Positions 1-64,000 of a stretch of DNA of 64,000 bases are shown here, one piece after another. A program made the position numbers and the translations under genes. The DNA comes from Mesorhizobium sp. ORS 3324 (GTDB lineage Bacteria > Pseudomonadota > Alphaproteobacteria > Rhizobiales > Rhizobiaceae): NCBI GenBank assembly GCA_000824825.2, contig LM655192.1, forward strand, positions 37,946-101,945, read 5' to 3'. Each line of letters opens with the position of its first letter. Positions within the stretch are counted from its first letter, which is position 1. Below the pieces are notes generated by a model. It ran no database searches. It had not been told where the DNA came from and was given only the letters and a program-made list of their open reading frames with translations.

Positions 1-108
1 CCGCCCGTGGATGACGAAGGGAAGAATGTCTCGGCTAATCGCGAACGGAAGCAGCTTCTGTTTGGAAACACGGAGATCCCTGATTTTGCAATTGGCTTTG
101 TATCATAG
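1..108 (+). CDS. possible 3' end of an unrecognised gene cut by the window edge
   Basis: Frame 1 is open from the first base to a TAG at 106-108, giving 35 residues that match no family I know. It is not the C-terminus expected of a HigB toxin, which usually sits directly upstream of higA and ends in a WRI(C/N)F-type strand. The reading frame may be chance. Confidence 0.2.
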   Translation, partial: PPVDDEGKNVSANRERKQLLFGNTEIPDFAIGFVS

Positions 109-116
109 CATGATAC
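100..116. promoter_or_regulatory. 17-bp palindrome, likely HigA operator
   Basis: GTATCAT-AGC-ATGATAC is a perfect inverted repeat with 7-bp arms and a 3-bp spacer, 47 bp before the higA start. HigA antitoxins are helix-turn-helix autorepressors that bind short palindromes overlapping their own promoter. The position and symmetry fit this role; binding is inferred. Confidence 0.6.
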
Positions 117-163
117 ATGTCGTGGGAAGGGCACTCGCCCTAACCCTTTGAGGATACTAAGCT

Positions 164-463
164 ATGCTCAAGTTTGCACGCCCTATTCACCCCGGAGAAT
201 TCCTGCGCGAGGAGTATCTGGTGCCGCTCGGCATGAGTGCCGGCGCGCTTGCGAAGAAGCTCAATCTTCCGCGGACCCGCATCGAACGAATTGTGAAGGA
301 GGGGGTCGGCCTAACCCCGGATACCGCCCTTCGCCTCGCCAGGTTCTTCAACACCACGCCCGAGTTCTGGATGAACTTCCAGAAGGCCTACGAACTCGAG
401 ACCGAAGCGAGAAGGATCGCGGCGGAACTCGAAAAGATCGTGCCGCTAGACGCAGCGGCATGA
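164..463 (+). CDS. higA: HigA-family antitoxin, XRE helix-turn-helix
   Basis: 99 aa. The opening HPGEFLREEYL block followed by a helix-turn-helix (about residues 20-65, with LNLPRTRIERIVKEG as the recognition region) and the TPEFWMNFQ segment are the standard HigA/VapI layout. In a complete type II module this protein binds and neutralises the HigB mRNA endonuclease and represses the operon. No higB is present in the 163 bases upstream or the 84 bases downstream, so it looks like an orphan or a module that lost its toxin. The palindrome at 100-116 suggests autoregulation. Family assignment is secure; function without a toxin is unknown. Confidence 0.88.
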   Translation: MLKFARPIHPGEFLREEYLVPLGMSAGALAKKLNLPRTRIERIVKEGVGLTPDTALRLARFFNTTPEFWMNFQKAYELETEARRIAAELEKIVPLDAAA

Positions 464-547
464 TGACCGTTCTTTAAAAACTTCGCAGTTCCAAACCGGC
501 TCGCGGTTCACTAATCTCGGCGTCGCAATCTGCGCCGCGGTGATCCT

Positions 548-1303
548 ATGTCCGACGCCCTGAAGATCTCTGGCATTGCCCGGCTCAGGAACTATTTCCT
601 GACGGGCTTCATCGTCTGCGCGCCGCTGGCGATCACCGCCTATATCGCCTGGTCGCTGATCGGCTGGGTCGACTCGTGGGTGAAGCCCTACATTCCCGCC
701 CGCTACAATCCCGATACCTACCTGCCGTTCCCGGTCCCCGGCTTCGGGCTGATCGTGGCGCTGGTGCTGATCACCTTCATCGGCTTCATGACGGCGAACA
801 TCGTCGGCCGCGCGATCGTCAATTTCGGCGAGCGGCTGCTTGGCCGCATGCCGCTGGTGCGCGGCATCTACCGCTCGCTGAAACAGATCTTTCAGACGGT
901 GCTGTCGAACAAGGGCGACATGTTCCGCCAGGTCGGGTTGGTCGAATATCCACGCAAAGGGGTCTGGTCGCTGGTCTTCGTCGCCAGCGAGAAGGAGACC
1001 GAGATCAACCAGAAGCTCGACCAGGAGGGTGATCCGCTGGTCGCGGTGTTCATGCCCTGCACGCCGAACCCGACCACCGGCTTCCTGATGTATGTGCATA
1101 AATCCGAGATCGTGCTGCTCGACATGAGCATCGAGGACGGCGCCAAGCTGATCGTCTCGGCCGGTCTGGTGGCGCCGGAGGTCAAGACCAAGCTCGTGAC
1201 GCTGAACGGCGAGCATATCGAAGGAACGCTCGCCAACCCGGCGCTGGGCTCTGCTCAGCCGGCGCGCAGCAGCCGTACCGCCTCGTCGCGTCCGAACAGG
1301 TAA
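548..1303 (+). CDS. DUF502 family inner-membrane protein
   Basis: 251 aa. There are two transmembrane helices, about residues 14-38 and 66-88, followed by a soluble domain carrying the DUF502 signatures (RMPLVRGIYRSLKQ; FMPCTPNPTTGFL). The family is widespread in proteobacteria and its function is not established. The reading frame runs 49 bp into the 3' end of convergent recG, so the Ser/Arg-rich tail is written in recG's antisense strand. The overlap could have arisen by loss of an earlier stop. Confidence 0.88.
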   Translation: MSDALKISGIARLRNYFLTGFIVCAPLAITAYIAWSLIGWVDSWVKPYIPARYNPDTYLPFPVPGFGLIVALVLITFIGFMTANIVGRAIVNFGERLLGRMPLVRGIYRSLKQIFQTVLSNKGDMFRQVGLVEYPRKGVWSLVFVASEKETEINQKLDQEGDPLVAVFMPCTPNPTTGFLMYVHKSEIVLLDMSIEDGAKLIVSAGLVAPEVKTKLVTLNGEHIEGTLANPALGSAQPARSSRTASSRPNR

Positions 1304-3363
1304 AGCAGTAGACGAAGCGCCTCGCCGCGCTCGGACTGCAGTTCGGGATCGCGCGACAGGATCAGCCTGGCATCGTCGCGGGCGGCTTCGAGCAGATCGG
1401 CATGGAACTCGATGCGCGCGACCTGGAAGCCGGGCGTGCCGGACTGGCGCGTGCCCAGCAGCTCGCCTTCGCCGCGCAGCTTCAAATCCTCCTCGGCGAT
1501 GCGGAAGCCGTCCTCCGTCTCGCGCATCACCGACAGCCGGCGCTTCGCGGTCTCGCCGAGCGGATCCTTGTAGAGCAGAACGCAGGAGGAGGGCCGGTCG
1601 CCGCGCCCCACCCGGCCGCGCAACTGGTGCAACTGGGCAAGGCCAAAGCGCTCGGCATGCTCGATGACCATGATGGTCGCGTCCGGCACATCGACGCCGA
1701 CCTCGATGACAGTGGTGGCGATCAGGATGCGCGTCTCGCCCTCTTTGAAGGCGCGCATCGCCTCATCCTTCTCGGCACCCTTCATGCGGCCGTGAACGAG
1801 GCCGATCTGGTCGCCGAACAGCGGCTTCAGCGAAGCGAAACGGTCCTCGGCCGACATCAGCTTGATCTCTTCCGACTCCTCGACCAGCGGGCAGATCCAA
1901 TAAATCTTCTGGCCTTCGGCGACGGCATCGCGCATGCGTCCGACCAGTTCGTCCAGACGTTCCATCGGCAAGGTGACGGTGCGGATCGGCTGGCGGCCGG
2001 CTGGTTTCTCGGTGAGCTTGGAGACATCCATGTCGCCGAAGGCGGTGAGCACCAGCGTGCGCGGGATGGGTGTCGCCGTCATCACCAGCATGTCGGGCGC
2101 GTCGCCTTTGGCGGTGATGGCGAGGCGCTGGTGGACGCCGAAGCGGTGCTGCTCGTCGACGACGGCAAGAACCAGGTCGTGGAAGGTGACCGTTTCCTGG
2201 AAGAGCGCATGGGTGCCGACGACGATGTCGATCGCGCCGCTGGCAAGGCCTTCCAGCGTCTCCGCGCGTTCGCGGCCCTTTTCGCGCCCGGTCAGGATGG
2301 CGACACGCAGGCCGGCTTTTTCCGCCAGCGGGGCGATCGTCGCCAGATGCTGGCGCGCCAGGATCTCGGTCGGCGCCATCAGCGCCGCCTGGCCTCCTGC
2401 CTCGACCGCGCGGCCCATGGCAAGCAGCGCGACCACCGTCTTGCCGGAGCCGACATCGCCCTGCAGCAGGCGCAGCATGCGTTCCGGATCGGCAAGGTCG
2501 GCATTGATTTCGCCGAGCGCGAATTCCTGTGGCGGTGTGAGCTTATAGGGCAAGGCTGCACGCAGCCGCCCGACGATACGGCCGTCGCCGGTGAGCGGCC
2601 GGCCGGAAAGGCGGCGGATTTTGGCCCGCACCAGCGCCAGCGACACCTGGCCGGCCAGGAATTCGTCGTAAGCCAGGCGGCGCCAGGCCGATCCTTCGAC
2701 CGCGACATCGATCGGGTCTTTCGGATCGTGGATGCGGGCGAGCGCGTCGCCGAAGGATGGAAAGGTGTGACGGCGCATGAAAGCGTCGTCCTGCCATTCC
2801 GGCAGGTCCGGCAAGCGGCCGCGTGCCTGGGCGATCGCCCGGCGCAGCACCTTGGCCGACAGGCCGGCGGTCAGCGGGTAGACCGGCTCGACCAGCGGCA
2901 GTCCCTCGGCCTCGTCGAGCGGTGCGATATGGTCGGGATGAACCATTGTCGGGCGGCCGTTGAACCACTCCATGCGGCCTGAGATCACGACACGCTCACC
3001 TTCCGGCAGCATCTTCTGCAGATAGGCGGCATGGGCATGGAAGAAGGTCAGCGCGATCTCGCCCGTGTCGTCATGGGCGTAGACCCGGTAAGGGACCGAC
3101 CTGTTGCCGCGCGGCGGCGGCTGGTGGCGGTCGACGCGCACCTCGAGGGTGACGATCTGGCCTTCGGCCGAGAGCGCGATGCCCGGCCGGCTGCGGCGGT
3201 CGATCACCGTGTTGGGCAGCACGAGCAGAAGGTCGGCGGCGCGCGCGGCCCGGTCGCCGAGATCGGCCGGCACAACCCGCTCAATCATGGTCCCGACCTT
3301 CTGGCCGACGCCGGCGAGAGAGGTGATCGGGACGAACAGGGGATCGAGGATGGAAGGACGCAT
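1255..3363 (-). CDS. recG: ATP-dependent DNA helicase RecG
   Basis: 702 aa, normal length. RecG remodels stalled replication forks and branch-migrates Holliday junctions. It has an N-terminal wedge/OB-fold domain (about 60-150), Walker A GDVGSGKT at 302-309, a DEQH box at 403-406, and a C-terminal helicase domain with QLRGRVGRGDRPS. It shares the helicase core with the neighbouring mfd. The start MRPSILDPLF is typical of rhizobial RecG. It is divergent from sdhE, the conserved Rhizobiales arrangement. Confidence 0.97.
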   Translation of the reverse strand: MRPSILDPLFVPITSLAGVGQKVGTMIERVVPADLGDRAARAADLLLVLPNTVIDRRSRPGIALSAEGQIVTLEVRVDRHQPPPRGNRSVPYRVYAHDDTGEIALTFFHAHAAYLQKMLPEGERVVISGRMEWFNGRPTMVHPDHIAPLDEAEGLPLVEPVYPLTAGLSAKVLRRAIAQARGRLPDLPEWQDDAFMRRHTFPSFGDALARIHDPKDPIDVAVEGSAWRRLAYDEFLAGQVSLALVRAKIRRLSGRPLTGDGRIVGRLRAALPYKLTPPQEFALGEINADLADPERMLRLLQGDVGSGKTVVALLAMGRAVEAGGQAALMAPTEILARQHLATIAPLAEKAGLRVAILTGREKGRERAETLEGLASGAIDIVVGTHALFQETVTFHDLVLAVVDEQHRFGVHQRLAITAKGDAPDMLVMTATPIPRTLVLTAFGDMDVSKLTEKPAGRQPIRTVTLPMERLDELVGRMRDAVAEGQKIYWICPLVEESEEIKLMSAEDRFASLKPLFGDQIGLVHGRMKGAEKDEAMRAFKEGETRILIATTVIEVGVDVPDATIMVIEHAERFGLAQLHQLRGRVGRGDRPSSCVLLYKDPLGETAKRRLSVMRETEDGFRIAEEDLKLRGEGELLGTRQSGTPGFQVARIEFHADLLEAARDDARLILSRDPELQSERGEALRLLLYLFGRDEAVRLLRAG

Positions 3364-3456
3364 CGTGTCAGCTTATGTCGCGACGGCGGCAGCGCAAAGG
3401 CTGACACCGGTCTCTATCCACGCTATATGCGCCGCTTCGAACAGGGATGGCGTGCG

Positions 3457-3744
3457 ATGACCGGAACACAGCGATCAAGCGAGGGATTGGACGCCCGGCG
3501 CCGCAAGCTCCTGTTCCGCTCCTGGCATCGCGGTATGCGCGAGATGGATCTGATCCTCGGTTCCTTCGCCGATGCCGAGATCGGCGCCTTGACCGGCAAC
3601 GAAATCGACCAATATGAAATGCTCCTCGAAATCCCCGACACCGAATTCCTGCCGATGATCACCGGCGAACGCCCGGTTCCGCCCGATGTCGATTGCGCGG
3701 TGCTGCGGAAGATCCTGGCGTCGCGTCGGACCATGACATTTTGA
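3457..3744 (+). CDS. sdhE: succinate dehydrogenase assembly factor SdhE (DUF339)
   Basis: 95 aa. SdhE promotes covalent attachment of FAD to the succinate dehydrogenase flavoprotein. The hallmark RGMRE sequence (residues 25-29, general RGxxE) is present, followed by the helical bundle ending in a conserved acidic/aromatic stretch (YEMLLEIPD). An in-frame ATG at 3427 would add ten residues; I prefer 3457 because homologues begin close to the helix. It lies between recG and mfd as in most Rhizobiales. Confidence 0.9.
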   Translation: MTGTQRSSEGLDARRRKLLFRSWHRGMREMDLILGSFADAEIGALTGNEIDQYEMLLEIPDTEFLPMITGERPVPPDVDCAVLRKILASRRTMTF

Positions 3745-3758
3745 AAAACGCATAACCC

Positions 3759-7256
<3,498 letters not shown>

Positions 7257-7395
7257 CGGCTTCGCCGCAAGCGTCCTAACCGGCATAAGCCATTCGCCAC
7301 TGCTGAAATTCCTGTCTAGAATAGGAAATCGGCTTCGTGTAAGGAGCCGCCACCTCATATTGGGGCCGAAATGGCGAGCGAGGGCGTTCGCCGGT

Positions 7396-7450
7396 TTGTT
7401 TGACGCAATTCCGGACGGAAAACCGTTTCGCATTTTTCCTGGAATTGCTC
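7396..7450. repeat. dispersed palindromic repeat, family A copy 1
   Basis: GCAATTCC (7405-7412) and GGAATTGC (7441-7448) are inverted arms separated by 28 bases; inside them a GGAAAA / TTTTCC pair extends the fold. The same unit occurs at 14391, 40336, 51573 and 56261. This copy lies just before the DAHP synthase start. Confidence 0.85.
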
Positions 7451-7473
7451 TGAAAGGGCGTTTGGGTGCAGCG

Positions 7474-8847
7474 ATGACGAAATGGTCGCCGAATTCGTGG
7501 AGAGCAAAGCCGATCAAGCAGGTCCCGGCCTATCCGGATCTTGCGGCACTGCAGGCCACGGAGGCGCGGCTCGCCACCTATCCGCCGCTGGTCTTTGCGG
7601 GGGAGGCGCGCAAGCTCAAGAAGCAACTGGCAGCGGTCGCTGCCGGCGAAGCCTTCCTGCTTCAGGGAGGCGACTGTGCCGAGAGCTTCGCCGAACACGG
7701 CGCGGACAACATCCGCGACTTCTTCCGCGTCTTCCTGCAGATGTCGGTGGTGCTTACCTTCGCCGGCGCGCAGCCGGTGGTGAAGGTCGGCCGGGTCGCC
7801 GGCCAGTTCGCCAAGCCGCGCTCCTCCGACAGCGAAACCAAGGCCGGCGTGACGCTGCCTAGCTATCGCGGCGACATCATCAATGGCATCGAGTTCGACG
7901 CCAAGTCCCGCGTCCCCGATCCGGCCAGGCAGGAGATGGCCTATCGCCAGTCGGCGGCGACGCTCAATCTTCTGCGCGCCTTCGCGCAGGGCGGCTATGC
8001 CAGCCTCGAAAACGTGCATCGCTGGATGCTCGGCTTCGTTGCCGACAGCCCGCAGGGCGAGAAATACGAATCGCTCGCAAACCGCATCACCGAGACCATG
8101 GATTTCATGCGCGCGGTGGGCATCACCTCCGAGACCAATTTCGCGCTGCGCGAGACCGATTTCTACACCAGCCACGAGGCGCTGCTGCTCGGCTATGAGG
8201 AGGCGCTGACCCGCGTCGACTCGACCTCGGGCGACTGGTACGCGACATCGGGCCATATGATCTGGATTGGCGACCGCACCCGCCAGCCCGACCATGCGCA
8301 TGTCGAATATTGCCGCGGCATCGAGAACCCGCTCGGCCTGAAATGCGGACCGTCGCTGACACCGGACGGCCTGCTGGAGCTTATCGATCTGCTCAACCCC
8401 GAGAACGAGCCGGGCCGGCTGACGCTGATCGCGCGCTTCGGCTCCGACAAGGTCGCGGAGCATCTGCCGAAGCTGGTGCGGGCGGTGAAGAAGGAAGGCC
8501 GCAATGTGGTGTGGTCGTCCGACCCGATGCACGGCAACACGATCGAGGCGGCCGGCTACAAGACGCGGCCGTTCGACCGCATCCTCAAGGAAGTGCAGAC
8601 CTTCTTCGAGGTGCACCGCGCCGAGGGCACGCATCCGGGCGGCATCCACGTCGAGATGACCGGCAAGAACGTCACCGAATGCACCGGCGGCGCGCGCGCC
8701 ATCACGGCGGAAGACCTGCAGGATCGCTACCACACCCATTGCGATCCACGCCTCAACGCCGACCAGGCGATCGAGCTGGCCTTCCTGGTCTCGGACCTGT
8801 TGAAGAAGAGCCATCCGGTCCAGCACAAACAGGCCGCCAACGCCTGA
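7474..8847 (+). CDS. aroG: class II 3-deoxy-7-phosphoheptulonate synthase
   Basis: 457 aa. It catalyses the first step of the shikimate pathway, condensing phosphoenolpyruvate and erythrose-4-phosphate. The plant/actinobacterial class II type is shown by N-terminal [16 protein letters not shown] with the metal-ligand cysteine, the conserved [11 protein letters not shown] block and the C-terminal HGNT metal/substrate motif. I start at ATG 7474; longer frames read through repeat copy A1. A terminator follows at 8876. The symbol follows class II usage; other annotators may call it aroF or aroH. Confidence 0.93.
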
Positions 8848-8875
8848 ACGGCCTGCCATCCCCTGTGATCGATCA

Positions 8876-8901
8876 AGCGCCGAATTTCTCCGGCGCTTTT
8901 T
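8876..8901 (+). terminator. rho-independent terminator after DAHP synthase
   Basis: AGCGCCG (8876-8882) pairs with CGGCGCT (8891-8897) across an 8-base loop and is followed by a T run, 28 bp after the stop codon. Confidence 0.8.
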
Positions 8902-9002
8902 CGTTCGGGAACCGGGTGCGCGCGGTGTCGTCCGCAAAACCTTACGAAAATTTATGGTTATGCGACCATCGCAAGACCAAGATTGAGGTGGAGGTGTCGC
9001 CC

Positions 9003-9020
9003 CGCGGCTGAGAAGCCGCG
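9003..9020 (+). promoter_or_regulatory. stem-loop in the 5' leader of the 9041 gene
   Basis: CGCGGCT-GAGA-AGCCGCG is a perfect 7-bp stem with a GNRA tetraloop (GAGA), ending 20 bp before the start codon. It could stabilise the leader or limit ribosome loading. There is no homology to a known riboswitch that I recognise. Confidence 0.4.
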
Positions 9021-9040
9021 CATACGGCACAGGTTCCACC

Positions 9041-9745
9041 ATGCGTCACGAGCATGCCATTGTCCACCATCGCGCAATCGACTTCTGGTCGGCGCGCGCG
9101 GCGGTGCTTGTCGTCATCTGCCTGCAGCTTCTCGTCATAAACGACCTTTCGTTCGGGCCGCGCTGGCTCGCGCCCGCTATCGAGGCGGCGCTGCTGGTGC
9201 CTTTGTCGATCGCAACGGCCTGGACGCAGATGGCGACCCAGAAGGCCGTCGACCACGAACATTGGTACGCGATCGGCCGGTTTCGCGTCTTCATCCGCCG
9301 CACCGCGCTGGTGATGACCGGCGTCATCAGCATCATGAATTGCGGGTCGCTGATCTTGCTGGTCCGGGCACTGCTCGAAGGCCATGCCGGCGCCGGCACG
9401 ACGCTGCTGGTCGATGCGCTCAACATCTGGGTCACCAACGTCATCGTCTTCGCGCTGTGGTTCTGGAGCACCGACCGCGGCGGCCCGCCGACCTGCGGCC
9501 TGGTCAAGCGCGCGCATGCCGATTTTCTCTTCCCGCAGATGACGCTGCCCGATCGTGAGATACGCGACTGGCTGCCCGGCTTTGTCGATTACGTCTTCCT
9601 GGCCTTCACCAACGCGACGGCGTTCTCGCCGACCGACACCTTGCCGCTCACCCAGCGCGCCAAGCTTTTGATGATGGCCGAGGCGATGATCTCGTTGCTG
9701 ACGATCGCGCTGGTGGCCGCGCGCGCCGTGAACATACTGGCTTAG
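9041..9745 (+). CDS. integral membrane protein of unknown function
   Basis: 234 aa, mostly hydrophobic, with about five membrane spans (near residues 20-40, 48-66, 88-112, 122-140 and 205-230). The end (FTNATAFSPTDTLPLTQRAK followed by a long helix) is laid out like the pore-plus-last-helix region of two-helix ion channels, but no GYG selectivity filter is present. I do not recognise a specific family. The last 4 bp overlap the stop of the convergent RES toxin gene. Confidence 0.75.
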   Translation: MRHEHAIVHHRAIDFWSARAAVLVVICLQLLVINDLSFGPRWLAPAIEAALLVPLSIATAWTQMATQKAVDHEHWYAIGRFRVFIRRTALVMTGVISIMNCGSLILLVRALLEGHAGAGTTLLVDALNIWVTNVIVFALWFWSTDRGGPPTCGLVKRAHADFLFPQMTLPDREIRDWLPGFVDYVFLAFTNATAFSPTDTLPLTQRAKLLMMAEAMISLLTIALVAARAVNILA

Positions 9746-10509
9746 CGCCCGCGCTCCCAGCGCATGTTCGCCAGCCTGGGGTCGGCGAAGCTGGTCCTTG
9801 AGAACTCCAGCCGCCTGTCCGGGAATTCGCAGATCGCCTGGATGCCGAACGCGCCGATGCGGATGCGCCAGGTCTGCGGCTCCAGCGGCCTGGTCCGGGC
9901 AAAGCCCTTGCACGTCAGGAGCGCGACATTGGCGCCCTTCGCGTCGCGCGCCGAGCGGTAGCGGATCGCCTGCATCTCGGCCTCGCGCGCGACATCGGCG
10001 ATGACCTGGCACGCGGCATAATCGGTCGGATGCGTCCATACCTTCTCGTCGCGGTCGAGCGGCGGCCGGGTGAGGTCTATCGCCTTCTCGCATTTGATCG
10101 CCGCGGCAAAGGCGGTGTATTCGGCCGCGTCGTGCGGCCATTGCGTCTGGGGCGACTCAGCGAAGAACAGCAGCCGGTAGAAGGCCATTTCCGCCACCGC
10201 CGTCAGCACCGTCTCGGCGGCGTAGTAGACGCCCTTGGTCTTGCCCGCGCGGCGGAAGCGCGAGCCGTGCGGATAGATCGAGCCGTAGCGGAACGGCGTG
10301 GCGAGCAGATAATGGAGGTGGCGGCACTCCAGCGGAATCTGCGGCTTGGTTTCCTCGATGAGGTCTTCCAGCAGGCCCTGCTCGTCGAGCGTGTCGACGA
10401 GCTTCAGGGTCGAGACGCGGTGCTGCGCCTCGACCATCCGCCAGTACTTGCCTTCGAGCCTGACGGCCTCAGACGAGAGCGCGTCGGGAGTCCAGGTAGG
10501 CAATGACAT
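9742..10509 (-). CDS. RES-domain toxin (type II TA)
   Basis: 255 aa from ATG 10509; a TTG at 10524 would add five residues. RES toxins resemble ADP-ribosyltransferases and characterised members deplete cellular NAD+. The RES core is visible: RYGSIYPHGSRFRRAG with the conserved Arg, a central TAVAEMAFYR with the Glu, and a downstream Ser. At 255 aa it belongs to the longer RES group. It is translated from inside the 3' end of the antitoxin gene (41-bp overlap), which implies coupled expression. Confidence 0.87.
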   Translation of the reverse strand: MSLPTWTPDALSSEAVRLEGKYWRMVEAQHRVSTLKLVDTLDEQGLLEDLIEETKPQIPLECRHLHYLLATPFRYGSIYPHGSRFRRAGKTKGVYYAAETVLTAVAEMAFYRLLFFAESPQTQWPHDAAEYTAFAAAIKCEKAIDLTRPPLDRDEKVWTHPTDYAACQVIADVAREAEMQAIRYRSARDAKGANVALLTCKGFARTRPLEPQTWRIRIGAFGIQAICEFPDRRLEFSRTSFADPRLANMRWERGR

Positions 10510-10846
10510 CGACAAGTCCGGCAATGGTCAGGATCTTTTCGAGCGGCGTGCCGTCGAGCGCCGTGTTCGGGTTCTTCAGCCATGCCCGGGCAACGGTCTC
10601 GTCGCCGCCGACGATGGCGTCGAGCGAGCGGAACAGCCGCACGAACAGCACCGCCAGCTCAAACGGCTTGGTGCCGCGCTCGAGCAGGAATTCCTGCTTG
10701 CGCATGCGCGAGACCGTCGCTTCCGAGACGCCGATGACCGATGCCAGCGTCCTTGCCGTGATGTCGAGCAGGTCGGCCGCGCGCAGCGTGGCCTTGGTGA
10801 CGACGACATTTTCCGCCGCCGTCGCGGCGGCGACTGGACGTTGCAT
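10469..10846 (-). CDS. Xre/MbcA/ParS antitoxin (DUF2384) partner of RES toxin
   Basis: 125 aa. An N-terminal helix-turn-helix (about 35-65, TLASVIGVSEATVSRM) is followed by the DUF2384 toxin-binding domain (LFRSLDAIVGGDETVARAWLKNPNTALDGTPLEKI). I choose ATG 10846 because GAAGGGTG sits at Shine-Dalgarno distance and the upstream ATG at 10861 lies inside the operator palindrome. The protein should bind and inactivate the RES toxin and repress the operon. Confidence 0.88.
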   Translation of the reverse strand: MQRPVAAATAAENVVVTKATLRAADLLDITARTLASVIGVSEATVSRMRKQEFLLERGTKPFELAVLFVRLFRSLDAIVGGDETVARAWLKNPNTALDGTPLEKILTIAGLVDVIAYLDSRRALV

Positions 10847-10859
10847 GAGCGCACCCTTC

Positions 10860-10889
10860 ATTTCTGTGGAAAATATAGTCCACAGAAAT
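10860..10889. promoter_or_regulatory. operator palindrome of the RES/Xre operon
   Basis: ATTTCTGTGGA and TCCACAGAAAT form perfect 11-bp arms around an 8-bp AT-rich spacer, immediately before the antitoxin start. A dimeric Xre antitoxin with its toxin would be expected to bind here and repress transcription. Confidence 0.75.
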
Positions 10890-10919
10890 TCATTTGGAAA
10901 GGGACCGGCTCCGCTAATA

Positions 10920-11990
10920 TCAGTCTTTCTTGTAGAGCAGCCAGCCCTTGCCGGCGCGACCGGCCATGGTCGAATGCCTGGTCACGCGGTTGCGGCCGCT
11001 GACCTTGGAGCGGTAAAGCGCCCGGTCGGCCTTGGTGTAGAGGTCTTCGGGACTGTCCGCCTCGGAAGCCATGCAGATGCCCATCGACACCGTCACCGTG
11101 CCGTAGTTCATGCCGGTCTGGCTGCTGGTGAACGGCGTCTGTTCGATCAGCACGCGGATGCGCTCTGCGATCTCGTAAGTGGTGTCCTCGCTGGCCCCTT
11201 CGACGATGAGCGCGAACTCCTCGCCGCCCGTGCGGGCCACGAACATGTCGGCGCGAACGCTGGACCGGAAAATCTCGGCGACGATCTGGATGATCTTGTC
11301 GCCGACCGGGTGGCCGTAACGGTCGTTGATGTCCTTGAAGCGGTCGATGTCGGCAAGGATCAGCGCGTTGAACAGGATGCCGCGGTTGCTGTTGTAGATG
11401 CGGGTGATTTCCTTGTCGAAGGCGCGGCGGTTCCAGATCTGCGTCAGCGGATCGGTATCGGCCAGCCGCTTGTATTCCTCGAGCTTCGACTTGACGCTTT
11501 CGAGCTCGGCGGTCTTCTCGCTGAGCGTGCTGGCGATCTGGCGGTTGTGATCCAGCGTCGAACTGGTGGCCGCAGACATGGCGCCGGCAATTTTCTGCAG
11601 CAGCTCTTGCGAAAGCAGGCTTCGATTGCTCAAGCCGCTCGAAGTCTCGTCTAGGATGCGGCCGTATTTCTCGATATGCGTGCGCTCGCTCCGCAACAGC
11701 GCGGCGATATCCTCGAGCTCCTTGGCGACCATCTCGCGGGCGTGCTCGACAATGGTGGGGCCGTGGTGCTGCGGAAAGAAAGTGCGCCCGATGCGGTCGA
11801 GATCCTCCTGCGTCGGCCGGTTGCTCAAAGAGACGACGGCAAGGCTGAGCTCGTGGTTGCTGCCGCTGAGCACCTCGTAGAAGATCTCGTAGTTGCGCGG
11901 CAGGCCAAGCACGCCGAGCTGGCGCATGGTCGCCACAACAGTGCTGGCGATGTCGCTATTCCTATCGGTCGAGACGGCTGCCGGCTGCAT
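10920..11990 (-). CDS. GGDEF-domain diguanylate cyclase
   Basis: 356 aa, no obvious membrane span. The N-terminal 150 residues are helical and unrecognised, then a coiled-coil linker (about 155-180) leads to a GGDEF domain. The catalytic motif is GGEEF at 255-259 and the DxxxFKxxND nucleotide site is intact, so the protein should make cyclic di-GMP. The product-inhibition I-site (RxxD) reads RADM at 246-249, so allosteric feedback is probably lost. A PilZ-type protein lies at 19692. Confidence 0.92.
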   Translation of the reverse strand: MQPAAVSTDRNSDIASTVVATMRQLGVLGLPRNYEIFYEVLSGSNHELSLAVVSLSNRPTQEDLDRIGRTFFPQHHGPTIVEHAREMVAKELEDIAALLRSERTHIEKYGRILDETSSGLSNRSLLSQELLQKIAGAMSAATSSTLDHNRQIASTLSEKTAELESVKSKLEEYKRLADTDPLTQIWNRRAFDKEITRIYNSNRGILFNALILADIDRFKDINDRYGHPVGDKIIQIVAEIFRSSVRADMFVARTGGEEFALIVEGASEDTTYEIAERIRVLIEQTPFTSSQTGMNYGTVTVSMGICMASEADSPEDLYTKADRALYRSKVSGRNRVTRHSTMAGRAGKGWLLYKKD

Positions 11991-12314
11991 AGTCTGTTCA
12001 CTACCCTTCAGTGCGACCGGAGACCTGCCACCGCCGTGAGTCGCCTACACGGGGATTTGAATCAAAAAATTGCGAATGCGACGGCGCGTCCCCAACACGA
12101 CCTTCGCTTGCAGGAATCATAGATGCAGTTGCGCTAATGTTTCCTTAATGGCCTGCATTTCCTCACTGTCTCTGCTACCACAGGATGTAATTCGATGCGG
12201 ACACGGCTTTTGCAAGAGGCCTTTTCGGTGTCGCATTTGCCTGCGCCCGGCAACTGCAAAACTGGAATCTTGTCTGGCACCATCGAGGCGAACGACGTCG
12301 AAGGAGGGACGGAA
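11991..12314. other. intergenic region with no gene seen
   Basis: 324 bp between divergent GGDEF and GFA genes. Only very short frames occur. It must contain both promoters, but I could not pick a convincing -35/-10 pair. AAGGAGGG at 12301-12308 is the GFA ribosome binding site. Confidence 0.6.
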
Positions 12315-12734
12315 ATGGACGCAAATCGCAGCGGATCATGCCTGTGCGGGGCAGTGCGTTTCCGGACGAGAGGTCCATTGCGCGGCGTGGTTTATTGCCA
12401 TTGCTCGCAATGCCGCAAGCAAACCGGCCATTTCGTTGCTGCGACCTCCTCGAAAGATGCCGACATCGATATAGAAGGGGCCGACGCGCTTACCTGGTAC
12501 GGCGCTTCCGATGTTGCGAAACGCGGCTTCTGCCGCAGCTGCGGCTCCGTGCTGTTTTGGAAGCACAACGAGCTGGACACCATCTCGATCATGGCCGGTT
12601 CGTTCGACAAGCCGACCGGTCTTTCGGCCGATAGCCACATCTTCGTCGGCGACAAGGGAGATTACTACGCGATCGAAGACGGACTGCCGCAGTTCCCGAA
12701 GTCGACGCCGTCGATCAAGGTTTCGGACGAATGA
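12315..12734 (+). CDS. GFA-family zinc protein (CENP-V fold)
   Basis: 139 aa. The Mss4-like fold of the glutathione-dependent formaldehyde-activating enzyme family is shown by its zinc cysteines: CLC at 9-11, CHCSQC at 28-33 and CRSC near 73-76. Many members have no proven formaldehyde activity, so a general name is safer. The start is fixed by a strong AAGGAGGG ribosome binding site. A longer upstream frame lacks any family similarity. Confidence 0.88.
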   Translation: MDANRSGSCLCGAVRFRTRGPLRGVVYCHCSQCRKQTGHFVAATSSKDADIDIEGADALTWYGASDVAKRGFCRSCGSVLFWKHNELDTISIMAGSFDKPTGLSADSHIFVGDKGDYYAIEDGLPQFPKSTPSIKVSDE

Positions 12735-12810
12735 TTTTTGCGCCGGTTGTCTTATTCCCTTGATCCGACCGTTGCGATATCCCCTGCCTGTGACTCGGAA
12801 AGGGCTGGGC

Positions 12811-13170
12811 ATGCAGCGGCTGATCGACGCTTTCATCAATTCGGTGCGGGCCTTCCGCAAGCTGGCTGCCCACGAGGAGGCATTCCAGCAGGAACTGCTG
12901 CTGCTTGCGCTTGCCCTGCCGGCCGGCTGGTTCATTTCGGTATCATGGCGCGGCTATGCCTTGCTGATCGGTGCGGTCCTGCTGATGATCATGGTCGAGG
13001 TCATCAACACGGGCATCGAGGCAGCGTGCGACGCCATTTCCCGCGAATTTCACATCGAGATTCAGCTCGCCAAGGACTGCGGGTCGCTGGCCGTGCTGAT
13101 TTCGATCGTGATTGCCGCAGGTGTCTGGGGCATCGCCCTGATCGAACGCATCGTCGGGGCGCCGATCTGA
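12811..13170 (+). CDS. dgkA: diacylglycerol kinase DgkA
   Basis: 119 aa, the usual size. A homotrimeric inner-membrane enzyme that phosphorylates diacylglycerol, recycling it to phosphatidic acid. There are three membrane helices, with the signature EVINTGIEAACD between helices two and three carrying the catalytic glutamates. In rhizobia the diacylglycerol comes largely from osmoregulated glucan modification and membrane lipid remodelling. Confidence 0.93.
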   Translation: MQRLIDAFINSVRAFRKLAAHEEAFQQELLLLALALPAGWFISVSWRGYALLIGAVLLMIMVEVINTGIEAACDAISREFHIEIQLAKDCGSLAVLISIVIAAGVWGIALIERIVGAPI

Positions 13171-13186
13171 TCTTGCCGGCATAGGC

Positions 13187-13801
13187 TCAAGACTGGCGAT
13201 CCAACTGGTCGTCTCCCGCGTCCTTGGCACGTTCCCTTCCGGCCACGCGGTGCGCGACCAGCCACGCAAGGATGGCGACGCCGAGACCAACCGCCAGCGC
13301 GACGAGCAGGCGTTCGTGGCGAATGAGCGCCTGGCCGACCAAGTGCTCCGCGCTGAGGCCGAAGACATAGCCGAGCGTGCCGAAGAGTGCCGCCCAGACC
13401 GCCGACGAGATGGCGTTCAGGATGACGAAGCGCGGCAGCGACACTGTTGACAGCCCGGCGGCGATGCCGCCGACAAGGCGCATGCCGTAGATGTACCGGT
13501 TGGTCAGCACGTAAATGTTGGGGTGGGTGTTGAGCAGGCGGTACGCGTGCCGGAAGCCTGGCCGGTTGCGCAGCCTGACGACATAGGGATGATCGGCAAA
13601 GTTGCGGCCGAGAATGAAGAAGAACGTGTCGCCGGCAAAGGCGCCAAGAAACGCGGCCAGAAAAGCCTGCCACAGCACGAAGACCTGCTGATGCGCGAAG
13701 AAGCCGCCCAGGATGGCGGCGCTTTCGCCCTCGGCGACGCAACCCAGGAAGACCGCGATCAGGCCGTATTGCTCGATGAGGCGATGGACGACTTCGGTCA
13801 T
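13187..13801 (-). CDS. DedA-family membrane protein
   Basis: 204 aa with four or more membrane segments. DedA/SNARE-associated proteins include undecaprenyl-phosphate flippases and proton-dependent transporters. The N-terminal GCVAEGESAAILGGFFA carries the characteristic acidic residue, and the re-entrant FAGDTFFFILGRNFA and conserved arginines are present. Its start overlaps the stop of the DUF1003 gene by 4 bp, so the two form an operon with DUF1003 first. Confidence 0.88.
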   Translation of the reverse strand: MTEVVHRLIEQYGLIAVFLGCVAEGESAAILGGFFAHQQVFVLWQAFLAAFLGAFAGDTFFFILGRNFADHPYVVRLRNRPGFRHAYRLLNTHPNIYVLTNRYIYGMRLVGGIAAGLSTVSLPRFVILNAISSAVWAALFGTLGYVFGLSAEHLVGQALIRHERLLVALAVGLGVAILAWLVAHRVAGRERAKDAGDDQLDRQS

Positions 13802-14361
13802 TGCGGTGACGGGCGAGCCGCGAGCTTCTCGTCGATCCGCCTGATCTGCTCGGCCATGCGCAGGATCTCGTCGCGCATGCCGATGATCTCGCTGTGGCGC
13901 AGCTCGTCGAGCTTCTCATGCAGGGCCATGATCTCGATCTCCGCCTTCAGGTTGACCTCGTAGTCGTGGGCGGCGTCGATGCGGTCGCGCTCGGTCTGGC
14001 GGTTCTGCGACATCATGATCACCGGCGCCTGCAGGGCGGCCACCATGGAGAGCACCAGATTGAGGAATATGAAGGGATAGGGGTCGAAGGCGTCGCGCGA
14101 GAGCAGCCAGACATTGCCGAAGGTCCAAAAGATAAGGAATGCGATGAAGCCAAGGATGAAGGACCACGAGCCGCCGATCCTTGCGATAGTGTCAGCGATA
14201 CGGTCGCCATAGGTCTGATGGAAGGCGACGGCCTTGTTGGTGTCGCGCGTAACGGTGGTGCGGTCGAGCGCACTTTGCAGGACGCGGCTCTCCAGGGCAG
14301 AGAGGCCTTCGGGTTTCCGCTTCAGCCAGCGATTTGCCAGATCGTCGATCGTCTTGCTCAT
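13798..14361 (-). CDS. DUF1003 family membrane protein
   Basis: 187 aa from ATG 14361, chosen because GGAGGC lies at the right distance; a longer frame begins inside repeat copy A2. Two membrane helices (about 75-95 and 105-128) include the family pattern SWSFILGF and PFIFLNLVLS, followed by a long C-terminal coiled coil (about 145-180). The function of the family is unknown. First gene of an operon with DedA. Confidence 0.88.
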   Translation of the reverse strand: MSKTIDDLANRWLKRKPEGLSALESRVLQSALDRTTVTRDTNKAVAFHQTYGDRIADTIARIGGSWSFILGFIAFLIFWTFGNVWLLSRDAFDPYPFIFLNLVLSMVAALQAPVIMMSQNRQTERDRIDAAHDYEVNLKAEIEIMALHEKLDELRHSEIIGMRDEILRMAEQIRRIDEKLAARPSPQ

Positions 14362-14390
14362 GATGCCTCCATCATCAGTCGGGCCTGCAT

Positions 14391-14447
14391 TTTTGTTTCC
14401 ACGCAATTCCCGACGGAAACCGCAATGCACTCTTCCAGGAATTGCTT
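14391..14447. repeat. dispersed palindromic repeat, family A copy 2
   Basis: GCAATTCC at 14403-14410 and GGAATTGC at 14438-14445, spacing 27. It is the most diverged copy in its centre, and sits between the divergent DUF1003 and DNA glycosylase genes. Confidence 0.8.
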
Positions 14448-14511
14448 ATAGAGGTAGAGGCTACCGGCTCTGACGGGAAGTGATAGATTGCCTGAACAAT
14501 CGAGGGCGGAG

Positions 14512-15231
14512 ATGGCCGATTTCCAGAAAATCCGTGCCCGGGCGGCAAAGCGCAAGGGTGGTGAAGAGGCGCTGGCGTCGCTGCTCGGGCCGATGCCCGA
14601 CAATGCGGCTGTAGCGAAAATCCCCGATGATCGCATCCTCTCCACCATGGCCGAGCGCATCTTTGCCGCCGGCTTCGTCTGGCGCGTCATCGAGCAGAAG
14701 TGGCCGGGCTTCGAGGAGGCCTTCCTTGGCTTCGAGCCGAAGCGGCTCCTGTTCCAGCCGGACGATTTCTGGCACGAGCTGGCATCCGACAAGCGCATCG
14801 TGCGCAACCCGCAGAAGATCAAATCCGTGCGCGACAATGCCGCCTTCGTCGATCAGGTCTCGAAGGAGCATGGCGGCTTCGGCAAGTTCCTCGCCGAATG
14901 GCCGGCAGACGATCAGGTCGGGCTGACTGCTTATCTCGCCAAGCACGGCAGCCGGCTGGGCGGCAACACCGGCCAGTATTTTCTGCGCTGGCTGGAGTGG
15001 GACACCTTCATCGTCTCGACCGACATGGCGGCTGCGCTGCGCGACGCCGGCCTCGACATCGCCGAGAGCCCGACCTCGAAGCGGGACCTCGACAAGATCC
15101 AGGCGCAGATCAACCGATGGGCGGCTGAAACCGGGCTGCCGCGCCGGCACATCTCGCGCATCCTGGCGATGTCGATCGGCGAGAACCATTCGCCGGAAAC
15201 GCTGCGCGAATATATGGGCGAGCAGGTCTGA
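14512..15231 (+). CDS. DNA-3-methyladenine glycosylase I-like protein
   Basis: 239 aa. It resembles the Tag/HhH-GPD-related family that excises alkylated adenine (FVWRVIEQKWPGFEEAF; DFWHELASDKRIVRNPQKI). The order of helices matches Tag, but the classic zinc-snap Cys/His pair of E. coli Tag is not evident, so substrate range is uncertain. The start at ATG 14512 follows a GAGGGCGGAG ribosome binding region. Confidence 0.78.
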   Translation: MADFQKIRARAAKRKGGEEALASLLGPMPDNAAVAKIPDDRILSTMAERIFAAGFVWRVIEQKWPGFEEAFLGFEPKRLLFQPDDFWHELASDKRIVRNPQKIKSVRDNAAFVDQVSKEHGGFGKFLAEWPADDQVGLTAYLAKHGSRLGGNTGQYFLRWLEWDTFIVSTDMAAALRDAGLDIAESPTSKRDLDKIQAQINRWAAETGLPRRHISRILAMSIGENHSPETLREYMGEQV

Positions 15232-15336
15232 CCGCCTGCGGCTGCCGGCCGGAACCATTGCATTCACCGATCAGGTCCGGGGTGGCACAACCAATCATCA
15301 TTGCCCGGCGAATTCGGCCACGCTAAACCCGCAGGC

Positions 15337-17016
15337 ATGACCCAGATCGCTCCCGACATCCTGCGCATCGCCGTCGCCCAGCTCAATCCGACCGTCGGCG
15401 ATGTCGCCGGCAATCTTGCCAAGGCGCGCGAGGCGAGGGCGGATGCGGCCCGCCAAGGCGCCCACCTCGTGCTCTACACGGAACTCTTCCTTGCCGGTTA
15501 TCCGCCGGAAGACCTGGTGCTGAAGCCGGCGTTCCTGAAAGCTTGCGAAAAGGCGGCGGAGGATTTCGCCAAGGACACCGCCGACGGCGGCCCCGGCTTC
15601 ATCATCGGCACGCCGCTGAAGCGCAAGACGGGAACGCATAATTCGATCGTCTTTGCCGATGGCGGCAAGATCATCGCCGAGCGCTACAAGCTCGACCTGC
15701 CGAACTATGGCGAGTTCGACGAGAAGCGCGTCTTCCAGGCCGGACCCGAACTGCAGGGGCCGGTGAATTTTCGCGGCGTGCGGCTCGGCATTCCGATCTG
15801 CGAGGACATCTGGGGCGACATAGCCGTCTGCGAGACGCTGGCCGAAAGCGGTGCCGAGATCCTCCTGGTGCCGAACGGTTCGCCCTATTATCGCGCCAAG
15901 GTCGATGTCCGCCACCAGGTGGTCATCAGGCAGGTGATCGAATGCGGCTTGCCGATGATCTACGCCAACCAGCTCGGCGGCCAGGACGAGCTGATCTTCG
16001 ACGGCGCGTCCTTCGCCATCGGCGCCGACAAGACGCTTGCCTTCCAGATGAGCCAGTTCGAGGAAGCGGTCGCCGTGACCACGTGGAAGCGAAAAGGCGA
16101 CCATTGGGTATGCTCGGAAGGGCCGATGTCGAAGGTTCCGGAGCGGGAAGAGGCCGATTACCGGGCCTGCATGCTCGGCCTGCGCGACTACGTCAACAAG
16201 AATGGCTTCAGGAACGTGGTGCTCGGCCTCTCCGGCGGCATCGACTCCGCGATCTGCGCCGCGCTTGCCGTCGACGCGCTCGGCGAGGAGCGGCTGCGCA
16301 CCGTCATGATGCCCTATCGCTATACCTCGAAGGACTCGCTGAAGGATGCCGAGGACTGCGCCCGAGCGCTCGGCTGCCGCTACGATATCGTGCCGATCTC
16401 GGAGCCCGTCGAAGGCTTCAAGCATGCGCTCACCCAGCTTTTCGAAGGCACGGAAGAGGGCATCACCGAGGAAAACCTGCAGAGCCGCGCGCGCGGCACG
16501 ATCCTGATGGCGATCTCGAACAAGTTCGGCTCGATGGTCGTCACCACCGGCAACAAGAGCGAGATGTCGGTCGGCTACGCCACGCTTTATGGCGACATGA
16601 ACGGCGGCTTCAACCCGATCAAGGACCTCTACAAGATGCAGGTCTATGCGCTGGCACGCTGGCGCAACGAGCACGTGCCGCCGGGCGCGCTGGGCCCGTC
16701 GGGCGAGGTGATCCCGAAGAACATCATCGACAAGGCGCCGTCGGCGGAATTGCGGGAAAACCAGACTGACCAGGATTCGCTGCCGCCCTATCCGGTGCTT
16801 GACGACATTCTCGAGTGCCTGGTCGAGAACGAGATGAGCGTCGACGACATCGTCGCGCGCGGCCATGACCGGGCGACGGTGACCCGTGTCGAGCATCTGC
16901 TCTACATCGCCGAGTACAAGCGCCGGCAGGCAGCGCCCGGCGTGAAGATCACCAAGAAGAACTTCGGCCGCGACCGCCGCTACCCGATCACCAACCGGTT
17001 CAGGGACCGCGGCTAG
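15337..17016 (+). CDS. nadE: glutamine-dependent NAD+ synthase
   Basis: 559 aa. Last step of NAD biosynthesis: amidation of nicotinate adenine dinucleotide with ammonia drawn from glutamine. The N-terminal nitrilase-type glutaminase has the triad Glu49, Lys118 and Cys155 (GIPICEDIWG). The C-terminal synthetase carries the PP-loop SGGIDS at 299-304 and the GNKSE motif. ATG 15337 is preferred over an upstream in-frame codon at 15301 because the conserved beta-strand starts right after it. Confidence 0.96.
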   Translation: MTQIAPDILRIAVAQLNPTVGDVAGNLAKAREARADAARQGAHLVLYTELFLAGYPPEDLVLKPAFLKACEKAAEDFAKDTADGGPGFIIGTPLKRKTGTHNSIVFADGGKIIAERYKLDLPNYGEFDEKRVFQAGPELQGPVNFRGVRLGIPICEDIWGDIAVCETLAESGAEILLVPNGSPYYRAKVDVRHQVVIRQVIECGLPMIYANQLGGQDELIFDGASFAIGADKTLAFQMSQFEEAVAVTTWKRKGDHWVCSEGPMSKVPEREEADYRACMLGLRDYVNKNGFRNVVLGLSGGIDSAICAALAVDALGEERLRTVMMPYRYTSKDSLKDAEDCARALGCRYDIVPISEPVEGFKHALTQLFEGTEEGITEENLQSRARGTILMAISNKFGSMVVTTGNKSEMSVGYATLYGDMNGGFNPIKDLYKMQVYALARWRNEHVPPGALGPSGEVIPKNIIDKAPSAELRENQTDQDSLPPYPVLDDILECLVENEMSVDDIVARGHDRATVTRVEHLLYIAEYKRRQAAPGVKITKKNFGRDRRYPITNRFRDRG

Positions 17017-17042
17017 CGAACCGCCAGCATATCGGCTTAGCC

Positions 17043-17456
17043 ATGCCTGACGTTGAAATCAGCTTCGACCTGTCGCGGGTCGACTTCCGGGCGACTTCGG
17101 ACCAGTTGATGGCAAGCTATTGGGGTAGCGCGCGCAACGACGAGATGCATCGTCGGGCCTTCGCCCACTCGCTTTGCGTCGGCGCCTATATCGACAGCAA
17201 GCAGGTTGGCTTTGCCCGAGCGATCACCGACTACACGGTCTTTGCTTATCTGGCCGACGTCATCATCTGGCCGGAGCATCGCGGGCGGGGCATCGGCAGG
17301 CGGCTGGTACAAGCGCTCATCGACCATCCCGAAGTGAGGACCGTATCGCACTGGAGCCTCTCGACCAACGACGCCCACAGCCTTTACGAGAAGCTCGGCT
17401 TCAGGACCTCGACGGACGGACGCTACATGCGGCTGGAGCGGGTACCTGCTGCTTGA
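17043..17456 (+). CDS. GNAT-family N-acetyltransferase
   Basis: 137 aa. Acetyl-CoA binding motif A is clear (WPEHRGRGIGRRLVQALI, about residues 78-96), followed by the motif B segment LSTNDAHSLYEKLGF. Short single-domain GNATs of this type acetylate small amines or amino acids; the substrate cannot be read from sequence. It starts 27 bp after nadE and may be co-transcribed. Confidence 0.88.
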   Translation: MPDVEISFDLSRVDFRATSDQLMASYWGSARNDEMHRRAFAHSLCVGAYIDSKQVGFARAITDYTVFAYLADVIIWPEHRGRGIGRRLVQALIDHPEVRTVSHWSLSTNDAHSLYEKLGFRTSTDGRYMRLERVPAA

Positions 17457-17536
17457 ATGCCAGGACGCCACAACCCGCCGTTGTTGCAAAATGGTACCAG
17501 TGCTTGGACCAGACGCCGTTTTGGCGGCGACCTGTC

Positions 17537-17565
17537 TTGGCGGGGCGCTGAGGCGTCTCTATAAG
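17537..17565 (+). promoter_or_regulatory. putative sigma-70 promoter of the ABC exporter
   Basis: TTGGCG (17537-17542), a 17-bp spacer and TATAAG (17560-17565) make a good housekeeping promoter. Transcription would begin near 17572, leaving a leader of about 260 nt before the ABC gene at 17831. Confidence 0.6.
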
Positions 17566-17571
17566 AGCCCT

Positions 17572-17830
17572 TCCGCGATTCCCTCCTGGGAGGACCGTAT
17601 GGCAGGATTTGACATCGTTATGCAAGGCCGCGAAGCCTAGGTCTGTACTGGCCGTCCGAAGTTCCTTCGGAAAGCCGGTCGCAGAACACGCGTTTTCCGC
17701 TGCCGGTCGCCGCCTCTTGGCGAGCGCCCAGCCATGCCGAACCTCCGCATTCCCAGGTGCCCACGGCGCCGGCGCGGGTTTTCCAATTTGACTTTACCGG
17801 GACCGGGCCTGTCTGCGCCCGGGTGACATT
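17572..17830 (+). promoter_or_regulatory. long structured 5' leader of the ABC exporter
   Basis: Within this leader are a 13-codon reading frame (17599-17640), whose ribosome binding site can fold into CCTC-CTGG-GAGG (17582-17593); a 7-bp hairpin with a 3-base loop (17655-17671, arms TCCGAAG and CTTCGGA); and a hairpin CCGGGC/GCCCGG (17803-17822) that overlaps the likely ribosome binding site of the transporter gene. The layout resembles a translational attenuator; no described riboswitch class is recognised. Confidence 0.5.
17599..17640 (+). CDS. 13-codon upstream ORF, candidate leader peptide
   Basis: ATG to TAG encodes MAGFDIVMQGREA. It is preceded by GGGAGGA at ideal spacing, a better ribosome binding site than that of the transporter itself. 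Its position between a good promoter and an exporter gene suggests regulation by ribosome stalling or coupling. No similarity to known leader peptides is recognised. Confidence 0.45.
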   Translation: MAGFDIVMQGREA

Positions 17831-19636
17831 ATGGCTCGTTTCAAGATCGATCTGCGCGCGAGCGCCTTCCGCAGCGTGCTCGGCTTCACGTTCAGTCACT
17901 GGCGCCGCCAGCCCTGGCGACTGTCGCTTATCATGGGGGCGTTCCTGCTCTCAACGCTCGCCGACGTGCTGACGCCGCTCTATTCCGGCCGGCTGGTCGA
18001 CGCGGTCGCCAGCAGCGCCGGCGCCGACGAGGTCGCTTGGCACGCGGCAATGGCGGCATTCTCCACCCTGATGGCGCTGGCGTTGGCCGGTGTCGTGCTG
18101 CGCAATGCAGCCTTCATGGGCATCGTCGAGCTGACGCTCAAGATGATGTCGGATATCGCCGCCGACGCCTTCCACCGGGTGCAGCGTTTCTCGACGGACT
18201 GGCACGCCAACAGCTTTGCCGGATCGACCGTGCGCAAGATCACGCGCGGCATGTGGGCGCTCGACCTGCTCAACGACACGATCCTGATCGCGCTGCTGCC
18301 GTCGCTCGTCATGCTGGTCGGCTCGACGCTGCTGCTCGGCTGGTTCTGGCCGATGATGGGATTGGTGGTCGCCGGCGGCTCGGTGCTGTTCATCACCGTC
18401 ACCGCCATGCTGTCGCTCGGCTATGTCGCGCCGGCGGCGCGGCTTGCCAATAGCTGGGACACGCGCCTCGGCGGCGCGCTGGCCGACGCGGTGAGCTGCA
18501 ACGCGGTGGTCAAAGGTTTTGGCGCCGAAGTCCGCGAAGAGGCGCGGCTTGCCCGCATCGTCGCCAAATGGCGCCTGCGTACCGGCCGCACCTGGGTGCG
18601 CGGCACGGCCAACGGCACCACGCAAGGCACCATGCTGATGCTGCTGAGAGCCGCCGTCATCGGTCTCGCCCTCATGCTGTGGTCATGGGGTCAGGCGAGC
18701 GCCGGCGATGTCGCCTTCGTGCTCACGTCGTTCTTCGTCCTGCAAGGCTATCTGCGCGACATCGGCACGCATATCCGCAACCTGCAGCGCTCGATCAACG
18801 ACATGGAGGAACTGGTCGACTTCCAGTCCGAACCGCTCGGCATCGAGGACCTCACTGGTGCCGCGCCGATCCGCATCACGAAAGGCCGCATCGCCTTCGA
18901 CAGGGTGACGTTCCACTACGGCAACCACCGGCTGCCGCTCTATCGCGACTTCTCGGCCGAGATCGCCGCGGGCGAACGCATCGGACTGGTCGGGCATTCG
19001 GGATCGGGCAAGACGACCTTCGTCAAGCTGATCCAGCGCCTCTATGACGTGAATGGGGGCAGGATCCTGATCGACGGCCAGGACATCTCGCAGGTGGCGC
19101 AGGCATCGCTGCGCAGCCAGATCGCCATTGTGCAGCAGGAGCCGATCCTGTTCCACCGGTCATTGGCCGAGAATATCGCCTATGCCAGGCCGGGCGCCAC
19201 GCAGGCCGAGATCGAGCACGCGGCGAAGCTCGCCAGCGCGCACGACTTCATCGTCAATCTGCCCAAGGGCTACGGGACCTTGGTCGGCGAGCGCGGCGTG
19301 AAGCTGTCGGGCGGCGAGCGCCAGCGCGTGGCGATCGCGCGCGCCTTCCTGGCCGATGCGCGCATCCTGATCCTCGACGAGGCGACATCGAGCCTCGATT
19401 CGGAATCGGAGGTGCTCATCCAGAAGGCGATGGAGCGGCTGATGGTCGGGCGCACGACCTTGGTCATCGCGCACCGGCTCTCGACCGTGCGGGCGCTCGA
19501 CAGGCTGCTGGTCTTCGACCGCGGCCGCGTCATCGAGGAGGGTTCGCATGACGAGCTGATCCGGCTGAACGGCGGCGTCTACAGGCGGCTGTTCGAGCGG
19601 CAGGCGCTCGAGCTGACCAAGGGACTCGCCATGTAA
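17831..19636 (+). CDS. ABC transporter, fused permease and ATPase (exporter type)
   Basis: 601 aa half-transporter that should work as a homodimer. A six-helix exporter domain (about 30-320) precedes a nucleotide-binding domain with Walker A GHSGSGKTT near residue 386, signature LSGGERQRVAIARA and Walker B ILILDEATSSLD. It belongs to the MsbA/lipid and multidrug exporter group; substrate unknown. It is preceded by the leader described separately, unusual for a housekeeping exporter. Confidence 0.93.
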   Translation: MARFKIDLRASAFRSVLGFTFSHWRRQPWRLSLIMGAFLLSTLADVLTPLYSGRLVDAVASSAGADEVAWHAAMAAFSTLMALALAGVVLRNAAFMGIVELTLKMMSDIAADAFHRVQRFSTDWHANSFAGSTVRKITRGMWALDLLNDTILIALLPSLVMLVGSTLLLGWFWPMMGLVVAGGSVLFITVTAMLSLGYVAPAARLANSWDTRLGGALADAVSCNAVVKGFGAEVREEARLARIVAKWRLRTGRTWVRGTANGTTQGTMLMLLRAAVIGLALMLWSWGQASAGDVAFVLTSFFVLQGYLRDIGTHIRNLQRSINDMEELVDFQSEPLGIEDLTGAAPIRITKGRIAFDRVTFHYGNHRLPLYRDFSAEIAAGERIGLVGHSGSGKTTFVKLIQRLYDVNGGRILIDGQDISQVAQASLRSQIAIVQQEPILFHRSLAENIAYARPGATQAEIEHAAKLASAHDFIVNLPKGYGTLVGERGVKLSGGERQRVAIARAFLADARILILDEATSSLDSESEVLIQKAMERLMVGRTTLVIAHRLSTVRALDRLLVFDRGRVIEEGSHDELIRLNGGVYRRLFERQALELTKGLAM

Positions 19637-19645
19637 GAAAGGGAA

Positions 19646-19669
19646 GGCATCCGGCCGCGGCCGGACGCC
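19646..19669. terminator. hairpin between convergent ABC and PilZ genes
   Basis: GGC-AT-CCGGCC / GGCCGG-AC-GCC folds into a strong stem with a 2-bp internal mismatch. It has no long T run, so termination strength is uncertain, but it is well placed to serve both genes. Confidence 0.4.
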
Positions 19670-19691
19670 TTGCTGGCCTGCAAGCGGATCG

Positions 19692-20003
19692 TCAGCCGTA
19701 ATGCAGCTTGGGCTTGGGCTCGGTGCCCGTGAACCTGACGCCGACGCGATCGTTGCGGCGCCAGCGGACTTCCGCCCGATAAGCCACACCGTCGACCGGC
19801 ACATAGAGGAGGAAACGATCGGGAACGCGCGCGTCCGGCGCGACTTTCAGTTCGGCGCCGCCGGGATTCTGATTGCGCAAGGTGCAACTGACCTCGGAAT
19901 TCTGAATACTGGTGATGATCGTCCCGCCCTTGAGCACGCGTTGGCGGTGCTCTCGCGTGTCTTCACCGGAATTTTCTTCAAGTGGTTGCGTGGGGTTCGT
20001 CAT
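19692..20003 (-). CDS. PilZ-domain-like protein
   Basis: 103 aa, a single small beta-barrel domain. PilZ domains bind cyclic di-GMP through RxxxR and (D/N)xSxxG motifs. Here the arginine-rich REHRQR segment lacks the exact RxxxR spacing and the second motif reads NQNPGG, so ligand binding is doubtful. The closing strand VGVRFTG is typical of the fold. Fold confident, c-di-GMP binding not. Confidence 0.72.
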   Translation of the reverse strand: MTNPTQPLEENSGEDTREHRQRVLKGGTIITSIQNSEVSCTLRNQNPGGAELKVAPDARVPDRFLLYVPVDGVAYRAEVRWRRNDRVGVRFTGTEPKPKLHYG

Positions 20004-20116
20004 CGATCGACGCCGTTAGCCGAATCTGCACTCTAGCAGCAAACAAAGCACCGATACCCACGCGCCGCAACGCGCGGCGCGCTCGTCAAGCGCATATACC
20101 TTTATAGATCGATGAC

Positions 20117-20605
20117 TCAGGCGAATCTATGCGGGTCGGCGCAGAAATAGGCGATGATCTGGCAAAGATCGGGCTCGTTGACCATGCGAACGGCCTCGGC
20201 GGAGCCGACCCACTTGCGGGTACGGGCGCGCTTCTCCTTCCAGTGATCGGCGACGCGATCGACCTTGAGCGGGAAGACCAGCACCTCGCAAGGCACCTCC
20301 TCACCGGATGCCAGGACCTTGGCGTAGAAGTAGCGGCCGGCCTCGAGATGCGAGACGGGGCCGCGCAAGCCCGCCTCTTCGCCCGCTTCGCGGGCGGCGG
20401 CTTCGCAAAGCGGCTCCCTTGCCTCCGGCCAGCCCTTGGGCAGGACCCAGCGCCCGGTGTCGCGGCTGGTGATCAGCATGATCTCGACACCGCTGTCACC
20501 TTCGCGCCAGGGCAAAGCGGCAACCTGCAGGCGAAAAGGCGCGGTGCCGAAGAGCCGTCGGACTCTGTCGGCCATCTGGTTGTGCGTCGTCGGCCTCGTC
20601 AACAT
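20117..20605 (-). CDS. Nudix hydrolase (diphosphoinositol-phosphatase-like)
   Basis: 162 aa. A perfect Nudix box spans residues 58-80 (G-x5-E-x7-REAGEEAGL). The preceding RWVLPKGWP and the KKW/RKWV segment after the box resemble the DIPP-type family. The substrate, a nucleoside diphosphate derivative or inositol pyrophosphate, is unproven. An alternative start lies at 20575. Confidence 0.88.
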   Translation of the reverse strand: MLTRPTTHNQMADRVRRLFGTAPFRLQVAALPWREGDSGVEIMLITSRDTGRWVLPKGWPEAREPLCEAAAREAGEEAGLRGPVSHLEAGRYFYAKVLASGEEVPCEVLVFPLKVDRVADHWKEKRARTRKWVGSAEAVRMVNEPDLCQIIAYFCADPHRFA

Positions 20606-20810
20606 TGCAGAAGCTTGCCCAAGCCCTCAGAATCGTTTGCCGCCTTACGAATCCTACGGCGAATTATGGGCTTTAAAAGTAAAAAACTTCACTCGATCGG
20701 GAAATTTCACCAGAAAAAGTCAATGCCGCGAGGTAGTTGTGCTCACCGCGCGCGATTCCGGGGCATGACTGTGCCTTCAAGGCCGGATTATTGGAAAATA
20801 TGCCGCCCGC

Positions 20811-21311
20811 TCAGCCGGCGTGATCGTCAGCGATCGGCTTCTGGTAGGTGAAGCCCATATCCCACGGGAAATAGATCCAGGTATCCTGGCTGACCTCGGT
20901 GACGAATGTATCGACCAGCGGTCGGCCCTTCGGCTTGGCATAGACCGTCGCGAAATGCGCCTTCGGCATCATGGCGCGCACGATGCCCGCCGTCTTGCCG
21001 GTGTCGGTGAGGTCATCGATGATCAGGACTCCGGCGCCGTCCTCGGCAAGAAGCGAGGGGGAGATCTCCTTCAGCACCTGCAACTGACCCTGGCTCGTGT
21101 AGTCGTGATAGGAGGCGACGCAGACCGTCTCGATAACGCGGATACCAAGCTCGCGTGCGATGATGGCTGCCGGCACGAGGCCGCCGCGTGTGATACAGAC
21201 GATCGCTTTCCACTGACCCTTGTTGGCGCCGGAGAGCCGCCAGGAAAGCGCGCGGGCATCGCGGTGGAACTGGTCCCAGGAGACTGGGAAGGCTTTTTCG
21301 GGAAGGGACAT
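20811..21311 (-). CDS. gpt: xanthine-guanine phosphoribosyltransferase
   Basis: 166 aa. Purine salvage: transfers phosphoribose from PRPP to guanine, xanthine or hypoxanthine. The PRPP-binding signature [14 protein letters not shown] and the N-terminal [17 protein letters not shown] are clear, and length matches E. coli Gpt. I start at ATG 21311; the open frame continues upstream through unrelated sequence and repeat copy B1. Confidence 0.94.
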
Positions 21312-21425
21312 GGTACGCGCACTCCGCAGGCGCGCCGCAGCGCGCAAAATACGATGGAATGCAGGCGGAATTAGCCGGAAAGCGCCAGCCTTGGCAAGGT
21401 GGCAACTGGCGATGGCTGTGGACTT

Positions 21426-21580
21426 AAGCGCGTCGCGCTGAAACGCGTTCAAGCGAGCGCTTTCTTGTTTGATGCATGTCGTTCTCCCAAAACCGCTGCG
21501 CACTTTGGGCGACATGCATTAAGTTCTTGTTTGATGCATGTCTTTGTCCCGAAAGCGGTTCCCACTTTGGGGAGACATGC
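21426..21580. repeat. RIME-like intergenic repeat, family B copy 1, with a doubled second palindrome
   Basis: A first palindromic block (21426-21463, AAGCGCG...CGCTTT) is followed by two copies of the second palindrome: ATGCATGTC/GACATGCAT at 21472-21519 and GCATGTCT/AGACATGC at 21536-21580. Inner CCCAAA/TTTGGG pairs extend the first. It fills the gap between gpt and the universal stress gene and ends exactly at the latter's stop codon. Confidence 0.8.
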
Positions 21581-22414
21581 TTATCGCGACAGGAAGGCGG
21601 CTATGTTTGCGGTGCGCAGCACGGTGCGGGTGACTCCGCCGAACAGAAGCTGGCGCAGCCAGGAGTGGCTGTAGGCGCCGAGCACCAGCAGATCGGCGCC
21701 GGATTCGGCAATCCTCTGCTGGATGATGTCGTCGACCGAGGCTCCATTCGACTTCTGCACCGAAACGCTGACATTGGCGCCATGGCGGGACATGGCGGCC
21801 GCGATCTCGGCGCCTGCCGCCTCGGAAGCCTCGTCCAGCGTCTCCGGAGGATCGATGACGAGGATGTCGGTCTTGTCCGCTTCGCTGATGAAGGGCAGGG
21901 CGTCGAATGCGGCGCGAGCCGCCTCCTTGCTGCCGTTCCAGGCAAGCAGCACGCGCCTGAAGGTGGTGATGAGCGGCCCGGCATGCGGCACGACCAGCAC
22001 CGGCCGGCCGGCGTCATAGACCAGCGTGTCGACATCAGCACCCGGGTCGCCGCCGGTCTCGCGCTGCGCGGCGATGATCAGATCCGCCGCGCGCACGCTC
22101 GACATGCCGGCCAGCGCGCTGTCGCCGGAGAAGCTTTCCAGGCTGCGCCATTCGAAGGACAGGCCGGAATCCTCGATGCGCCTGACAAAGACCGCCTGCA
22201 GCTTGTCGGCGCGCTCCTTGTTCATCTCGGCCGAGACCTGCAGGAATTCCGTGTCGGGGAAACCGGTGGCCGACGTGTAAGGGACGGGAAGCGCTTCGGC
22301 ATGGATGCCGACGAGATGGCTCTCGAACCGCTCGGCCAGCGGAATGGCGCAGTCGAGCACACGCTCGGCGTCCTGTTCGTTCTGCAGAATGGCGACGATC
22401 GTCTTGAAGCGCAT
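21581..22414 (-). CDS. universal stress protein, two Usp domains
   Basis: 277 aa, with tandem Usp folds (about 1-140 and 150-277). The second ends in LVLGAYSHSWLRQLLFGGVTRTVL, matching the nucleotide-binding G-x2-G-x9-G(S/T) pattern. Start ATG 22414 is fixed by GAGGG six bases upstream. Usp proteins respond to stress or starvation. It lies downstream of and in the same direction as the MoaB-fold gene. Confidence 0.93.
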   Translation of the reverse strand: MRFKTIVAILQNEQDAERVLDCAIPLAERFESHLVGIHAEALPVPYTSATGFPDTEFLQVSAEMNKERADKLQAVFVRRIEDSGLSFEWRSLESFSGDSALAGMSSVRAADLIIAAQRETGGDPGADVDTLVYDAGRPVLVVPHAGPLITTFRRVLLAWNGSKEAARAAFDALPFISEADKTDILVIDPPETLDEASEAAGAEIAAAMSRHGANVSVSVQKSNGASVDDIIQQRIAESGADLLVLGAYSHSWLRQLLFGGVTRTVLRTANIAAFLSR

Positions 22415-22567
22415 GACATCCCTCAAAAGAAGTGCCGGCGCGAGATGATGCGCCTCCGGCCGTCACATTGCCAACGCATACGCGCCTTTTCCGCTCGTTG
22501 CGTGCCGGAAGAAAACGCCTGCCTATCCTGCTTGGTTCCGGTCTGACGGCGACCGTCGCGGTCGGGT

Positions 22568-23308
22568 TCAGCTCGCCGCCGACAAGCCCGCCACCATGGC
22601 CTCCACGTCCCGGCGCGCGGCCTCGAGAGCATCTTCGCTGCGGGCGCGGACCACAAGCTCGGTCCAGAACTTGCCGTCGCCGTATTTCGGGTAGGAGCCG
22701 ATGATGGTGTCGGGATGCGCCTTCTGGATCTCGGCCAGCGGCCCACCGATCAAGCCTTCGCCGAAAGGGCAGTGCACGGTGGCCGAGAGCATCTTGGTAC
22801 CGGCCTTGAGCGTCGGCACGACATTGTCGAGCATTGCCTGAAAGATGGACGGCACGCCGGCCATCACGTGGACATTGCCGACGCGGAAGCCGGGCGCGAT
22901 CGATACCGGATTGTCGATGTGGTCGGCGCCGCGCGGCATGCGCGCCATGCGCTTGCGCGCCTCGGTGAACTCGATGCCGCGCTGGGCATAGCTTGCTTCG
23001 AGCATGCCGTAGGCCTTGGCGTCGTATTCGCAAGGCACGCCGAAGGCCTTGGCGACGGAGTCGGCGGTGATGTCGTCATGCGTCGGGCCGATGCCGCCGG
23101 TGGTGAAGAGATAGGTATAGCGGGCGCGCAGCGCGTTGACCGCTGCGACGATCTCGTCCTCCTCGTCGGGAACGATGCGGACTTCCTTAAGGTCGATGCC
23201 GATCGCGGTCATGATGTCGGCGAGATGGCCAATGTTCTTGTCCTTGGTGCGGCCGGAGAGGATCTCGTCGCCGATGACGAGCATGGCGGCGGTGACGATT
23301 TCAGGCAT
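22568..23308 (-). CDS. molybdopterin-binding (MoaB/CinA N-terminal fold) protein
   Basis: 246 aa. IGDEILSGRTKDKN and TTGGIGPTHDDITADS are the MoaB/Mog/CinA core motifs. The C-terminal nicotinamide-nucleotide amidase domain of full CinA is absent, so this is the stand-alone competence/damage-inducible A-like form. CinA-type domains hydrolyse ADP-ribose; whether this one does so is unknown. Confidence 0.88.
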   Translation of the reverse strand: MPEIVTAAMLVIGDEILSGRTKDKNIGHLADIMTAIGIDLKEVRIVPDEEDEIVAAVNALRARYTYLFTTGGIGPTHDDITADSVAKAFGVPCEYDAKAYGMLEASYAQRGIEFTEARKRMARMPRGADHIDNPVSIAPGFRVGNVHVMAGVPSIFQAMLDNVVPTLKAGTKMLSATVHCPFGEGLIGGPLAEIQKAHPDTIIGSYPKYGDGKFWTELVVRARSEDALEAARRDVEAMVAGLSAAS

Positions 23309-23435
23309 GGTTCACTCCGGAAACAAGGTCGCCTGAGATAACGCGGCGGGCAGCCGGCTGCAATGCGCAGGCAAGGTCGGCTCTTGTGGCAGAGACGGTT
23401 GCGGGTAAGCTGCGGCGGTCCGGCTCGGGTGGAAG

Positions 23436-24410
23436 ATGCTGATATCGATCTTGTTGTGGCTGGTCGGCGGGCTATTCGTTGCGGCGGCTGGCGTCGTGCT
23501 TGCGCTGATGCTTGCGACATGGCGGATCGCTGCCAGGGCCGAAAGGCTGGTGCCGGCTTGCGGCAGGTTCGTCGACATCGACGGCAACCGCATTCACTAT
23601 GTCGAAGAAGGCGAGGGCAGGCCGATCGTCTTCCTGCACGGGCTTGGCGCCCAGCTTCACCATTTCCGCCATACGCTGTTCGGACGTTTCGGCGCCGGCC
23701 ACAGGCTGATCGCACTGGACCGGCCGGGTTCGGGATACTCGGTCCGGGCGACAGGGGCGAGCGGCCGTCTGCCCGAACAGGCCGAAGTGGTTCGGCGCTT
23801 TATCGAGGAACTCCGGCTGGAGCGGCCTTTGGTTGTCGGCCATTCGCTCGGCGGTGCCATCGCGCTCACTTTGGCGGTGGAGCATCCGGAAGCGATTTCC
23901 GGCATCGCGCTGCTCGCGCCGCTTACGCACCTGGAGGCAAGGGTGCGCCAGAAATTCGACCTGCTCTACATTCCCTCGCGCCTGTGGCGTCGGGTCCTGG
24001 CCTATACCGTGGCGATACCGGCCAGCCTGCGATGTGCGGTGCCGACGATGAAATTCATATTCGCGCCGCAGACGGTGCCTCAGGATTATATGATCGCGGG
24101 CGGCGGCTGGCTTGGGCTGCGGCCCGCCCATTTCCTGGCGACTTCGACCGACTTTGTGGCGGTCGAAGAGGATCTCGGCCGCACCGAGCGGCGCTATGGC
24201 GAGATCGCCGTGCCGGCCGGCATTCTGTTCGGCGCGGAGGACCGCGTCGTCAACATCGCGATCCATGGCGAGCCCGTGCGGGGAAAGATCAAGGAACTCG
24301 ACTTCGAACGGGTCGAGGGGCTTGGGCACATGCCGCAATTCGTCGAGCCGGAACGCGTGGCCGCCTTCATCCAACGAATCGCCGCACGTGCGTTCGCCGG
24401 CGCGGCCTGA
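23436..24410 (+). CDS. alpha/beta hydrolase with N-terminal membrane anchor
   Basis: 324 aa. One N-terminal helix (about 3-28) tethers the protein to the inner membrane with the enzyme domain outside. The oxyanion region FLHGLGAQ, nucleophile elbow GHSLGG, a late Asp (GAEDRVV) and the catalytic His in LGHMPQF are all visible. Substrate is not predictable. Divergently arranged from the MoaB-fold gene. Confidence 0.88.
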   Translation: MLISILLWLVGGLFVAAAGVVLALMLATWRIAARAERLVPACGRFVDIDGNRIHYVEEGEGRPIVFLHGLGAQLHHFRHTLFGRFGAGHRLIALDRPGSGYSVRATGASGRLPEQAEVVRRFIEELRLERPLVVGHSLGGAIALTLAVEHPEAISGIALLAPLTHLEARVRQKFDLLYIPSRLWRRVLAYTVAIPASLRCAVPTMKFIFAPQTVPQDYMIAGGGWLGLRPAHFLATSTDFVAVEEDLGRTERRYGEIAVPAGILFGAEDRVVNIAIHGEPVRGKIKELDFERVEGLGHMPQFVEPERVAAFIQRIAARAFAGAA

Positions 24411-24586
24411 AACGGCAATTGCGCCGATCAGCCAGGTCGAAATGTTCCGGCGGCTCACGATCTCGTCACGTAAACGTGTCGAGCGACTTGTTCCACCTGG
24501 GATTTTCTCTGGGAACCTCTTATCCAACCCAGGGTTTCATTCGGGTCGCCATCAATCCTTAGGCGATAAACCGAACGGAGACTCCA

Positions 24587-24874
24587 ATGCTTAAGAAAGT
24601 TCTTGCAGCCTCGGCGCTCGTGCTGGCCATGGCCGGCTCGGCAACGGCGCAGTCGTCCGACGATGCATGGTGGTGGTGGCACAGCGATCGTCCGGTGTCG
24701 CGCGAGCGGGTGCCGATCGATCCGTACACCACCGGCAGCATCTATTCCAATGGGCAAGCTAGCGGGCTCGACAGCCTTGGCAATCAGGGACCCGTCGGCC
24801 CATGCGCCTCGGACACGGCCGGACCCGATGCGAACGCCGGGTTGAATGTCAACGACCAGTATTGCGGCAAATAA
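24587..24874 (+). CDS. small exported protein, tryptophan-rich start
   Basis: 95 aa. A classic Sec signal peptide (MLKKVLAASALVLAMAGSATA, cleavage near residue 22) leads to a mature protein opening with SSDDAWWWWHSDRPVSRE. Two cysteines near the end (GPCASD, DQYCGK) could form a disulphide. AACGGAGAC is the ribosome binding site. No family is recognised. Confidence 0.75.
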   Translation: MLKKVLAASALVLAMAGSATAQSSDDAWWWWHSDRPVSRERVPIDPYTTGSIYSNGQASGLDSLGNQGPVGPCASDTAGPDANAGLNVNDQYCGK

Positions 24875-24900
24875 CATGCGCCAGCGCGCGGCCGACGTCG

Positions 24901-24997
24901 AAGCGCATCGCGCCGAAACGGATTCGGGCGACGCGCTTAAATCCTTGTTTTGACGCATGTCGCCCAAAACCGCTTCGCACTTTTGGGCGACATGCGT
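24901..24997. repeat. RIME-like intergenic repeat, family B copy 2 (best preserved)
   Basis: The block at 24901-24938 (AAGCGC...GCGCTT) is followed by a perfect 17-bp inverted repeat: 24953-24969 pairs with 24981-24997 around an 11-base loop. The layout of two adjacent palindromes matches the rhizobial RIME type. Confidence 0.85.
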
Positions 24998-25050
24998 GGT
25001 AGGGCTTGGCCGGTCGCGGCGCGGAATGAATTAGTCCGAGGCTTCGGCCA

Positions 25051-25290
25051 TCAATCCGAGACTTCGGTCTGCGGCCGGTCGCGGCCGTCGGCCAGTTCGT
25101 CGTGCCAGATACCCTCGGAATCCTCGTACTGGATGCCGTCCGTGGTGCCGGCGATCTGCTGCTCGGCCGAGGCAATTTCGGCGGCGCGCAGGGCGTCCTG
25201 ATGCGTGGGAAATGTTTCTGAATAAGTGGAGCCCACCTTGTAGGCCCAACCGCCGTCATGCTCGACGATCTTGTAAGTCAGTTTCGCCAT
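25051..25290 (-). CDS. DUF2188 family protein
   Basis: 79 aa. The fold YKIVEHDGGWAYKVGSTYSETFPTHQDALRAA is the DUF2188 pattern, a small beta-beta-alpha unit common in rhizobia and of unknown function. GGAGGATTCC ATG fixes the start. It follows the DUF982 gene in the same direction at a distance of 32 bp, a likely two-gene operon. Confidence 0.82.
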   Translation of the reverse strand: MAKLTYKIVEHDGGWAYKVGSTYSETFPTHQDALRAAEIASAEQQIAGTTDGIQYEDSEGIWHDELADGRDRPQTEVSD

Positions 25291-25322
25291 GGAATCCTCC
25301 GGTCGAGAAAACCCCTGCTTGC

Positions 25323-25601
25323 TCAATGCAGCTTTTCGTCAGGCAACCTGTCTTCGGGAACCAGCACTTCCGATTCCTCGGCTGCCTCGATCAATGCGCG
25401 GCGTGCGTCCGCCGTCGAACGATAACCTTCCAGCGCCTTGAGGCAAGTGTCGAGCGCATCACGATGCCGCGGGCCGCGGTTGAGCGGCCACACCGTCATC
25501 AGGCACTCGGCGGCTTCGCGGGTGCTGCTTATCTGGCGATACTTGCCGACATGGCCGAGCTCGACCACCACCGGCTTTTCAAATGGCTTGCTGTCTGTCA
25601 T
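25323..25601 (-). CDS. DUF982 family protein
   Basis: 92 aa. DUF982 is a small rhizobial family, often in many paralogues; TREAAECLMTVWPLNRGPRHRDALDTCLKAL is its conserved core. Function unknown. ATG 25601 is used; a TTG at 25610 would add three residues. Confidence 0.82.
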   Translation of the reverse strand: MTDSKPFEKPVVVELGHVGKYRQISSTREAAECLMTVWPLNRGPRHRDALDTCLKALEGYRSTADARRALIEAAEESEVLVPEDRLPDEKLH

Positions 25602-25697
25602 GGCCGCCAACGCAAAGCGGCCAAATTGGTTGCAATCGTGACGGAGCCCCTGCGCCCAAAGGTCTCAGCCCTTACGTCACCTCATCGAAACAGCTGC

Positions 25698-26801
25698 TCA
25701 GCCGGCCTCCTTCATCCAGTGCTGCATCGTCGTCACCGACCGCGCCAGCTGCGGCGCCGGGCGGATTTGCTCGCCGAACGTCGCTGCCGCGCGCCAGCCC
25801 CAGCGCGGATCGGCGAGGAAGGCGCGCGCCAGCGCCACCATGTCGGCGCGGCCGTCGGCGACGATCGCTTCGGCCTGCTTCGGATCGTCGATCAGTCCCA
25901 CGGCGCGCGTCGGGATATCAGCGCCCTTGCGCACGGCTTCCGCCAGGTGCACCTGGTAACCGGGACCGCTGGGCAGCTGCTGCAATGGCGAATTGCCGCC
26001 GCTCGAGCAGCAGAGATAGGCGATGCCTTCCGCCTTCAGCGCCTTGGCCACCTCGATCGCGTCGTCGATGTCGAAGCCGCCATCGACCCATTCCTTCACC
26101 GAAAGGCGCGCGCCGAGCATCAGGTTCGGGACGGCTTTCTTCACCGCCCTGGCGATCTCGACGGCGAAGCGCATGCGGTTCTCCAGCGAGCCGCCCCAGC
26201 GGTCGGTGCGCTGGTTGGAGAGCGGCGACAGGAACTGGAAGATCAGATAGCCATGGGCTGCGTGCAGCTCGATGAAGTCGAAGCCGGCGCGCTCGGCCCG
26301 CTTGGCCGCGTCGGCGAAACGTTGGATGACTTGCTGGATCTCATCCTCCTCCAGCGCGTGAGGCACCTGCCAGCCCGTGTCGTAGGCGATCGCCGAGGCC
26401 GATACGATCGGCCAGGGATCCTGGTCCGGCTTCAGTGGTCCGCCTCCTTCCCATGGGCGCTGGCAAGAGGCCTTGCGTCCGGCGTGGGCGAGCTGGACGC
26501 CGAATTTGGTGTCGGGTGCGGCGACGCGCCTGGCGGCATCGAGCGTGCGCTTGGCCGCCGCCTCATTGTCCTCGGAGTAGAGGCCAAGGCAACCATGCGA
26601 GATGCGGCCGCGCCGCTCGACGTCGGTCATCTCGACGGTCACCATGCCGGCGCCGGAGATGGCGAGATTCATCCAGTGATGGAGATGCCAGTCGCTGGCG
26701 GAGCCGTCCTCTGCCGAGTACTGGCACATCGGCGCTACCGCGATGCGGTTGGGGAAGGTAAGGTCGCCGAGGGTGATCGGCTGGAAAAGCGATGACGTCA
26801 T
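25698..26801 (-). CDS. NADH:flavin oxidoreductase, Old Yellow Enzyme family (YqjM/NamA type)
   Basis: 367 aa. FMN-dependent ene-reductase. Class III features are visible: APMCQYSAEDGSASDWHLHHW with the redox-tuning Cys, the QLAHAGRKAS substrate region, FDFIELHAAHGYL, and C-terminal DPRWGWRAA. Start ATG 26801; the upstream frame has no similarity. It probably reduces electrophilic alkenes or detoxifies quinones and nitro compounds. Confidence 0.92.
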   Translation of the reverse strand: MTSSLFQPITLGDLTFPNRIAVAPMCQYSAEDGSASDWHLHHWMNLAISGAGMVTVEMTDVERRGRISHGCLGLYSEDNEAAAKRTLDAARRVAAPDTKFGVQLAHAGRKASCQRPWEGGGPLKPDQDPWPIVSASAIAYDTGWQVPHALEEDEIQQVIQRFADAAKRAERAGFDFIELHAAHGYLIFQFLSPLSNQRTDRWGGSLENRMRFAVEIARAVKKAVPNLMLGARLSVKEWVDGGFDIDDAIEVAKALKAEGIAYLCCSSGGNSPLQQLPSGPGYQVHLAEAVRKGADIPTRAVGLIDDPKQAEAIVADGRADMVALARAFLADPRWGWRAAATFGEQIRPAPQLARSVTTMQHWMKEAG

Positions 26802-26957
26802 GAAGCGGGCTCCTGGGAAGATACCGCTATCTAGGAAGTGCCGGTACTTCGCGCCAGACACAAGCCGGTGAGAAGTCTTGCTGGACCAGCCGGTTCCCGG
26901 GATTGTGCCGGAGCCGGTTCGCCGCTAACGCTAGCCGGCCCCAGCACGGAGTTCGCC

Positions 26958-27536
26958 ATGGAAGATCGCGTCCGCATCCGCTCGGAAGAAATCCTGTCCG
27001 ACGACTGGGCGGTGCTGAAGAAGACGGTGCTCGACTATCGCCGCCGCGACGGTCGATGGGAGACGCAGATCCGCCAGACCTACGACCGCGGCGACGGCGC
27101 GGTGATCCTGCCCTTCGACCCGGAGCGCTCGACAGTGCTCCTGGTGCGGCAATTCCGCTATCCGGCCTATGTCAGCGGCCATCGCGAGCCGCTGATCGAG
27201 GCCTGCGCCGGCCTGCTCGATGAAAACGATCCGGAAACCTGCATCCGCAAGGAAGCGGAAGAGGAGCTCGGCTATCGGCTGAAGGATGTCGAGCGCCTGT
27301 TCACGCCGTTCATGAGTCCGGGCAGCGTCACGGAACGGCTCTGGTTCTTCGTGGCCCGCTATTCGCCGGCCGACCGCATCTCCGACGGCGGCGGAGCACC
27401 GGAGGAGGGCGAGGATATCGAGGTCCTGGAGATGTCGCTCGACGAGGCGCTCGCCGGCATTGCCGACGGCCGCATCGCCGACGCCAAGACCATCATCCTG
27501 ATCCAGCATCTGAAGCTCAACCCGATCAAGGCTTGA
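26958..27536 (+). CDS. Nudix hydrolase, NudK/ADP-ribose pyrophosphatase type
   Basis: 192 aa. The N-terminal RGDGAVILPFDPERSTVLLVRQFRYPAY is typical of the GDP-mannose/ADP-sugar group. The Nudix box runs GLLDENDPETCIRKEAEEELGY. One diagnostic insertion (MSPGSVTERLWFFVARY) matches NudK. It probably hydrolyses GDP-mannose or ADP-ribose. It ends 47 bp before the tRNA-Leu 3' end, the border of the island. Confidence 0.88.
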   Translation: MEDRVRIRSEEILSDDWAVLKKTVLDYRRRDGRWETQIRQTYDRGDGAVILPFDPERSTVLLVRQFRYPAYVSGHREPLIEACAGLLDENDPETCIRKEAEEELGYRLKDVERLFTPFMSPGSVTERLWFFVARYSPADRISDGGGAPEEGEDIEVLEMSLDEALAGIADGRIADAKTIILIQHLKLNPIKA

Positions 27537-27582
27537 GTCCTCCTTCGCCAAGGCTTCGGGAGGCTCGTCGAGGAGCGAAGGA

Positions 27583-27668
27583 TGGTGCGGACGACGGGAA
27601 TCGAACCCGTACGATCAGAGATCGAGGGATTTTAAGTCCCTTGCGTCTACCAATTCCGCCACGTCCGC
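27583..27668 (-). tRNA. tRNA-Leu, anticodon UAA, encoded CCA
   Basis: Read on the minus strand it starts GCGGACG and ends CGTCCGC-A-CCA, giving a 7-bp acceptor stem. The anticodon loop is ACTTAAAAT with anticodon TAA. The long variable arm of a class II tRNA (about CTCGATCTCTGATCG) and the T-loop GGTTCGATTCC are present. Its 5' half is duplicated at 30736-30772. Confidence 0.95.
27633..27668. repeat. attachment-site repeat, tRNA end of the island
   Basis: The 36 bp from the anticodon loop to the 5' end of tRNA-Leu recur at 30736-30772 with one inserted base. With the integrase relic between them, they look like the two att sites of an integrated element. Confidence 0.75.
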
Positions 27669-27748
27669 GCGTCGCGATTTCAAGCACTTAAGGCGGTTCC
27701 GGTCTAGCCCTGTGGGTGGAATTGGCACCTAATTGGGACCGAAGACCC

Positions 27749-27940
27749 TTACTGCTGTTCCGCGCCCGTTCTCATCGCAGCTTCGATCGCCGCTGCCGCG
27801 CCTTCGTCCGACTTCTTGAAGAGGTGGGCGTAGACCGACAGCGTGACCACATGCGACGCATGCCCTAACCGACGGCTGATTGCAACAACATCGAGGCCGC
27901 CGGCGATCAGGGCGGAAGCGTGGGTGGGCGAATGCGAAGC
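27749..27940 (-). pseudogene. truncated tyrosine recombinase (phage/island integrase), C-terminal relic
   Basis: Minus-strand translation ending at 27749 gives THASALIAGGLDVVAISRR, then LGHASHVVTLSVYAHLFKK and an Ala-rich tail. This is the C-terminus of a tyrosine integrase: the conserved GH of box III and the catalytic Tyr (VYAH) remain. The HxLRH box is broken (HSPTH) and everything N-terminal is gone, replaced by the gene ending at 27992. It lies 80 bp from the tRNA-Leu 5' end, the usual position for such a gene. Confidence 0.85.
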
Positions 27941-27991
27941 GTCGGCGGCATAAGGATCGCGACGCCGGATTTTGAGGTGGTGAGGCGGATC

Positions 27992-28267
27992 TTAGCTCTT
28001 TTCGCTGCGGCCAAACATCAGGCCGATCGTGAAGGTGATTGCACTTAGCAGCGCTGTTGTCATACTGCCCGCGGCGACGCCGGCCGCCAGCGGGAAGAAC
28101 ATGGTTGCCCCAAGTAGGGCGGTCAGCAGGATGAGCGCGACCCCTGCAACATTGGTCGGCGCATGCTCCTTCGTTCCGAAGACGATGCCGATCAGCCCTC
28201 GTTCCTTGGCCTCGAGTTGCTTCATCGATAGGCTGGTGTTCGTGGGCTTGTTGACCTGGTTTGCCAT
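27992..28267 (-). CDS. small membrane protein with two helices, island gene
   Basis: 91 aa. A basic N-terminus with GIVFGTKEHAPTNVAG leads into two hydrophobic helices (about 39-62 and 68-86). It begins 1 bp after the stop of the 28269-28631 gene, so the two are surely co-transcribed and perhaps act together. Family not recognised. Confidence 0.7.
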   Translation of the reverse strand: MANQVNKPTNTSLSMKQLEAKERGLIGIVFGTKEHAPTNVAGVALILLTALLGATMFFPLAAGVAAGSMTTALLSAITFTIGLMFGRSEKS

Positions 28268-28268
28268 C

Positions 28269-28631
28269 TCACGCCTCCGTGTAGAAGGTGTAAGTGATCA
28301 GTCGGTGCGCCGTCGGTATGTTGTCCCCGATGGTCGATATCGTGATGACTAACCAAAGCGGCTTGCCGTTGACATGTCCGACCTGGCTCTGAAAAGCAAA
28401 GGGAAGGACTCCGGTGAAGCCCTTGAAGATCAAGGTCAGCGATTTGCCATTTGCACCGGGCGCATCGTCGACCGACGGTTCCGTATGTTTTGGGTCGTTG
28501 TCGAACTGGATCGTATATGCCAGATCGGCGAGCGTGATGGTTGCTTGCTTGGCACCTTGGGGCAAAACAAAATTGCCAGATTCCAGAGCATCGAATTTCT
28601 TGCCGGGGGGTTGGGTAGAAGTCAGTGGCAT
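28269..28631 (-). CDS. unrecognised soluble protein, island gene
   Basis: 120 aa, no signal or membrane segment. Alternating hydrophobic residues (ATITLADLAYTIQFDND; SLTLIFKGFTGVLPFAFQS; LWLVITISTIGD; ITYTFYTEA) suggest an all-beta sandwich. It is the first gene of a tight pair with the two-helix membrane protein. I cannot name the family. Confidence 0.68.
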   Translation of the reverse strand: MPLTSTQPPGKKFDALESGNFVLPQGAKQATITLADLAYTIQFDNDPKHTEPSVDDAPGANGKSLTLIFKGFTGVLPFAFQSQVGHVNGKPLWLVITISTIGDNIPTAHRLITYTFYTEA

Positions 28632-29047
28632 CTTGGGGTTCCCCGCTTTAGATGTCCCGTGATTGAGGCTCTTTGCTGAAAACCGTCAAGACCTGGCGCC
28701 ACAAAGCAGCACTGTTTGTTGCTCTTGTGCACAAGCTTCTCCCCCGGAGGGGAAGTTACTTTGACGAGAATCGATCCTGAAGGCAGCGTATCCGGTGGGC
28801 TTGAACACCCGGACCAGTGACGACCGAAATCGTTGGCGCGATCTTAAGTCGTTTGTCCCGCTTGCGGGATGATGCGCAGCTTGGCGGCTGCCGCGAACGG
28901 CCTTTCTATAGGCCGGAGGCGGTGGTGCTGTCCAGACCTCGCGGTTAAATGCCATCGGCCTGTCTCACTGGCAGGTGTTCAACCTCCGGCTTCGGCGCCG
29001 ATCGCCGCGCGGGCCTTGAACAGCCCTTAACCAGTGAGAAACCACAC
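28632..29047. other. non-coding stretch inside the island
   Basis: 416 bp with no credible gene. A minus frame at 28686-28955 has composition and start unlike its neighbours, and I reject it. The right end holds the hairpin at 28963-29039. Confidence 0.5.
28963..29039 (+). promoter_or_regulatory. long stem-loop upstream of the 29048/29151 frames
   Basis: TCTCACTGG (28963-28971) pairs with CCAGTGAGA (29031-29039), and further in TGTTCAA pairs with TTGAACA, giving a 77-nt hairpin that ends 8 bp before the ATG at 29048. It may control translation of the downstream frames or be the remnant of a mobile-element end. Confidence 0.45.
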
Positions 29048-29149
29048 ATGATCATTACGAGCCTTTTCCCCAGAAATGCCCGTCCCTTGGGTCGCTCTGT
29101 CCTCGATGTTCGGCGACCATCAGCCCGTCGAAGCCGCGGGAGGGCATGA
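29048..29149 (+). CDS. possible 33-residue basic peptide
   Basis: ATG-to-TGA frame, rich in arginine (RNARPLGRS... RRSRGRA), ending 1 bp before the start of the 29151 gene, so translation could be coupled. There is no clear ribosome binding site and no similarity that I recognise. It could be only a leader frame. Confidence 0.25.
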   Translation: MIITSLFPRNARPLGRSVLDVRRPSARRSRGRA

Positions 29150-29150
29150 C

Positions 29151-29465
29151 ATGAACCGGGGGGTCAACCGTCGATCGATCTTAGTTGGCGCAATGGCCGC
29201 CCTGCCTGCCGCGGCAGGCCCAGGACGTGCGCGGGGCGCTCTGGAGGCACCGGAAGCCAGCCCGGGACCATCGCGCGCTCTGGCGGCGCCGCTGACGGCC
29301 GAGCAGAGAGCCCTGAAGCTCCGAGATCTCGCGAATGAATTGGCCGAGCTGCTCAACGAGCATGGCGGCGGCCAATGGTACGCGGAGATCTACCCATCGA
29401 ACCGCTTTGCGCGACCTGTGCAGATTCGACGGAACACGCTCCCGCGCGGGATCAGGATTGCCTGA
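29151..29465 (+). CDS. small exported protein with Tat-like signal, island gene
   Basis: 104 aa. GGGAGGGC stands before the ATG. The N-terminus MNRGVNRRSILVGAMAALPA has a twin-arginine and a hydrophobic core, resembling a Tat signal, though the full S-R-R-x-F-L-K consensus is not met. The mature part (LTAEQRALKLRDLANELAELLNEHGGGQWYAEIYPSN) is a short helical unit. Unknown function. Confidence 0.55.
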   Translation: MNRGVNRRSILVGAMAALPAAAGPGRARGALEAPEASPGPSRALAAPLTAEQRALKLRDLANELAELLNEHGGGQWYAEIYPSNRFARPVQIRRNTLPRGIRIA

Positions 29466-29500
29466 TCGTCAGCCCTGCCCGGTCGCTTCGGCGGCCGGGT

Positions 29501-30022
29501 TCATTCTCTTTTCACTGGCCCCCACATACCGCCCGTGAAGCTGTCGCTGTCCGCGATCTGCAAGACGTTCGGCGGATCACTGCGGTATTTCTCACCGAAC
29601 CATCCCTCATATTCGAGTTGGATCGGAAACTCGGCCTGAGGCTTCCAAAAGCTATTCCTCGGAATCCTATGGGTGAGGCCGAAGGAGCATTTCGTCTGCG
29701 CGCCATTCTGCAAAAGCCGAATCACCGTTGAAGGCTCAAAGCAGGCCAGCCAGAGGCGTCGTGTCTCGACGTCGGCGCCGGAGCCAAGGGCGGCCTCAAG
29801 CGCCGCCTGGTCTCGAACGATCAACCTGATGTTCTTGGCCGGGATCGAGCCCGAATTCAGTACCACCAGGTTATAGGCAATCGCCTCGTTGCCAGCGTCG
29901 TGCGTCTGAACCATCGCCGTAACGATTGGCCGAAACTGGCGCAGCCAGAAGAAAATCGACAGGCCAAGCGCCAGGATGGAGACCAGCAGGGCAACAACGG
30001 ATACAGCGAGTTCTGCGGTCAT
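29501..30022 (-). CDS. membrane-anchored protein of unknown function, island gene
   Basis: 173 aa. One N-terminal helix (about 5-27, AVSVVALLVSILALGLSIFFW) is followed by a soluble domain that looks beta-rich (FRPIVTAMVQTHDAGNEAIAYNLVVLNSGSIPAKNIRLIV; FPIQLEYEGWFGEKY). Related uncharacterised proteins occur on accessory regions of other proteobacteria, as far as I recall. It starts 6 bp after the stop of the 30029 gene, so they form an operon. Confidence 0.7.
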   Translation of the reverse strand: MTAELAVSVVALLVSILALGLSIFFWLRQFRPIVTAMVQTHDAGNEAIAYNLVVLNSGSIPAKNIRLIVRDQAALEAALGSGADVETRRLWLACFEPSTVIRLLQNGAQTKCSFGLTHRIPRNSFWKPQAEFPIQLEYEGWFGEKYRSDPPNVLQIADSDSFTGGMWGPVKRE

Positions 30023-30028
30023 CCCTTC

Positions 30029-30589
30029 TTAGTCGCTCCACTGAATTTTGCTGCCACGCAGGTGCTGCGTGTCGGCTGCGAACTGGAGTTGCGCCATGAT
30101 GGCGGCTTTCTCTACTGCCGGCGCGATTGAGGCAATCAGATCGTCGACAGCTGGGATGCAACTGGATGGACCGGCGACTGCGAGGTTGAAGCCGGTAGGA
30201 TAGCGCAAATCGAAGTCTTGGTTGATGTGGGCAAGCTGCTTGGCCAGCGGCTTCATCAACCGGTCGCTCACGACAGGGCCGCGCCGCTCGCACTCCGTGA
30301 AAATGTAGTCGATGTCGTGGCCATACGGCTTGAAGCGCAGATCCCGCTTTGAGACGCCATCGGCGGCCAAATACGACTTGAGGACGACCTCAACGGCATG
30401 GGCCAGGAGAAAATAGGCTGGATAGGTCAGACCGGGCTCGATGCGCTCAGCAAGGATCTGGAACGCCCGGACCGTCCGCGCTTCAGCAGCTCGCCGGCGA
30501 AACTCCCCAGCGGCTGGGGCATTTCCCACAGATTCGCGGATACCTTTTTCAGGCCGACACCCGTCGCCATGCTGGATTCCCCAAACCAT
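30029..30589 (-). CDS. helical HEPN-like protein, island gene
   Basis: 186 aa from ATG 30589. The AYFLLAHAVEVVLKSYLAADG helix and the RFKPYGHD segment (R-x5-H, then Asp) resemble HEPN-type helical bundles, some of which are RNases in toxin or defence systems. The assignment is tentative. The frame stays open upstream to 30766, inside the duplicated tRNA half, but that extension has no protein-like features. First gene of a pair with 29501-30022. Confidence 0.55.
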   Translation of the reverse strand: MVWGIQHGDGCRPEKGIRESVGNAPAAGEFRRRAAEARTVRAFQILAERIEPGLTYPAYFLLAHAVEVVLKSYLAADGVSKRDLRFKPYGHDIDYIFTECERRGPVVSDRLMKPLAKQLAHINQDFDLRYPTGFNLAVAGPSSCIPAVDDLIASIAPAVEKAAIMAQLQFAADTQHLRGSKIQWSD

Positions 30590-30735
30590 CAAGTTGGCAC
30601 CGAAATTGGCACTGAACACTAAAGTATGGGTCGTGATGGGATAGGACAAGGCTAGCTGTTGCTCAGCGCACATGCCCGGAAATGCGGGCCTGTCGGGACA
30701 GCGCCGGACACCTAAGGACGGCCGGCGCCGCATTC

Positions 30736-30772
30736 TAAGTCCCTTGCGTCTACCAAATTCCGCCACGTCCGC
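30736..30772 (-). repeat. duplicate of the 5' half of tRNA-Leu, far end of the island
   Basis: Minus strand: GCGGACGTGGCGGAATT-T-GGTAGACGCAAGGGACTTA, identical to the functional tRNA from base 1 into the anticodon loop except for one inserted base in the D arm. It cannot be a functional tRNA. It marks the second attachment site and the right border of the 3.1-kb island. Confidence 0.85.
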
Positions 30773-30959
30773 AGGCGCGCCCTTTTCAGGTGTCAGCCGG
30801 AAGCCGTCAAGCCATGTTTAGGGGGCGAGCCTCCTTCCGCGAAGAAGACAGCGCAAAATTGCACTGCCACGAATATATTAGCGATATTTAAAATGCGAGA
30901 TTGTCCGAACCGTTCTCGTTAGCATTTCGTTGCCAAGATCATCCTGCATTGACGGCAGA

Positions 30960-31193
30960 ATGCGTGCGGCCATGCGCGGAGCAGGGTGGATCAAAGGGCT
31001 GCGGGAAGCCGAGGCGCAGGAATTGCGGCGCGAGATCATGCAGCTGGAGTTGGACTTGATCGATGCCGCCAATTTGAAGGGCAAGGGGACGCTCCACGAC
31101 ATCGCTTGCAGCTTGCGGTGGCAGAAGGCGCGGCTGGAGCGGCTGGAAGAGTGCCTCGCCGCAATGCCGGCCGGAAAGACCAATTCGACTTGA
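30960..31193 (+). CDS. small charged helical protein
   Basis: 77 aa from ATG 30960. It is a mostly helical, coiled-coil-prone sequence (LREAEAQELRREIMQLELDLIDAANL ... LRWQKARLERLEECLAAM). It lies just outside the island. No family recognised; reading-frame quality and charge pattern suggest it is real. Confidence 0.5.
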   Translation: MRAAMRGAGWIKGLREAEAQELRREIMQLELDLIDAANLKGKGTLHDIACSLRWQKARLERLEECLAAMPAGKTNST

Positions 31194-31408
31194 TTCCTGG
31201 ATAGTGGCGCGATCACGGAATTACGCCCTCCGAAGGGTTCGTTAGGGTTGTCCACGCGGCGGATTTGATCTGCCGCGGCCGGCGTCCATCAGGCCCTACC
31301 CATTCCCCCCGCCCCCTGCGGGCGCCGGCCTGCCTTGCTTCCAATGAAATTGCCGTCCACGCGGAGCCGCGTTGCGGCGCACGAACTCGGCTATGCCGAC
31401 CACTGTGG

Positions 31409-32068
31409 TCAGAACTTGTAGCTGAAGTTCACGCCGAGCGTCTGAAGCTTCACGTCCTGGTCGCGATCGGAGAAGCCGTCCGGGGCGTCGAAGTGCTCGT
31501 TGCCGAAGTCGTAGTAGCGGTACTGCGCGCCGACGACGACATTGTTGGTGAGCGCGTAATCGACGCCGGCGCCGATCGTCCAACCGGTGCCGGTGCGCGT
31601 CTCGGCGAAGGTCGGGCCTGCAGTCTGCGAGGTCTCGATACCGGCGAAGGCAATGCCGCCAATGCCGTAGACGAGCAGGCGATCGGCGGCGTAACCGGCC
31701 TTGGCGTTGATCGACCCGAACCATTTGATGTCGGACCCAAAGATCGGGCCTGCGCCGGCCGTGCCGTTGATCGAGGCGTAGTTCAGGTCGGCTTCGCCGC
31801 CCAGCACCGCCTGGTCGAACTGCCAAAGGCCCGCGACATGACCGCCGATGAAACCGCCGTTTATGTCGGGCTCGGACGAAAAGGGGCCGCCGCTATTGCC
31901 AGTGATGTCCGAGGAGCCCCAGCCGTAACCGGCCTGGAGGCCGGCATAGTAGCCTGTCCAATCGAAGCCGGGCGCAGTCATGGGCAAGTCGGCGCCTACG
32001 TCCGCTGCCAGGGCCGACCCGGACAGCAGGGCGAGAAAGCCGGCACTTGCAAGCGTCAGCCGACGCAT
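31409..32068 (-). CDS. outer-membrane beta-barrel protein (Omp25/31-like)
   Basis: 219 aa. A Sec signal peptide (MRRLTLASAGFLALLSGSALA) is followed by an eight-strand barrel with alternating aromatic residues (FDWTGYYAGLQAGYGWG; GGHVAGLWQF; VVVGAQYRYYDFG) ending in the terminal Phe (VNFSYKF) needed for Bam insertion. This is the common rhizobial/Brucella Omp25-Omp31 type. Start ATG 32068. Confidence 0.92.
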   Translation of the reverse strand: MRRLTLASAGFLALLSGSALAADVGADLPMTAPGFDWTGYYAGLQAGYGWGSSDITGNSGGPFSSEPDINGGFIGGHVAGLWQFDQAVLGGEADLNYASINGTAGAGPIFGSDIKWFGSINAKAGYAADRLLVYGIGGIAFAGIETSQTAGPTFAETRTGTGWTIGAGVDYALTNNVVVGAQYRYYDFGNEHFDAPDGFSDRDQDVKLQTLGVNFSYKF

Positions 32069-32161
32069 CGAGCGCTCCGAAATGGCGGTTTCGAAAGACC
32101 CCTTTTGCCGCAGCCTAACCTCATTCGTCGCCAAACGGAATTGCATGGCTGCAACAGTGGT

Positions 32162-32374
32162 TTACGGCGGTGGGTTGCGGACGCGGTCTTCCAGGTCGCG
32201 CTGTTTCTCCTCGGGCGAGGCCAGCCGGCTGAAAGCGTGTTCGGCAAGCAACGAGCCGGCCATGAAGATCGCGGCCGGCGCGACCCATGCCCAGAACGAA
32301 TGCAGGGTGAAGAAGGCCAGGCCAGCTAGCCCGGCCGACAGCGCGAAGATCGCGGATCTAATCGCCTGTGTCAT
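32162..32374 (-). CDS. small membrane protein, two helices
   Basis: 70 aa from ATG 32374. Two hydrophobic stretches (SAIFALSAGLAGLAFFTL, WVAPAAIFMAGSLLAEHAF) are followed by a charged tail (PEEKQRDLEDRVRN). An ATG at 32431 would add 19 residues. Unknown function. Confidence 0.55.
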   Translation of the reverse strand: MTQAIRSAIFALSAGLAGLAFFTLHSFWAWVAPAAIFMAGSLLAEHAFSRLASPEEKQRDLEDRVRNPPP

Positions 32375-32454
32375 CCTTAGTCGATCCAAACGGTCAGGAA
32401 GCCGGCATTGGCGTGCTGCAATGCCTGCCATCTGGGGCCGGCTATTTGGGTCAG

Positions 32455-33306
32455 CTATTTGGCGTCGATGAAATCCAGCACTGCCTGGCTGTATTCGTCC
32501 GGCGCCTGCAGCATGGCGAAATGGCTGGCGTTGGGCAGGATGATCAGCTTCGCGCCGGGAATGGCGGAGGCCATGTATTCGGTGTGCGCGCGCTTGATCG
32601 CCTCGTCATGGTCGCCGGCGACGATGGCGGTCGGTGTGGTGATCTTGCCGAGTTGTTCCTTGGTCCAGGCCGGCTGCGACTCCCACATGTGGCTGATCTG
32701 CGCGACGAAGGCGTCGTACTGATCGGGCGTCTTCGACAGTTTCTTATAGTCGCGGCCGGAGCGATCGATGTAGGCGGCAAAGGTCCTGTTGGTCATGACG
32801 CCAGGGTCGACGCCGTCCGTGGTGACGTTGGCGGCCTGCGCGAAGAGTCGCGTCAGCCGTTCCGGATGATGGAGCGCGATGTCGATGCCTATGATGCCGC
32901 CGTCGCTCCAGCCGACCAGGGCGGTCTTGTCTATCTTGAGATAGTCCAGCAGCGCCAGGTAGTCCGAAGCCATGAGGTCGTAGCCGTAGGGCTCTTCAGT
33001 CCGCGTCGAGCGGCCGTGGCCGCGGCTGTCGGCAACGATGACCTCGTGGGTCTTGGAGAGGGTCGCCACCTGGCTCGCCCAGATGTCGGCATGGCCGAGG
33101 CCGCCATGGATGAGCAGCACGGGATCGCCCTTGCCGAAAACGGCATAATACATCTGGATGCCGTTGACCGGCGCGTAGCCGCTTTGCTCGGGTTTCGGCA
33201 TCGCTGCCGGTTCCGGCAAGGTCTGCCAGCGCTCCTCGGCGGTGGTGAGGGCGGTCGACGCGACGAACAGGATGATGGTAGCGAACGCTCTCCAGAAACC
33301 GGTCAT
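32455..33306 (-). CDS. secreted alpha/beta hydrolase
   Basis: 283 aa from ATG 33306, fixed by GGAGGGG. A signal peptide (MTGFWRAFATIILFVASTALT) sends the enzyme to the periplasm. Oxyanion LLIHGGLGHADIW, nucleophile GWSDGG, acid AGDHDE and His NASHFAM are all present. It resembles esterases/haloperoxidase-like hydrolases; substrate unknown. Confidence 0.9.
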   Translation of the reverse strand: MTGFWRAFATIILFVASTALTTAEERWQTLPEPAAMPKPEQSGYAPVNGIQMYYAVFGKGDPVLLIHGGLGHADIWASQVATLSKTHEVIVADSRGHGRSTRTEEPYGYDLMASDYLALLDYLKIDKTALVGWSDGGIIGIDIALHHPERLTRLFAQAANVTTDGVDPGVMTNRTFAAYIDRSGRDYKKLSKTPDQYDAFVAQISHMWESQPAWTKEQLGKITTPTAIVAGDHDEAIKRAHTEYMASAIPGAKLIILPNASHFAMLQAPDEYSQAVLDFIDAK

Positions 33307-33454
33307 CTTTCCCCTCCAACAGTTCGTTTCGGCGGTCAGCATCGCTTGTTGCCTGGAATAGTCAACAAGCGACGCTTTGCGCGTGAGCCCTGACGGAGGG
33401 CTCTGGCTCCGCGCGACGACATTTGCGAGACTGGCTGCAACAGAGGACTCGCAA

Positions 33455-35272
33455 ATGACCCACACCAAACCCGCAAGCCCCGCAAAACCCAAGCCCTGGA
33501 CCGAGGTGGCGACGCATCTGGTCGATGTCGCGATGGGGCGCAAGCCCGCCGATCTCGTGATCCGCAACGGCCGCTGGGTGAATGTCCATTCGGGCGAGAT
33601 CATCCCCGGCACGGATATTGCCATCGCCGCCGGCCGTTTCGCCTATTGCGGGCCGAATGCCGGCCACGCGATCGGGCAGGGGACCAAGGTGGTCGACGCC
33701 GGCGGCCGCTATCTGGTGCCTGGCCTCTGCGACGCGCATATGCATGTCGAGAGCGGCATGGTGACGGTGACGGAATTCTGTCGCGCGGTGATCCCGCACG
33801 GCACCACCTCGATGTTCATCGATCCGCACGAGATCGCCAATGTGCTGGGCCTGCCGGGCATTCGGCTGATGCATGACGAGGCCGTCGCCATGCCTATCAA
33901 CGTGCATGTGCAGATGCCGTCCTGCGTGCCTTCGGCGCCAGGCCTGGAGCATGCCGGCGCGGAGCTGACGGTCGCCGATGTCGCCGAAGCGATGACCTGG
34001 GAGAACATCATCGGGCTCGGCGAGGTGATGAATTTTCCCGGCGTCGCCGCCAACGATCCGGTGATGTCGGGCGAGATCGCCGAGACGGTCAAGGCCGGCA
34101 AGACGGTCGGCGGCCACTATGCCTCGCGCGATCTCGGCCTGCCGTTCCATGGTTATGTCGCCGGTGGCGCCGAGGACGACCACGAGGGCACGCGCGCGGA
34201 GGATGCGATCGTGCGCGTGCGCCAGGGCATGAAGGCGATGCTGAGGCTGGGGTCCGCCTGGTACGACGTTGCGGCGCAGATCAAAGCGGTCACCGAAGGT
34301 GGCATCGATCCGCGCAACTTCATCCTGTGCACCGACGACAGCCATTCCGGCACACTGGTGCATGAAGGGCACATGGACCGCGTGGTGCGGCACGCCATCA
34401 GCCAGGGCCTGAAGCCAGTGACGGCGATCCAGATGGCGACGCTGAACACCGCGCAGCATTTCAGGCTGGAGCGCGAGATCGGCTCGATCGCGCCGGGGCG
34501 GCTGGCCGACCTTTTGATCGTCTCGGATCTCACCCAGATGGCCATCGATGAGGTCTATGGCCGCGGCGTCAGGCTGGCAAAGGGTGGCCAGCTCGAGATC
34601 GACATTCCGGCCTATGACTATCCGCCGACGGCCAAGAGCACGGTCAAGCTCGGCAAGCGGCTCACGGCGACGGATTTCGACATCGCCGCGCCCCAGGGTG
34701 CCAACGAGGTCAGGGCGCGGGTGATCGGCGTGATCGAGAACCAGGCGCCGACGCGGGCGCTGGAGGCCGACCTGCCGGTCGAGGACGGGCTGGTCGCCAT
34801 GGATCGCCGCAACGACATCTGCCAGATCGCCCTGGTGGAACGCCACAAGGGCACAGGCGGCGTCACCAACGCCTTCGTGTCGGGCTTCGGCTATGTCGAG
34901 GACTGCGCGATGGCCTCGAGCGTGGCGCATGACGCGCACCACATCATCGTCGTCGGCACCAACAAGAGGGACATGGCTTTGGCCGTCAACCGGCTGAGCG
35001 ATGTCGGCGGCGGCGTCGTCCTTTACTCGAAGGGCAAGGAGCTGGCGCTGGTCGAGATGCCGATCGCCGGATTGATGTCGGACGAGCGCGCCGAGATCGT
35101 CGCCGCGAAGGCCGAGCAGCTGACGGAGGCGATGCGCAAGGTCGGCTGCTCTCTCAACAACGCCTATATGCAGCACTCGCTGCTGGCGCTGGTGGTCATT
35201 CCGGAATTGAGGATCTCCGATGTCGGCCTGGTCGATGTGACGACGTTCCAGAAGGTCGATCTCTTCGTCTAG
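33455..35272 (+). CDS. ade: adenine deaminase
   Basis: 605 aa. Converts adenine to hypoxanthine in purine salvage. An amidohydrolase with the metal-binding CDAHMHVES, the FIDPHEIANV block and the C-terminal domain (VGTNKRDMALAVNRL ... GCSLNNAYMQHSLLALVVIPELRISD) characteristic of the Ade family. Start ATG 33455 follows AGAGGA. The stop codon lies at the very base of the 143-bp hairpin. Confidence 0.95.
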   Translation: MTHTKPASPAKPKPWTEVATHLVDVAMGRKPADLVIRNGRWVNVHSGEIIPGTDIAIAAGRFAYCGPNAGHAIGQGTKVVDAGGRYLVPGLCDAHMHVESGMVTVTEFCRAVIPHGTTSMFIDPHEIANVLGLPGIRLMHDEAVAMPINVHVQMPSCVPSAPGLEHAGAELTVADVAEAMTWENIIGLGEVMNFPGVAANDPVMSGEIAETVKAGKTVGGHYASRDLGLPFHGYVAGGAEDDHEGTRAEDAIVRVRQGMKAMLRLGSAWYDVAAQIKAVTEGGIDPRNFILCTDDSHSGTLVHEGHMDRVVRHAISQGLKPVTAIQMATLNTAQHFRLEREIGSIAPGRLADLLIVSDLTQMAIDEVYGRGVRLAKGGQLEIDIPAYDYPPTAKSTVKLGKRLTATDFDIAAPQGANEVRARVIGVIENQAPTRALEADLPVEDGLVAMDRRNDICQIALVERHKGTGGVTNAFVSGFGYVEDCAMASSVAHDAHHIIVVGTNKRDMALAVNRLSDVGGGVVLYSKGKELALVEMPIAGLMSDERAEIVAAKAEQLTEAMRKVGCSLNNAYMQHSLLALVVIPELRISDVGLVDVTTFQKVDLFV

Positions 35273-35414
35273 GGTATGTCGATATTCGGGTGAGGCCGGC
35301 CTGCGAACGGCACCTTCCTGCGCTTCCGGTGCTCACGTACTGAAAAGTACGCTCCGCTCCGGTTCTCGGAAGCAATCGTTCTCGGCTCAGCCTGACCCGA
35401 ATCTCCACATACCC
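35272..35414. repeat. 143-bp long hairpin between ade and the DUF900 lipoprotein
   Basis: GGGTATGT (35272-35279) pairs with ACATACCC (35407-35414). Pairing continues inward with some mismatches (ATTCGGGT / ACCCGAAT and CCGG / CCGG blocks) to a perfect CGTACT-GAAA-AGTACG tip (35336-35351). The whole intergenic space is therefore one hairpin with a GNRA loop, probably a bidirectional terminator; its core looks like a proteobacterial repeat. Confidence 0.75.
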
Positions 35415-35439
35415 GTCTCCAGATCCCCAGGCGTTCTGG

Positions 35440-36609
35440 TTACTCGCCGCCGGTGGCGATGGTCAGCACCTTGAACGGCGTGGTGATGACCACTTCGGCG
35501 ACCGATCCCACGGCTTTGCCGAGCCCTTGGCCGATATTGTCCAACCCGGCTCCCTGAGGTTCCCCCGCTCGCAGGGCTGCCGGCGTGCGCAGCCGGTCGC
35601 CAAGCAGTTGCACCAGGATCGGGTTATCGGCGAATTTGGCGTGGTTCAGGCCGCCGTCCCCGCCCTTGGTCTTGGTAAGATCGACCACGACCACGCCGTA
35701 GCTCGCGAGATCGGCCGCATTGCCGTAATCGCCGACGCGCGGCTTGTCGCCGGAAATGAAGCTCGACAGCTTCAGCGCCCGGTCGTCGCCTGAAAGCAGG
35801 ATGGCGAAGGGCTTGTCGGGCTTGCCGTAGCGGATCATCTGCTTCTTGAAGACATCGACGTCGATGTCGGGCGAGGCGAGGATGACATAGCCGAGCTTGC
35901 CGCTGAGATCGCGGTCGCCGGTGATGGCGAGCTGGCGCAGTGCCTCCATCGTCAGCCAGGTGCCCATCGAATGGGCGATGATGTCGATGCTCTTGACGCG
36001 CGTCTTGGCGAGCATCCTGAGCGTCGCCTCGAGGTCGTCACGTGCCGCGTTGGCGCTGTCCTTGTCGTAGATATAGCCGGTCGCCTTGGCGCTTGACGCC
36101 CATGAGAACAGCACCGGCGTTCCGGGATAATGCGTGTCATGCGCAATCTGCGTCAGCCGGTAGATGCCGTCGTCAAAACCGTTGTTGAAGCCGTGGACGA
36201 AGACAAGGGCGCGATCGCCACGCATGGCGATGTCGCCGCCGACCGCCCTGGCGAATTGCGGCGCGCCCTCGTAACGGACGACTTCGGTGGCGGTGAACTG
36301 CTTGGCAGGATTGCTATCGGCCGAACCCTTGGCGCGCTCGATCGCGCCTACCTGATGAATCTTGGGAACGGTGACATCGACGCGGGCGTAACTGGTGGTC
36401 AGCGAGCGGTCGCCGCCGAATACCTGCCGCGGATCCTTCGTCGCCGGCTGGCGTGTCGTGGCGATGAAGATCTCGTGCGTGGCCGCGATGTCCGACGCTG
36501 GCGCCGTAACCGCGGTCCGGTTGAGCAGGTCATGCGCGTTCTGGCCGGCGCAACCTGTCAGGGTGAGCGCGAACGCAAGGCCGAGCACGATCTTCGAACG
36601 CACGATCAC
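35440..36609 (-). CDS. DUF900 alpha/beta-hydrolase lipoprotein, copy 1
   Basis: 389 aa. Lipoprotein signal with lipobox LTGC at the end of the N-terminal helix. The DUF900 fold includes FVHGFNNGFDDGIYRLTQI, nucleophile elbow IAHSMGT and LASPDIDVDVF. It may be an outer-membrane-tethered esterase; no substrate known. It is clearly paralogous to the next gene and carries an extra C-terminal segment of about 40 residues. Confidence 0.88.
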   Translation of the reverse strand: MIVRSKIVLGLAFALTLTGCAGQNAHDLLNRTAVTAPASDIAATHEIFIATTRQPATKDPRQVFGGDRSLTTSYARVDVTVPKIHQVGAIERAKGSADSNPAKQFTATEVVRYEGAPQFARAVGGDIAMRGDRALVFVHGFNNGFDDGIYRLTQIAHDTHYPGTPVLFSWASSAKATGYIYDKDSANAARDDLEATLRMLAKTRVKSIDIIAHSMGTWLTMEALRQLAITGDRDLSGKLGYVILASPDIDVDVFKKQMIRYGKPDKPFAILLSGDDRALKLSSFISGDKPRVGDYGNAADLASYGVVVVDLTKTKGGDGGLNHAKFADNPILVQLLGDRLRTPAALRAGEPQGAGLDNIGQGLGKAVGSVAEVVITTPFKVLTIATGGE

Positions 36610-36727
36610 CCGGGGTCCCCCAAGAGCGGCAAACCTCTCTCTCCATTCCGATAGAGGCAGAGGCCAGGAAGGTCCAGTTCAAAGTCGCTGCAACGCGGGA
36701 ATCGCGGCGCGATCAGGCGAAACACCG

Positions 36728-37804
36728 TTACTGAAGGCCGAGCTGGCTGATGCGATCGGTGACGTCGCGGTCGCTGGCAAAGCCGTCGTCCTGACGCAGC
36801 CGCTGGCCGATCATCTTCACCAGCACCGGGTTGTCGGCGAATTTGGTGTGATTGAAGCTGTCGCTGCCCTTTTCGTTGGAAAGGTCGACCACAGTGACGC
36901 CATAGGAGGCGAGGTCGGCGGCGTCCCTGTAGTCGCCGACGCGCGGGCGCGAGCCGGCGATCAGGCCGGACAGCCGCAGAGCCCGGTCGTCGTCCGACAG
37001 CAGCAGAATGAAAGGCTTGTTGGGCTTGCCGTAGCGGCGCATCTGGCTCTTGAAGACGTCGACATCGATGTCGGGCGAGGCCAGAACGACGTCGCCGAGC
37101 TTGCCGCCAAGGTCGCGATCGCCGGTGATGGCGAGCTGTCGCAGCGTCTCCATGGTCACCCAGGTTCCCATCGAATGGGCGACGATGTCGATGCGCCGCG
37201 CGCCCGTCTGCGCAAGCATCCGCAGCGTCACCTCCAGCTGGTCGCGGGCAGCGGCGGCGCTTTCCTTGTCATAGACATAGTCGGTGGTCTTGGCGCCCGA
37301 GGCCCAGGAGAACAGGACAGGCGTGCCCGGATAGCCGGAATCGTGGACGATCTGGGTCAGCCGGTAGACGGCGTCGTCAAAACCTGTGTTGTAACCGTGG
37401 ACGAAGACCATGACGCGGCCGCCGCGGGCGTCGATGTCGGCATTGAGCGCGCTCGCGAATTTCGGCTGTGTGTCGTAGCCGACGACCTCCGAAGCCATGA
37501 AATATTTGGTCGGGTCGTTCGAGTTGCCGCGTGAGCGTCGCTCGATCTGACCGGTCTCGTGGACCGGCGGGACCGTGACGTTGACGCGGGCATAATTGAG
37601 CGTCGCCGAGCGTTCGCCGTCGAAGACCTGGTTCGGATCGTCGGAGCGCTTGCGCGTGGTGGCGATGAAGATCGAGTGGTTGCCTGCGATCTCGGTCGCC
37701 GTCGTCGGGACGACAACGCTGCCTAGAATTTCCTGTGTTTGGTGTCCCGCGCAGCCTGCCATCAGCAGGGTTAGGGCAATGATCAAAACCGTCTTCAAAT
37801 GCAC
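36728..37804 (-). CDS. DUF900 alpha/beta-hydrolase lipoprotein, copy 2
   Basis: 358 aa from GTG 37804, which places a lipoprotein signal (HLKTVLIIALTLLMAGC) correctly; longer frames lack a signal. It is aligned over nearly its full length with copy 1 (VFVHGYNTGFDDAVYRLTQI, VAHSMGTWVTMETLRQLAITGDRDL, ASPDIDVDVFKSQM). The tandem pair arose by duplication; divergence is moderate. Confidence 0.88.
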   Translation of the reverse strand: MHLKTVLIIALTLLMAGCAGHQTQEILGSVVVPTTATEIAGNHSIFIATTRKRSDDPNQVFDGERSATLNYARVNVTVPPVHETGQIERRSRGNSNDPTKYFMASEVVGYDTQPKFASALNADIDARGGRVMVFVHGYNTGFDDAVYRLTQIVHDSGYPGTPVLFSWASGAKTTDYVYDKESAAAARDQLEVTLRMLAQTGARRIDIVAHSMGTWVTMETLRQLAITGDRDLGGKLGDVVLASPDIDVDVFKSQMRRYGKPNKPFILLLSDDDRALRLSGLIAGSRPRVGDYRDAADLASYGVTVVDLSNEKGSDSFNHTKFADNPVLVKMIGQRLRQDDGFASDRDVTDRISQLGLQ

Positions 37805-38106
37805 GTCGAGAATTCCGCTCCGGCCGCAATTGGCCATCCACCTCCGCGAAATCTCCCGGACAGGGGAAGTGCGGCGGAAGTAAGTCGTGTCCAGCGGAAA
37901 TTTGCCAAGCGACGGACGACGGCCACGGCAGTGTTGCGCGAAAGCCAAAACGGTAGCGGGACCGTTTCCGCGGACAATGTCCGAAGAGTCCGGACTGGCT
38001 CCGGCGGATTTGCTGCCGGCGCGCCGAGGCTCGGCCGGTGGCCGCAAACGTCGATTTGTGCAATAGGCTGGCGTTTCGAACCATATGGTCCCAGGGCGGT
38101 CTCCTC
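37805..38106. other. intergenic region, no gene seen
   Basis: 302 bp between the divergent DUF900 and ilvA genes. It must hold both promoters. I saw no convincing palindrome or small gene. Confidence 0.5.
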
Positions 38107-39363
38107 ATGAACAACTTCTCTTCCCGTGTCGCCGCTGCCGCCGAGGCGATCCGCGGGATCTTTCCGGAAACGCCGCTGCAAGAGAACGACTACCTGTCGA
38201 AGAAGACCGGCGCCCGCATTCTTTTGAAGCGCGAGGACCTGACGCCGGTGCGCTCCTACAAGATCAGGGGCGCCTTCAATTTCTTCCGCAAGGCGCTTGC
38301 CGCCGGCAACAATGCGGACCTGTTCGTCTGCGCCTCGGCCGGCAATCATGCGCAGGGCTTCGCCTTCGTCTGCCGGCATTTCGGCAAGAAGGGCGTGGTG
38401 TTCATGCCGGTGACGACGCCGCAGCAGAAGATCGACAAGACGCGGCTGTTCGGCGGCGATTTCGTCGAGATCAGGCTGGTCGGCGACTTCTTCGACGATT
38501 GCTACCGTGCCGCCTTCGAATTCACCGAGGCCGCCGGCGCGCATATGGTGCCGCCCTTCGACCACAAGGACATCATCGAGGGGCAGGCGACGGTCGCCTG
38601 TGAGATCGCTGGCCAGATGCCTGGCGGACGCATGCCCGACATCGTCATGCTGCCGGTCGGCGGCGGTGGCCTGGCCGCCGGGGTGACGCACTATTTTTCC
38701 GACCGGCATCGCGACACACGCTTCGTGTTCTGCGAGCCGGCCGGCGCGCCGAGCCTCAGCGAGAGCCTCGCGAGCGGCAAGCGGGTCAAGCTCGCCAAGG
38801 TCGACAATTTCGTCGATGGCGCGGCGGTCGCCGAGATCGGCCGCGAGCCGTTGCGCCACCTCAAGGAATTCACCGCCGACGCCGTGCGCCTCGTCCCGGA
38901 AAACCGGCTTTGCGCGACGATGATCGAAATGCTGAATGTCGAGGGCGTGGTGCTGGAGCCGGCCGGCGCATTGGCGATCGACGCGCTCAAGGATTTTTCG
39001 CGCAAGGAGATCAGGGGCAAGACCATCGTCGCGGTGGTTTCCGGCGGCAATTTCGACTTCGAGCGCCTGCCGGACGTGAAGGAGCGGGCACTGCGCTTCG
39101 AGGGGCTGAAGAAGTATTTCGTCATCCGCTTCCCGCAGCGACCTGGCGCGCTGCGCGATTTCCTCGAAATGCTCGGTCCGGACGACGACATCACGCGCTT
39201 CGAGTATCTCAAGAAGTCGGCGCGCAATTTCGGCTCGGTGCTGATCGGCATCGAGACCAAGGACCGGCGCAATTTCGATCTGCTGAAAGCCAATTTCGAC
39301 GCGGAGAGCGTGCAGTATCAGGACATCACCGACAACGAGACGCTGGCGGGGTTCATCATATGA
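38107..39363 (+). CDS. ilvA: threonine ammonia-lyase (threonine dehydratase), short form
   Basis: 418 aa. PLP-dependent deamination of threonine to 2-oxobutanoate, first step to isoleucine. SYKIRGAFNF contains the PLP lysine (Lys52), followed by the SAGNHAQG substrate loop and the GGGGLAAG phosphate loop. The C-terminus has one ACT-like domain (about 335-418), as in short IlvA forms less sensitive to isoleucine than the biosynthetic enzyme. Start ATG 38107. Overlaps the next gene by 4 bp. Confidence 0.93.
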   Translation: MNNFSSRVAAAAEAIRGIFPETPLQENDYLSKKTGARILLKREDLTPVRSYKIRGAFNFFRKALAAGNNADLFVCASAGNHAQGFAFVCRHFGKKGVVFMPVTTPQQKIDKTRLFGGDFVEIRLVGDFFDDCYRAAFEFTEAAGAHMVPPFDHKDIIEGQATVACEIAGQMPGGRMPDIVMLPVGGGGLAAGVTHYFSDRHRDTRFVFCEPAGAPSLSESLASGKRVKLAKVDNFVDGAAVAEIGREPLRHLKEFTADAVRLVPENRLCATMIEMLNVEGVVLEPAGALAIDALKDFSRKEIRGKTIVAVVSGGNFDFERLPDVKERALRFEGLKKYFVIRFPQRPGALRDFLEMLGPDDDITRFEYLKKSARNFGSVLIGIETKDRRNFDLLKANFDAESVQYQDITDNETLAGFII

Positions 39364-39917
39364 GCGGGCAGGGGACGGTCTTCGTGACGCTGTTTTCCGG
39401 CATCAATGTCGGCGGCAACCGCATCGTCAAGATGGCGGAGCTCAAGTCATTCTTCGAGGACCTCGGCTTTTCCGATGTCGCCACCTATGTGCAGAGCGGC
39501 AATGTCGTGTTTCGCGCAAAAAAGGGCGATGCGGCGTCACTGACACGTGAGCTTGAGGCGGCCTTCGAGAGAAAATGGGGGTTCCACTCCCGCATCATGG
39601 TGCGCGATGCCGGCTGGTTCGAGCGCCTGGTGAAGGACAATCCCTATCCGGAGGTTGCCGGCGAGCCGACCAAGCTGCATGCCTATGCGCTGGAGCGGGA
39701 GCCGACCGCGGAAGAGACGAAGCGGCTTGCGGAAAAATGCACCGGCCCGGAGCGCTTCGAGATCAAGGGCGACGTGCTCTACCTGCATGCGCCGGAAGGC
39801 GTCGGCAAGTCGGTGTTTGCCAATCTCATTCCCCGCACGCTCAAGGTGCCGGGCACGGCGCGCAACTGGCGCAGTATGCTTGCCTTGCACGACATGGCGG
39901 GCAAGGCCGGCGGCTGA
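39360..39917 (+). CDS. DUF1697 family protein
   Basis: 185 aa. FSGINVGGNRIVKMAELKSFFEDLGF and YVQSGNVVF are the diagnostic DUF1697 motifs. Family function unknown. Its ATG overlaps the ilvA stop (ATGA), indicating translational coupling; whether it serves amino-acid metabolism is unknown. Confidence 0.9.
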   Translation: MSGQGTVFVTLFSGINVGGNRIVKMAELKSFFEDLGFSDVATYVQSGNVVFRAKKGDAASLTRELEAAFERKWGFHSRIMVRDAGWFERLVKDNPYPEVAGEPTKLHAYALEREPTAEETKRLAEKCTGPERFEIKGDVLYLHAPEGVGKSVFANLIPRTLKVPGTARNWRSMLALHDMAGKAGG

Positions 39918-39920
39918 TAC

Positions 39921-40208
39921 TCAGGCGGCCTTCTGCCAGTCGAAGGTCAATTCCTCGCGGAAGGCGAAGCGCTTGATGTGGTCGGCGACGACGGTTTCCA
40001 GACGCTCGAGCGAGGCCTCGTCGTCGGCGGCAACCGCGATATGGAGAGCCTTGTCGTCGGCGTCCATGAGGGTGCGGCCGAGCGAGAGCTGGATGGCGCC
40101 GTGATGCGGGTCGAACTCGACCGGAAACTTGTGCGCCCAATGCTTGCAGAGCTGCTGCAGATAGCGGCTGGCATGTTCGGTGGCGACATCGGCGCGGCTG
40201 GTCGGCAT
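39921..40208 (-). CDS. DUF2218 family protein
   Basis: 95 aa from ATG 40208. The core RYLQQLCKHWAHKFPVEF ... GAIQLSLGRTLM ... LERLETVVADHIKRFAFREEL matches DUF2218, small proteins often near siderophore or metal genes, of unknown function. It ends 4 bp from the convergent DUF1697 stop. Confidence 0.85.
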   Translation of the reverse strand: MPTSRADVATEHASRYLQQLCKHWAHKFPVEFDPHHGAIQLSLGRTLMDADDKALHIAVAADDEASLERLETVVADHIKRFAFREELTFDWQKAA

Positions 40209-40230
40209 GGAATTCTCCCGGGGAGCCAAG

Positions 40231-40257
40231 AAAAACGCCAGCCTTGTCTGGCTGGCG
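40231..40257 (-). terminator. rho-independent terminator downstream of gloA
   Basis: CGCCAGCC / GGCTGGCG, an 8-bp stem with a 6-base loop. On the minus strand it is followed by TTTTT. It terminates gloA about 140 bp after its stop and just before the DUF2218 start. Confidence 0.75.
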
Positions 40258-40335
40258 CCATCGATGGATAGATAGGCGTCCTCTGGCGAAACGCCATGGG
40301 CCGGCAGCCAAATCCTGATGGGATTTCGCCGATCT

Positions 40336-40391
40336 TTGTTTCGACGCAATTGCGGACGGAAAACCGCTTCACACTTTTCCTGGAATTGCTC
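40336..40391. repeat. dispersed palindromic repeat, family A copy 3
   Basis: Arms GCAATTGC (one mismatch) at 40346-40353 and GGAATTGC at 40382-40389, spacing 28. Directly downstream of gloA. Confidence 0.85.
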
Positions 40392-40395
40392 CGGC

Positions 40396-40836
40396 CTACC
40401 AGCTTCCCGTGTTCGCCATCGAGGCCCATGGCTCGGCCTTCGCCTTGGCGGGCCCCTTCTGCAAGAGTTCGATCGAGATGCCGTCCGGCGAGCGAATGAA
40501 GGCCATGTTGCCGTCGCGCGGTGGCCGGTTGATGGTAACGCCGTTGTCCATCAGCTTCTGGCAGGTGGCGTAGATGTCGTCGACCTCGTAGGCGAGGTGG
40601 CCGAAATTGCGGCCGCCTTTGTATTCTTCCGGATCCCAATTGTAGGTCAATTCGATCAGCGGCGCCTTCTCTGAGATGCCGCTCTGTTCGTCTTCCGGCG
40701 CGGCGAGGAAGATCAGCGTGTAGCGTCCCTGCTCGTTTTCGTAGCGCCGCACCTCCTTGAGGCCGAGCTTGTTGCAGTAGAAATCGAGCGATCGATCGAT
40801 ATCGGCGATGCGGACCATTGTGTGGAGATAGCGCAT
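40396..40836 (-). CDS. gloA: lactoylglutathione lyase (glyoxalase I)
   Basis: 146 aa. Isomerises the methylglyoxal-glutathione adduct. Metal ligands are His5 (YLHTMVRI), Glu in LIELTYNW, His in GHLAYEVDD and Glu in ISIELLQ. The short form without the inserted loop is the Ni2+/Co2+ type of E. coli. Start ATG 40836 preceded by GAGGAG. Confidence 0.95.
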
Positions 40837-41092
40837 ATCTGGCTCCTCGGAGGGTTGCATTGCGGCGCAACATAGGAGCCGCTCCGCCAAAGGGCAATCA
40901 TCCGACAAATGGACGGAGCGGTCGATTTCAGCCGCGCCGGTGCGTTTCAAGCAGCGCCGGCAAACAACAATTAAGGCTTTCCGCTACTCAACGGTGAAAA
41001 AAGGCACGTCAGGTCTTGCACACCCTGGAAGCCACGGTGTTAATCTGATGGCAAGAATCAGTTGTGGTTGCAGTTGAAAAAGGGGGCATTCT

Positions 41093-41683
41093 ATGGGGGA
41101 AAAGGCCTCTTTCATGAGGCGGGACGGAAGCCTCGACGACGCCTTGAAGCGGGACAACAGCGGCGACACCGAGCTTGTCGAGATCGCCGGCGCAATCAAA
41201 TGGTTCGACGTGGCCAAGGGCTACGGCTTCATTCTTCCGGACGACGGCGTCTCGGGCGATGTTCTCCTCCATGTGACATGTCTTCGAAGGGACGGCTTCC
41301 AGACCGCGCTGGAAGGCGCGCGCGTCGTCTGCCTCGTCAAGCAGGGGGAGCGCGGCCTGCAGGCTTTCCGTGTCCTTTCCATGGACGCCTCGACAGCGGT
41401 GCACCCGGCGGAGCAGGAGCAGCGCACGCATGTCACCGTGACGGCGGAGAGCGGGCTGGAGCGCGCGCTGGTGAAGTGGTTCAACCGCACCAAGGGCTTC
41501 GGCTTCCTGACCAGGGGCGAGGGCACCGAGGACATCTTCGTCCACATGGAGACGCTGCGCCGCTACGGCATCACCGAGCTGAGGCCGGGCCAGGTCGTGC
41601 TGGTCCGCTTCGGGCGCGGCGACAAAGGCCTCATGGCCGCCGAGATTCACCCCGATATGGGCACCTTGCCGGTCTCGCATTAA
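41093..41683 (+). CDS. double cold-shock-domain protein
   Basis: 196 aa. There are two CSDs, about 30-95 and 122-190. The second has canonical RNP1 KGFGFL and RNP2 IFVHME; the first is altered (KGYGFI, VLLHVT). Such double-CSD proteins bind single-stranded RNA/DNA and are a rhizobial trait. The paired layout with DUF192 downstream is conserved. Only the stop overlaps repeat B3. Confidence 0.92.
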
Positions 41684-41784
41684 AGCGCGTCGCGACGAAA
41701 CGGATTGAGGCGGCGCGCTTTAAGTCTTTGTCCGATGCATGTCATTCACCCAAAGCCGCTGCGCACTTTTGGGCGACAGCCATC
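41682..41784. repeat. RIME-like intergenic repeat, family B copy 3 (decayed right arm)
   Basis: AAAGCGCG/CGCGCTTT block (41682-41721), then GATGCATGTC (41734-41743) with CCAAA/TTTTGGG inner arms. The closing GACATGC arm has decayed to GACAGCC. Its first bases are the csp stop codon. Confidence 0.75.
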
Positions 41785-41898
41785 GGGCTTTCCCGACACG
41801 ATCCGGATAGCCTTGTCTCATGCGAGACCAATCTTGTCCGAAAACCGGTTCCACTCGGCTGGATCATGGTCTAGGACAAGGTCCGGACGAGGTATCAC

Positions 41899-42411
41899 AT
41901 GGCTCATCGCAATTGGCTGACCGCAGGCGCACTTTGCCTCGTGATGGCTTTCGCCGTCTACTTCTACGCTCTGTCGCCCGGTTCGGCGGATGGCCAGGCC
42001 ATGATCCTGCCCGTCGATCCGACGCCGCTGGTCGCGGAAACCGGATCCGGCGAGCGTTCATTCTCCATCGAGATCGCCGACACGTCCGACGAACGCGAGG
42101 CCGGGCTTATGTTTCGTAAGGACATGGCCGACGATCACGGCATGCTGTTCGTGTTCGAGGCACCCGGCGAGGTGAATTTCTGGATGAAGAACACGCCGAT
42201 GCCGCTCGACCTCGTGTTTGTCGGTCAGGACGGCAGGATCAAGTCCATCAAGCGCGGCGAGCCGGAATCCGAGGCGATCATCCCCGCAGGACAACCCGTG
42301 AGCTTCGTGCTCGAATTGAAGGCGGGAACCGCCGCCAAGGACGATCTCAAGGACGGCGATCTCCTGCGCCATCCGGTGATCGCCAAGGCCTCGGGCGCCA
42401 GCTCCAACTGA
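41899..42411 (+). CDS. DUF192 family exported protein
   Basis: 170 aa. An N-terminal membrane/signal segment (about 7-27) precedes the DUF192 domain: EREAGLMFRKDMADDHGMLFVF and FWMKNTPMPLDLVFV. Probably periplasmic, function unknown. Ends 12 bp before the next start, likely an operon. Confidence 0.9.
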   Translation: MAHRNWLTAGALCLVMAFAVYFYALSPGSADGQAMILPVDPTPLVAETGSGERSFSIEIADTSDEREAGLMFRKDMADDHGMLFVFEAPGEVNFWMKNTPMPLDLVFVGQDGRIKSIKRGEPESEAIIPAGQPVSFVLELKAGTAAKDDLKDGDLLRHPVIAKASGASSN

Positions 42412-42423
42412 CCGCGGCAGCAC

Positions 42424-43191
42424 ATGCAGTTCTTTTCCCACGACGGCTTCGACCTTGCCTATTTCGACCGCCAGCCGGCATCCGGCTCGGGCGATCCGGT
42501 GCTGATGATCCATGGCTTTGCCTCAAGCCACTACGTCAACTGGGTCTCGCCCGGCTGGTTCAAGACGCTGAACGATGCCGGCTACCGGGCCATCGCCTTC
42601 GACAATCGCGGCCATGGCTCTTCGTCGAAGAGTTATGACGAGGCCGACTACACGCCGACCAAGATGGCCTCGGATGCGGCCGCGCTGCTCGATCATCTGG
42701 GCATCGAACGCGCCCATGTCATGGGCTATTCGATGGGCGCGCGGGTATCCGCATTCATGGCCTTGTCCAATCCGGACAAGGTTGCGACGCTGGTGCTAGG
42801 CGGCCTCGGCATCGGTCTTGTCGACGGCGTCGGTGATTGGGACCCGATCGCCGATGCACTTCTAGCCGAGGATCCCGGTAAGATCAGCCATGCGCGCGGC
42901 CGCTCGTTTCGCGCCTTCGCCGACCAGACGCGCAGCGACCGTCGGGCGCTCGCCGTCTGCATCATCGGCTCACGCGCATCTATGAGCGAGGACGATGTCG
43001 CGCGCATTGCCCAGCCGACCTTAATCGCCGTCGGCACGAAGGACGACATCGGCGGCTCGCCCGACGAGCTTGCCGCGCTGATGCCGAATGCAAGAGCCTT
43101 CCCCATCGAGGGCCGCGACCACATGCTCGCCGTCGGCGACAAGAGCTTCAAGCAGCGCGTGCTGGAGTTTTATACCGAATACCCGCTCTGA
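42424..43191 (+). CDS. alpha/beta hydrolase
   Basis: 255 aa, cytoplasmic. MIHGFASSH (oxyanion), GYSMGA (nucleophile), VGTKDDIGG (acid) and EGRDHMLAVG (His) complete the triad. The GYSMGARVSAFMAL run is typical of a rhizobial esterase group. Follows DUF192 at 12 bp. Substrate unknown. Confidence 0.9.
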   Translation: MQFFSHDGFDLAYFDRQPASGSGDPVLMIHGFASSHYVNWVSPGWFKTLNDAGYRAIAFDNRGHGSSSKSYDEADYTPTKMASDAAALLDHLGIERAHVMGYSMGARVSAFMALSNPDKVATLVLGGLGIGLVDGVGDWDPIADALLAEDPGKISHARGRSFRAFADQTRSDRRALAVCIIGSRASMSEDDVARIAQPTLIAVGTKDDIGGSPDELAALMPNARAFPIEGRDHMLAVGDKSFKQRVLEFYTEYPL

Positions 43192-43197
43192 GCGGCG

Positions 43198-43800
43198 TTA
43201 TCCGGCTTCGAGCGCGGCCAGCGAGTGCTCCATGTTCTGCCTCGCTTGGGCTTCGAAACGTCGCCGGAATTCGGCGGTGTGGTAGATGTTCGGGCGGCGC
43301 AGGAAACTCTTCAGCACCGCTGCTCGTCCGGCGCGCCATATCGGCTCCTCGACCCAGCCATATTCGCGCCGGACGGCTTTCTCATAGGCAGCGAAGACGT
43401 CCGGCTCGGCGCCGAGGATCGCAAGGTCCATGTCGAGGAAAAGAGCCGCGTCGCTTGCCGCCTTCTTGTCGTCGAGCGGCGGCAGCTGGTGCGTGGCGGT
43501 GGCGTTGATCATCGCCACAATGCGGCTGAGACGCTCCGGGCTGATGCGGCCGGAGAGCTTTTGCTCCGCCAAATCAGCGCTTTTGGCCTCATTGTCCTTG
43601 GCGCGGCTGTCATAGACGGCGTCGTGGAACCAGATCGCCGCCTCGACCGCTTGCCGGTCGTGCAGCCGGTCCCGGCAATCCTCAGCCAGGGACAGCATGG
43701 CCTCGATATGGGCCAGGCTGTGGTAATGCCGATCCCCGGCTTGATAGAGCGCGGAGAGTTCGCTTTTCAGCGCTTCGTTGATCAAGGGTTCGTTTTCCAT
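43198..43800 (-). CDS. HD-domain-like protein (predicted metal-dependent phosphohydrolase)
   Basis: 200 aa. YHSLAHI, AIWFHDAVYD and a later MDLAILGAE supply the H...HD...D metal ligands. Database entries of this family carry the misleading name NMDA receptor subunit. It probably acts on a nucleotide, but nothing specific can be said. It converges with the hydrolase 6 bp away. Confidence 0.82.
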   Translation of the reverse strand: MENEPLINEALKSELSALYQAGDRHYHSLAHIEAMLSLAEDCRDRLHDRQAVEAAIWFHDAVYDSRAKDNEAKSADLAEQKLSGRISPERLSRIVAMINATATHQLPPLDDKKAASDAALFLDMDLAILGAEPDVFAAYEKAVRREYGWVEEPIWRAGRAAVLKSFLRRPNIYHTAEFRRRFEAQARQNMEHSLAALEAG

Positions 43801-43921
43801 CGCGGCTTGAATTTCCGTGAACCACGTCCATTTGACAAAGCACTAAGGAAAATTGAGTTCAACCGTGCTACGATCTAGCCTATATGTGCGGCCGGATGAG
43901 TGAGCAGGCCGGAGACCGTCG

Positions 43922-44770
43922 ATGAACAGCGTAACGATAGCCCGTCCCAGCATGGTGCAGCCGGTCGATCCGATCTGGCGCGCGATCCGCGATGAAGCGA
44001 TGGAGGCGGTGAACCGCGATCCGCTGCTTGCCGCATTCCTCTATTCCACCATCCTCAACCAGGAGAGCCTGGAGGAAGCAGTCATCCACCGCCTGGCCGA
44101 GCGCCTGGCGCACCAGGATATAGGTTCCGACCTCATCCGGCAGACCTTCAAGGCCATGCTTGCCGACGATCCCGAGTGGAGTTCCACGGTGCGGGTCGAC
44201 ATTCAGGCCTATTACGATCGCGACCCGGCCTGCGACCGTTTCATCATGCCGGTACTTTATTTCAAGGGCTTTCATGCCATCCAGACGCATCGGCTGGCGC
44301 ATTGGCTCTGGAACCAGGGCCGCAGGGATTTCGCGCTCTACCTGCAGAGCCGCTCGTCCTCGGTGTTCCAAACCGACATAAATCCGGCCGCCCGCATCGG
44401 CAAGGGCATCTTCCTCGACCATGCCACCGGCCTCGTCGTCGGCCAGACGGCCGTCATCGAGGACGATGTTTCGATCCTGCATGGGGTGACGCTCGGCGGC
44501 ACCGGCAAGGCCAGCGGCGACCGTCACCCGAAGATCCGCCGCGGCGTGCTGATCGGCGCCGGCGCCAAGATCCTCGGCAATATCGAGATTGGCCATTGCT
44601 CGAAGATCGCGGCCGGCTCGGTGGTGCTGTCGCCCGTGCCGCACAACAAGACGGTCGCCGGCGTGCCGGCGCGTGTCGTCGGCGAAACCGGCTGCGACCA
44701 GCCTTCGCGGCAGATGGACCAGCTTCTGCCCTCGCAGACGATGGACCACGTCGTCAGCTTCGACATCTGA
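43922..44770 (+). CDS. cysE: serine O-acetyltransferase
   Basis: 282 aa. First step of cysteine biosynthesis. A helical N-terminal domain (1-150) precedes a left-handed beta-helix of hexapeptide repeats with the catalytic His in GIFLDHATG and HGVTLGGTGK. The tail MDHVVSFDI carries the terminal Ile that docks in cysteine synthase. Length and motifs match CysE. Confidence 0.95.
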   Translation: MNSVTIARPSMVQPVDPIWRAIRDEAMEAVNRDPLLAAFLYSTILNQESLEEAVIHRLAERLAHQDIGSDLIRQTFKAMLADDPEWSSTVRVDIQAYYDRDPACDRFIMPVLYFKGFHAIQTHRLAHWLWNQGRRDFALYLQSRSSSVFQTDINPAARIGKGIFLDHATGLVVGQTAVIEDDVSILHGVTLGGTGKASGDRHPKIRRGVLIGAGAKILGNIEIGHCSKIAAGSVVLSPVPHNKTVAGVPARVVGETGCDQPSRQMDQLLPSQTMDHVVSFDI

Positions 44771-44919
44771 ATTCGGCCGCCGTCGCTGGTGGCCGGATTC
44801 CGGCCGCCATTTCAGGTGTCGGCTGTCCCGTGTTATCGTGTCTGCTTGCCTTTACATCGCCATCGTCGGCGTGTCAGAAGCGCGTTCCAACGAATAAGCC
44901 GACATTTCGGAGAAGACTT

Positions 44920-45123
44920 TTGAAGCCGGACGAAATCAGAAAGCTGGACGCCTATTTCAAGCGCGTCTTCCAGAATCCCAAGCTGCAGGTGAAGGCGCGT
45001 CCGCGCAAGGAAGACTCGGCCGAAGTCTATGTCGGCGACGAGTTCCTCGGCATCGTCTTCAAGGACGAGGACGACGGCGACTACAATTTCTCGATGGCGA
45101 TCCTCGACGTCGACCTCGCCTGA
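44920..45123 (+). CDS. DUF3126 family protein, TTG start
   Basis: 67 aa. KPDEIRKLDAYFKRVF ... EVYVGDEFLGIVFKDEDDGDYNFSMAILDVDL covers the full DUF3126, an alphaproteobacterial family of unknown function. The only well-placed start is TTG 44920, following GGAGAAG; no ATG fits. Confidence 0.85.
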   Translation: MKPDEIRKLDAYFKRVFQNPKLQVKARPRKEDSAEVYVGDEFLGIVFKDEDDGDYNFSMAILDVDLA

Positions 45124-45135
45124 GCCGACATTCTT

Positions 45136-45162
45136 CGACCGGGCAGGGAAGAGGCCCGGTCG
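45136..45162. terminator. hairpin between convergent genes
   Basis: CGACCGGGC / GCCCGGTCG, a perfect 9-bp stem with a 9-base loop, placed between DUF3126 and the exported protein gene. No long T run is present. Confidence 0.5.
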
Positions 45163-45180
45163 GACAGGCTCCGGCCGCCT

Positions 45181-45774
45181 CTAGTTTGGGCAGTGCCGCG
45201 GGATATGCACCCGCCGCCAGCTGGTCGAGCCTTCCCGCACCACCACCTGACGCGCCACTGTCCGGTATGAGGGCGCAATTTCCGTGATCCGCCGCTGTTC
45301 GGGCCGCACCAGCACTTCGCGGGCAACGCCTTCATACTCCGCCGGAAGGATGACGCTCCTGACGTGTTCCGGCTCGACGATGACCGTTTCTGCGACCCGC
45401 GCGTAGCGCGCCTTGCGCCACACCTTGCACAACACCCTGCGGCCATGGATGACGCGCCATTCCCAGGCGTAGCCGCCATCGTGCACCTTGACCGTGTGAT
45501 AGATTGTGCGAGTGACGGCCGGCTCCACCTCGTAGGTGACGCGAGGCGGGGCGATCTGCTCCAGGCTCTCGCGCGTGCCGTAGATCGGCGGGTCATAGTC
45601 GACGAGCTGGCCGCCGGGGCTCACCATCACGTCTTCATAGACGGTGTCGTAAAGCGCCGGCCTGTGCACCGGCTGGTAGCATTCCAGCGCACGGCCGCCG
45701 GCAGCGGTTTCCGATACGGTGGCGAGCATTGCCAAGCCGGCTGCGGCGAGGGATGTGGAACCCTTGCAGATCAT
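45181..45774 (-). CDS. exported protein of unknown function, Val/Arg-rich repeats
   Basis: 197 aa from ATG 45774, with GGGGGAA upstream. A signal peptide (about 1-25) leads to a mature region with several similar segments (YDTVYEDVMVSPG, VTRTIYHTVKV, YARVAETVIVEPEHV, YRTVARQVVVREG) that look like an internal repeat of about 30-35 residues. Cys pair possible (ECYQ and RHCPN). No family recognised. Confidence 0.7.
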   Translation of the reverse strand: MICKGSTSLAAAGLAMLATVSETAAGGRALECYQPVHRPALYDTVYEDVMVSPGGQLVDYDPPIYGTRESLEQIAPPRVTYEVEPAVTRTIYHTVKVHDGGYAWEWRVIHGRRVLCKVWRKARYARVAETVIVEPEHVRSVILPAEYEGVAREVLVRPEQRRITEIAPSYRTVARQVVVREGSTSWRRVHIPRHCPN

Positions 45775-46092
45775 GACATTCCCCCGTTGAAAAGGATGCC
45801 GATTCAACGCAGGAATGTACCCAAAGGTCCGCCGCCGGACAGCGGTTTCTAGGCTTGTCGTTAAGCGGCGCGGTTAAGAAACTGCTACCTCGACGCCAGG
45901 GCATTTCGGTCCGGCGGCAGCCGCCGGCATCGCTTGGGCCGAGGCGCTTGATTCGACTTAACCAGATGGCTAGGAGAGGCGGCCTTGCGCTAGGGTGAGC
46001 CGGCATCCTATTTAGATCATAACGATCCAGAACCGATTCCGCCTGATGGCCCATATTTCACGGTGCCGGAATCCATCCAACAAGGGTAGTCC
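45775..46092. other. clpP upstream region
   Basis: 318 bp between the divergent exported-protein and clpP genes. It holds the promoter candidate at 45984-46013. No gene seen. Confidence 0.6.
45984..46013 (+). promoter_or_regulatory. heat-shock (RpoH-type) promoter candidate for clpP
   Basis: CTTGCG (45984-45989), 17 bp, CCTATTT (46007-46013). It resembles the alphaproteobacterial RpoH pattern CTTG-N17/18-CYTATNT. Transcription would begin about 70 bp before the clpP ATG. Confidence 0.5.
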
Positions 46093-46722
46093 ATGAAGAA
46101 CCCCGTCGAAACCTACATGAACCTCGTTCCGATGGTGGTCGAACAGACCAATCGCGGCGAGCGCGCCTATGATATTTTCTCGCGCCTCTTGAAGGAACGC
46201 ATCATCTTCATCACCGGGCCGGTCGAGGACGGCATGGCGACGCTGGTTTGTGCACAGCTTTTGTTCCTCGAGGCCGAGAACCCCAAGAAGGAAATCAACC
46301 TCTACATCAATTCGCCGGGCGGAGTCGTCACCTCGGGCATGGCGATTTACGACACCATGCAGTTCATCAAGCCGGCCGTGTCGACGCTCTGCATCGGTCA
46401 GGCCGCCTCGATGGGCTCGCTACTGCTTTGCGCCGGCCACAAGGACATGCGCTTTGCCACGCCGAACGCCCGTATCATGGTCCATCAGCCGTCGGGCGGC
46501 TTCCAGGGTCAGGCGTCGGATATCGAACGTCATGCGCAGGATATCATCAAGCTGAAGCGCCGGCTGAACGAGGTCTATGTCAAGCACACCGGCAAGACCT
46601 ATGACGAGATCGAGCGGACGCTCGACCGCGACCATTTCATGAGCGCCGACGAGGCCAAGGACTTCGGCCTGATCGACAAGGTCATCACGACGCGCGAGCT
46701 GGGCGAAGTCGCCACCCTATAG
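46093..46722 (+). CDS. clpP: ATP-dependent Clp protease proteolytic subunit
   Basis: 209 aa. The tetradecameric serine protease working with ClpX/ClpA. Catalytic Ser106 (GQAASMGS), His131 (IMVHQPSGG) and an Asp in the DRDHFMS segment near 178-180 are present, along with the short N-terminal propeptide-like start. First gene of clpP-clpX-lon-hupB. Confidence 0.97.
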
Positions 46723-47018
46723 GCCCTGATTGGCAGCTGATTGGCGGGATAACGCGCTTTTGGCGCGGCTTGCGGCATTTCGGCCACAATTGCCTGTTCC
46801 CTCAAGGGTCGGGATTGCCTACGTTAAGGCTATGTTGATTTTCGACGGCTTAGCTTTGAATGGGGTTGCTGCGAATCATTGTCGCGTTTTCTGATTTGTG
46901 TTTCGTACGGAATGCGCTGTGTGAGCCGGGACACTGGCGTTGGCGGACTCCCGCGATAGATTGGTGAGACGCCCATGCAGCCAGACCATCGGCGGGTAGG
47001 CGGTGAAAGGACAGAAAA

Positions 47019-48293
<1,275 letters not shown>

Positions 48294-48323
48294 AATGGCG
48301 GTTGATGCTGCAAATTTTCATGG

Positions 48324-48348
48324 AACGGCGCCCGCGTGGCGCCGTTTT
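48324..48348 (+). terminator. terminator after clpX
   Basis: AACGGCGCC / GGCGCCGTT with a 5-base loop and TTTT following, 30 bp past the clpX stop. Confidence 0.8.
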
Positions 48349-48568
48349 GCTGTGAAGGGGTAACCGCCAGGAGGTGGAATGCATGAGCGGACCATGTTAA
48401 CCCTTGATCTTTGTACCACCCGCATCCACCTAACAGCGGAAGGCCGAGGCGCCGAATTCTGTGCTGTAAAACTCCCGTCACAAACGGTGGTAGGCGGAAC
48501 GACACTCGGTCGTTAATATGAGATTCGCGGGTGGCTTGATTAGCAGCCGCGACATGAAAGGTTGGACA

Positions 48569-50980
48569 ATGGCCAAAATATCCAGGGCTTCCGGCGACGG
48601 TGTCTTCGCGGTCCTCCCACTGCGCGACATTGTGGTGTTTCCGCATATGATCGTTCCGCTCTTCGTCGGCCGTGAAAAGTCGATCAAGGCGCTGGAAGAA
48701 GTGATGGGTCAGGAAAAGCAGATCCTGCTTGCCACCCAGATGAACGCAGCCGACGACGATCCTCAGCCCGATGCCATTTTCGACATCGGCACGCTCGCCA
48801 ATGTGCTGCAGCTCCTGAAGCTTCCCGACGGCACCGTGAAGGTGCTGGTCGAGGGCGCCTCGCGCGCCAAGATCGTCTCGTTCACCGACCGCGCCGATTT
48901 CCACGAGGCCCGCGCCACGGCGCTGGTCGAGCCGGATGAGGAAGAGGTCGAGATCGAGGCGCTTGCCCGCTCGGTCGTCACCGACTTCGAGAACTACGTC
49001 AAGCTGAACAAGAAGATCTCGCCCGAAGTGGTGGGCGCGGCCAGCCAGATCGACGACTTTTCCAAGCTCGCCGACACGGTTGCCTCGCACCTCGCCATCA
49101 AGATCCCCGAGAAGCAGGAGATGCTCGCCACGCTCTCCGTCAAGGAGCGTCTCGAGAAGGCGATGGGCTTCATGGAAGCCGAGATCTCCGTGCTCCAGGT
49201 GGAGAAGCGCATCCGCTCGCGCGTGAAGCGCCAGATGGAGAAGACGCAGCGCGAGTACTACCTCAACGAGCAGATGAAGGCGATCCAGAAGGAGCTCGGC
49301 GAGGGCGAGGACGGTCGCGACGAGGCCGCCGAGATCGAGGCGCGCATCAAGAAGACCAAGCTTTCCAAGGAGGCCCGCGAGAAGGCGGAGGCCGAGCTGA
49401 AGAAGCTGCGCTCGATGTCGCCGATGTCGGCTGAATCCACCGTCGTACGCAATTATCTCGATTGGCTGCTGTCGATCCCGTGGGGCAAGAACTCCAAGGT
49501 CAAGCATGACCTCGCCTTCGCGCAGGACGTGCTCGACGCGGATCACTTCGGCCTCGACAAGGTCAAGGAGCGCATCGTCGAGTATCTCGCCGTGCAGAGC
49601 CGCCAGAGGAAGATCAAGGGGCCGATCCTGTGCCTCGTCGGTCCGCCCGGCGTCGGCAAGACCTCGCTCGGCAAATCGATCGCCAAGGCGACCGGCCGCG
49701 AATTCATCCGCATGGCGCTCGGCGGCGTGCGTGACGAGGCCGAGATCCGTGGCCACCGGCGGACCTATATCGGCTCGATGCCCGGCAAGGTCATCCAGTC
49801 GATGAAGAAGGCCAAGAAGTCCAACCCGCTCTTCCTGCTCGACGAGATCGACAAGATGGGCCAGGACTTCCGCGGCGATCCGTCGTCGGCCTTGCTCGAG
49901 GTGCTCGATCCGGAGCAGAACTCGACGTTCATGGACCACTACCTCGAGGTCGAGTACGACCTGTCGAGCGTGATGTTCGTGACGACGGCGAACACGCTGA
50001 ACATCCCTGCGCCCCTGATGGACCGCATGGAGATCATCCGTATCGCCGGCTATACCGAGGACGAGAAGATCGAGATCGCCAAGCGGCACCTGATGCCGAA
50101 GGTGATCCGCGATCACGCTCTGCAGCCGAACGAGTTCTCGGTCGGTGAGGACGCGATCCGCGGCATCATCCAGACCTATACGAGGGAAGCCGGCGTGCGC
50201 AGCCTGGAGCGCGAGCTGATGAAGCTCGGACGCAAGGCGGTGACCGAGATCCTGAAGACGAAGAAGAAGACCGTGAAGATCACGGCGGACAATCTCGCCG
50301 ATTATCTCGGCGTTCCGCGCTTCCGCTTCGGTCAGGTCGAGGCCGACGATCAGGTCGGCGTCGTCACCGGTCTCGCTTGGACGGAAGTCGGCGGCGAGTT
50401 GCTGACGGTCGAAGGTGTCATGATGCCCGGCAAGGGCCGCATGACGGTGACCGGCAACCTGCGCGACGTGATGAAGGAATCGATTTCGGCGGCGGCTTCC
50501 TACGTCCGCTCGCGCGCCATCGATTTCGGCATCGAGCCGCCGCTGTTCGACAAGCGCGACATCCACGTCCACGTGCCGGAAGGTGCGACACCCAAGGACG
50601 GTCCGTCGGCCGGCGTTGCGATGGTGACGGCGATCGTCTCGGTGCTCACCGGCATTCCGGTACGTGCGGATGTGGCGATGACCGGCGAGGTGACGCTGCG
50701 CGGCAGGGTACTGCCGATCGGCGGCCTGAAGGAGAAGCTGCTTGCCGCGTTGCGTGGCGGCATCAAGAAGGTGCTGATCCCGGAAGACAACGCCAAGGAT
50801 CTGGCGGAGATTCCGGACAATGTGAAGAACAACATGGAGATCATTCCGGTCTCGCGGGTCGGCGAGGTGCTCAGGCACGCGCTGGTCAGGATGCCGGAGC
50901 CGATCGAATGGGTCGAGCCGGTCAATCCGCCGACTTCGGTGGATGCCGGGGACGAAGCCGGCAAGTCGCTCGCCCATTAG
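48569..50980 (+). CDS. lon: ATP-dependent protease Lon
   Basis: 803 aa from ATG 48569, with AAAGG upstream; an in-frame ATG at 48518 adds 17 residues. N-terminal substrate domain (about 15-210), coiled coil, AAA+ with Walker A GPPGVGKT near residue 357, then the protease domain with the Ser-Lys dyad: Ser near 679 (KDGPSAGVAM) and Lys near 722 (GGLKEK). Possible RpoH -35 at 48403 (CTTGAT) with a poor -10. Confidence 0.97.
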   Translation: MAKISRASGDGVFAVLPLRDIVVFPHMIVPLFVGREKSIKALEEVMGQEKQILLATQMNAADDDPQPDAIFDIGTLANVLQLLKLPDGTVKVLVEGASRAKIVSFTDRADFHEARATALVEPDEEEVEIEALARSVVTDFENYVKLNKKISPEVVGAASQIDDFSKLADTVASHLAIKIPEKQEMLATLSVKERLEKAMGFMEAEISVLQVEKRIRSRVKRQMEKTQREYYLNEQMKAIQKELGEGEDGRDEAAEIEARIKKTKLSKEAREKAEAELKKLRSMSPMSAESTVVRNYLDWLLSIPWGKNSKVKHDLAFAQDVLDADHFGLDKVKERIVEYLAVQSRQRKIKGPILCLVGPPGVGKTSLGKSIAKATGREFIRMALGGVRDEAEIRGHRRTYIGSMPGKVIQSMKKAKKSNPLFLLDEIDKMGQDFRGDPSSALLEVLDPEQNSTFMDHYLEVEYDLSSVMFVTTANTLNIPAPLMDRMEIIRIAGYTEDEKIEIAKRHLMPKVIRDHALQPNEFSVGEDAIRGIIQTYTREAGVRSLERELMKLGRKAVTEILKTKKKTVKITADNLADYLGVPRFRFGQVEADDQVGVVTGLAWTEVGGELLTVEGVMMPGKGRMTVTGNLRDVMKESISAAASYVRSRAIDFGIEPPLFDKRDIHVHVPEGATPKDGPSAGVAMVTAIVSVLTGIPVRADVAMTGEVTLRGRVLPIGGLKEKLLAALRGGIKKVLIPEDNAKDLAEIPDNVKNNMEIIPVSRVGEVLRHALVRMPEPIEWVEPVNPPTSVDAGDEAGKSLAH

Positions 50981-51011
50981 AAATATCTAACATTGCGATG
51001 CACAAAGAGAG

Positions 51012-51036
51012 AGCCGGGCTTCCAGCCCGGCTTTTT
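51012..51036 (+). terminator. terminator after lon
   Basis: AGCCGGGCT / AGCCCGGCT with a 3-base loop and a TTTTT run. Confidence 0.85.
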
Positions 51037-51176
51037 CATGTGAAAAAGCACCGAAAAAGTGGAAAAAAGCCCGGAATTCCGCGGTTTTCGGCTTGGGTTC
51101 CGGAACGCTTCTTTCTAAAGTCCGTTTCCTGCCGGATGAGTCGTAAGTTCCGGTTTTCTCATGGAAGGGAATTTTG

Positions 51177-51449
51177 ATGAACAAGAACGAACTGGTGTCC
51201 GCTGTCGCCGACGCCGCGAGCATTTCGAAGGCTGATGCGCAGTCTGCCGTCGATGCGGTGTTCTCCGTGATCACTGGCGAACTGAAGAAGGGCGGCGATG
51301 TCCGGCTTGTCGGCTTCGGAAATTTCACCGTGTCAAAACGCGCTGCTTCGACCGGCCGCAACCCGCAGACCGGCGCGGAAGTGAAGATTCCGGCGCGCAC
51401 CGTGCCGAAGTTTTCGGCCGGCAAGGGCCTCAAGGACGCGGTCAACTAA
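51177..51449 (+). CDS. hupB: DNA-binding protein HU
   Basis: 90 aa. A nucleoid-associated histone-like dimer. MNKNELVSAVADAASISKADAQ and the arm GFGNFTVSKRAASTGRNPQTGAEVKIPARTVPKF (residues about 46-80) are canonical. TTG 51174 is immediately before ATG 51177; the ATG is preferred. Downstream of lon, as in other alphaproteobacteria. Confidence 0.97.
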   Translation: MNKNELVSAVADAASISKADAQSAVDAVFSVITGELKKGGDVRLVGFGNFTVSKRAASTGRNPQTGAEVKIPARTVPKFSAGKGLKDAVN

Positions 51450-51473
51450 GACCTTTTCTTTTTAAGATCAGAT

Positions 51474-51501
51474 GAGCCGGGCTTGCCCGGCTCTTCTTTT
51501 T
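51474..51501 (+). terminator. terminator after hupB
   Basis: GAGCCGGGC / GCCCGGCTC with a 2-base spacer and TTCTTTTT run. Confidence 0.85.
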
Positions 51502-51529
51502 GGACCGGCTGTCGCCGCGCGGGAACTTT

Positions 51530-51624
51530 AGAGCGGTTCACCGTTTCACCGAAACGGCAAACCATTCTATCCCTTGACGCAATTCCGGACGGAAAACCGC
51601 TTCACACTCTTTCCGGAATCGCTC
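51530..51624. repeat. composite repeat: CCGTTTC/GAAACGG palindrome plus family A copy 4
   Basis: Left block 51530-51567 has CCGTTTC (51542-) / GAAACGG and GGTT/AACC arms. The right block is the family A unit, with GCAATTCC (51579-51586) and GGAATCGC (51615-51622), spacing 28. It ends one base before the stop of the aldo/keto reductase gene. Confidence 0.8.
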
Positions 51625-52647
51625 TTAGGCAGTCGGCGCGTCGGCGCGCATCAGGCCTTCCTGCTTGAGATCGGCCCACAGGGCGGGCGGGATCTTTACG
51701 TCGAGCAGCGCGCGGTTGCTTTCGACCTCGGCTGGCCGCTGGCCGCCAGGGATCACCGACATGACGGAAGGATGCTGCAGCGGGAACTGCAGTGCCGCTT
51801 CGATCAGCCGGACGCCATGGCGCTTGCAGACCGCCTCGATGCGCGCCACGCGCTCGAGCACATGTTGAGGCGCCTCACTGTAGTTGTAGAAAGCGCCGGG
51901 CTTCGGCCCCGTCGCCAGGATGCCGGAATTGTAGGGACCGCCGAGGATGATGCCGATGCCGCGCCTCTCGCAGAGCGGCAGGAAGGATTCTAGCGCCTCC
52001 TGCTCCAGCAGCGTGTAACGGCCGGCCAGCAGGAAGAGGTCGAAGTCGCCGCGCTCGGCGAGCGTCTGGCACACCTGCCATTCGTTGATGCCGCCGCCGA
52101 AGGCCTTGATCACGCCCTGGTCGCGCAGCGAAAGCAGGGCGTAATAGCCGGAGGACATGAATTCCTCGATGCGCCGGTCCGACGCCTCCTTGCTGCCATG
52201 GGTGAAGATGTCGACGTCGTGCACGTACAGGATGTCGATGCGGTCGACGCCGAGGCGCTCCAGCGAAGCCTCGAAGGAGCGCATCACGCCGTCATAGCTG
52301 TAGTCGTAGACTTCCTTGCGCGAGGGCGTCTCGAAGAACTTGCCGATGCCGGTACGCTGGTCGGGCGGGCAGACGCGCAGGAGGCGGCCGACCTTGCTCG
52401 ACAGCACATAGTCGTCACGCTTCTTGCCGTGGAGAAATGGGTTGAGCCGGGTTTCGGAGAGGCCGAGGCCGTAGAGGGGCGCTGTGTCGAAGTAGCGACA
52501 GCCGGTCTTCCAAGCCGCCTCCAGCGTGGCATGGGCATCCTCATCGGAGACGGCGCGGTAGAGATTGCCGAGCGGCGCGGTGCCGAAGCCGAGCTCGGTG
52601 AAGGTGATGCCGCCGTTGCCGGTGCGGTCGAAATGCCGTGTCTTCAT
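51625..52647 (-). CDS. aldo/keto reductase, D-threo-aldose (L-fucose) dehydrogenase type
   Basis: 340 aa. AKR tetrad: Asp/Tyr in FDTAPLYGLG, Lys in SSKVGR, His in YVHDVD. The insertion LSETRLNPFLHGKKRDDYV and RIDILYVHDVDIFTHG are typical of the fucose/D-threo-aldose dehydrogenase and pyridoxal dehydrogenase subgroup. Neighbours FucU, ABC importer and kinase favour sugar oxidation. Divergent from the SIS gene. Confidence 0.87.
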   Translation of the reverse strand: MKTRHFDRTGNGGITFTELGFGTAPLGNLYRAVSDEDAHATLEAAWKTGCRYFDTAPLYGLGLSETRLNPFLHGKKRDDYVLSSKVGRLLRVCPPDQRTGIGKFFETPSRKEVYDYSYDGVMRSFEASLERLGVDRIDILYVHDVDIFTHGSKEASDRRIEEFMSSGYYALLSLRDQGVIKAFGGGINEWQVCQTLAERGDFDLFLLAGRYTLLEQEALESFLPLCERRGIGIILGGPYNSGILATGPKPGAFYNYSEAPQHVLERVARIEAVCKRHGVRLIEAALQFPLQHPSVMSVIPGGQRPAEVESNRALLDVKIPPALWADLKQEGLMRADAPTA

Positions 52648-52832
52648 ATTCTCAAATGTCCCGGATCGTTTTGTCTGACATGACACTATCACGCCGGTGG
52701 CACAGCAAAAGCGCCGAGGCTCGTTGGACACGAATTTTCGCGGTGATAGCATGAACAAAAACAAGTGTTTCGCGGCAGAGGCGATCGCGGATCCGCATGC
52801 CTGTTCAGCCCTCGGCGCGGAGGTGAATTGTG

Positions 52833-53399
52833 ATGACGCAAGCCGGACCGCAGATGTTCGAGACCGCGCTGGATGAGCTTGGCGCCGTGGTCAGCCGCAT
52901 CGATGATGGCCGTATCGACGCAGGCTGCAAAATGCTTGCCGGGGCCGGCAAGATCGTCGCCTATGGCTGCGGCCGCGAAGCGCTGCAGGTCAAAGGCTTC
53001 GCCATGCGGCTCTATCATCTCGGCCTGCCGGTTTCGGTTGTCGGCGACATGACCACGCCACCGCTAGGGCAGGGCGATGTCTTGCTTGCGAGCTCCGGGC
53101 CGGGCGAGACCAGCACCGTGCTCACCTTGATGCGCGTTGCCCGCGAGGCTGGCGCCAAGGTGCTGCTGCTCACCGCCGAACCGGCAGGCAGCGCGGCGAA
53201 GCTCGCCGACTTCACGCTGCTCGTTCCGGCGCAGACCATGGCCAGCGATCAGGGCGCCGCCAGAACCTCTGTGCTGCCGATGGGCTCGCTGTTCGAGGGC
53301 GCGCTTTTCCTGCTGTTCGAAGTGATGGTGCTGAAGCTCAAGGCGCTCACCGGAGCGACGCCGGAAGCCATGCGCGCCCGTCACACCAATATGGAGTAA
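52833..53399 (+). CDS. SIS-domain sugar isomerase (6-phospho-3-hexuloisomerase-like)
   Basis: 188 aa. A single SIS domain: YGCGREALQVKGFAMRLYHLG, then ASSGPGETSTVLTLMRVAREAGA and LTAEPAGSAAKLADFTLLV. Similar to PHI/HxlB. GTG 52830 or ATG 52833 are both possible after GGAGG. Precedes the creatininase-like gene by 6 bp. Role in the sugar pathway is inferred from context. Confidence 0.85.
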   Translation: MTQAGPQMFETALDELGAVVSRIDDGRIDAGCKMLAGAGKIVAYGCGREALQVKGFAMRLYHLGLPVSVVGDMTTPPLGQGDVLLASSGPGETSTVLTLMRVAREAGAKVLLLTAEPAGSAAKLADFTLLVPAQTMASDQGAARTSVLPMGSLFEGALFLLFEVMVLKLKALTGATPEAMRARHTNME

Positions 53400-53405
53400 G
53401 GGCTA

Positions 53406-54149
53406 ATGCGCTACGAACTGATGCTGCCGCACCAGATCCGCAAGGCGATCGAGGAGAACTGGCCGGTGGCGCTGCCGCTCGGCGTGCTCGAATATCACGG
53501 CGAGCACATGGCGGTCGGCATGGACACGCTGGCCGTGACCAAGACGCTGGAACTCTTCGAAAAGGAGAGCGACATCGTCATCCTGCCGGCCTTCTACTAC
53601 GGCGCGGCGAGCTATGCCGTGGAACCGCCGGAAGGCAACGGCTCGGTGCAGGTCGGCGGTCCGGTGCTGGCGCCTTTCGCGGAAGAGCTGTTCTACGGAC
53701 TGCTGCGCATCGGCTTCCGCAACATCCACGCCATCATCCATCACCAGACCGAGAATTTCGTCGCCGGCATGCCGACCGATCTCGCCTTCAAGACCGCCGG
53801 CCGACAGGCGATCTTCCGCTTCCTGGAAAAGGAGCGCGGCGAGGGCTGGTGGGGCTCCGACAAGATGGCCGACTATTATGCTGGCCATGCCCAGGGCGAG
53901 AACGTCTTCAACTGGGTGCAGGTGCATCCGCTGATGCCCGCTGCCATCAACGGCAAGTACCCGTTCGACCACGCCGGCATCGGCGAGACATCGCTGATGC
54001 TGGCGCTATGCCCCGAGGCGGTGGATGCAGCCCATTTCGTGGACAACAAGGGCTGGTACACGAAGAGCGCGCCGGAGGCTTCGGCCGAACTGGGGGAAAA
54101 GGGCGTGGCGATGGTCCTCGAACACTTGCGGGCGATATTGGTGCGCTAG
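53406..54149 (+). CDS. creatininase-family hydrolase
   Basis: 247 aa. Metal-binding motifs EYHGEHM, GMDT, HHQTEN and HAGIGETS are present (the usual form of the last is HAG..ETS). The family contains creatinine amidohydrolase and many uncharacterised relatives in sugar and cofactor pathways; with sugar genes on both sides, creatinine is not a likely substrate. Confidence 0.85.
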   Translation: MRYELMLPHQIRKAIEENWPVALPLGVLEYHGEHMAVGMDTLAVTKTLELFEKESDIVILPAFYYGAASYAVEPPEGNGSVQVGGPVLAPFAEELFYGLLRIGFRNIHAIIHHQTENFVAGMPTDLAFKTAGRQAIFRFLEKERGEGWWGSDKMADYYAGHAQGENVFNWVQVHPLMPAAINGKYPFDHAGIGETSLMLALCPEAVDAAHFVDNKGWYTKSAPEASAELGEKGVAMVLEHLRAILVR

Positions 54150-54160
54150 CGGGGCAGTCC

Positions 54161-54183
54161 CCTTCTCCCACAAGGGGAGAAGG
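54161..54183. terminator. hairpin between convergent creatininase and permease genes
   Basis: CCTTCTCCC / GGGAGAAGG, a perfect 9-bp stem around ACAAG. This sequence is a common interspersed palindrome in rhizobia, I believe, and could serve as a bidirectional terminator. Confidence 0.5.
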
Positions 54184-54196
54184 AGAGATCGGCGGC

Positions 54197-55114
54197 CTAC
54201 TTCACCGAGCCCGCCGTCATGCCCATGATGAGGTAACGTTCGAGCGCGATGCCGATGATCGCCAGCGGGGTGATCGCCGCCGTGGCAAGGGCGGCCATCG
54301 ACCACCAGTTGATGCCTTGCGAACCGGTTTGGCTCGCCACCATGACAGGGATCGTCTTGGCGTCCGTCGAGGTGAGCAGAGCAGCGAAGAAATACTCGTT
54401 CCAGCAGAGCACCATCGCCAGGATGAAGGCTGCGACCATGCCGGGAAGCGCGATCGGCATTACGATGCGGAAGAAGGCGCCCCAGATGGTCAGGCCGTCG
54501 ACGAGGGCTGCCTCCTCGAGCTCGACGGGAATGGAATTGAACTGGTCGCGCATGATCCAGATGACGATCGGCAGCACCATCAGCGTGTAGAGCAGCACGA
54601 GGCCGATGCGGGTGTCGAGCAGGGCCACTTCCCGGTAGAGCACCAGGAAGGGCAGCGCCAGCACGACGGGCGGCAGGATGAGCTGCGACAGGAAGAAGAA
54701 GGAGATGTCCTCGTTCTTGAACCAGGCGAAGTGATAGCGGTAGCGGGTCAGGCCATAGGCGGCGAGGCTGCCGATGATGATGGCTAGGCTCGACGCGCCG
54801 ACTGACGTGATGACGGAGTTCATGAAGCGCTTGAGGAACTCGTCGCGCACCGTCGATGTCTCAAAGATCGAGTCCGGCGACAGCCCGAGCGAACGCCAGC
54901 CTTTCCAGTCGGGCTGGAAGTCGACGAAGGGGATGAGGTGGCCTTGCGTCACGTCGACCGCCGATTTGAACGACGTGGTGATCGTCCAGTAGATCGGGAA
55001 CAGGCAGACGAAGGACCAGAACACCAGCGCGCCGTAGATGAAGACGCGGCTGGTGATGAAGGCCGCCGGCGAGCGGATTTCGGAAACGGTGTATTCGGTG
55101 GTTTGGACGCTCAT
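54197..55114 (-). CDS. sugar ABC transporter permease (MalG/UgpE type)
   Basis: 305 aa from ATG 55114. Six membrane helices; the EAA loop is EEAALVDGLTIWGAFFRIVMPIALPG. An insertion after helix 1 (about 58-100) forms an extended periplasmic loop. Translation of the upstream permease frame continues 8 bp before. Third gene of the minus-strand importer operon. Confidence 0.93.
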   Translation of the reverse strand: MSVQTTEYTVSEIRSPAAFITSRVFIYGALVFWSFVCLFPIYWTITTSFKSAVDVTQGHLIPFVDFQPDWKGWRSLGLSPDSIFETSTVRDEFLKRFMNSVITSVGASSLAIIIGSLAAYGLTRYRYHFAWFKNEDISFFFLSQLILPPVVLALPFLVLYREVALLDTRIGLVLLYTLMVLPIVIWIMRDQFNSIPVELEEAALVDGLTIWGAFFRIVMPIALPGMVAAFILAMVLCWNEYFFAALLTSTDAKTIPVMVASQTGSQGINWWSMAALATAAITPLAIIGIALERYLIMGMTAGSVK

Positions 55115-55122
55115 GATGCCGC

Positions 55123-56244
55123 TCAGTTCACGTTGCGCACGAAACGGCTGGCGATCTTCAGCAGCCAGGTGACGAACACGACGATGATGATCAGATAGAC
55201 CATGGCGAGCATGGTGCCGTAGCCGACATTCGAGCGGTCGCGATACTCGCGGTAGATGAAGCTCGAGACCGAGTCCGTGGCGCCGCCGGGGCCTCCGGAC
55301 GTCACAGTGATGATAATATCGGCAAGCTTGAGCTTGAAGATGATGCGCAGGATCACCGCCGTCAGCGACACCGGCAGCATCAGCGGGAAGGTGACCTGCC
55401 AGAAGGTCTGCCACGTGGTCGCGCCGTCGACGCGCGCCGCCTCGATCACCTCGCGCGACATGGCCTGCAGACCGGCAAGCAGCATGATCATCATGAACGG
55501 AATGAAGGTCCAGGCGTCGAGCACCATGATCGAGATGCGGGCGGTGATCGGGTTGGAGAAGAAGGCAGGATTGTCCCAGCCGAGATGACGCGCCAGCGTC
55601 GAAGCCGGTCCGAACCGGTATTCCATCAGCGACTTGCCGACCATCCAGGAGACTGCGACCGGCGACAGCATCAGCGGCAGCAGGAAGACCACGCGGAAGA
55701 ATTTTCTGGCGCGGATCTGCGCATTGAGCAGCAGCGCCAGTCCGAAGGCGATGACATATTCCACCAGCACCGCCAGCACGTAGAGCACCATGTTGAACAG
55801 CGCGTTGCGGTAATAGGGGTCGCCCAGCATCTCCCAGAAATTGTCGAGCCCGTTGAACCTGCGGCCGGCGAAGGAGCTCAGGTTCCAGTCGGTCAGCGCG
55901 ATGTAGAAGCCGAACAGCGTCGGGAAGATCACCATGGCGATGGTGAAGAGCAGCGCCGGCAGCAGGAACAGCGCGCGCTGGCCGTCCTCGCCGCGTGTCA
56001 GGACCTGCCAGGCGCCGAGCGCCACGCCCCACAGCACATAGGCATAGACCACGGGACGCCAAGTATAGAAGCCAATCGTGTCGACCTCGGTCTTGTAGAG
56101 GATCTGCATCACGATCAGCGCCAGCAGGCCGAGTGTCGCGGCAATCATCAGGGCCCAGCCGAGGCGCCTGCGGCCAGGCGGGATCAGATCGGTTGCCGTG
56201 GAATTTGCCGGCCACGCATTCGCGGTCGAAGTCTGCTCAGCCAC
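55123..56244 (-). CDS. sugar ABC transporter permease (MalF/UgpA type) with extended N-terminus
   Basis: 373 aa. The N-terminal 90 residues carry two extra helices (about 30-50 and 62-80), so it has eight. EAA loop IEAARVDGATTWQTFWQVTFPLMLP. It lies between SBP and MalG-type permease. Confidence 0.93.
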   Translation of the reverse strand: MAEQTSTANAWPANSTATDLIPPGRRRLGWALMIAATLGLLALIVMQILYKTEVDTIGFYTWRPVVYAYVLWGVALGAWQVLTRGEDGQRALFLLPALLFTIAMVIFPTLFGFYIALTDWNLSSFAGRRFNGLDNFWEMLGDPYYRNALFNMVLYVLAVLVEYVIAFGLALLLNAQIRARKFFRVVFLLPLMLSPVAVSWMVGKSLMEYRFGPASTLARHLGWDNPAFFSNPITARISIMVLDAWTFIPFMMIMLLAGLQAMSREVIEAARVDGATTWQTFWQVTFPLMLPVSLTAVILRIIFKLKLADIIITVTSGGPGGATDSVSSFIYREYRDRSNVGYGTMLAMVYLIIIVVFVTWLLKIASRFVRNVN

Positions 56245-56260
56245 GCCTCTTGCCTCTACC

Positions 56261-56318
56261 TTTTTGTTTGACGCAATTCCGGACGGAAAACCGCTTCACA
56301 CTTTTCCTGGAATTGCTC
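56261..56318. repeat. dispersed palindromic repeat, family A copy 5
   Basis: GCAATTCC at 56273-56280 and GGAATTGC at 56309-56316, spacing 28. Inside the importer operon between the binding protein and the first permease. Confidence 0.85.
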
Positions 56319-56352
56319 CAATTCCGAATGACCGGCCGGAGCCGGTCAACAT

Positions 56353-56383
56353 GCGGCCCGGCGACGAGGTGTCGCCGGGCCGC
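56353..56383 (-). promoter_or_regulatory. 13-bp perfect stem-loop after the binding-protein gene
   Basis: Left arm 56353-56365 and right arm 56371-56383 are perfectly complementary with a 5-base loop. On the minus strand no T run follows, so it is more likely an mRNA 3'-end stabiliser or attenuator that lets binding-protein mRNA exceed permease mRNA. Confidence 0.65.
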
Positions 56384-56402
56384 GACTTTTTCCTGAAACA
56401 GC

Positions 56403-58079
56403 CTACATGCCGAGCGAGGCTTTGTAGAGCTTGATCTGGTTCTCGCGGCCGATCTGGTCGGTCAGCTTCTCCCAGGCGGCGGCGATGGCATCGGCGCCTT
56501 CCTGCGCCTTCATCTTGCCGGCGAAGGTGTTGGCCAGGATGTCCTCGGCGGCGCTGTAGTACTGGAAGATGCCGGGGATACGCGGCTCGATCGCAGCGTT
56601 CGGATGGTTGTAGGAGTCTCCCTCCGACTTCAGATACGAGGTGATGAAGGCCTCGTCATAGCCCGCCGCCACCCATTCCGGGATGTTGAAATGGGAGTTG
56701 CGGTAGGGCTGGAAGCCTGAAGGATAGGCCGCGCACCACAGCGACAGATCCTTGCCGCCGAGATGGGCTGCCGCCGACCAGGCCGCCTTCTTCTTCTTCT
56801 CGTCGCTGTCGACGCGGGCCATGACATAGACGCCCCAGCCGAGATAGGCGCAGTTCGGCGCATAGTTCGGACCGCTGGCGAGCTTGTCCCACTTGCCGGT
56901 CTTCGAGTTGTAGACGTCGTCCGAGCCCGGCAGGATCGAGAAGCCGGTGACGTCGCCGATGACCGACGAGTCGTTGGTCTTGACGTTGGAGCCGATATCG
57001 CCCCACCAGGGGATCATCGAGCCGGTGCCGGCCAGGAACTGCTGGAAGCCGGTGGTGTTCGGATCGGCGTTGATCTGGTCCGGCGGCTCCGAGGGCAGGG
57101 CGTCGATCACGTCCTGGATCGCGCGCACCCAAGCGGGGTTGTTGATGCGCGGCTTCATCGTGTCGGCATCGAACAGCCAGGCCTTGTCGTCAGGATGCTT
57201 GGCATAGGCTGAGGCGCGGCTGCCGAGGAAGTAGAAGCCGAAGCCGCCCCAGGGCTTGGGCGCATCGAGATAGCCGTAGACGTCCTGGCCCTTGAACTTC
57301 TTGCCCTTGAGGAACTTGGTGACGGCCTGGACCTGCTGCCAGGTTTTCGGCACGCCCCATTCCGCCAGACCGGCCTTGTCTCCGGTATCGGCCTTCCACG
57401 CTGCGGCGAGATCCGCGTCTGAGAAGACGTCGGTGCGATAGTTGAAGTTGTGCGTGTCGCCGTCGATGGTGACGCGGTACTGCTTGCCGTTCCAGGTGCC
57501 GACAGGGGGCTTCAGGTAGTTGACGAGATCGTCCATGTCGATCTGCTTCTTGACCCAGTCGGGCATCTCCGAGGTGAGGCCCTTGCCGCAGACATCGCCT
57601 TCGAAGGGCGCGCCCATCTCGATGATGTCGAAGTCGACGGTCTTGGTTGCGATAGACTGCTGCAGTCGGGCGTTGTAGTCGGCCTGGGCGAGGTCGATCC
57701 AGCTGATCTTGGCGCCGGTATAGGCCTCCCACGGCTTCAGGAAGCCGCGGAACAGCACGTTGTGAAGGTTCTGGTTGTTGAGGCCCATGAAGGTGAGCTG
57801 AACGCCGGCGAACTCACCTTCCTTGACATTGGCCTTGGTTGCTCCCAGGCAAAGCTCACCGACTTTCTGGAAGTCGGCATCCGTCGGCTGGCCTTTGCCG
57901 ACGCCCGGGATCTGCAGGATTTTCGCGCGCAGATCATCTGCGGCGGCGGCCGGCTTCGTCAGCGCGCCGAGCCCGGCGCCGGACGCCGCGGCGAGTGCTG
58001 CCATGCTGGCCGCGCCCTTCAAGACATCGCGGCGGGTCGCCCCGGCGCGCACCAGTTTTTCGTAAAGATCGACTCTCAT
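56403..58079 (-). CDS. sugar ABC transporter substrate-binding protein, Tat-exported
   Basis: 558 aa, longer than the usual 420. The leader includes TRRDVLKGAASMAALAAASG, matching the Tat consensus, cleavage near residue 47 (AAAADD). The extracellular binding family 1 fold is visible (FEGDVCGKGLTSEMP; YFLGSRASAYAKHPDDKAW; GSMIPWWGD; LSLWCAAYPSGFQPYRNSH). The substrate cannot be named. First gene of the minus operon. Confidence 0.92.
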   Translation of the reverse strand: MRVDLYEKLVRAGATRRDVLKGAASMAALAAASGAGLGALTKPAAAADDLRAKILQIPGVGKGQPTDADFQKVGELCLGATKANVKEGEFAGVQLTFMGLNNQNLHNVLFRGFLKPWEAYTGAKISWIDLAQADYNARLQQSIATKTVDFDIIEMGAPFEGDVCGKGLTSEMPDWVKKQIDMDDLVNYLKPPVGTWNGKQYRVTIDGDTHNFNYRTDVFSDADLAAAWKADTGDKAGLAEWGVPKTWQQVQAVTKFLKGKKFKGQDVYGYLDAPKPWGGFGFYFLGSRASAYAKHPDDKAWLFDADTMKPRINNPAWVRAIQDVIDALPSEPPDQINADPNTTGFQQFLAGTGSMIPWWGDIGSNVKTNDSSVIGDVTGFSILPGSDDVYNSKTGKWDKLASGPNYAPNCAYLGWGVYVMARVDSDEKKKKAAWSAAAHLGGKDLSLWCAAYPSGFQPYRNSHFNIPEWVAAGYDEAFITSYLKSEGDSYNHPNAAIEPRIPGIFQYYSAAEDILANTFAGKMKAQEGADAIAAAWEKLTDQIGRENQIKLYKASLGM

Positions 58080-58254
58080 CGCAAGGTTCCTCCCAGAACT
58101 TCAGTCGTGAATTGATTTTGCCAATCTCTCGGACGCCGAAACGTCTGCGGTTCTCCTATACCATAGGTGGACGTGGGACCCCACCCTGCGTCGCCTGGAG
58201 CTCCGATTTCCGGGATTAGGACCGGCTGTCGGATTGGCACTCGCCACTATTCGC

Positions 58255-58266
58255 GTAATCGATTAC
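58255..58266. promoter_or_regulatory. LacI-family operator-like palindrome
   Basis: GTAATC-GATTAC, a perfect 12-bp palindrome with central CG typical of LacI-type sites, lies in the 279-bp divergent space between the binding-protein and ATPase genes. The regulator gene is not in the window. Confidence 0.6.
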
Positions 58267-58358
58267 CTTGTCAACAAGGATGGCTTTTTATCGATAAGAT
58301 ACCGACTTGCCCTTGCCGTTGGCAATGGCTAGCTTCACCGAAAGAGGTAGGGGAGACG

Positions 58359-59417
58359 ATGGCTCAAGTCGCAATCACCAATGTGGCCAAGGCATTCGGA
58401 ACCGTCAAGGTTCTGCATGAGGTCAGCGTCGATATCGCTGACGGCCAGTTCGTCGTGCTGGTCGGTCCCTCGGGGTGCGGCAAGTCCACGTTGCTGAGAA
58501 TGGTGGCGGGACTGGAGACCGTTTCCGGCGGCACGATCTCGATCGGCGACCGCGTCGTCAACAATCTGCCGCCGGCAAAACGCGACATCGCCATGGTGTT
58601 CCAGAACTACGCGCTCTATCCGCACAAGACGGTGGAGCAGAACATGGCCTTCGCGCTGAAATTGCGCGGCACCGATCCGGCCATCGTCGCCGAGCGGGTG
58701 AAGCGCGCGGCCGACATCCTAGACCTCAATCCCTATCTCAAGCGCTACCCGCGCCAGCTTTCCGGCGGCCAGCGCCAGCGCGTCGCCATGGGCCGCGCCA
58801 TCGTGCGCAATCCGCAGGTGTTCCTGTTCGACGAGCCTCTTTCCAACCTCGACGCCAAGCTCAGGGTGCAGATGCGCACCGAGATCAAGGAACTGCATCA
58901 GCGGCTGAAGACCACCACCATCTATGTCACCCACGACCAGATCGAGGCCATGACAATGGCCGACAAGATCGTGGTCATGCGCGACGGCCGCATCGAGCAG
59001 ATCGGCGCGCCGCTAGAGCTGTTCGACCGGCCGGCCAACCTGTTCGTCGCCGGCTTCATCGGCTCGCCGGCGATGAACCTGCTCAAGGGCACGGTGAAGA
59101 AGGGCGAGAAGCCCGTGGTCGACATAGCAGGCTCGGCCTTTCCGATGCCAACCAGCATCACAGCGGCGGACGGCCAGGCCGTCGTCTATGGCGTGCGCCC
59201 GGAGCACCTGGAGATCCATCCCGAGGGCGTCACGTCCACGATTTCGGTGGTCGAACCGACAGGCTCGGAAACGCTGGTTTTCGTGCGCTTCGGCGAGGGC
59301 GAGATGGTGGCGCTGTTCCGCGAGCGTCACGACTTCAAGCCGGGCGATACGCTGAAGCTCCGGCCGCGCCTCGACCACGTCCATCTCTTCGACGCAGGGA
59401 CCGGCAAGCGTCTCTGA
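58359..59417 (+). CDS. sugar ABC transporter ATPase (UgpC/MsmX type)
   Basis: 352 aa from ATG 58359. Walker A GPSGCGKS near residue 37, [14 protein letters not shown], Walker [13 protein letters not shown], then a C-terminal TOBE/MalK-like regulatory domain (about 235-352). It energises the minus-strand permeases across the divergent promoter. Confidence 0.95.
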
Positions 59418-59443
59418 CCGCAACAGACTTCCAAGAGGAAACC

Positions 59444-59896
59444 ATGCTCAAAGGGATCAATCCGCTGCTCAATGCCGATGTGCTCCAGGCGCTGCGGGCC
59501 ATGGGCCACGGCGACGACCTGATCATCGCCGACACCAATTTCCCGTCCGACTCCGTCGCCAAGCGGACCGTGCTCGGCAAGTTGCTGCGCATCGATGCGC
59601 CGGCAGCCGAAGTGGTGAAGGCGGTGCTGTCGCTCTATCCGCTGGACAGCTTCGTCAACGACGCGGCCGCGCGCATGGAGATCGTGGGCAAGCCGAACGA
59701 GATCCCGCCCGTGCAGAAGGAGGTGCAGAAGGAGATCGACGCGGCCGAGGGCAAGTCCTGGCCGATGATCTCGGTCGAGCGCTACGCCTTCTACGAGCGC
59801 GCCAAGAAGGCCTATTGCGTCATCCAGACCGGGGAGCGCCGCTTCTATGGCTGCTTCGCCTTCCGCAAGGGCGTCATTCCACCGGATGCGGAGTAA
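59444..59896 (+). CDS. fucU: FucU/RbsD-family sugar mutarotase
   Basis: 150 aa. MLKGINPLLNADVLQALRAMGHGDDLIIADTNFP with the His/Asp pair, and ERYAFYERAKKAYCVIQTGE carry FucU signatures, nearer FucU than RbsD. It interconverts sugar anomers. It lies between the ATPase and the kinase in one operon. Confidence 0.87.
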   Translation: MLKGINPLLNADVLQALRAMGHGDDLIIADTNFPSDSVAKRTVLGKLLRIDAPAAEVVKAVLSLYPLDSFVNDAAARMEIVGKPNEIPPVQKEVQKEIDAAEGKSWPMISVERYAFYERAKKAYCVIQTGERRFYGCFAFRKGVIPPDAE

Positions 59897-59900
59897 GACG

Positions 59901-60830
59901 ATGGCCGCCGGCAAGCCTGTCGTCATCCTCGGTGTGTTCGTCGCCGATACTGCCTATCGCGCGAACCGCCAGCCGCGCATGGGCGAGACGATCCTCGGCA
60001 ATTCGTTCAAGCTCGGACCGGGCGGCAAGGGGTCGAACCAGGCGGTCGCGGCCGGCAAGCTCGGCGCCGACATCACCTTCCTGACGAGGCTCGGCGTCGA
60101 TGCCTTCGCCGACATGGCCAAGCAGACGTGGAACGGTGCGGGCGTGAAAAGCGCGGTCATCGACACGCCGGACAGCTACACGGGCGCGGCCTACATCTTC
60201 GTCGAGGAAGGCACCGGCAACAACGCCATCATCGTCAGCCCGGGCGCGGCGATGTTGATCTCGCCCGCCGATATCGAGGCGCATGCCGATCTGATCCGGT
60301 CGGCCGGCGTCTTCGTCACCCAGCTCGAGCAGCCGATCGCAGCGGCGCTGAAGGCGCTGGAGATCGCGCGCGGGGCAGGGGTGACGACCATCCTCAACCC
60401 GGCGCCGGCCGCCACTCTCCCGGACAGCATCTACGCGCTCTGCGACTACGTCACCCCCAACGAGTCCGAAGCCGAGGGGCTGACCGGCATCACCGTCTCT
60501 TCGGTCGACGATGCCCGTCGCGCCGCCGACGCGCTGCTGGCGAAGGGCGTCGGCGCCGTCATCGTGACGCTCGGCGAGAAGGGCGCGCTCTTGCACACCA
60601 AGGACCGTTCCGACCATGTCGATGCCGTCAACGCCGGCCCGGTGGTAGAAACCACAGGAGCTGGTGACGCCTTCAATGGCGGCTTGGCGGCAGCACTTGC
60701 CAAGGGCGTCGAGCCTTTGGAGGCGGTTCGCTTTGCCTGCGCGGTCGCCGGTATTTCGGTGACGCGCCCCGGAACCGCGCCCTCCATGCCGACGCTCCAG
60801 GAAGTCGAGGCGCTGCTGGCGAGGGCTTGA
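59901..60830 (+). CDS. rbsK: PfkB-family sugar kinase, ribokinase-like
   Basis: 309 aa. Substrate site GPGGKGSNQAVAAGKLGA and C-terminal TTGAGDAFNGGLAAAL with the catalytic Asp match ribokinase. The N-terminus VVILGVFVADTAYRANRQPRMGET is a rhizobial variant. Symbol is by homology; the sugar is unproven, and FucU and the aldose dehydrogenase point to deoxyhexose or pentose. Confidence 0.87.
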   Translation: MAAGKPVVILGVFVADTAYRANRQPRMGETILGNSFKLGPGGKGSNQAVAAGKLGADITFLTRLGVDAFADMAKQTWNGAGVKSAVIDTPDSYTGAAYIFVEEGTGNNAIIVSPGAAMLISPADIEAHADLIRSAGVFVTQLEQPIAAALKALEIARGAGVTTILNPAPAATLPDSIYALCDYVTPNESEAEGLTGITVSSVDDARRAADALLAKGVGAVIVTLGEKGALLHTKDRSDHVDAVNAGPVVETTGAGDAFNGGLAAALAKGVEPLEAVRFACAVAGISVTRPGTAPSMPTLQEVEALLARA

Positions 60831-60941
60831 GACTCCTCGCTGCACTTACAACTTGGAGGTTTCACCGTTCGGAACGCAAACCGTGCGAACGCGTTCACTG
60901 TGCTGACCGAGACGAGGCTGCGCCGGTTCCGGAACGGTGAG

Positions 60942-61040
60942 ATGAAAAAGCCTTATGAAAAGCCCACGCTGGTGAAGCGCCAGAAGCTCACTGCACGAAC
61001 CGCACAGATTGTCGCGTCGGGCGTGATATTGGGCGAATGA
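60942..61040 (+). CDS. putative RiPP precursor with lasso-type leader (YxxPxL)
   Basis: 32 aa, MKKPYEKPTL ... ILGE. Y5-x-x-P8-x-L10 matches the leader motif recognised by RiPP recognition elements in lasso peptide systems. K-L near 15-16 and Thr20-Ala21 match the end of the known rhizobial 'putative RiPP precursor' leader. The core after Ala21 would be QIVASGVILGE. A weak GGAACGGTGAG stands before the ATG. No cyclase or leader peptidase is in the window. Confidence 0.65.
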   Translation: MKKPYEKPTLVKRQKLTARTAQIVASGVILGE

Positions 61041-61062
61041 TCACGGAGAAGGCGCGAAGGCC

Positions 61063-61266
61063 CTAAAGAATTTTGCTGGTCAGTTCCAGCATCGTCGGCG
61101 CATCCTGCTCGCTGCCGGGCATATGCACGACGCGCATGACGCGAAGGTTCCTGTTTGCGCCTTCGCCCGGCATGGACACGCACTCGCCCACCCGCGGCAG
61201 TTCCTGGAACGCAAGCTCGTCCACGTCCCTGGCATCGTCAATCGAAACGCGACATCTCACAGCCAT
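61063..61266 (-). CDS. small hypothetical protein
   Basis: 67 aa from ATG 61266. MAVRCRVSIDDARDVDELAFQELPRVGECVSMPG with a beta-rich pattern (NLRVMRVVHMPG) resembles compact rhizobial proteins. No family named. It converges on the RiPP-like gene, 22 bp away. Confidence 0.5.
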   Translation of the reverse strand: MAVRCRVSIDDARDVDELAFQELPRVGECVSMPGEGANRNLRVMRVVHMPGSEQDAPTMLELTSKIL

Positions 61267-61554
61267 CAGTCCTTGCGCCCTCAGGCGGAACGAGGCAATC
61301 GCGGAATGGGTTCCGGGAAAAGCCCGGCCTGCTTTGGCGGATAGATCGGCACATAGCAGCAAGCCGGGCTGTGCACCGGCGTTGGGCTGGGGGCGGGGTA
61401 GCCGGCGCAGGGGGAAAGTGTTGGTTTGCCGGCGATTCGGCAATTGCAGCAGAGGTCTGGTATCTCCAAGCAATGGTCTTAGAGTGGGACGGACGAATAT
61501 CTTGATTATCGTGGTCGACCGTACTGCGCGTTCACCGCCTCCGCCACGCTCATA

Positions 61555-62910
61555 CTAGAGAGCCGGCCCCAACCGAATGGCGCTTCCGTCATAAAAGCGC
61601 GACAGGCGAAAGCGGGTGAGATCGTGCCCGACTTCGTTCCCCAGGATCAGGTCGGAGACGACCCGGCCGATTCCCGGTCCGATGCCGAAGCCGTGGCCGC
61701 TCATGCCCGTTGCGACGGTCAGGCCGCTGATCGCCTGCACGCGATCCACCACGGGGACCACGTCCGGCATTGCGTCAATCATGCCGGCCCAGCTTGCCTT
61801 TATGCGGACCGAACCGAGCTGCGGGAAAAGGCGCTTGAAATTGCGTTCGATCGAACGGAGGCCGGAGCGTTCGGCGGCCGGATTGAGCACCCGCATCCTT
61901 TCGAAGGGACTTTGGGAATCCGGCGCCCAGTGACGCGGCGTCGACCAGCCATCCGGATAGCCCGCCGGCGCGGCCGGCGAATAGCGCGACCCGAAAGGGT
62001 TGGCCATGAGCGCGCGAAGGTATTTCGTCGCGTGCCGGAATGCGTCGGGTCCCAGGTGGAGCAAATGGCTGCCTCCCGGGGCGAGCGTGTATCCGCCATC
62101 CTGTCTGCGCCTGAAAGCGATACGCTCTCCTGAGGCGGCACCTGCATGGATTTCAGGCATCGGCTCCGTTGCCGCGGCGGTCGATCTGACGCTGAGCTGG
62201 GGAATGGAAACTCCATGTCTCCTGAGGAAGAGGGAAGACCACGCGCCGCCGGCCAGAAGCACGCTGGAAGTCTCGATGTGACCCGCCTCGGTCCATACGC
62301 CACTGACCCTGCCGGCCGAGATCTCGAGGGTTCGCGCCGCGCAGTTCTCGATGATCTTGACGCCCTTGCGGGCTGCAAGCCGAGCGAGTGCGGGCACGGC
62401 CACCCAAGGCTCGGCCCGCATGTCGGAAGGCGTCGTCATTGCGCCCTTGAAGCTGCGCGACATGCCTTTGATGAGCCCCGCGGTTTCCTGTGCGTTCAGA
62501 AGGCGGGTGTCGATCTTGTGGGCGGCGGCGATCTTCATGAACTTGTCGAAGCCGGCCATTTCGCGGTCCGAGCTTGCCAGGTAAGTCACACCTGTCTGCT
62601 TCAGGCCGATGTCCTCGCCGCATTCCTCGGCCAGCTGCCGCCAGTGGCGGGATGCCTCGATCACGATCGGCAACTCATCCGCATCGCGGCCCTGCTTGCG
62701 GATCCATCCCCAATTGCGGGAGGACTGTTCGGCCGCAATCCGTCCCTTTTCAACCAGCGTCACGGAGATGTTCCGCCGCGCAAGAAAAAGCGCCGTCGTC
62801 ACGCCGATTATGCCGCCGCCGATAATCACCACGTCAGATCTTTTCGGTGGAGGACCGGGATATTGAATTGGGTCAGCTTCGGAGAACGGGAAATTGCGCA
62901 AAGGGTGCAT
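61555..62910 (-). CDS. FAD-dependent oxidoreductase (DAO family)
   Basis: 451 aa. Dinucleotide-binding VVIIGGGIIGVTTALFLARRNISVTLVEK at about 27-55, then a D-amino-acid-oxidase-like fold ending with GMSGHGFGIGPGIGRVVSDLILG. The run SSRNWGWIRKQGRDADELP is typical of amine/amino-acid oxidising members. Substrate unknown. Confidence 0.9.
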   Translation of the reverse strand: MHPLRNFPFSEADPIQYPGPPPKRSDVVIIGGGIIGVTTALFLARRNISVTLVEKGRIAAEQSSRNWGWIRKQGRDADELPIVIEASRHWRQLAEECGEDIGLKQTGVTYLASSDREMAGFDKFMKIAAAHKIDTRLLNAQETAGLIKGMSRSFKGAMTTPSDMRAEPWVAVPALARLAARKGVKIIENCAARTLEISAGRVSGVWTEAGHIETSSVLLAGGAWSSLFLRRHGVSIPQLSVRSTAAATEPMPEIHAGAASGERIAFRRRQDGGYTLAPGGSHLLHLGPDAFRHATKYLRALMANPFGSRYSPAAPAGYPDGWSTPRHWAPDSQSPFERMRVLNPAAERSGLRSIERNFKRLFPQLGSVRIKASWAGMIDAMPDVVPVVDRVQAISGLTVATGMSGHGFGIGPGIGRVVSDLILGNEVGHDLTRFRLSRFYDGSAIRLGPAL

Positions 62911-63392
62911 CCTGAAAAATAGCGTGACAGCTATGGCCTACCGGCAGCAGCCCTTCTTGAGGCAGTTCAAGGGAACGTGAAGTACAGGCCCAGCCATGAC
63001 GCCGGTATTCGGGTCGAAAGTGACCTGGAGAGACAAGTCGATGAGCAGCGGGAGCGGCCCGGCCTTCTGGCGGGGTAGAGGCCAGCACGGGCCGGGCCTG
63101 ACCGGCGGGGGTTCGGAAGCAAAACGCGGCACCGGCTGACGAAGAAATATACGCCCCTGCGCGCCGCCGACGGCCCTCGCCTTTAGGCGTAGGTCCAGCC
63201 GCGATTCAACGCTCGATCACATCGGATAACGTTTACGTGCCACCGCCATTTCAACACCGAAGCGGCCTCTATATGTCGTCCTTGGGCCGAGAACCGCCGG
63301 CGGTGAGTGGCTGCACCGCGACACGACGCGACCAGACGGCCTGTTTCGGAAAAGCGATCATACCGCTTCTTCCATCATAGGGAGATGCCATC
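62911..63392. other. intergenic region with no credible gene
   Basis: 482 bp. A minus frame at 62938-63132 (64 aa, ending in NCLKKGCCR) could be a gene fragment, but has no similarity I recognise. AGGGAG at about 63379-63384 is the ribosome binding site of the next gene. Confidence 0.5.
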
Positions 63393-63788
63393 ATGGGCTC
63401 TTTCATGCTGAAAACCATCGCAGCCGCATCGATCTTCGCGGCCATACCGCTTTCGAGCGCCTATGCGGTGCACCGTCACCACAGGGCACAACTCGACACT
63501 ATGACCACGGCATCGATACCGGCCGATCCAAAAACGAAAGCGGCGTTGGATCAGTTGCTGAATGTGAGGCAGGGTATCCGGGAGGCCAGGGCAGCCGGCA
63601 AGATCACCCAGGACCAGGCCCGCGACCTGATGCAGCAGGCGGATACCATCCAGCGTACAGCGCTGACGTCCGGAGACCGTTCGGCGCTGGGGCAGATCAA
63701 TGCGCTGGATCAGCGGCTTCAGAATGCCACCGGTCAGGGAACCTATATGGGTGACGGCGCCGACGGTGGCTACTATCCGAACGGCTGA
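63393..63788 (+). CDS. small exported helical protein
   Basis: 131 aa. A signal peptide (about 1-25, ending SSAYA) precedes His-rich VHRHHRAQ and a helical domain (AALDQLLNVRQGIREARAAGKITQDQARDLMQQADTIQ) and a Gly-rich end (GDGADGGYYPNG). No family recognised. Confidence 0.72.
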   Translation: MGSFMLKTIAAASIFAAIPLSSAYAVHRHHRAQLDTMTTASIPADPKTKAALDQLLNVRQGIREARAAGKITQDQARDLMQQADTIQRTALTSGDRSALGQINALDQRLQNATGQGTYMGDGADGGYYPNG

Positions 63789-63932
63789 CGCATACACACT
63801 CTTCGCAAACTGGCGGCCGGCGTGATCGGCGCTCCCTCTTAGGGATCCGCCGGGTGGGGAGTGCTTGCCGATCACGCCTTCCTCACCCTCACGCCGGGCC
63901 GCAAACGTTGGGCGAAGAACGCAACGAATACA

Positions 63933-63969
63933 GAAAGTTGAAACTCTCCGGAAAATGAAAGTTGAAACT
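63933..63969. promoter_or_regulatory. tandem operator-like repeats near window end
   Basis: GAAAGTTGAAACT occurs at 63933-63945 and 63957-63969, 24 bp apart. Each contains AAGTT-GA-AAC(TT), nearly palindromic, and the second extends to AAAGTTGAAACTTT. This spacing, near two helical turns, suits a dimeric repressor such as a MarR-type regulator acting on a gene beyond the window. Confidence 0.5.
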
Positions 63970-64000
63970 TTTTGGAGGGCAGGGCCTAAGCCCTTGAAAA

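Follow-up and report, generated by a model that had tools for sequence, protein, structure and literature searches.

The closest described systems to the one reported here are the Linear Polyphosphorylated Peptides (LPP) of Bacillota and the phosphorylated lasso peptides. LPP clusters, as described by Popov et al. 2026 (PMC13381572), combine a discrete RRE, an HprK-like kinase and an NTP transferase with precursors that have a conserved YxxP leader and a variable core, and no macrolactam cyclase is described for them. In that account, residues N33 and D70 of the RRE protein LppB hold the Pro and Tyr of the leader, whose full motif is YxxPxVLxHQxIxFETxxS; phosphorylation of core Ser is demonstrated; the cluster encodes one to three precursors of 35–200 aa, a SpI/SipW-like peptidase (LppS) and an MsbA-like transporter; the same genomes often carry a phosphorylated lasso cluster; and LPP clusters are also found near polysaccharide genes (PMC13381572). 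LPP are called restricted to Bacillota by the same authors.

The phosphorylated lasso peptides paeninodin, pseudomycoidin and Bradymonas Bsf are made, according to the reports cited here, by sets that include B2, an RRE and an HprK-like kinase, joined in pseudomycoidin and Bsf by a nucleotidyltransferase, and they have a cyclase C and a ring-forming Asp/Glu (PMC9266682; PMC10368454). A Ser of the lasso precursor is phosphorylated by the kinase, and leader position −2 is Thr, Ile or Val (PMC9266682; PMC10368454), residues on which lasso B2 enzymes are described to depend (PMC10368454). For pseudomycoidin, a nucleotidyltransferase-like protein is needed to add hexoses to the phosphorylated Ser (PMC9266682). 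Roles have also been described for a His, a Gly-Lys and an Asp-Asp of these kinases (PMC13381572; PMC10368454).

Here we describe a family of short peptides in Mesorhizobium and propose, with a probability of roughly 80%, that they are RiPP precursors whose genes are dispersed over the genome and which a single cyclase-free block of four genes (B1, B2, K and NT) turns, in trans, into linear phosphopeptides. The family was approached from one ORF in a stretch of 64,000 nucleotides of Mesorhizobium sp. ORS 3324, referred to as the window, which lies on contig C35 of a genome of 6.58 Mb in 79 contigs (G000). The initial annotation had described this ORF as a RiPP-like precursor with a lasso-type leader, and its reading of the letters is correct: the translation has Y-x-x-P-x-L (Y5, P8, L10) and the KL...RTA end of the leader, and in a core starting after Thr20-Ala21 the sole acidic residue is Glu11. 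No transporter lies downstream of the peptide, as had been claimed, on a reading of the ORFs rather than a family scan. The gene starts 111 bases after the end of its ribokinase-like neighbor (Table 1). Family libraries were tried as a source of a name and gave none: NCBIfam returned no match to the window peptide, including the lasso RiPP leader NF033521 (cut-off 19 bits), which one of three scanned paralogs exceeded with 22 bits, and Pfam returned DUF5972 only, below threshold.

Table 1. Features of the precursor gene and its surroundings, in window positions.
Feature	Position	Strand	Basis
Precursor peptide gene, MKKPYEKPTLVKRQKLTARTAQIVASGVILGE (32 aa) and stop	60942..61040	+	ORF translation, family matches, dN/dS
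Predicted leader, residues 1–21 (MKKPYEKPTLVKRQKLTARTA), with Thr-Ala end	60942..61004	+	Conserved block in the 45-row alignment A1; cleavage site predicted
Y5-x-x-P8-x-L10, RRE-binding motif	60954..60971	+	45 rows: Tyr and Pro invariant, Leu at least 90%
Predicted core QIVASGVILGE, residues 22–32	61005..61037	+	Boundary predicted
Ser26 codon (core Ser5), predicted phosphorylation site	61017..61019	+	Ser in 144/144 parsed cores; modification predicted
GGAACGG, presumed ribosome-binding stretch	60931..60937	+	Sequence reading; A/G-rich peak of the family
CTGACC, possible degenerate −35 element, at −39	60903..60908	+	TTGACC in ortholog L008; weak for the window copy
Ribokinase-like sugar kinase gene, upstream neighbor outside the system	59847..60830	+	ORF list; name presumed from protein appearance
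FAD-dependent oxidoreductase-like gene, convergent neighbor outside the system	61555..62910	−	ORF list; name presumed from protein appearance

Relatives of the peptide are numerous within the genus. A single-peptide search of 41 genomes found the family in 18 of 25 Mesorhizobium genomes, whereas all 16 genomes belonging to other families of the order were negative. The same 18 genomes were returned by the profile A1, with 5–14 copies each at E ≤ 0.1 and 149 in total; the members of the alignment came from genomes later searched with it, which raises these scores by construction. In a wider set of 81 genus genomes, 57 carry peptides, 3–20 copies each (A1, E ≤ 1e-5). The copies stand singly or in small tandem groups, in many gene contexts, and share the leader consensus MKKxYEKPxLxKRxKLSxVTA (in a more general form, MKKxYxKPxLxKRxKLSxVTA), followed by a variable core. 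Of the 18 genomes that have the family, 15 contain an ortholog of the window copy, with the core QI(V/I/F)xSG; a ribokinase gene lies within the 3-kb ortholog locus in 8 of 15 genomes and was not found there in the other 7. In the 105 pairwise comparisons among 15 orthologs similar in length, dN/dS is 0.10 for the leader and 0.13 for the core; one of these orthologs comes from a genome that is not among the 25, and a further ortholog, whose core is longer, was excluded. Both parts are under purifying selection. The search of related genomes and the alignment of leader and core that the initial annotation had called for thus bear it out: a lost motif or start codon, or a frameshift in close strains, was seen in none of the orthologs examined, and the ORF is confirmed as a genuine gene.

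The variable part of the peptides has one constant feature. The fetched loci contained 162 members, of which 9 were dropped (score below 30 or no start codon); the remaining 153 represent 151 distinct peptides, and after 5 unparsed peptides of one Kaistia array and 2 long ones were set aside, 144 could be divided into leader and core, a few of them from other genera. These cores are 5–24 aa long, and every one contains Ser, which stands at core position 5 in 64% and at positions 3–7 in 137, the other 7 cores having it elsewhere. Ser at positions 4–6 is found in 123 of the 144 cores, compared with a mean of 63 and a maximum of 83 in 2000 shuffles. The leader end is equally regular: position −1 is Ala in 141 of 144, and position −2 is Thr in 98, Val in 33, Ala in 11 and Ile in 2. 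As 131 of the 144 members have Thr or Val at that position, the leader end fits the requirement of lasso B2 enzymes. As a separate observation, 23 of the 144 cores, plus one long fusion outside this set, have two or more Cys, which by eye mostly flank the conserved Ser, for example in MACPISQCGD (L040 9497–10001, L041 8672–9204, L050); these two-Cys cores are possibly a disulfide subgroup.

Most copies lie far from the candidate enzymes. In five genomes assembled as single contigs, 36 of 37 copies (E ≤ 1e-5, a threshold that omits 2 of 9 copies in G003 and 2 of 14 in G009) are 0.69–3.66 Mb away from the kinase gene K, and one is 14 kb away. Among the neighbors of scattered paralogs in 20 loci and the window, the commonest gene cluster, presumably an OafA-type acyltransferase, recurs in 7 of 21 sources, and two others, which from the appearance of the proteins we take to be WD40- and Sel1-repeat-like, in 4 each. 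No recurring modification gene was found beside the paralogs in these 20 loci and the window, and for the scattered copies we therefore dismissed maturation in cis.

Candidate enzymes were located elsewhere in the genome. A Pfam search of G000 with Transglut_core3 gave two matches, both on contig C31, and the weaker one is the B2 of a block at G000:C31:137.9–140.7 kb (L035). It consists of the RRE protein B1, the lasso-type cysteine leader peptidase B2, the HprK-like kinase K and a convergent nucleotidyltransferase NT, and is adjoined by a peptide of the family, MKRTYEKPMLVKREKLSSVAAGGLSGPRGV. B1 matches PqqD (PF05402) with 45.4 bits (cut-off 23.4), B2 matches lasso_biosyn_B2 (NF033537) with 73.6 bits (cut-off 33), and NT matches PF14907 with 87.5 bits. 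The match of K to Hpr_kinase_C is below the cut-off, and an HprK-related kinase A system (TIGR04352, HPr-rel-A) was rejected for K, at 32.6 bits against a cut-off of 200. NCBI annotates K mostly as 'serine kinase'. The block genes occur in identical order in all 18 genomes of the first sample that have peptides, with a peptide beside them in 7 of 18 by motif and in an eighth, G015, by profile. The region between dhaK and prpE holds only NT-K-B2-B1, with a peptide in some genomes, and no SipW-like peptidase was found in it. The block includes no transporter, and in the 18 genus block loci (10–20 kb each) there was no match to a lasso cyclase.

Residues on which the activities would depend are strongly conserved in 102 loci, some of which represent the same genome twice. 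An Asn (N39) and an Asp (D76) of B1 are kept in all 102 and would be equivalent to N33 and D70 of LppB, as traced through an alignment with TfuB1. A Cys and a His of B2 are likewise present in 102/102, with an Asp aligning in 85; we presume that these are the functional residues. The His, Gly-Lys and Asp-Asp of K are kept in 102/102, and in 99 of them Ala replaces the first Gly of the BsfK motif. In one genome (G065), which still has 11 peptide copies, the K gene (C4:200852–201811) contains one internal TGA, which may be a sequencing error or a sign of recent decay.

Peptides and block occur in the same genomes. In the 81 genus genomes, K (E ≤ 1e-20) and peptides (E ≤ 1e-5) are found in an identical set of 57 (Fisher p = 4e-21, kinship ignored). 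The idea that this merely reflects a single clade was tested with a prpE tree of 78 genomes: presence of the block switches 6 times on it, with 4 or more of the switches on well-supported branches, but the pairs are too few for a sign test. Peptides go with K in 4 of 4 independent pairs, compared with an average of 1.7 of 4 for the lasso-cyclase ortholog; 4 pairs cannot reach p = 0.05, and kinship stays a caveat. The tree is a quick one from a single gene, with 30 of 75 inner branches starred; it leaves out G024, G058 and G059, and the prpE used for the K-negative G016 contains a stop. Inspection of 15 of the 24 K-negative genomes showed that NT, K, B2 and B1 are all missing beside prpE (15/15), and in 14 of the 15 dhaK and prpE, which flank the block elsewhere, are only 0.15–3.1 kb apart. 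The sugar locus of the window was matched in 16 of the 24 block-negative genomes, including these 15; the matches end at or before base 944 of 1141, near the end of the ribokinase gene, and in none of the 16 (in G090 the match is split over two contigs) do they reach the peptide.

The initial annotation had left the peptide between two alternatives, an orphan served in trans and a member of a family with a different maturation. The results support both at once. The block enzymes lie elsewhere in the same genome and co-occur perfectly with the family in 81 genomes, and the block has no cyclase. Its statement that neither a lasso-type cyclase nor a leader peptidase lies nearby extends to whole-genome scans (B2-like Pfam domain; lasso cyclase at E ≤ 1e-20), in which matches to both were confined to C31. 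The suggested search for RRE/B1, B2 and cyclase genes in the rest of the genome yielded the B1-B2 block and a complete lasso cluster, both on that contig.

Block and peptides also occur outside Mesorhizobium. Among 297 genomes of the order, A1 peptides were found in 9 and the kinase profile (E < 1e-50) in 13 that include these 9; only part of the first-look candidates was scored (at most 27 and 7 per genome), so that absences are weak. Full-length K with no A1 match was seen in G156, G237, G238 and G355; a loose scan found divergent YxxPxV peptides in cis in G156, and no convincing peptide within about 4 kb in the other three. A scan of named genomes gave 79 loci, mostly Mesorhizobium (M. ciceri WSM1271, L300, among them), with others in Kaistia, Devosia insulae, Oricola indica, Ancylobacter koreensis and several MAGs. 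Of these other-genus loci, 15 were inspected together with 4 further ones. B1, B2 and K are recognizable in 18 of the 19 (the exception is L310, a fragment at the end of a contig, with no B1 and only part of B2), NT is present in 18 and was not found in L298, and the only sign of a lasso cyclase in the 19 is a partial 27% match in L367. In 11 of the 19, a loose motif scan with selection by eye places peptides with YxxPx(L/I/V) leaders no more than a few kb from the block, for example in Kaistia, Devosia, Ancylobacter and Oricola, the last with five peptides. Beyond these 19 loci, such peptides are paired with the block in L153 and, by eye, probably so in L212. Read by eye, the cores from other genera carry Ser, except that in the MAG loci L319 and L348, where the leaders end in LQAVTA, mainly Thr stands in its place.

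From the family, the gene content, the co-occurrence and the conserved residues, we infer how the peptides may be processed. The invariant residues of B1, B2 and K, the leader end, the core Ser and the homology of the kinases together predict the following course. B1, as the RRE, would bind the YxxPxL leader; K would add at least one phosphate to the conserved core Ser (Ser26 in the window peptide); B2 would cut after Thr-Ala (after Ala21 in the window peptide); and NT may add a sugar or a nucleotide to the phosphate. The product would be a short linear phosphopeptide, QIVASGVILGE in the case of the window copy. For this core the calculated m/z of [M+H]+ is 1085.620, and each phosphate would add 79.966 Da (1165.586, 1245.553). 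A conserved core Ser together with a kinase points to phosphorylation.

This proposal has to be weighed against the complete lasso cluster of the same genome. The other Transglut_core3 match belongs to cluster L084 (G000:C31:166000–180000, 1943–9369), about 30 kb from the block, which comprises NT, the precursor MEQNVEKQEYETPSLTVHGSIETITQGASGTTALDAAFPAHTPIGDLTFS, B1, B2, a 640-aa cyclase, a kinase and an ABC transporter; apart from B2, which has a Pfam match, the genes are presumed to be such from the appearance of the proteins. Its precursor has a YxxPxL leader, a possible classical G1–D9 ring and, like paeninodin, a C-terminal Ser. The cluster resembles the block system in its leader, B1, B2, kinase and NT, and differs in having a cyclase, an ABC transporter, a precursor of its own and a different distribution. 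The window peptide could be an extra substrate of L084 and so become a lasso or other macrolactam: both leaders have YxxPxL, cyclase orthologs (E = 0) occur in 54 of the 57 peptide-bearing genomes, and RREs outside Bacillota can be promiscuous, as reported for FusB1 (PMC13381572). But L084 has a classical precursor already, and an acidic residue at core position 7–9 is found in only 12 of 144 cores, none of which has at least 13 residues and begins with G, A, C or S; with 0 of 144 cores fitting the lasso-ring rule and a block lacking cyclase, the doubt that had been expressed about a classical lasso fold is justified. Moreover, cyclase orthologs are present in 5 of 24 peptide-free genomes and missing in 3 of the 57 peptide-bearing ones (one of these three is 79% complete); the distribution of the peptides is thus closer to that of the block than to that of the cyclase. 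On these three grounds the peptide was rejected as a substrate of L084, a role that we regard as very improbable.

A different objection accepts the block and questions the chemistry. Its key step might be leader trimming alone, or a modification of Cys or of the C-terminus, instead of Ser phosphorylation. The Ser site is not fixed, whereas the target of LppK and BsfK is core residue 3; the cores with two or more Cys, and the fact that NT is part of the block that is lost, could be read in the same way. Against this stand the invariant catalytic motifs of K and the Ser found in every core, as well as the phosphorylation of core Ser by homologous kinases in the described systems (PMC13381572; PMC10368454), and such a chemistry is, in our judgment, rather unlikely. 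We give next to no credence to the view that the window ORF is not a RiPP gene at all, that is, a small basic regulatory peptide, an attenuator leader or a chance ORF near a ribokinase gene. It is small, with no modification gene nearby and no library match above threshold, but a dN/dS near 0.1, paralogs that keep the leader in many contexts, a distribution identical to that of the block and linkage to the block in other genera all argue otherwise.

In its proposed maturation the family most resembles LPP. It shares with LPP the discrete RRE with its Asn/Asp pair, the YxxP leader ahead of a variable core, an HprK-like kinase (family matches below cut-off) and an NTP transferase with no cyclase, and it too occurs in genomes with a lasso cluster. 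It differs in two defining features of LPP, since the peptidase is a lasso-type B2 instead of a SipW-like enzyme in the cluster and the leader has a different motif and end; in addition, no transporter belongs to the block, and the precursors are short and scattered at 3–20 per genome rather than encoded in the cluster. The core Ser, whose phosphorylation is demonstrated in LPP (PMC13381572), is conserved here and is the predicted site. With the phosphorylated lasso peptides it shares the B1 RRE and B2 peptidase (here in trans to the window peptide), the HprK-like kinase, the nucleotidyltransferase of pseudomycoidin and Bsf and the residues at −2, and it has neither a cyclase C with the set nor the Asp/Glu at core positions 7–9, the window peptide having Glu11 only (PMC9266682; PMC10368454). 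The Mesorhizobium family is therefore not a lasso peptide, its block having no cyclase and its cores no ring acid. Most likely, the system is an alphaproteobacterial form of cyclase-free, lasso-derived phosphopeptide RiPPs in which many precursors are served in trans. In prochlorosins, too, a single enzyme acts in trans on a large number of dispersed precursors, but by lanthipeptide synthetase chemistry and with an unrelated leader and unrelated enzymes.

If this is correct, linear phosphorylated RiPPs would extend from Bacillota to Alphaproteobacteria, with another peptidase, and the pairing of a phosphorylated lasso peptide with a linear phosphopeptide in one genome would be a parallel to Bacillota. 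Many tiny ORFs that have lacked an explanation, in a major genus of legume symbionts, would be linked to a concrete enzyme set, and this would be a natural system in which dispersed precursors in large number may depend on one such set. Because most of these precursors are far from the enzymes, often by megabases, genome mining that looks for clusters would miss them.

The upstream regions bear on how the scattered genes are expressed. Of 143 regions, 136 were retained as non-redundant; they show an A/G-rich peak at −7 to −13, and 75 of them contain TTGACA (6 contain its reverse complement), with 70 of the 78 occurrences starting 50–69 bases ahead of the start codon. This suggests that the element is a shared promoter, and that roughly every second scattered copy has one of its own, at a constant spacing from the gene. 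A weak −10-like stretch follows TTGACA in the family regions. The window copy has no TTGACA near −60. Tentatively, and with less than even probability, the system may be pictured as a dispersed phospho(glyco)peptide repertoire, in which a trans-acting, lasso-derived enzyme set with no cyclase serves many single-gene precursors on the chromosome and on plasmids, TTGACA standing at a fixed distance from about half of these genes. There being no dedicated exporter, the products might act intracellularly or between kin, as signals tied to the neighboring genes (e.g., sugar uptake), and the precursors would vanish with the loss of the block.

A literature search limited to titles and abstracts, with most subscription journals and preprints outside its scope, found no paper describing the Mesorhizobium family or connecting its parts. 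Two parts, one peptide copy and the kinase, are already partly named by NCBI annotation. A peptide copy on plasmid pMspAR02b of Mesorhizobium sp. AR02 (L391 4001–4093) lies about 2 kb from an IS66 transposase, a possible sign that single precursor genes are mobile, and one such plasmid copy is annotated by NCBI as 'putative RiPP precursor'.
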